From a virus: DNA of 27,556 bases. The position numbers and the translations under genes are program-made. Each line of letters starts with the position of its first letter. Position 1 is the first letter of the stretch. Below the pieces are notes generated by a model that searched no databases, was not told the origin of the DNA, and was given only the letters and a program-made list of their open reading frames with translations. Shown here one piece after another: positions 1 to 27,556 of this stretch. Where the stretch lies: the IMG/VR virus record IMGVR_UViG_3300013286_000046, positions 1 to 27,556 of that record; one strand, written 5' to 3'.

Positions 1-116
1 ATGCACAGAAACATCAAATTGAAGGCGGCATTGCTGATGGCAAGTCTTATAATACTGAAAAACAACAACCTAAAACAACGATTGACGCTGGCGCAAAAAG
101 TCCGCCTTCGCCTTAA
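1..116 (+). CDS. C-terminal end of an unidentified upstream gene (partial)
   Basis: Frame 3 is open from the window edge to TAA at 114-116 and encodes 37 residues of a hydrophilic tail ending in AGAKSPPSP. The stop lies directly before the gp5 ribosome binding site, the spacing seen between other genes here. Frame 1 is also open (ATG at 1, stop at 121-123), but its product is a leucine- and lysine-rich peptide that looks like a shadow. The tail is too short to assign a family. In T4 the gene before 5 is baseplate wedge gene 53, so a baseplate protein is plausible, but that rests on position only. Confidence 0.5.
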   Translation, partial: AQKHQIEGGIADGKSYNTEKQQPKTTIDAGAKSPPSP

Positions 117-129
117 AGGATAACAACGT

Positions 130-1686
130 ATGGTTGCACCAAATAGAAATCCAAGTACCGATACCCGACGTCCTGCCAACGAGCTTGGCGATGGAAGACC
201 TGGGCCGTTTTTGGCCAAGGTACTACACGTAGTTGATCCTGAGTACATGGGCAAAATTCGTGTACAAATTTTGCATGTTGGATCAAACGGAAGTACTACT
301 AACGGAGAACTTGCATGGGCAAGTTATATGAGTCCATTTTTTGGAACAACTAGTGTAAACTATTTGGGTCAGTCTAGCACAGGCCAAGCGGCCTACGACG
401 ATACACAAAAAAGTTATGGCATGTGGGTTCCAACACCTGATATAGGAACTACGGTTATTGTAATGTTTATTGAAGGTATGGCAAATAAAGGTTACTGGTT
501 TGGTTGTGCTCCGGAAAAATATAAAAATTTTATGGTTCCTGGAATAGCGGCGACTAGTTTAAATACAGATTATCCAGCAACCGGCGCAATGGCATCAGAA
601 CAAACTAGAGTGCCTGTGGCAGAATATAATGCCGCGATTAATAAAAACCCAGGCGATTCTCCTACAAATGTCGTTAAACCAGTACATCCTTTTATTTTTA
701 AATCCTTAAAACGACAAGGATTAGTCAATGATGATATTCGGGGTATAACATCATCTAGTGCCAGACGAGAAACACCTAGTAGAGTTTGGGGAATTAGTAC
801 AGCCGGGCCGGTTGACAAAAAGGGCCCGACTGGAGAAATCGGATCGATTGAAGAGAAAGCCACTGCCGCCCATAGCAGATTAGGCGGAAGTAGTTTTGTT
901 ATGGATGACGGTGATGAAAAATTTATCAGAGACAAGCCAGCCTCGGAAGCTCCACCAAAATACAACTATGTACAACCTAAAACACCTCCGGTTGGCGATA
1001 CTACTATTCCGCACAACGAATTAATCCGACTACGGACTAGAACTGGCCACCAAATACTTTTACATAATAGCGAAGATTTAATTTACATTGGCAATGCAAA
1101 AGGAACAGCATGGATAGAATTAACCAGTAATGGAAAAATTGATATTTTTGCGGCTGACAGTATTAGTATACATACAAAAGCTGATTTAAATATTAGAGCT
1201 GACAGAGATATAAATTTAGAAGCAGGCCGGAATGTTAATATAAAATCTATAAACCAAACACATATTGAAGCTACCAACGATCTTTCAATAGTTGTCGGAG
1301 CAAGAGGTTTTATTACGACTAAAGGTAATTTAAATGTTAATACAACTGGCAATAATGTATTTTCAGCCACCGGCAATACTAGTTTAAAAAGCGGCGGAAC
1401 CCACGCTGAAACTGCCGATAAAATTTATATGAACAGCAGTGTTTCTGCATCGGATGCACCCGCTTCTAGTGCTTTAACTACACATCGAGTCCCTGATATT
1501 ATCGGCAGCACCGAGTCGATACTACGACGTATTCCAGCAAGAGAACCTTGGGTACATCATGAAAATTTAGACCCTGTGCAATTTAAATCAGATAATACCG
1601 ATAGAGAAGTGACAACAGCATTGACAGTTCCGGATTATTATGACAACTACACAGCACCGTTAGATACATTCAAACAAGGAAGATAA
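130..1686 (+). CDS. 5: gp5-like baseplate central spike protein, without lysozyme domain
   Basis: 518 residues. This is probably the trimeric spike at the centre of the baseplate that pierces the host envelope when the sheath contracts. Residues about 26-135 look like the gp5/VgrG OB-fold (PGPFLAKVLHVVDPEYMGKI, then a W/P-rich strand GMWVPTPDIGTTVIVMF). Residues 252-262 (GGSSFVMDDGD) and 299-340 (LRTRTGHQILLHNSEDLIYI onward) match the step into the spike in VgrG/gp5 proteins. From residue 335 to about 438 there is a strict 8-residue period of alternating hydrophobics, as expected of a triple-stranded beta-helix. T4 gp5 (575 aa) carries a lysozyme between these parts; here only about 115 residues separate them and no lysozyme-like sequence is visible. 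AAGGA at 116-120 lies 9 nt before the ATG. The gene ends 2 bp before gene 25. Confidence 0.85.
   Translation: MVAPNRNPSTDTRRPANELGDGRPGPFLAKVLHVVDPEYMGKIRVQILHVGSNGSTTNGELAWASYMSPFFGTTSVNYLGQSSTGQAAYDDTQKSYGMWVPTPDIGTTVIVMFIEGMANKGYWFGCAPEKYKNFMVPGIAATSLNTDYPATGAMASEQTRVPVAEYNAAINKNPGDSPTNVVKPVHPFIFKSLKRQGLVNDDIRGITSSSARRETPSRVWGISTAGPVDKKGPTGEIGSIEEKATAAHSRLGGSSFVMDDGDEKFIRDKPASEAPPKYNYVQPKTPPVGDTTIPHNELIRLRTRTGHQILLHNSEDLIYIGNAKGTAWIELTSNGKIDIFAADSISIHTKADLNIRADRDINLEAGRNVNIKSINQTHIEATNDLSIVVGARGFITTKGNLNVNTTGNNVFSATGNTSLKSGGTHAETADKIYMNSSVSASDAPASSALTTHRVPDIIGSTESILRRIPAREPWVHHENLDPVQFKSDNTDREVTTALTVPDYYDNYTAPLDTFKQGR
1132..1443 (+). repeat. Octad repeats encoding the gp5 beta-helix needle
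   Basis: Residues 335-438 of the gp5-like protein divide into 13 consecutive octads of the form x-x-[ILV]-x-[ILV]-x-x-x, for example ADLNIRAD, RDINLEAG, RNVNIKSI, NQTHIEAT, NDLSIVVG. The register holds without indels from G335, and the last three octads are weaker. T4 gp5 has a related eight-residue repeat in its needle. The run is followed by an 80-residue tail (439-518) that is not repetitive and may hold the tip or a tip-protein docking site. Confidence 0.8.
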
Positions 1687-1688
1687 TA

Positions 1689-2138
1689 ATGGCAACAGAT
1701 TTATATAATAAAATTACAATTCCGGCTGTGCCTGTTACTTCAGTGCCGTCGCCTAAAGCCTACAAAGGATTTAGCACAGTCAATACTGCCAGTGAAAATT
1801 TTGCACTGTATGATTTTGAATTAATTAAACAAGATTTAATAAACTATTTTCATATTCGAAAAGGCGAACGTCTGATGAATCCGGCTTGGGGAACAATTAT
1901 ATGGGATAGTTTGTTTGAACCCATGACCGAGCAGTTAAAAGAACAGATTGTTTCTAATGTCAATGACATTATTAATTCAGACCCGCGTTTAGTAGCAAAA
2001 AACATACTTGTTACTACCTACGAAAGCGGCATACAAATAGAATGTACGCTAACTTATTTGCCTTACAATATTACCCAGAGTATGCAATTGAAATTTGATC
2101 AGGATAACGGTATTGCAAGCAATAGAGTTGGGTATTAA
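1689..2138 (+). CDS. 25: gp25-like baseplate wedge protein / sheath initiator
   Basis: 149 residues, close to T4 gp25 (132 aa). The gp25/GPW family lies in the baseplate where the first sheath ring is laid down and is shared with type VI secretion (TssE). The core runs from about residue 40 to 140: YDFELIKQDLINYFHIRKGE, then RLMNPAWGTIIWDSLFEP, then a helix with EQIVSNVNDIINSDPR and a closing beta segment with IQIECTLTYLPYN. The R-x-x-x-P-x-x-G and LFEP motifs are the family hallmarks. The first 35 residues are a proline-rich extension that looks disordered. AAGGA at 1676-1680 lies 8 nt before the ATG, inside the end of the gp5 gene, so the two are probably translated from one message. Confidence 0.95.
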   Translation: MATDLYNKITIPAVPVTSVPSPKAYKGFSTVNTASENFALYDFELIKQDLINYFHIRKGERLMNPAWGTIIWDSLFEPMTEQLKEQIVSNVNDIINSDPRLVAKNILVTTYESGIQIECTLTYLPYNITQSMQLKFDQDNGIASNRVGY

Positions 2139-2185
2139 GTACGTACATAATAAAAAACAATAAATACGATTACTAGGATATATTC
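2139..2185 (+). promoter_or_regulatory. Intergenic gap with candidate T4-type late promoter (AATAAATA) before gene 6
   Basis: This is the only gap of more than 15 bp between genes in the window. AATAAATA at 2159-2166 fits the NATAAATA -10 element I recall for marine T4-like phage late genes and differs from T4 TATAAATA at the first base. Late promoters of this type need no -35 box because the phage sliding clamp and gp55 sigma act instead. A start near 2173 would leave a leader of about a dozen nt. AGGA at 2175-2178 is the gene 6 ribosome binding site, 7 nt from the ATG. GTACGTAC at 2139-2146 is an 8-bp palindrome directly after the gene 25 stop, too short to be a terminator. The same 8-mer also occurs inside coding sequence at 15938-15945, so position is part of the argument. 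Confidence 0.5.
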
Positions 2186-5100
2186 ATGAGCTCAACCGAT
2201 AGACAAAATAGACTGTTAATTAACCAGGATTGGACCAAAGTTTACCAGTCTTTCCGTAATGCGGACTTTCAAAGTTACGACTTTGAAAACTTACGCCGCA
2301 CTATGATTGACTATATCCGTCAAAATTTTCCTGAAGATTTCAACGATTATATTGAGTCAAGCGAGTACTTGGCCCTTATCGACCTCATTGCTTATATTGG
2401 TCAAAGCATAGCTTTCCGCGTTGATTTAAATGCCCGCGAAAACTTTTTAGAACTTGCTACCCGTAGGGATAGTGTACTAAGATTAGCAAGGCTTCTAGGC
2501 TATAATGCAAAGCGTAATATTCCTAGTAACGGTTTATTAAAATTTACAAACGTTACAACAACTGAAAATGTCATCGACAGCAACGGCCGCAACGTAGCCA
2601 ATCAAGTTATCACATGGAATGATACTACCAATAGCAATTGGTATGAACAATTTATTGGTGTTTTAAATGCGGCATTTAATACAACTCAGCAATTTGGAAA
2701 TCCTAGTGATAGTGCAACTATTAACGGAATTCCTAGTGAACAATATCGTTTTAACGCTAATAATACTAATGTTCCAGTTTTTGGATTTACTAAAACTGTA
2801 AACGGCACCAGTATGGATTTTGAAGTTACTAGTACTACATTTAGCAATCAAACATACATTTACGAAGAAGCACCAAGAATTGCTAATCCTATGGCATGTG
2901 TGTATAGAAATGACGGCCAAGGTAACGGCAGTGCAAACACTGGATTCTTTTTTAACTTTACTCAGGGTAATTTAAATCAAGGTACGTTTACTATTTCTCA
3001 ACCAACCACAAATCAAAGCATCGATTTCAATAGTTCAAACATTAATAATACAGACATCTGGTTGTATAAATTAGATGCCACTGGAGCAGAAGGTTCATTG
3101 TGGACACAGGTACCTGCATTAACGGGTAACAACATTATCTATAATAGTTTAAACAAGGCTATTAAAAATATTTATAGCGTAACAACAAAAGCCAGCGATC
3201 AGATTAGTATTAATTTTAGTGACGGCAATTTTGGAACATTACCGATTGGAACCTTTAGGTCATATTATAGAATTAGTAATGGAGAAACTTATACAATTAA
3301 TCCTCAAGATATAAGAGGTGTTACATTAAATATTCCTTACATTAGTTCTACTAATCAAACGCAAACATTAACTATCACATTAGAATTACCAACTGGTGTG
3401 TCGAATGCTAGTGCCAGTGAAACGAATGACGAAGTAAAACAAAATGCTCCTGCAACATACTACACTCAGAATCGTATGATTACTGGCGAAGATTACAATA
3501 TTAGCCCGTTGTCAGTTACTCAAGAGGTTGCAAAAGTAAAAGCAGTAAACCGTTCAAGTAGCGGAATAAGCCGATATTTTGATTTAGTCGATCCAACCGG
3601 AAAATATTCAAGTACAAATTTATTTGCCGACGATGGCGTTCTTTATCAACAAGATTTTAGTACAAATTTTAATTTTACTTATTCTAATAGAACACAAGCT
3701 TCTAATATAATTCACAATCAAATATTTGAAATATTAAATGATCCAAATCTACGCAATTTTTATTACAGCAAGTACAATGGAGTTAACACTACCAGTTTAG
3801 GAATTACATGGTATCAAAAATCATCAGATAGTAATTACTCAACTGGATATGTTGGAAGTTCAACGATTGATGGAAAGCCTTACCAAGTTGGCAGTACTAC
3901 CAGTACAGACTTACAGTTTTTAGTAGTAGGTTCACTGATTAAATTTGTTGCACCTACCGGAAAATATTTTAATCTTAATAATAAAAACGCATTAGTTACA
4001 GGTACTTCGACTACGTCAAATACCAGCACTTATATATGGACAGAAGTTACTGGTATAGTAGGCGACGGCACTGCTAGTGGTACTGGCGTTTTAACTACCG
4101 GGTTAGGTCCATTGTCGTTAAATGATATCATACCAACCGGTGCGTCGATTGCTCAAATTATTCCTGCTTGGAAAGTAATTATCAGCAGTAGTGTAATATC
4201 TACAATGATTGATCTAATAGCAAATAGTAGTCCGTTTGGATTACGTTACGATCTTGGCACACAAAGCTGGCAAATTGTTTTTCAATCTAATTTAAATTCA
4301 ATAGAACAGTTTAATTTAAATCACCAAGGCGATACTACCAATTTAAAATTAGACTCTAGCTGGTTATTATTATTTGTAACTGATACTATAACATACACTG
4401 TTACAACAAGAAAATTACAATATATTTTTGAAAGTAATGAACAGTTGCGTTTTTACTTTGATTCAACACAGCGTATCTATGATAGTACATTGAGACAGGT
4501 TGTCAACGACGAAGTTAAAATACTAGGAATCAATACACAACCGGGGAGTGTACAACCGTTTACATTTGATCAGCGGTTTAAAATTGTTTCAACTTTTGTT
4601 GGATTAGATGGATACATAGATACTAAAAAAATTATAATCACTTTTGGAGATAAGACTGGAACAGCAGTTGTACAAGATCCTGATGCATTTAATAATATTG
4701 TGTATAATAATGCTGTTCCTACCTATATTGTATTAAAATTATATACAGTTGAACAAGGGCAGCAAGATTACAAATATGTTGATAATACAAATGGTACGGT
4801 GTTGATATATGCTAATGCAAGCAAACTATCGGCTTATTCTAATTATACTGATGGACAGTATTTTTATTTTACTGATTCAGATACAGTTTTAAAATTAAAC
4901 CAAGCCACTAGTACATTAATACCAAGTCTGGATTATAGGGTGTTTATTGGCCGTGACAAATTAAAATTTCAATACACTCATAGTGCCGATAATCAAAGTC
5001 GTATCGATCCGGGTGTAAGTAATATTGTTGATATTTTTGTATTGACCAAGGGATATGATATTGTTTTTAGACAATGGTTATCAAATTCAATCACTACAAA

Positions 5101-5647
5101 ACCGTTACCTCCAAGCAGTGACGAGTTATATAATACAATAGCTCCTAGTTTAAATTTAATTAAATCTATCAGCGATGAAATTATATACCATCCAGTAAAA
5201 TATAAAATTTTATTTGGCACAAAAGCGGAATCGCAATACAAGGCACAATTTAAAGTTATTGTAAACCCAACAGTAGTTGTAAGTAACAACGACATCAAGA
5301 CTCAAATTCTTGCGGCAATTAATAAATTCTTTGAACTAGGCAATTTTGATTTTGGTGATACATTTTATTTTTCAGAACTAGCAACTTATGTTATGAATAT
5401 ATTGTCGCCAAACATTACTAATTTTGTAATCGTGCCTACAGGCAATACATTATCGTTTGGCGGCTTATTTGAAATTACAGCCGGGCCTGATGAAGTATTC
5501 ATTAGTGCCGCGACAGTAAACAACATAGATGTTGTAACAGCAATAACCCCAACAACAATTAACAGCCTTGGTAATGTAACATCTTCAACAAACGTGTTAT
5601 CTAATCAAGCATTAACAAGCTCAGCTTACGGATCAACTAATGTCTGA
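2186..5647 (+). CDS. 6: gp6-like baseplate wedge protein, long form
   Basis: 1153 residues, against 660 in T4 gp6. gp6 forms the inner ring that joins neighbouring wedges and holds the baseplate together. The N-terminal 110 residues carry the family signature: FENLRRTMIDYIRQNFPEDF, then YLALIDLIAYIGQSIAFRVD, then LNARENFLELATRRDSVLRL. A second conserved block lies at about residues 420-445 (YYTQNRMITGEDYNISP). The C-terminal alpha/beta region at about 1025-1075 (IKTQILAAINKFFELGNFDF) resembles the baseplate J/gp6 ending. The extra length lies in beta-rich, Asn/Ser/Thr-rich middle sections at about 115-420 and 470-1000; long gp6 forms are what I recall from marine T4-like phages. The stop overlaps the next start (ATGTCTGA, 5640-5647). 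Confidence 0.93.
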   Translation: MSSTDRQNRLLINQDWTKVYQSFRNADFQSYDFENLRRTMIDYIRQNFPEDFNDYIESSEYLALIDLIAYIGQSIAFRVDLNARENFLELATRRDSVLRLARLLGYNAKRNIPSNGLLKFTNVTTTENVIDSNGRNVANQVITWNDTTNSNWYEQFIGVLNAAFNTTQQFGNPSDSATINGIPSEQYRFNANNTNVPVFGFTKTVNGTSMDFEVTSTTFSNQTYIYEEAPRIANPMACVYRNDGQGNGSANTGFFFNFTQGNLNQGTFTISQPTTNQSIDFNSSNINNTDIWLYKLDATGAEGSLWTQVPALTGNNIIYNSLNKAIKNIYSVTTKASDQISINFSDGNFGTLPIGTFRSYYRISNGETYTINPQDIRGVTLNIPYISSTNQTQTLTITLELPTGVSNASASETNDEVKQNAPATYYTQNRMITGEDYNISPLSVTQEVAKVKAVNRSSSGISRYFDLVDPTGKYSSTNLFADDGVLYQQDFSTNFNFTYSNRTQASNIIHNQIFEILNDPNLRNFYYSKYNGVNTTSLGITWYQKSSDSNYSTGYVGSSTIDGKPYQVGSTTSTDLQFLVVGSLIKFVAPTGKYFNLNNKNALVTGTSTTSNTSTYIWTEVTGIVGDGTASGTGVLTTGLGPLSLNDIIPTGASIAQIIPAWKVIISSSVISTMIDLIANSSPFGLRYDLGTQSWQIVFQSNLNSIEQFNLNHQGDTTNLKLDSSWLLLFVTDTITYTVTTRKLQYIFESNEQLRFYFDSTQRIYDSTLRQVVNDEVKILGINTQPGSVQPFTFDQRFKIVSTFVGLDGYIDTKKIIITFGDKTGTAVVQDPDAFNNIVYNNAVPTYIVLKLYTVEQGQQDYKYVDNTNGTVLIYANASKLSAYSNYTDGQYFYFTDSDTVLKLNQATSTLIPSLDYRVFIGRDKLKFQYTHSADNQSRIDPGVSNIVDIFVLTKGYDIVFRQWLSNSITTKPLPPSSDELYNTIAPSLNLIKSISDEIIYHPVKYKILFGTKAESQYKAQFKVIVNPTVVVSNNDIKTQILAAINKFFELGNFDFGDTFYFSELATYVMNILSPNITNFVIVPTGNTLSFGGLFEITAGPDEVFISAATVNNIDVVTAITPTTINSLGNVTSSTNVLSNQALTSSAYGSTNV

Positions 5648-8600
5648 TAAAATCAATCCAACCGGATCAAGTTCACAAACCGCTGTAGATTTAATTCCTA
5701 AATTTTACCAAACTCGCGACAATGTAAAGTTTATACAATCTACTATCGATCAATTGGTTCAAAAAGGAACCACTCGAAAAATCAGCGGGTATATTGGACG
5801 AGAAAATGCTAAATCTGCTTCGGGCCCGGATATTTTTATCGATGCTGTTGATGCCACTCGACAAAATTATCAACTTGAGCCCGGTGTAGTAGTAAATGAT
5901 CGTTTAGGAAATACAACATTTTTTAAAGATTATATCGATTATATTAATCAATTAAATGTATTTGGTGGTAATACAGATAATCATGAACGTATTAACAAAC
6001 AAGAATTTTATAGTTGGAATCCCCATATTGACTGGGACAAATTTGTAAACTTCCAACAGTATTACTGGTTGCCGTACGGCCCTGAAACAATTACAGTTTA
6101 TGGCCAGAACAAGAACGTTACTAGTACATACACTGTTGTTGTAGAAGAAGAACTAGCTACTAAAGAATACTTGTTTACTCCTAATGGATTGACTCGAAAC
6201 CCGAGCATTGTACTATATAGAGGCCAAACTTATCATTTTGATATCACAAGCGTAGGCGAACCTTTCAGTATTAAAACTGCTAGAACATTTGGTAAGCAAG
6301 ATAGATATATTGACGATGCAAAATCAGTAGATCGCTTCGGGGTTACCACAGGCAGGGTAACATTTACTGTTCCTGATAATGCTCCAGATTTACTATACTA
6401 TGTTAGTGAAAATGACCCTAACCTAGGCGGGGTTATTAAAATCCTTGACATCAAAGAAAATAGTTCAATCGATGTTGAAGCCGACTTCTTAGGAAAGAAA
6501 ACATATACATTACCTTCCGGAGATCCGGTTAGTAACGGCATGAAAGTATCATTTGGCGGCAACGTTACTCCTGAAAACTATTCAACTGGCGAATATTACG
6601 TTGAAGGAGTTGGTACTGCAATCACTCTTGTACCGACTACTGTGTTAGAAGTAATTGGCGCTTATACAGAAACAAAAGTATTAAATTATGACGAAACACC
6701 TTTTGATCAATTTCCGTTAGATCAAACTAGTACCTATGCAAATTCTCAAGATTATATTGTAATTAATCGCGGTGCAGTAGATAAAAATGCATGGAGTCGA
6801 TACAATCGTTGGTTCCATAAAGACGTTGTTGCGGTTAGTGCAACGTTAAATGGCGCCGACTTAAATTTAAATCAAACAGTAAGAGCAACCCGTCCTATTA
6901 TTGAATTTGAAGCCGGACTGCGATTATTTAATTTTGGTAGCGTTGCTATTAACGATGTAGATGTAATTGATACTTTTACAACAGATGCATTTAATACCAT
7001 CGAAGGATCTGCCGGATATAATATAGACGGGGTACAATTAACAGAGGGTATGAAAGTTATTTTCTTAGCTGAAAAAGATTCTTTAATACAAAATAATGTT
7101 TATTTGGTTCGATTTATTAACATACAAAATGCAGGTAGTGGTAAACCTCAAATACATTTGGAATTATTAAAAACTCCTAGTATTGATAATACTGTATTAG
7201 TGAGACAAGGTAACTCTTATCAGGGATACATGTTTTGGTTCAACGGCAAAACATGGATCTATAGCCAACAAAAAACTAAGGTAAACCAAGCCCCGTTATT
7301 TGACTTGGTCGATAATACTAAAACTTTATTATCTAGTTATTCGGGTAGTACATTTGCAGGAACAAAATTATTTTCGTATAAAGTTGGAACCGGAACAAAT
7401 GACAGTGTCTTAGGATTTCCGCTAAGTTATCAAAATATTAATAATATCGGAGATATTAAATTTGAATTTAATCTGTTAACAGATACTTTTAACTATAAAG
7501 AAAACGATTTATTAATTACTAAAAGTATTAACACTGGATTTTTAAAAAAATTAAACTATGTTAATACTGTATTGTATACGAACGGCTGGCAAACAAGCGC
7601 AGTTACACGATACCAGGCTGGAGTTAGAATTTACAAAAATTCTAATAAAGTTAATAATTTTCCATTAGATATCTACGATAATAAAACTGATCTTACAGAT
7701 TTAGAAGTTAGAATTTATATTAACGGTATTCGATTAGATAAAAACAAATGGTCTATAATAGATGCGGCGAATTATAAAGTAATTAAGTTTGTATCAAATA
7801 TTGAATTAACAGATGTATTAACTATAAAAGCATTTGCTAAACAGGCGATTAATAAAAACGGGTATTATGAAATACCAATTAATTTACAAAATAATCCTTT
7901 AAACGAAGACATGACTATGTTTACGTTGGGGGAAGTAAGCGACCATGTTAACAGTATTATTGATAATTTACAATCTTTGTTCACCGGAACATTTCCAGGC
8001 GATAATAATCTTAGAGATTTAGGTAACATTACACAGTACGGAACAAAATTTGTACAACATAGTAGTCCTGCAAGTTTTAGTTTATTTCATGTTGCATCGG
8101 AAGATAGCAATGTTGTAAAATCTTTAGAACAAGCAAAAAACGATTACGGTAAATTTAAACGTAATTTTATTGCTAAATCCCAGACGTTAGGAACACACGG
8201 TGATCCGGTATCGCAAGTAGATTCAATTTTACTTAAACTCACATTAAATAAATCTAAGTTAGCACCGTATTATTTTAGCGACATGTTACCGTTTGGCGCC
8301 AAGAAGGTTAGTAATTATACTGTGGTTGACCCTAGGATTACAAGTTATCCATTGACTAATATATTCGACAATACTGTTTTGTCAAATAAAGCGGTCAGTG
8401 TGTATATCGGTACAACACAATTATTATACGGATTAGATTATACATTTACAACTGATGGGTATGTAAATATTACTGCACCGTTAACAAAAAATAAAACAAT
8501 CACAGTTTATGAGTATGACAGTACAGACGGTTGTTATATACCATCTACTCCTACAAAATTAGGATTGTGGCCAAAGTCTACTCCTGAAATTTTCCTAGAT

Positions 8601-11600
8601 ACTTCATTTATAACTCCGGTTAAAATGATTCGCGGCCACGACGGCAGCCTGACATTAGCATACAATGACTATCGAGACGAATTGCTTTTAGAATTAGAAA
8701 AACGAATCTATAATAATATTAAATCGTCATATGATATTGATATATTTGATGTTGGTGCTATAATCCCAGGCTATTCAAGAGATACAGAATATACGTTATC
8801 TGAATTTAATCAAACACTTTCTCCAAATTTTTATAGTTGGATTACTATGGTCGGCGCAAATTTTACAAAGCCGCTATCATTTGATTTAACTAATGCATTT
8901 ACATATAATTTTAAAGGACACAGCGCACCTGACGGTCGAGGTATACCCGGTTATTGGAGAGGTATATTCCAATGGATGTATGATACTGATAGACCACATC
9001 TTTTTCCTTGGGAAATGTTAGGATTTTCAGAAAAACCAACATGGTGGATAAGTCTATACGGCCCTGCACCTTACACTAGTAATAACTTAGTCATGTGGAC
9101 CGATATAAGTTTAGGTGCAGTTCGAGAACCAGGTATGCCGGTCGTTTATAGATCCAATTATGCAAAACCGTTCTTGTTAGAGCATTTACCAGTAGATGAA
9201 TCTGGAAATTTAATTACGCCTATCCAAGCAAATATTGCGAAAGGCCCGTCAACCGCAGATACCAATTCTAATTTTGTATTCGGAGACAACAGTCCTGCTG
9301 AAGCCGCATGGCGTAAAAGTAGTTATTATCCATTCAGTGTAATTTCAACTGCAATGATTTTAAAACCTTCAAAAACATTTGGATTGACACTTGATAAATC
9401 TAGAATTGCAAGAAATCTTGCAGGTCAGCTAGTTAATACTGATACGAATCTTAGAATTCGTCCTGCTGATATGGCAATACCTAGCATTTATTCTAGCACG
9501 ACTCGAGTACAAACCAGTGGCATTATAAATTATATTGTCGATGATTTAGTACATGAAAATTTAAATTTTTATAATCAGTATCAATATTCTTTACAAAATT
9601 TACAAGTAAAATTAAGTTATAGAATTGGATCTTTTACAACAAAAAATAATTTTAATTTATTATTAGACAGTAAAAATCCAGCGTCAACCGGAAATTTATT
9701 TGTTCCGCCGGAGGACTATTCTATTATTTTTAATAGTTCTAGCCCTATTAAGAAATTATCTTACAGCGGTGTAGTTATAACTAAAACAGATACTGGGTTT
9801 GAAGTACAAGGTTACAGTTTATCAAGTCCTTATTTTAGTTATTATGCGTGGACACAAAGTGCTGGAGCAATAACCATTGGTGGTATTAGTTCTCCGTATG
9901 CGCAATGGACACCTGGACAACAATATACTACAGGCCAGATTTTATTTTATAATGGAATTTATTATAGAACTATAGCTAGTACTAATTCGGGCGATACCTT
10001 TAATTCACAATCGTTTAGTAAATTACCGGAATTACCGATATCTGGCGGAGTCACTGCTAGTTTTAGAAAATTATGGGATCGAACAAGTGCAATAACAATA
10101 CCGTATGGAACTGTTTTAAATTCAGTCCAGGAAGTTGTTGACTTTTTAACCGGATACGGGGAATGGTTAAAAGACCAGGGATTTGTATTTGAAGAATTCA
10201 ATAATAATTTAAGCGCAGTAAGCAATTGGGAAACTAGTGCAAAAGAATTTATGTTCTGGACTACACAAAACTGGTCTACTGCACAAAACTGGATAGACTG
10301 GGTACCTAACAAATTAATTCCAGCTGGAACTGTTGTCAAATACAACGACGTTTATTATAAAGCATTGGATGTACAAGCGGCATCTGCAACTTTTATAGCT
10401 AGTGATTTTTCAAAGATTACGGATATTAACAGTAGTGGCAATGCAGTAATTAGTCTAAGTCCTTCGGCGAATAGTCTAACATTTACGGCAGACATGGCAG
10501 TAGTTGACGATGTCAATAATACATTTAATCAATATGAAATTTTTAAGGTCGATGGCACTAGCCTACAACCGGCAGATTTAAATAGTATTCGCCAGGGAAA
10601 TACTATAAATTATATGCCTAGAGCAGGCGGAACAATTTATAATGCTAGTTTTTATCTAATACAAAAAGAACAAGTAGTAATCTTAAACAATACAACAATG
10701 TTTAATGATGTTGTTTACAATCCTACAAGCGGTTATAGACAAGAGCGTATTAAAGTAACCGCCTTTGTTGCAAGTCAATGGTTTGGCGGCTTTGAAGTTC
10801 CGGGCTTTATTTTTGATAGAGCCGAAGTTACTGAATGGAAACCTTATACAATATACTATCCTGGCGATATAGTTAAACAAGGACAGTTTTATCTTCAAGC
10901 AAATCCCGATGGTAAGGTTGTTCCAGGCACTGCAACTTTAGATACTAATCAATGGATGTTGTTAACTAGCAAACCTGAATCTAAATTAATACCTAACTGG
11001 AGTTATAAAGCCGGACAATTCACTGATTTTTATAATTTAGACGAAGATAATTTTGACACTGGTCAACAAAAAATAGCACAGCATTTAATCGGCTATCAGG
11101 ACCGCCAGTATCTAGATAATATTATACAAGATAAAGTAAGCGAGTTCCAATTTTATCAAGGATTTATTAAAGAAAAAGGCACACAAAATAGTCTTAACAA
11201 ATTATTTGATGTGCTAAGTGCTGACAATAAAGAAAGTTTAAATTTTTATGAAGAGTGGGCAATACGTGTAGGCCAATACGGTGCTAGCGATGCGTTCGAT
11301 ACTGTTGAATTTATCTTAGATGAAACAAGTTCCACTATTAATCCCCAAGGATTCCATTTAGTAAATCAAAACGATGAGTATTCAAGTAATTTTAATATAA
11401 ACCTGTTACCAAAAGATTTATATCTTGCACCATTAGGATACGATTCAAACCCATTTCCTTATAATAAAGAATTTACGCCGTTTTTAAGATCCGGTGGATA
11501 TGTGCAAGCTGATTCAACAGTTATACAACTGCCTTCGATAGATAGTTTAGCAACAGAGGATATCTCTAAGTATGCAGACGGCATGTTTATTTGGGTACCG

Positions 11601-14600
11601 TTTTATCAAACAAATTGGAATGTTTTTAGATTTACTAATAGCTTTTTTAATATTTCTGATGTAGTGCAATCGTCGACATCGTTATTGATAGAATTAAAAG
11701 ATACGCCTGTGGGATTAAACGCCGGCGATTATCTAGGTATATCTCAAGTATCGTTCGCTGGTTTCTTTAAAATACTAAGCATATCAAAAAATATTATTAC
11801 GGTCGATGCACCAAATGTTAAATTAACTAGCAATTTCACTCAGCAATCTCAAGCTGTGCTATTTCTTCTGTTGCCGGCAAAGACATCTAATATAGATAAT
11901 GCTAACGAGTTGATCAAATCCTTTATAACACCCGGCGATAAAATTTGGACTGACAACGATGGTACTGATCGGTGGGCAACTTGGCAATTACAACGAGCCT
12001 ATACAAAAAATGAAATTACAAATCAAGATAATGTATTAACAGAATTTAAATATGCAACCGAATGGGCGCCAAACACAACCTATACACTAGGAAGACTTCT
12101 TAAACATACAACTGGAAATTTAACTTCTGATACGACCTTTGTAATTACTGGTAATGTTTCTCCAGATACATTTGATCCTGATAAAGATAACGGATTTAAT
12201 ACGTCTACTGGAATATCGGCAACAACTATAATTGGCACAGGAGCAGGAGCAAGTTTTAATATTATAAAACAAACTTTAAAAGTCCGTGATTCTTCTAATA
12301 ATGTAGCTAGCACAAAAGTTACATTAACTATCACAGTTGCTAATGGCGGAGATAATTACTCTCTTTACGATGTAATAAAAATCTCTATACCTGTATATAC
12401 TGGCGCTACTACTAATAGCAGTAATGATGTAACATTGGTTATAAGAACCTCAGTGAACCCAACTAATGTTCTTTACTATTATACAAATTATTGGTTCACA
12501 TCGGGGTCTACTTTCACTAGCAATGTTTCTTTATTGACTTATGGATTAGACAATACTGGCAATACAATAATTCTGACAAATGCTAATCAATCTAACGTTT
12601 TAGCAATAAAAAATATTACACCGGATTCATTATCATCTTTTGGGCAAGTGATTGCAGTTACAAAAGCCGGTAACTTGGCAGTAATATATACTGCAAAAGG
12701 CCATGTAGGAACTTACATTAAGGTCAGCGGATCACAACCCTGGGAATTAAATCAAGTAATTGTCCAGCCATTTATTGCACAATCGAGTCCACTAAACATA
12801 AACCCAAACAGCATAAGTACGTTTGGAGAATCTTTAGCAGTGACTAATGATGGATCGTATCTTGCTGTAGGAAGTCCTAATGCCGGATACGCCAGTGTTA
12901 AAACTGATAACAGTACTGGAAATAAGATTTGTGATTCGGCTGGTATAGCCTCGACTAACAATGCAACTGGAGCAATTAGTTTATACCAAAAAGATACCTT
13001 TGGAAATTATAATTTAATTTTTACTTTTGTAACAGGAAACGACAGGGCAGGCGAACATTTTGGCGGAACTCTTGCTTTTGGCAAAGACACATTATTTGCA
13101 TCGGCTCAGGCAGCTGATGGTAGTTCACGAGTTTATACGACTCGATTAATCAGCGACAAATGGATATTTAACGCCACACCGATTACCGCAGGTTCTTATT
13201 CTACTGATTTTGGTAAATTAATAGTTGTATCGGATGATAATTCAACTGTGGCGATTTCGAGTCCACGTACTGGATCGGTTTACATATACACGCTAGGAAT
13301 ATCTGGATCATATATTTTAAGTAAAACAATTACAGATCCTAACGCATTAGAATCTGTAAACAATTTTGGGTTGACAATTATTAATGGCGGCTTTGGTTTT
13401 AAAAATAAAATTACAGACGTATTCAGCAATCAGCTCCAAAATATTTCAACCATAAATGGTACTGGAAACGGATTAACATTTAATCTTGGCGTAGATACTA
13501 ATGGTGTTATGTCTTCGGTGATACCGCAAAACGTTGGGACAAATTATCAAAATAACGATCGGGTAACAGTTATAAATCCACTCGGAACAGGAGCAGTATT
13601 ACAAGCTACCATACTTTCAGGCGGCACTGGTTATACTACATCAACAAATGTTCCAGTTGGATATGCTCCGCAAGTTGCAACAGCTAGTACTGGATTAATA
13701 CAAGGAAATGTATTCATTCCTACTAGTACCCCATCCGGTACGTTTGTTAGCGGCATGGCTATTGCAGGAACTAATCTTCCTGCTAACACTTCAATTTCAA
13801 ATGTTGACACTGTTACTGTTACCGGAGTTACTATTTCAGGATTTAATTTAAGTGTCGGCGGGCAAACATCGTCAGCCAAGGGTAATTTAGCCATCGGTAT
13901 GGTAATTACAGGCCCTGGCATTTCTGACAATACATATATTACCGACCAACAATCAGGAACATGGCTTATTAATAACAGTAACAATGTGTCTAACATCACT
14001 GTTACTGGTAAAAAATACGATTTAAATAACGACTATACAATTCAGTATAAAGGATATGTAGTTGTTAATACGTTAACAGTACCAGTTGTAATTTCTCCAG
14101 ATACCAACGGCACGACTTCTACGTTATCGTTGACAGCTTTTCCAACTTCTCCAATTGTAGTTGGAACCCGCCTTACAGGAACTGGTACAGGAATCGCAAC
14201 AGTTTCAAACCCATTAGGTAATGTGGCAACTCAACAACAAGTAATTAGCACAGTTGGTACTATAACATTTCTTAACTCGACTGGCGGCAGCGGCCCGTTG
14301 AATACATTCACTACCTATACTAATATAACTGGAACAGCTCCTGTAGTAACTGCAACACAAACTAATACACAAACTTTTGTGTCAACATCGTCCATTAATG
14401 CAAACATATTGACTGTGGTATCAATAGCTTCGGGAACTATCGATATAGGATATGTATTAACAGGAACCAGTGTCATAGCTGGAACATATATTGTTTCTAA
14501 ATTATCAGGATCTGGTGCAGGATCTACTTGGATTGTTAGCCAGGAACATATTAATAGACAGTCGAATGCAGGCGATATCACGGGCACATTAAATTCCATT

Positions 14601-17600
14601 ACAGTCGGCAATACCAATACTATGATAGTGGGATTACCGATCGTGTTTGCAACATCATTTGGCGGAATTGTAGCGTCAACTACATATTATATTACAAAAT
14701 TAATAGATAATACTCATATCTCGATCGGAACAACGGTCGGCGCAACTTCTGATGTAGGATTAAGTATTGCAAATGGACTATCAACTTTTACAGTCAATGG
14801 TAGTCTAGTTCCGATAGTTGGAACTTATCAAGGAGTTACCCAGCGTTCTGGGTCTAGTACTTCCGGAACTGGTGCAACATTTATTGTTTCACGTTCCGGA
14901 CTAACACCGTTGTATTCAGATAATAATGCTACGGCTATTACTTTATTATCTCCAGGAACTGGTTATAAGATAGGAGACACGATTACTATTGGTGGAAATG
15001 CATTGGGCGGAGCTCTTACTACTAACGATTTAACGTTTACTATTAATCGTTCGATAAATGCTACAATGACTGCAAAAATTACAGGAATGACAGCATTTGC
15101 TAGCACAGCATTTCCAATAGGTGCATCGTTCACTGCACTAAATTTAACTGGGTTGTTATATCAGGATAATGCAACTTCAGTCACGGTTCTTGATTATATA
15201 GGACTTGACGGAAATCCAACAACTGCGGCTGGCACATATACTGGATTCCGATATTCGATAGTTGGCGGAAGTATACCAGTTAATGGAAATGTTGCCGACA
15301 TTACTACACAGAATATTGGAATACTTACTTATAATAATGTATCGCAATCGGCCACTTCTGGAACTGGAACTAATGCGGTATTTAATGTTTCAATCTCGGG
15401 AAACACAACTGTATACAAAAATTATACTACAATTACTGTTGTAAGTCAGGGCGGCCAGTATGCTGTTAATGACACCATTACAATACCAGGAACTAGCTTG
15501 GGCGGATCTAGCCCATTAAACGATTTACAATTTACTGTTGCGACCGCTCCAACATTACCTGAAGGCACGGTAGTTACTGCAAATATTGATGCAACCACAT
15601 GGACAATTAATAAAAGTTATTCATTAGGGACTACGGAATTTCCTGTTACAGTAACCGGATCGCAAACATTATTAACTGTAACTGGAATTAATACTGGAAC
15701 TATTAAAGCAGGCCAATATATTATTGGTGCCGGCGTTACATCTAGCACTACTATTTTATCCGGTAGCGGTAATTCTTGGTACTTGGATAAAAATTTCCAA
15801 GCAGGAACTGCTACAAATGCAATTCCTCTTATATCAGCTTATCCGGTAACGCAAGTTATTGGAAATATAACAGGAACACCGGGCTCAGGATTGACTGTTG
15901 ATATTACAGCATCTAGCGGAGTAGTTACATCGGTTAAAATAAATAATCCTGGCATTAATTATAATTCAACAGATCAGTTAGTAATTGTTAGCGGTAACAA
16001 TAATGCAAAAATTACTTCACAGTCTTCTTTAGTAATAACTTCGGGCACTCCTTATTTCGATCCTGTTACTAATCCTAATCCTGTATATGGATATTCTAGT
16101 TTAACAGCTCAATCTGGCGGCAAACTTGTATTAGATTTCTTACAAACTCCAGGTACATTTTTTATTGGGCAACAGCTCACTATCAGCGGTGGCATTAATG
16201 CTGGATCTGTTGGAAACATAACCGGATATACTAAAACATTAAACATCAATCCTAGCACAAGTAAAAATAATGGAGCTTTATATACTGTTTATGTAACAGC
16301 AGTTAGTACTATAAGTAATCCGTCGTATACCAACTCGGCTAAACAATCTACCATGTTGACTTTGAGTCTAACACCGGACGGCCCTGCGATTTCAGTAACA
16401 CCTGGTTTAATAAATTCATCCATTGATCCACTAATCATTACAGCATACTATCCAGGAGTTAGTTCAAATGGTATTGTTAAATTAACCAGTATTAATACAA
16501 CACAATCTACCAATACTGATTTTGGAGTTAGCGTGGATGTATCAAGCGACGGTGAATACCTTGCAATAGGATCTAATTTGTATTCTGAAGAATATACTAA
16601 TCAAGGAAAGGTGTCTATATTCCAGAAAGGAACATCATTATATACCTTATACCAAACACTATCCAGCCCAACTCCAATAGCTGGTGATTTCTTCGGATCT
16701 AAAATTGCGTTCATGAACGACTACAAAACGATTGTAGTTTACAGTGCCGGCTCCGGCAATTCAACAACATCTACTTTTGATACGGCTACAACAACATTTG
16801 ATTTGAATTCAATGTCTATCAAGGATAAAATTGTTTCCTCTGGAAAAGTAATTGTATTTGATAGATACAATACAACTTGGATTTGCGGTGAAGTTTTAGA
16901 TACTAACAACGGATCTTTAGACGGATATGGAGTTGGATTCGCGGTGGCTAACAATCGTATTATTATCGGGGCTCCTAATGCACTTGACGGTTTATTATTA
17001 TTGCCAACTGGTCGAGTATATGTTTATGAAAAATCTCCAAACACATACAGCTGGTTACCAATACAGAAACAAACTAATGTTCCAGATTTAAGAAAAATTA
17101 AAAAAGCATATTTGTATAATAGAGTCTCTTCAGTACTAATTAAACATTTAGATATTATTGATCCTTATTATGGATATATTGCAGGGCCTGCAGATCAGGA
17201 AATTAGTTTTAAAACTTTCTATGATCCTGCTATCTATTCATATTATAATACCACAGTTTATAATACAAACACATTGCCTGCTAATGTCGATGTTGGCCAA
17301 GCCTGGAATACACAATATGTTGGCAAATTATGGTGGGATTTAAGAACTGCTAAATTTGTCGATAATCATTCTTCGGATCTAGTCTATAGAAATAGCACAC
17401 TTAATACGCTGATTACTGGCGCAAGTATCGATGTATATGAATGGGTTGAAACCACGTATCTTCCAAGCCAGTGGGCTTCTCTTGCAGATACTGTGTCGGG
17501 CCTTTCGATAGGCATTAGCGGCAAACCGATTTATGGAGACAATATTTACAGCGCCAAGCAAGTGTATAATTCTTATACAGGTGCCATTGATAATACATAT

Positions 17601-20600
17601 TATTTCTGGGTCAAGAATACAATTATTAAACCAGAAATAATCACCAGAAAAATTAGTGCCGCATCGGTAGCAAATCTGATTAAAAATCCACGAGGTGACG
17701 GTTATTCTTTCTTAAGTTTAACAGGAACTGATTCGTTTAGTTTGTCTAATACTCAACATTTATTAAAAAATAAAGATGTGGTATTAGCTATTGAATATTG
17801 GAAAATAGACAATACTTCACAAAACATACATAATCAATGGAAATTAGTTAGCGATAATCCGGATACACAATTACCAGCATCTATTGAACAAAAATGGTTT
17901 GACAGCTTATGTGGGAAAGATCAAGCTGATCGCATTGTACCCGATTTAAATCAACCGCCTAAACTACGTTATGGAATTGAAAATCGTCCAAGACAAAGTA
18001 TGTTTGTTAATCGATTTGAAGCATTAAAACAATTTGTTGAACAAGTTAATTTAATGTTAATTAGTAATCCAATAGTGGAACAAAAACCTAACGGTTTAAC
18101 AGATTTAGAAAGCTATGATACTGAACCAACTGCGGTATCTGGATTATATGATACCACACAAGATACTAATGCTGAATTACAGTATGTAAGTGTAAATTAT
18201 ATTAAAACACCAACAATTTTACCAATTATTTTAAATGGTATAATCACAGGTATTAATATTGTTAATGCAGGATCTGGATATCTAGTAGCACCAACTGTTA
18301 CTATAAGTGGCGTTGGTAGAGATGCAAAAATTCTACTGTCTATTAACTCTACCGGAGAAATCACCGGAGCAACTATTAGCTCGGGAGGAAAAGGATATGT
18401 TGATACATCTACTATTATAACTGTTCGACCATTTAGTGTTTTAGTACATCAAGACGCCGATGCTAACAAAAATTGGAGTATCTATGGATACGATCCTATT
18501 AAGAAATCTTGGAATAGAACACGTACTCAGAATTTTGATGTTCGTATTTTCTGGACTAAAGTTGATTGGTATGGATCAGTTGCTAATAACACCACAGGTA
18601 TAACACAAACATATAATCAATATAGCATCATTGATTTTGCAGTTGACACTTACAGTGATTTAAATTCTATAGATCCTGCGATAGGGCAAACTGTGAAAGT
18701 CCGTACTACGGGCAAAGGCGGCTGGCAATTATTGCGTTGTATTGCTCCAAGCATAAGCACAGACTGGACACAAAGTTATCAAGTTGTGGGCATCGAAAAC
18801 GGTACAATACAATTAAGCAATAGTTTATATAATTATACCCAGAACAAAGTTGGATACGATGGATTTTTGTATGATAATGCTGGCTACGATTTTAGCGCAT
18901 CCAAAGAACTACGTATTATACTTAATGCATTAAAAGATAAAATATTAACAGATACTCTACGAAAGGATTATCTAGATTTATTCTTCGCCAGCATACGATA
19001 TGCATTTACTGAACAAACATATATTGATTGGGCTTTTAAAACTAGTTTTGTACAAGCTCAACATAATCTGGGACGGTTAAAACAAACTGTAGTTTATGCA
19101 AATGACAATCTGGTTGATTTTCAAAATTATGTAAATGAAGTAACTCCTTATAGAACTACTGTAAGAGAATATGTGGACAACTACGAAGCGATCGATACTA
19201 GTGCTAGCATGATGAGTGACTTCGATTTGCCAGTGACCTATTCCTTAACTGGAAATCGGGTTATTGACACTAGGATCGAAAACGGAAAATTGTTTGCAAA
19301 TGATTTAACTACATTACAAACTTATCCTTGGAAAAACTGGAACGATAATTTAGGATTTATCTTAGAAGATATTGCTATAATTTCAGGAGGATCGGGATAT
19401 CTTTCAGCACCAGAAGTTATTATACAAAGCAAATCTGGAACTGGCGCAGTGGCAAAAGCATTTATTGCCAACGGTTCTGTAAACAGAATTGTAATTTTAA
19501 AGAACGGTTCTGGTTATTTGGAAGCTCCGACTATAATATTAAATGGCGGCTTACCACATAAATCAACTACGGGTGCTCGTGTAACTGCAATTATTGGTAG
19601 GAGTATAATTAGATCTAGTTTAATTAAAATGAAATTTGACAGAGTTAATCAAAAATATTTTGCAATTAAATTAGATCAAACAGAAACATTTACGGGTACA
19701 GGCGGGCAAATACAATTTCCGCTGTTGTGGGCACCCGATATAAAGATTGGTCAAAGTACCGTTACAGTTGATAATCTAATACAACTACGCGAAACATATT
19801 CATTATCGATTAAAAAATCAACTACAGCCGGATACACACAATATTCAGGTGTAATTACATTTAACAATGCTCCGGCTAAAGGAAAAACGATTGTTGTAAG
19901 TTATATCAAAGATATTTCTTTATTAGAAGCGCAAGATCGTATACAATTCTTTTATGATCCTGGAGTTGGCTCGCTAGGAAAAGATTTATCACAATTAATG
20001 ACAGGTGTTGATTACGGCGGCGTACAACTTGTCGGAATAGGATACGATGCTCCTCGAGGTTGGGGAAGCACTGGATTCATGAATGATTTATGGGATTCTT
20101 ACGAAGAAACTTATAGTAATTATGCCATTGCAGTTACTCCAGAAACAATAGCATCCCCGGTATTTACATTACCATATACTCCTCCCGTATATACTAATTT
20201 AAACATTTATTATACCGAACGGTTATTTAAAACTTATATTTCTGACGGAACAACTACAATTTATCAAGGAAATCCGTATTTTAATCAACTAGTAGTATCG
20301 GCAACTATCAGTAAAAAGATTCAAAACGTTTCAACAACTGCAACTAGTACATCTTCGGTTACAGTTACAGTTACTGGAACCCGTGCAGTTTACAACTATC
20401 TATACGGCCCAACTAATAATTTGACAGTAGGGAAACCAGTAAAATTTATTTCAGCAGTTGTTGGCGGCTTAGTACTAAATCAAACTTACTACATTAAGAG
20501 TATTATAGATAGTAATACATTCACAATTACTTCTGCTATAGTAAACGGCCAACCGGATGTTACAACTAGTGTAACAACACAAAGTGTAGCAACAATGAGT

Positions 20601-23600
20601 ATGCGTTATGATTACGCTAACAATATAATTTCGGCAAACAGCAACAATCTTACGGTTGGAATGCCTGTACAATTTACAGGAATCCCGTTTGGCGGAATTT
20701 CAAATAATCAAACATATTATATTAAGACTGTACTAGCTAATAAATCAGGATTTACTATCAGTGCAAGTTATAAAAACGGAACGCCGGGATCAACTTATGT
20801 TTTATCGTCGGGTAGTGGCAATATAACTGTTGATCAGGTAGCAGGATCCGGGTTCAACACTTTGTCAATTAATTCAACTACAGGAATAAAGGTTGGAGAT
20901 GAGTTAGTAACATCTGTAGCAAATGCTGTGACCCCTAACACAGTTATTAAATCTATCGATAGTACTACACAAATCACATTATCGACAATTTTGTATGGAG
21001 ATATCCCTAATAGTTCTACAATACAATTTGTAAGAACATTAATATCGCCGATTGATTATTTGTTTATTACCAACATTGATATACAATTAGCTAGCCCAAT
21101 AATAGCAGGAGCGACTCTAAGCATCAGTGCATACTTAGATTCGATAAGAATTGATGATCCTAATTTTAATAAAACATGGACTATTACTAATACCGGCTCC
21201 GTTGGTAATATAATTACTGCTTATGAAGTAATTGATTTCAATATAGGCGATCCTATTGATTTTTCAGGAACTACTTTTGGCGGCATTGATACTAATACAA
21301 CTTATACGATTGGCAGTATAATTAATAATCATCAATTTACTATTTCGCCAACTGTACACGATCCTGCATCAGTAACTGGAGCATCTGTAGTATTATCTGA
21401 TGCGACTGGCAAGATGAAGGCTGTAAGTATAGCTAATCCTAACGCTGTTATGGCAACATACGTTGCTGACGGTATCGGTAATCAAGTAATATTACCGCAA
21501 GATTTTAATTTAGCCCTTAATGATATTGTTACATTTACAAACAGTACTAGCGATGGTTCTATTCAAACAAACAATTCCAATGTTGATACTTTATTACAAG
21601 GCGGCGATTTAGCCTATACTACAGCTACTGGATTGAACCCAGACGACATTTTAATCGATGGTGATGGGTTTGTGACACCTAATACTAGTCCTGCAACAGA
21701 GGAAGTAGTTCCAGGCCAAGTAGTTGATACATTGGCAATTAAAATTTTTGAAAGACCTGCAGGCGGTTCTCCTGTAATAAAATTATCTAATTATATAGCA
21801 GACGGCACTTCAAGTCGATACTTACTCGGACAATTTATTAACAACAAACAAGCAGTTGTTGTAAAAGCCAATAGTAACATTTTGATAAATGGTTTTGGAT
21901 TATCGGATATTTTGGCAACGCAGTTAGTGAATACTAAAACTTATACCATTACATTTGTTGGAACTACTAATTTTACAACTATTGGTGCAACGGCAAATAC
22001 TATTGGTTTACAATTTACTGCTACTGGTCCAACGACTGGCACAGGCACAGTTACAACTGCCGACTACAATGTTGACTATAGAAATCAAGAAATTGTTTTC
22101 CTACAGCCTCCGGCGGCAGGCACATTATTATCAATTAATTCATTTGGATTCAACGGGTCTAATGTGTTAGATTTGGATTATTATACAGGCGATGGCACAA
22201 CTAACGAATTTATTACCAAGGCAAATTGGTCGACAGACGTTAATATTTTAGTGTACATCGACGGAACACCACAGTCCCCGGAAGTATTCCAAACTGATGC
22301 AACTTATGAAAACTCTGGAAGAATTGCATTTAGATTTACTAATCCGCCTTCTGTAAATTCAGTATTAAATTACTTAATTATATCGGGATCACAACAAACA
22401 TATAGTTTAGTTAAAACTGAAAAATTACCAACAGATGGTACAACAACTACATTTAAATTAACTAATACAGTGGGTTCTAGTTTGCCATTAGAATCTAGTA
22501 TCATTGTTTCTGCAAACAATAGAATATTAAAAGGTCCTAACAGTAGTTATTTTACTATTGGTGGTAATAATTATCAGTATACGTTAGATGGATCTGTTAC
22601 ACAACCGTATAGTGTTAATGCTAGTCAGTTGCAAATTTATGCAGACGGAATACTATTGATTTTAAATCAAGATTATACAACCGATGTATCGGGTATCACT
22701 ATTTCGATCAACAGAGCCACTTATAGAACATACAAAGGAAAAACTTTACAAGTTGTACTAGTTGGCAGTGCTGATTATACTTGTACAGCCAATTCAATTA
22801 CATTTAAAAACTCATATTTAACCAGCGATTATGTAACAGTATTAAGTGCTTACCAACACGATTTGTTGAAAATTGAACGTAGTGTAACCAAAGCATCAAC
22901 TAACTTAACATTCTCGTCACAGAGTCCATCTTTCTACAAATATGTTGGTATTATTGGCGGCACAATTACTTTACAAAGCTCGGTACTTGATGAAAATTAT
23001 TTCTGGGTAGTTAAAAATGGCATATTGTTGTCATCCAGTGTGGATTACAAATTAAATCCAGATTTAATAAGTGTTACTTTTGAAAAACCTCTAGCTATAA
23101 ATGATGTTGTAGAACTTATTTTATTCACTGGAGCATTGATAACTAACGGTTATAGTTATATGCAATTTAAAGACATGTTGAATAGAACTATATACAAGCG
23201 TTTAAGTAAAGATAAACAAACACGTTTAGCACAAGATTTACATTTTTATGACAGTTACATTTATGTAAATGATGCAGGTAATTTTGACAAGCCAAACAAA
23301 ACATTAAATCGTCCAGGCGTCATAGAAATCCACGGCGAGAGAATTGAATTTTTCACAATTGATGGAAACAAGTTAGGACAAATACGCAGAGGCACATTGG
23401 GTACAGGCGCTCCTACTGTGCATCTAGCAGGAACTTATGTACAAGATATTGGACCTTCAGAAACATTACCTTATGCTGATAAAACAAATACATATCAGCA
23501 GACAATTAATGGTGTCACTGTTGATAAAATAATCCCGTTGAGTTTCATACCGATGAATCCAGGCACTGGAGTAACTACACGTTCATATATAGATAATTGG

Positions 23601-24950
23601 ACATTGACTGGTAGCACCTTTAATATTTTTGATAATACAACTACTCAAGCTGTTATTTCTAAAACAGGAACTGGCCCATACTTGATTACATTTGCAGTAC
23701 CTCAATTAAAATATGCGCCGGCCTCTGGTAAGATTTTAAATGTTTCTGGAAGTTATAATTCGTTGTATAATGGACAATATAAAGTAGTTTCGACGGATAT
23801 CACTAATAATCTTGTAGTTGTACCTATAGCTGACAGTATTACAGGAACTTTTGGTATAGTTACTATTTTAGATGACGGTGATGCAAGTGAAACAGTTACA
23901 ACTATTATTAATGGCCAGCAATTTACAAATAATATTATTACTGAAACTGACGACGGCGGCAATAGTACAACAACGTTCACAACGGCTGACCTTGTAATTG
24001 ACGGTGCAAACTCTAGCCAAAACGGAGCTACTCAACAAGGATCAGTTGTTTATTCGTTTATAATTCCTGCTCAACAACTTGCACCGACTACTGGAGTTTA
24101 TTATACCGTATCAGGTGCTGTTCCAACTCAGTATAACGGAACATTCTTATGTACCAGTAGCACAACTGCTAGTATCACAATAGTATTCCCTGTTAACTAC
24201 GGACAAATTACTGTGTTGCCAACTGCTATTAGTAGTACTAACAGCATTACACTATCTTATCCAGTGGACCCGGGTGCATTTACTTCGATAACCACGACCA
24301 CAATTAGTGCTCCGGTATACGGTCAAGCAGATGACATTGATGTGTTTGTAGGAGGGTATGATACAAGTACAGTATGGGAACCTAATACAACATTTATAGT
24401 AGATCAAATCGTAACAATTAACAGTTATGCTTATAGAATAACGGCTACACATATTAGCGGAAAAACATTTAATAGTTCAGTGACTACTTTAGATAGTACA
24501 GGCAACATATTAGCCAATGGAGTTACAGCTACTAGTATTAGACAGTTCTTTGTTGGAAATACACGATTAAAGAAACATCCATATAAGGTATACAATGTGG
24601 ACATTGCACCTAACAGTCCTGCGGGAGATGTAAGTTTTATTGCAGATTTTGCAGTAGATTCTATCAATAATGAGTTAATGTTGAGTAATAAATTAACTCC
24701 GGGAACTACTGTAACTATTATTAAGAAAATAGGTAATGTTTGGGCCACAGATACCGGTAATATTACTACAAGTAATACCAGTTTAGCCAAATTCTTAAAA
24801 TTAAAAGCGGGCATTTCATATCAAGGGCTACCTAAGATAAGTACTGTATCTACAACAACCAATATCGGTATTCGAACAACCGGTATAGGATTTGACAATA
24901 CTACAAATACATTTGATAGTAGTAGCGGCGACACATTCGATCAAGGATAA
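5640..24950 (+). CDS. Giant modular baseplate/tail structural protein (6436 aa)
   Basis: A single uninterrupted reading frame. The product is a virion structural protein in the position of T4 gene 7 (1032 aa). Blocks that I recall as conserved in marine T4-like phages are: 22-150 (FYQTRDNVKFIQSTIDQLVQ; QEFYSWNPHIDWDKFVNFQQ), about 1120 (HLFPWEMLGF), 1804-1882 (helical, NFDTGQQKIAQHLIGYQDRQ), about 3898-3936 (DVYEWVE), 4086-4140 (KWFDSLCG; RYGIENRPRQSMF), 4405-4530 (helical, YLDLFFASIRYAFTEQTYID), 4765-4823 (MTGVDYGGVQLVGIGYDAPR), and the C-terminal 700 residues. Between them lie a cupredoxin-like domain, W-motif modules, a split FG-GAP propeller and several families of short beta modules. No signal peptide, membrane segment or enzyme motif was seen. 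Translation probably couples to gp6: an 8-bp overlap and only a weak GGA (5630-5632) before the ATG. Being a structural protein is near certain; the exact role (wedge, fibre network or adhesin) is inference. Confidence 0.9.
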   Translation: MSDKINPTGSSSQTAVDLIPKFYQTRDNVKFIQSTIDQLVQKGTTRKISGYIGRENAKSASGPDIFIDAVDATRQNYQLEPGVVVNDRLGNTTFFKDYIDYINQLNVFGGNTDNHERINKQEFYSWNPHIDWDKFVNFQQYYWLPYGPETITVYGQNKNVTSTYTVVVEEELATKEYLFTPNGLTRNPSIVLYRGQTYHFDITSVGEPFSIKTARTFGKQDRYIDDAKSVDRFGVTTGRVTFTVPDNAPDLLYYVSENDPNLGGVIKILDIKENSSIDVEADFLGKKTYTLPSGDPVSNGMKVSFGGNVTPENYSTGEYYVEGVGTAITLVPTTVLEVIGAYTETKVLNYDETPFDQFPLDQTSTYANSQDYIVINRGAVDKNAWSRYNRWFHKDVVAVSATLNGADLNLNQTVRATRPIIEFEAGLRLFNFGSVAINDVDVIDTFTTDAFNTIEGSAGYNIDGVQLTEGMKVIFLAEKDSLIQNNVYLVRFINIQNAGSGKPQIHLELLKTPSIDNTVLVRQGNSYQGYMFWFNGKTWIYSQQKTKVNQAPLFDLVDNTKTLLSSYSGSTFAGTKLFSYKVGTGTNDSVLGFPLSYQNINNIGDIKFEFNLLTDTFNYKENDLLITKSINTGFLKKLNYVNTVLYTNGWQTSAVTRYQAGVRIYKNSNKVNNFPLDIYDNKTDLTDLEVRIYINGIRLDKNKWSIIDAANYKVIKFVSNIELTDVLTIKAFAKQAINKNGYYEIPINLQNNPLNEDMTMFTLGEVSDHVNSIIDNLQSLFTGTFPGDNNLRDLGNITQYGTKFVQHSSPASFSLFHVASEDSNVVKSLEQAKNDYGKFKRNFIAKSQTLGTHGDPVSQVDSILLKLTLNKSKLAPYYFSDMLPFGAKKVSNYTVVDPRITSYPLTNIFDNTVLSNKAVSVYIGTTQLLYGLDYTFTTDGYVNITAPLTKNKTITVYEYDSTDGCYIPSTPTKLGLWPKSTPEIFLDTSFITPVKMIRGHDGSLTLAYNDYRDELLLELEKRIYNNIKSSYDIDIFDVGAIIPGYSRDTEYTLSEFNQTLSPNFYSWITMVGANFTKPLSFDLTNAFTYNFKGHSAPDGRGIPGYWRGIFQWMYDTDRPHLFPWEMLGFSEKPTWWISLYGPAPYTSNNLVMWTDISLGAVREPGMPVVYRSNYAKPFLLEHLPVDESGNLITPIQANIAKGPSTADTNSNFVFGDNSPAEAAWRKSSYYPFSVISTAMILKPSKTFGLTLDKSRIARNLAGQLVNTDTNLRIRPADMAIPSIYSSTTRVQTSGIINYIVDDLVHENLNFYNQYQYSLQNLQVKLSYRIGSFTTKNNFNLLLDSKNPASTGNLFVPPEDYSIIFNSSSPIKKLSYSGVVITKTDTGFEVQGYSLSSPYFSYYAWTQSAGAITIGGISSPYAQWTPGQQYTTGQILFYNGIYYRTIASTNSGDTFNSQSFSKLPELPISGGVTASFRKLWDRTSAITIPYGTVLNSVQEVVDFLTGYGEWLKDQGFVFEEFNNNLSAVSNWETSAKEFMFWTTQNWSTAQNWIDWVPNKLIPAGTVVKYNDVYYKALDVQAASATFIASDFSKITDINSSGNAVISLSPSANSLTFTADMAVVDDVNNTFNQYEIFKVDGTSLQPADLNSIRQGNTINYMPRAGGTIYNASFYLIQKEQVVILNNTTMFNDVVYNPTSGYRQERIKVTAFVASQWFGGFEVPGFIFDRAEVTEWKPYTIYYPGDIVKQGQFYLQANPDGKVVPGTATLDTNQWMLLTSKPESKLIPNWSYKAGQFTDFYNLDEDNFDTGQQKIAQHLIGYQDRQYLDNIIQDKVSEFQFYQGFIKEKGTQNSLNKLFDVLSADNKESLNFYEEWAIRVGQYGASDAFDTVEFILDETSSTINPQGFHLVNQNDEYSSNFNINLLPKDLYLAPLGYDSNPFPYNKEFTPFLRSGGYVQADSTVIQLPSIDSLATEDISKYADGMFIWVPFYQTNWNVFRFTNSFFNISDVVQSSTSLLIELKDTPVGLNAGDYLGISQVSFAGFFKILSISKNIITVDAPNVKLTSNFTQQSQAVLFLLLPAKTSNIDNANELIKSFITPGDKIWTDNDGTDRWATWQLQRAYTKNEITNQDNVLTEFKYATEWAPNTTYTLGRLLKHTTGNLTSDTTFVITGNVSPDTFDPDKDNGFNTSTGISATTIIGTGAGASFNIIKQTLKVRDSSNNVASTKVTLTITVANGGDNYSLYDVIKISIPVYTGATTNSSNDVTLVIRTSVNPTNVLYYYTNYWFTSGSTFTSNVSLLTYGLDNTGNTIILTNANQSNVLAIKNITPDSLSSFGQVIAVTKAGNLAVIYTAKGHVGTYIKVSGSQPWELNQVIVQPFIAQSSPLNINPNSISTFGESLAVTNDGSYLAVGSPNAGYASVKTDNSTGNKICDSAGIASTNNATGAISLYQKDTFGNYNLIFTFVTGNDRAGEHFGGTLAFGKDTLFASAQAADGSSRVYTTRLISDKWIFNATPITAGSYSTDFGKLIVVSDDNSTVAISSPRTGSVYIYTLGISGSYILSKTITDPNALESVNNFGLTIINGGFGFKNKITDVFSNQLQNISTINGTGNGLTFNLGVDTNGVMSSVIPQNVGTNYQNNDRVTVINPLGTGAVLQATILSGGTGYTTSTNVPVGYAPQVATASTGLIQGNVFIPTSTPSGTFVSGMAIAGTNLPANTSISNVDTVTVTGVTISGFNLSVGGQTSSAKGNLAIGMVITGPGISDNTYITDQQSGTWLINNSNNVSNITVTGKKYDLNNDYTIQYKGYVVVNTLTVPVVISPDTNGTTSTLSLTAFPTSPIVVGTRLTGTGTGIATVSNPLGNVATQQQVISTVGTITFLNSTGGSGPLNTFTTYTNITGTAPVVTATQTNTQTFVSTSSINANILTVVSIASGTIDIGYVLTGTSVIAGTYIVSKLSGSGAGSTWIVSQEHINRQSNAGDITGTLNSITVGNTNTMIVGLPIVFATSFGGIVASTTYYITKLIDNTHISIGTTVGATSDVGLSIANGLSTFTVNGSLVPIVGTYQGVTQRSGSSTSGTGATFIVSRSGLTPLYSDNNATAITLLSPGTGYKIGDTITIGGNALGGALTTNDLTFTINRSINATMTAKITGMTAFASTAFPIGASFTALNLTGLLYQDNATSVTVLDYIGLDGNPTTAAGTYTGFRYSIVGGSIPVNGNVADITTQNIGILTYNNVSQSATSGTGTNAVFNVSISGNTTVYKNYTTITVVSQGGQYAVNDTITIPGTSLGGSSPLNDLQFTVATAPTLPEGTVVTANIDATTWTINKSYSLGTTEFPVTVTGSQTLLTVTGINTGTIKAGQYIIGAGVTSSTTILSGSGNSWYLDKNFQAGTATNAIPLISAYPVTQVIGNITGTPGSGLTVDITASSGVVTSVKINNPGINYNSTDQLVIVSGNNNAKITSQSSLVITSGTPYFDPVTNPNPVYGYSSLTAQSGGKLVLDFLQTPGTFFIGQQLTISGGINAGSVGNITGYTKTLNINPSTSKNNGALYTVYVTAVSTISNPSYTNSAKQSTMLTLSLTPDGPAISVTPGLINSSIDPLIITAYYPGVSSNGIVKLTSINTTQSTNTDFGVSVDVSSDGEYLAIGSNLYSEEYTNQGKVSIFQKGTSLYTLYQTLSSPTPIAGDFFGSKIAFMNDYKTIVVYSAGSGNSTTSTFDTATTTFDLNSMSIKDKIVSSGKVIVFDRYNTTWICGEVLDTNNGSLDGYGVGFAVANNRIIIGAPNALDGLLLLPTGRVYVYEKSPNTYSWLPIQKQTNVPDLRKIKKAYLYNRVSSVLIKHLDIIDPYYGYIAGPADQEISFKTFYDPAIYSYYNTTVYNTNTLPANVDVGQAWNTQYVGKLWWDLRTAKFVDNHSSDLVYRNSTLNTLITGASIDVYEWVETTYLPSQWASLADTVSGLSIGISGKPIYGDNIYSAKQVYNSYTGAIDNTYYFWVKNTIIKPEIITRKISAASVANLIKNPRGDGYSFLSLTGTDSFSLSNTQHLLKNKDVVLAIEYWKIDNTSQNIHNQWKLVSDNPDTQLPASIEQKWFDSLCGKDQADRIVPDLNQPPKLRYGIENRPRQSMFVNRFEALKQFVEQVNLMLISNPIVEQKPNGLTDLESYDTEPTAVSGLYDTTQDTNAELQYVSVNYIKTPTILPIILNGIITGINIVNAGSGYLVAPTVTISGVGRDAKILLSINSTGEITGATISSGGKGYVDTSTIITVRPFSVLVHQDADANKNWSIYGYDPIKKSWNRTRTQNFDVRIFWTKVDWYGSVANNTTGITQTYNQYSIIDFAVDTYSDLNSIDPAIGQTVKVRTTGKGGWQLLRCIAPSISTDWTQSYQVVGIENGTIQLSNSLYNYTQNKVGYDGFLYDNAGYDFSASKELRIILNALKDKILTDTLRKDYLDLFFASIRYAFTEQTYIDWAFKTSFVQAQHNLGRLKQTVVYANDNLVDFQNYVNEVTPYRTTVREYVDNYEAIDTSASMMSDFDLPVTYSLTGNRVIDTRIENGKLFANDLTTLQTYPWKNWNDNLGFILEDIAIISGGSGYLSAPEVIIQSKSGTGAVAKAFIANGSVNRIVILKNGSGYLEAPTIILNGGLPHKSTTGARVTAIIGRSIIRSSLIKMKFDRVNQKYFAIKLDQTETFTGTGGQIQFPLLWAPDIKIGQSTVTVDNLIQLRETYSLSIKKSTTAGYTQYSGVITFNNAPAKGKTIVVSYIKDISLLEAQDRIQFFYDPGVGSLGKDLSQLMTGVDYGGVQLVGIGYDAPRGWGSTGFMNDLWDSYEETYSNYAIAVTPETIASPVFTLPYTPPVYTNLNIYYTERLFKTYISDGTTTIYQGNPYFNQLVVSATISKKIQNVSTTATSTSSVTVTVTGTRAVYNYLYGPTNNLTVGKPVKFISAVVGGLVLNQTYYIKSIIDSNTFTITSAIVNGQPDVTTSVTTQSVATMSMRYDYANNIISANSNNLTVGMPVQFTGIPFGGISNNQTYYIKTVLANKSGFTISASYKNGTPGSTYVLSSGSGNITVDQVAGSGFNTLSINSTTGIKVGDELVTSVANAVTPNTVIKSIDSTTQITLSTILYGDIPNSSTIQFVRTLISPIDYLFITNIDIQLASPIIAGATLSISAYLDSIRIDDPNFNKTWTITNTGSVGNIITAYEVIDFNIGDPIDFSGTTFGGIDTNTTYTIGSIINNHQFTISPTVHDPASVTGASVVLSDATGKMKAVSIANPNAVMATYVADGIGNQVILPQDFNLALNDIVTFTNSTSDGSIQTNNSNVDTLLQGGDLAYTTATGLNPDDILIDGDGFVTPNTSPATEEVVPGQVVDTLAIKIFERPAGGSPVIKLSNYIADGTSSRYLLGQFINNKQAVVVKANSNILINGFGLSDILATQLVNTKTYTITFVGTTNFTTIGATANTIGLQFTATGPTTGTGTVTTADYNVDYRNQEIVFLQPPAAGTLLSINSFGFNGSNVLDLDYYTGDGTTNEFITKANWSTDVNILVYIDGTPQSPEVFQTDATYENSGRIAFRFTNPPSVNSVLNYLIISGSQQTYSLVKTEKLPTDGTTTTFKLTNTVGSSLPLESSIIVSANNRILKGPNSSYFTIGGNNYQYTLDGSVTQPYSVNASQLQIYADGILLILNQDYTTDVSGITISINRATYRTYKGKTLQVVLVGSADYTCTANSITFKNSYLTSDYVTVLSAYQHDLLKIERSVTKASTNLTFSSQSPSFYKYVGIIGGTITLQSSVLDENYFWVVKNGILLSSSVDYKLNPDLISVTFEKPLAINDVVELILFTGALITNGYSYMQFKDMLNRTIYKRLSKDKQTRLAQDLHFYDSYIYVNDAGNFDKPNKTLNRPGVIEIHGERIEFFTIDGNKLGQIRRGTLGTGAPTVHLAGTYVQDIGPSETLPYADKTNTYQQTINGVTVDKIIPLSFIPMNPGTGVTTRSYIDNWTLTGSTFNIFDNTTTQAVISKTGTGPYLITFAVPQLKYAPASGKILNVSGSYNSLYNGQYKVVSTDITNNLVVVPIADSITGTFGIVTILDDGDASETVTTIINGQQFTNNIITETDDGGNSTTTFTTADLVIDGANSSQNGATQQGSVVYSFIIPAQQLAPTTGVYYTVSGAVPTQYNGTFLCTSSTTASITIVFPVNYGQITVLPTAISSTNSITLSYPVDPGAFTSITTTTISAPVYGQADDIDVFVGGYDTSTVWEPNTTFIVDQIVTINSYAYRITATHISGKTFNSSVTTLDSTGNILANGVTATSIRQFFVGNTRLKKHPYKVYNVDIAPNSPAGDVSFIADFAVDSINNELMLSNKLTPGTTVTIIKKIGNVWATDTGNITTSNTSLAKFLKLKAGISYQGLPKISTVSTTTNIGIRTTGIGFDNTTNTFDSSSGDTFDQG
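6174..6450 (+). other. Cupredoxin-like domain lacking copper ligands (giant protein residues 179-270)
   Basis: The segment follows the plan of plastocyanin-like domains: NPSIVLYRGQTYHFDI, then GEPFSIKTA, then GRVTFTVPDNAPDLLYY and a closing GGVIKI. Relatives I recall carry H in G-H-P-F and C-x2-H-x2-M just before G-G. Here the corresponding residues are E207, S256, D259 and L262, with the spacing kept. The fold is probably retained as a structural module with no metal. The assignment is by motif only. Confidence 0.55.
9897..12125 (+). repeat. Four W-x3-T-x-Y-x2-G carbohydrate-binding-like modules
   Basis: Copies start at W1423 (WTPGQQYTTGQILFYNGIYY), W1554 (WVPNKLIPAGTVVKYNDVYY), W1733 (WKPYTIYYPGDIVKQGQFY) and W2142 (WAPNTTYTLGRLLKH). 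The shared plan is W-x-P-x-x-x-[YI]-x-x-G-x-[IVL]-[LV], then aromatic pairs about ten residues on in the first three. It resembles the short chitin-binding (CBM5/12-like) modules used in phage fibres and bacterial chitinases. A fifth copy lies near the C-terminus at 24375. The fourth copy lacks the distal aromatic pair. Sugar binding is not proven; these may be structural connectors. Confidence 0.5.
12228..12450 (+). repeat. Family 1 beta module, copy upstream of the propeller
   Basis: Residues about 2198-2270 read IGTGAGASFNIIKQT, then VANGGDNYSLYDVIKISIP and TNSSNDVTLVI. The plan is G-x-G-x-x-F-x-[VI], then a glycine-rich turn with Y, then D-x-[IV]-x-[IV], then N-D-[VL]-x-[FL]. It is the same as the copies inside the propeller insert (13455, 14850, 15351, 15867), although this one sits before the first propeller blade. 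Confidence 0.55.
12627..13410 (+). other. First half of an FG-GAP-like beta-propeller
   Basis: Four complete blade motifs start at F2334 (FGQVIAVTKAGNLAVIY), F2395 (FGESLAVTNDGSYLAVGSP), F2474 (FGGTLAFGKDTLFASAQ) and F2524 (FGKLIVVSDDNSTVAISSP). Blades end in strand motifs such as GAISLYQK and GSVYIYT. Spacing is 50-80 residues, typical of integrin-alpha/FG-GAP repeats, which usually form seven-bladed propellers. A fifth FG motif (NNFGLTIINGGFGF, F2576) keeps the register, 52 residues on, but lacks the D-G-x-x-L-A-[VI] half and runs straight into unrelated modules. Confidence 0.7.
14598..14790 (+). repeat. Family 3 module (VG-x-P-[IV]-x-F, FGGI, TTYYI), copy in the propeller insert
   Basis: Residues 2987-3050 read MIVGLPIVFATSFGGIVAST, then TYYITKLIDNTHISIG. 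The same order of motifs recurs about 6 kb downstream at 20412, 20607 and 21216, outside the propeller. The fold is unknown to me; the pattern suggests a small beta sandwich or barrel of about 50-60 residues. Confidence 0.6.
14850..15050 (+). repeat. Family 1 beta module, best-preserved copy
   Basis: Residues 3071-3137: SGTGATFIVSRSG, then LLSPGTGYKIGDTITIGGNA, then LGG-x4-ND-L-x-FTI. The closest partner is at 15351-15540 (SGTGTNAVFNVSISG; GGQYAVNDTITIPGTSLGG; NDLQFTV). Both are preceded by a T-Y-x-x-V-x-Q strand. I recall this module from many marine phage and bacterial surface proteins, but its fold and ligand are not known to me. Confidence 0.6.
15351..15540 (+). repeat. Family 1 beta module, second well-preserved copy
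   Basis: Residues 3238-3300 share the full plan of the copy at 14850: a Gly-Thr-rich opening with F-x-V, an aromatic turn before D-T-I-T-I, a L-G-G loop and an N-D-L-x-F-T-V closing strand. The copies differ at many third positions and in loop length, so they are diverged duplicates and not a recent copy. Confidence 0.6.
16488..17055 (+). other. Second half of the FG-GAP-like beta-propeller
   Basis: Three blade motifs lie at F3628 (TDFGVSVDVSSDGEYLAIGS, closing GKVSIFQK), F3685 (FFGSKIAFMNDYKTIVVYS, closing GKVIVFDR) and Y3763 (YGVGFAVANNRIIIGAP, closing GRVYVYEK). Together with the four complete motifs before the insert they make seven, the usual blade number. The middle blade has a long Thr-rich loop with two T-F-D motifs (STFDTATTTFDLNS); a similar T-F-D pair ends the giant protein. 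Confidence 0.7.
18246..18423 (+). repeat. Paired G-x-GY-x4-P-T modules, first pair
   Basis: Residues 4203-4262 read ITGINIVNAGSGYLVAPTVT, then a Gly-rich turn, then ITGATISSGGKGYVDTSTII. Each half is a strand, a [SN]-[AG]-G-[SK]-G-Y turn and a strand. The pair sits between the conserved KWFDSLCG block and the conserved helical block, so it looks like an insertion in a loop. A second pair is at 19365-19560. Confidence 0.6.
19365..19560 (+). repeat. Paired G-x-GY-x4-P modules, second pair
   Basis: Residues 4576-4641 read EDIAIISGGSGYLSAPEVII, then AVAKAFIANGSVNRIVI, then LKNGSGYLEAPTIILNGG. This is the same plan as the pair at 18246. It follows directly after the conserved block ending in SDFDLP. 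Confidence 0.6.
20412..20800 (+). repeat. Two tandem family 3 modules in the C-terminal third of the giant protein
   Basis: Copy one (about 4925-4974) reads LTVGKPVKFISAVVGGLVLN, then QTYYIKSIIDSNTFTI. Copy two (about 4990-5054) reads LTVGMPVQFTGIPFGGISNN, then QTYYIKTVLANKSGFTISAS. They are diverged tandem duplicates. They seem to interrupt a conserved stretch between FTLPYTPP (20168-20191) and AYLDSIRIDDPNF (21129-21167) that I recall as nearly continuous in related phages. Confidence 0.6.
21216..21390 (+). repeat. Family 3 module, last copy
   Basis: Residues 5193-5251 read ITAYEVIDFNIGDPIDFSGT, then TFGGIDTNTTYTIGSIINNH and QFTIS. It is separated from the tandem pair by the conserved RIDDPNF segment, so it entered a different loop or was moved there. 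Confidence 0.55.
21921..22058 (+). repeat. 46-residue cassette with GTTNFTTIGA and TGTGTV motifs
   Basis: Residues 5428-5473 read QLVNTKTYTITFVGTTNFTT, then IGATANTIGLQFTATGPTTG and TGTVTTA. I recall the same compact pattern, with small changes, from many unrelated phage structural proteins. Here it falls in a loop just before the conserved DYNVDYRNQEIVFLQPP. Its edges are sharp on both sides, which suggests a mobile protein module. Confidence 0.6.
23664..24230 (+). repeat. Two copies of a P-Q-x2-AP / YNG module near the giant protein's C-terminus
   Basis: Copy one (about 6009-6075) reads YLITFAVPQLKYAPASGKIL, then NVSGSYNSLYNGQYKVVS. Copy two (about 6136-6197) reads YSFIIPAQQLAPTTGVYYTV, then SGAVPTQYNGTFLCTSS. 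A D/T-rich stretch lies between them. Each copy ends in a G-x-[IV]-T-[IV]-L strand. They look like a diverged duplication of a small beta domain. Confidence 0.55.
24375..24460 (+). repeat. Fifth W-x3-T-x-[YF] module, near the C-terminus of the giant protein
   Basis: Starting at W6246: WEPNTTFIVDQIVTINSYAY, then RITATH. It matches the four copies at 9897-12125 in the W-x-P-N-T-T and distal aromatic positions, with D in place of the usual G. It lies just before the last conserved block (VGNTRLKKHPYKVYNV). Confidence 0.5.
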
Positions 24951-24955
24951 TACAA

Positions 24956-27538
24956 ATGAGTTTACAATTAATTAATATAGGGTCAACGGCCAATGATAAA
25001 TCAGGCGATACTCTACGGACAGCCGGCCAAAAAATAAATTCAAATTTTACTGAATTGTATGCCGGAGTTCAAGTACCGCCAGCAACATTGGCGACCCTTG
25101 GAACAGTGCGCCCAGACGGTACCACAGTTACCATTAACAACGGTATAATTACTGCTGTAACTGGAGTTTCTGCCGCTAGTACAACTACCTTAGGTGTAGT
25201 ACTAATTCCTGCCACTGCCACTAGCGGTATTGTTAATACGTCCGGGTCTATTGTTTTAGCAACTGCTAGCACTACTCAACTTGGTGGTGTTAAAATTGAT
25301 GGGTCTACTATTCAAATTAGCAATGGTATAATCAGCGCAAACAATTCGTATACACTTCCAAGGGCTACAACCAGCACACTAGGAGGAGTCAAAGTTGACG
25401 GAACCACAATCGGTATTAATAATACTACAGGAGTCATAAGTGCGATTTCTTCATACACGTTGCCAACTGCAAGTACAATAACTCTTGGCGGAGTTAAAGT
25501 TGATGGATCTAGTATTACTATTAACAACGGTGTAATTAGTGTTAGTACTGGATTATCCGGAACTGTTGTGTTTAAAGGCACATGGAACGCAGGCACTAAT
25601 ACGCCGACACTAGCCAGCGGTACTGGAACAACAGGCTGGCAATATATTGTAAGTGTCGGCGCCACTCGTGATTTAGGAGCAGGATCATTTACATATTCAG
25701 CTGGTGATTTGGTAATTTATGATGGATCTAACTGGATTGATATTTCAGCAAATAATGGCGTAGTATCTTTTAATTCTCGAACCGGTGCTATTACATTAAG
25801 TGGTAGCGATGTTACAACAGCATTAGGCTATACTCCTATACAATCAAGCAGTTTAAGTGTGGCAACAACTACAGCAAGTGGTGGAGGCACATTAAGTTAT
25901 GCAAGCGGTACATTTACATTTGCACCAGCAGTTGTTCCAACATATACAGTAAATATTGGAACAGCTACGTCAGGCGGCAGTTTAAGTTTAACAGGTAGTG
26001 CATTTACATATAATCCCGCAACAACATATACATTACCGACAGCAAGCGATACTATATTAGGCGGCATCAAAATTGATAATAATACTATTGTAATTAATAG
26101 TGGTGTTATTAGTGTTGGCGGCGCACTCACTAGTGCCACAATATTTAAAGGTTCGTGGAATGCCACAACAAATACCCCAACACTATCTGGCAATCAAGTA
26201 AGTGCTAAGGCAGGTTTTCAATATATCGTAAGTGTAGCAGGAACACAAAGTTTAGGAGGATCGAGTAAAACATTTAACATTGGTGATTTGGTAATCTATG
26301 ATGGATCTAACTGGGTACAAATTCCAGGAAGTAATAATGTACAATCATTTAATACACGGCAAGGTGCAATCACATTAACAAGTAGTGATGTTATAACAGC
26401 ATTAGGATTCACTCCAATACAATCAAGCAGTTTAAGTGTAACTTCAAATGCCGCTAGCGGTCTAAACAGTACACTAACGTATGCCGCAGGTGTGCTTACA
26501 TTTACACCAGCAAGTTCGGCAAGCATATTAAACGGAATTTCTGTTTCTGGTAGTAATGGGTTCGCCGGATCAGTTTCTAGCGGAACAATTACAATTTCAA
26601 CAAGTATTACTGGATTATTAAAAGGTAACGGTACTGCTATATCAGCGGCAATTGCTGGAACAGATTATCAAACAGCAGTTAGTGCCACCGGGCTATTAAA
26701 AAGCAACGGTACAAGCGGAAACATATCGGCCGCAACAGCATCGGATATTAACAGTACATTCGGAAGTCAAACACAAAATTATGTGTATGCCGCTCCTGGA
26801 GGTGCTTCTGGAAATCCAACGTTCCGTGCATTAGTAGCCGCAGATATCCCAACTATTCATAATGCCATTACTGTTACGAGTGGTAGTTTAACATTCTCTG
26901 GCAGTATAAGTGCCGCGGCATGGACTACTAGCGGTATTAGACACGTATCAAGTCCGGCAACATTGACTGATACAACTAGTACAGGTACGGTAGCCAATGC
27001 ATATACTAATAACTTTGGCGGCAATACTATTGCCGCAAGCAATACTGTAACTTATACTAACTACGGCACCGTATTCTTAAATGATCCTGTAGCTGGTACT
27101 AACGTAACAATTACAAACTCATACAGTTTAATTACCGCAGGTAACGTAAAACTTGGAAGCACTGGTACAGGAACTATTACAGCAGTGGCGGCAACTGCAA
27201 CTACAGCAAGCACAGCCGCAAGTTTGGGTTACCTAGGCACTCCAATTAATACACAAGCTGGTACATACACACTAGTAATTGGTGATGCTGGCAAAACAAT
27301 TTATGCTGGTGGTAACTTGACTATCCCAGCTAACGGTACGGTAGCGTTTCCAATAGGTACTATTATTAATGTGATAGCTAGCGCAGGCATTACCATAGCA
27401 ATCACAAGTGATACATTACAATGGGGCGGCCAGGCTACAAGTCAAACTGGTACACGTACTGTTGCGGCTTATGGTATGGCTTCGTTAGTCAAGGCAACTT
27501 CAACTATATGGTACATTAGTGGAGCAGGAGTGACTTAA
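24956..27538 (+). CDS. Tail-fibre-like structural protein (860 aa)
   Basis: The N-terminus (LINIGSTANDKSGDTLRTAG, then QKINSNFTELYA) is a motif found at the start of many phage fibre and baseplate-attached proteins and is likely the virion attachment end. Residues about 45-200 and 360-390 carry L-G-G-[VI]-K-[VI]-D repeats at 109, 142, 177 and 368, as in T4-like fibre shafts. A unit of about 97 residues occurs twice (206-302 and 397-495), each ending in TALG[YF]TPIQSSSLSV. Two TGLLK-x-NGT segments follow near 552 and 578. The last 80 residues (AGTYTLVIGDAGKTIYAGG; ending TIWYISGAGVT) resemble the C-terminal head of many marine phage fibres, a likely surface or receptor contact. Composition is Ser/Thr/Gly/Asn-rich with almost no charged residues in the shaft. 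AAGGA at 24943-24947 lies 8 nt before the ATG. Confidence 0.85.
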   Translation: MSLQLINIGSTANDKSGDTLRTAGQKINSNFTELYAGVQVPPATLATLGTVRPDGTTVTINNGIITAVTGVSAASTTTLGVVLIPATATSGIVNTSGSIVLATASTTQLGGVKIDGSTIQISNGIISANNSYTLPRATTSTLGGVKVDGTTIGINNTTGVISAISSYTLPTASTITLGGVKVDGSSITINNGVISVSTGLSGTVVFKGTWNAGTNTPTLASGTGTTGWQYIVSVGATRDLGAGSFTYSAGDLVIYDGSNWIDISANNGVVSFNSRTGAITLSGSDVTTALGYTPIQSSSLSVATTTASGGGTLSYASGTFTFAPAVVPTYTVNIGTATSGGSLSLTGSAFTYNPATTYTLPTASDTILGGIKIDNNTIVINSGVISVGGALTSATIFKGSWNATTNTPTLSGNQVSAKAGFQYIVSVAGTQSLGGSSKTFNIGDLVIYDGSNWVQIPGSNNVQSFNTRQGAITLTSSDVITALGFTPIQSSSLSVTSNAASGLNSTLTYAAGVLTFTPASSASILNGISVSGSNGFAGSVSSGTITISTSITGLLKGNGTAISAAIAGTDYQTAVSATGLLKSNGTSGNISAATASDINSTFGSQTQNYVYAAPGGASGNPTFRALVAADIPTIHNAITVTSGSLTFSGSISAAAWTTSGIRHVSSPATLTDTTSTGTVANAYTNNFGGNTIAASNTVTYTNYGTVFLNDPVAGTNVTITNSYSLITAGNVKLGSTGTGTITAVAATATTASTAASLGYLGTPINTQAGTYTLVIGDAGKTIYAGGNLTIPANGTVAFPIGTIINVIASAGITIAITSDTLQWGGQATSQTGTRTVAAYGMASLVKATSTIWYISGAGVT
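25571..25861 (+). repeat. Fibre long repeat, unit 1
   Basis: Residues 206-302, from FKGTWNAGTNTPTLASGTGT through GDLVIYDGSNW to GYTPIQSSSLSV. It aligns along its whole length with unit 2 about 575 bp downstream. The DNA around GDLVIYDGSNW and around PIQSSSLSV is nearly identical in both units, differing by single bases. Confidence 0.85.
26144..26440 (+). repeat. Fibre long repeat, unit 2
   Basis: Residues 397-495, from FKGSWNATTNTPTLSGNQVS through GDLVIYDGSNW to GFTPIQSSSLSV. It is two residues longer than unit 1. As in unit 1, an L-G-G repeat lies shortly before it, so the duplicated block is probably the LGG repeat plus the long unit. Confidence 0.85.
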
Positions 27539-27539
27539 A

Positions 27540-27556
27540 ATGAGTGGCGCAATAAT
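27540..27556 (+). CDS. Start of the next gene (partial)
   Basis: ATG at 27540 opens MSGAI and runs off the window. AGGAG at 27526-27530, inside the end of the fibre gene, lies 9 nt before it, and the ATG is one base after the fibre stop. Spacing and strand suggest another late structural gene of the same operon. Five residues are too few to name a family. Confidence 0.6.

Follow-up and report, generated by a model that had tools for sequence, protein, structure and literature searches.

A giant baseplate protein of an uncultured jumbo myophage contains a seven-bladed FG-GAP propeller split by a chain of beta modules

The 27,556-base stretch of viral DNA analyzed here (the window) encodes a protein in which a series of FG-type motifs is interrupted. 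Motifs at residues 2334, 2395, 2474 and 2524 mark four blades of an FG-GAP beta-propeller and are followed by F2576; about 1,050 residues later the series resumes at 3628, 3685 and Y3763. A preliminary description took F2576 for a broken blade, a scar left when an insert duplicated the start of a blade or cut one. We found that the split propeller is real and that the propeller itself is intact and ordinary, with seven blades. The best reading, to which we give a probability of about 0.72, is one ordinary seven-bladed FG-GAP propeller whose D4-A5 loop holds a once-gained chain of swappable beta modules.

The giant ORF is a single uninterrupted frame of 6,436 amino acids and holds the place of T4 gp7 in the gene order, after the hub, gp25-like and gp6-like genes (Table 1). 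The phrog_10938 profile matches it with E = 2.9e-224, with the best stretch at residues 689-1556 in the N-terminal core and additional matches downstream of the propeller. The core also matches virion proteins of the jumbo phages PA5oct, Atu_ph07, Phosso, SCTP-2, RaK2 and CBB, and the record of the PA5oct homolog bears the note ESI-MS/MS. The comparison with gp7 covered the family's N-terminal 1,907 residues and detected no similarity (hhalign probability 0.1%), and no solved structure matched these 1,907 residues by sequence. The phage of the window is an uncultured jumbo myophage, and the product of the giant ORF is a tail-baseplate protein. The ORF that follows it matches tail and head-fibre families and, below threshold, a carbohydrate-binding module.

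Table 1 Features of the window and of the giant ORF.
Feature	Residues	Positions	Strand
Window, IMG/VR virus record		27,556 bases	
Baseplate hub protein		130-1686	
gp25-like wedge protein		1689-2138	
gp6-like wedge protein		2186-5647	
Giant ORF, baseplate/virion structural protein, phrog_10938 family	6,436 aa	5640-24950	+
Conserved core strand GDKIWTDNDGTDRWATW, immediately upstream of propeller in relatives	2099-2129	11934..12026	+
Extra insert of ~190 aa between core strand and blade 1; weak GGxGY module match at 2222-2266	2130-2322	12027..12605	+
Blade 1	2334 on	12639..12821	+
Blade 2	2395 on	12822..13058	+
Blade 3	2474 on	13059..13208	+
Blade 4, complete, fourth strand SYILSKTI	2524-2566	13209..13337	+
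Insert of ~1,050 residues, D4-A5 interblade loop	about 2572-3620	13353..16499	+
First insert module, GGxGY/F type, spans the "broken blade" sequence	2577-2656	13368..13607	+
VGM-type beta repeat	2730-2791	13827..14012	+
VGM-type beta repeat	2917-2983	14388..14588	+
VGM-type beta repeat	3338-3395	15651..15824	+
Second-half GGxGY module	3411-3458	15870..16013	+
Blade 5	3628 on	16521..16691	+
Blade 6	3685 on	16692..16925	+
Blade 7, C-terminal end of propeller	3763 on	16926..17078	+
Conserved core after propeller, common to PA5oct, SCTP-2, Atu_ph07 and Phosso	3815-4140	17082..18059	+
Further tail protein	860 aa	24956-27538	

For a blade profile, 419 blade starts were taken from relatives, with the window and L006-L008 left out. 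Among the 6,436 positions of the ORF, ranks 1-7 fell to the seven complete blades (2334, 2395, 2474, 2524, 3628, 3685 and 3763). A propeller profile matched the left half with E = 2e-39 and the right half with E = 1.5e-67, and FG-GAP_2 (PF14312) matched the right half (residues 3621-3830) with 30.8 bits against a Pfam cut-off of 23; several relatives reached 24-54 bits. The earlier proposal of an FG-GAP propeller in two pieces, with four and three complete blades summing to seven, is borne out, as is the excursion of ~100 kDa between the halves; a single open frame spans both. Read by eye, the A-B turns of blades 1-7 are VTKAGN, VTNDGS, FGKDT, VSDDNS, VSSDGE, FMNDYK and VANNR, and the DxDxDG calcium loop is absent from all seven. 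This motif is typical of the A-B turns of several integrin blades; the FG-GAP_2 family does not require it.

Uninterrupted relatives indicate how the two halves belong together. The left half, used as a single-protein query against IMG/VR, gave no match, and neither did its tblastn search against named phages; tblastn of the right half found one weak match only, in Phosso. The conserved core downstream of the propeller was used to retrieve 80 related IMG/VR loci. Blade 4 directly adjoins blade 5 in 71 of the 79 assessable loci; in these counts a few contigs are nearly identical and about ten loci are distant and align less well. Measured from just upstream of the start of blade 4 until the first strand of blade 5 ends, these 71 loci span 52-89 aa. 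F2576 and F3628 of the window both correspond to one and the same FG in compact relatives, L034, L066 and L060 among them, and seven blades are visible in an alignment of twelve compact relatives; no uninterrupted relative with eight blades occurred.

The ring was modeled on a natural uninterrupted relative instead of an artificial join of the window's halves. AlphaFold2 predicted a seven-bladed ring for L066 with 26 aligned relatives (mean pLDDT 88.5, pTM 0.88). Four strands are clear in each of six blades and three in the last, whose end is of low confidence. A Foldseek search of this propeller against the PDB was led by integrin alpha5, alphaV and G-beta propellers, all of them seven-bladed, with integrin alpha on top, and FG-GAP proteins were among the leading matches to viral models. 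By homology, the halves in the window would close as one seven-bladed ring. The propeller fold was also matched by a stand-alone 393-residue protein of Atu_ph07 named hemagglutinin (A0A2L0UZX4).

The supposed broken blade ranks far below the seven complete ones. With the blade profile F2576 ranks 85th on the first strand and 321st on two strands of the 6,436 positions, and 57 positions outside the propeller equal or beat it on the first strand. The giant ORF contains 25 FG dipeptides where 22.9 are expected. All four insert-bearing relatives (L006, L007, L008 and L089) have F-N in place of the window's F-G at 2576-2577. The sequence from residue 2577 on, GLTIINGGFGF, resembles GLTITNGGQGY in L092 and LSVINGGSGF in L095, which are unrelated phage proteins. 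With a six-segment profile of this GGxGY/F module, no part of the ORF scored higher than residues 2577-2656 (34.4 bits), the alignment starting at G2577. This score is somewhat circular because resemblance to the same part of the window was what brought up the six segments; the tandem copies of the module in unrelated proteins are not touched by that circularity. A low-confidence model of residues 2505-3704, of poor quality within the insert (mean pLDDT 40.6) and drawn on for blades 4 and 5 only, gives blade 4 four strands and places no blade strand in 2567-2603, and its next sheet starts at 2610. Judged from these sequence comparisons, F2576 belongs to the first insert module and not to a blade, and the propeller is therefore intact.

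We consider it highly improbable that F2576 is a true scar, the decayed copy of a blade 5 start that arose by duplication on arrival of the insert. All five insert-bearing sequences do keep the phenylalanine, and the FG stands at the spacing expected of a next blade, for which the chance is about one in ten. Moreover, the propeller profile extends to residue 2580 on the left and starts at 3609 on the right, so that the flanks overlap in profile terms and its D4-A5 columns align to both. Against this, the glycine is N in every insert-bearing relative, the blade-profile ranks are low, and the sequence from 2577 matches a free-standing module. No significant repeat links the two flanks (DNA p = 0.78; protein p = 0.08), and the F3628 flank gives the segment no higher score than other blades do. 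Neither a broken blade nor a duplicated blade start is upheld by these results, and the suggestion that the insert cut a blade also fails, as it sits in a loop, beyond the last of the four strands of blade 4.

The insert is not an assembly artefact because the four other IMG/VR contigs have one at the same place, where it measures 840-890 residues against about 1,050 in the window. The five carriers form one clade with 100/100 support in a tree built from the neighbouring region downstream of the propeller, and the insert needs one change as a character. Since it is confined to this clade, it was probably gained once, as a single derived gain. Both edges of the insert align across the window and the four relatives, whereas the interior does not; the compact relatives entered this alignment as right-hand pieces only, as their whole sequences were misplaced inside the insert. 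A different site is conceivable, in which the insert would occupy the C4-D4 hairpin and residues 3610-3620 would serve as D4. An insert at that hairpin does exist in L022-L025, and for the window and L007 the gap is divided ambiguously in a gap-tolerant alignment. However, a canonical D4 motif stands on the left side (YxLxQTIxG in relatives, SYILSKTI in the window) and is modeled as a strand beside C4, which makes the hairpin site improbable and favors D4-A5.

Within its conserved edges the D4-A5 insert is a chain of small modules. VGM-type repeats number three in the window and six in each of L006-L008, and the six-segment profile finds GGxGY/F copies elsewhere in the ORF, for example at residues 4576-4634. 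Cyanophage proteins, among them one annotated as a baseplate wedge subunit (MED4-213), share the module at about residues 3241-3300. No Pfam family scored above noise in the window's insert. A weak CBM_5_12-like match, below Pfam's cut-off, follows the first module in L006, L008 and L089 and was not seen in the window's insert. The interior modules were replaced or multiplied after the insert had been gained. Two modules have the form GxGYxxGDTITIxGxxLGGxxxxNDLxFTV and lie at approximately 14847-15059 and 15348-15539; the second is the one that resembles cyanophage proteins.

A less likely but credible alternative holds that the inserted chain only fills space or sets a distance and binds nothing, and that modules come and go by nearly neutral repeat turnover. 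The repeats are rich in T, S and G, the length of the insert varies widely among relatives, and the lack of a Pfam family in the window's insert points the same way. The insert edges conserved across the clade and the modules shared with other phage proteins speak against it, although both are compatible with a spacer too.

The D4-A5 loop is one of several places in this propeller region that accept inserts. In 62 distinct well-aligned loci, inserts of at least 30 residues lie at about ten loops, namely D1-A2, blade 2 B-C, blade 3 C-D, D3-A4, blade 4 B-C, blade 4 C-D, D4-A5, D5-A6, blade 6 B-C and D6-A7; for L006-L008 and L022-L025, the blade 4 sites come from inspection of the alignments. In a propeller, the D-A and B-C loops lie on one common face. 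Eight of the ten sites are D-A or B-C loops, which with so few sites amounts to no more than a tendency, and blade 3 C-D, where inserts are commonest, is on the opposite face. An insert of about 70 residues at blade 3 C-D recurs in about 50 relatives (L009-L076), appears VGM-like by eye and is missing from the window. The window in turn has the insert of ~190 aa between the core strand and blade 1 (Table 1), which is absent in most relatives checked, where these two elements adjoin. Short propeller-region inserts in L060, L031, L033, L037 and L035, mostly near blade 2 B-C, gave CBM_5_12-like matches with E values from 1e-4 to 1e-2, below Pfam's cut-off.

In our preferred reading, the D4-A5 loop of the window's lineage would have received a chain of small beta modules while the ring closes as though the insert were absent. 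From such a closure it follows that the chain would exit as an arm from the face with the D-A and B-C loops. This projecting chain may have an adhesive or arm function. The propeller might then serve the baseplate as a scaffold for display. Its loop inserts would be exchangeable modules that act as spacers or bind surfaces, in a position like that of the alpha-I domain of integrins. Binding of a host surface by the giant-ORF protein is putative; relatives show weak CBM_5_12-like matches. A broader and rather doubtful proposal is that the baseplate propeller is a general platform for module display. Lineages would independently plug beta modules into differing loops, mostly on one face, and would so retune surface contacts with the baseplate core unchanged, so that phages would have their own equivalent of the alpha-I arrangement in integrins.

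With dozens of uninterrupted homologs and one derived gain, the locus offers a clean case of ~1,000 residues inserted into a beta-propeller. The architecture is nested, the core holding the propeller and the propeller the module chain. The relatives provide a set for linking loop positions of a baseplate propeller to host contact. The point of interest is how freely beta modules are swapped into propeller loops, and not a broken blade.

The split propeller is a known kind of architecture of unusual size and in an unusual setting; in a narrow search of the open literature, no description of a phage protein of this kind came up. The closest comparison is the integrin alpha chain with an alpha-I domain, in which a whole domain likewise lies between two consecutive blades of a seven-bladed FG-GAP fold. 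In the window, however, the insert lies between blades 4 and 5, is about five times longer, forms a chain of beta modules instead of one alpha-I domain and belongs to a phage baseplate protein, and the blades lack visible classical DxDxDG calcium loops. An alpha-I (von Willebrand A) domain as the insert was ruled out, as no Pfam family scored above noise. The propeller of the window may work like that of an integrin but is not one.

Among phages, the phrog_10938 proteins of PA5oct (gp355), Atu_ph07 (gp180), Phosso and SCTP-2 share the homologous core on either side of the propeller. Unlike the window, they carry other sequence of 320-1,530 aa at the matching place, where no FG-GAP propeller was detected. 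In Atu_ph07 and Phosso this place holds about 1,520 residues that by eye are rich in GGxGY-type repeats (L003 9810-14369; corresponding part of L005). A LamG-like domain suspected by eye at the equivalent site of SCTP-2 was dropped after Pfam found nothing. The gene of T4 gp7 directly follows gp6 in the baseplate cluster, as the giant ORF follows its gp6-like gene, but the giant ORF is six times longer and has no detectable similarity to gp7 over the family's first 1,907 residues. Finally, the phage proteins L090-L096 contain GGxGY/F and VGM-type beta modules of the same kinds as the insert, which in the window are plugged into a propeller loop.
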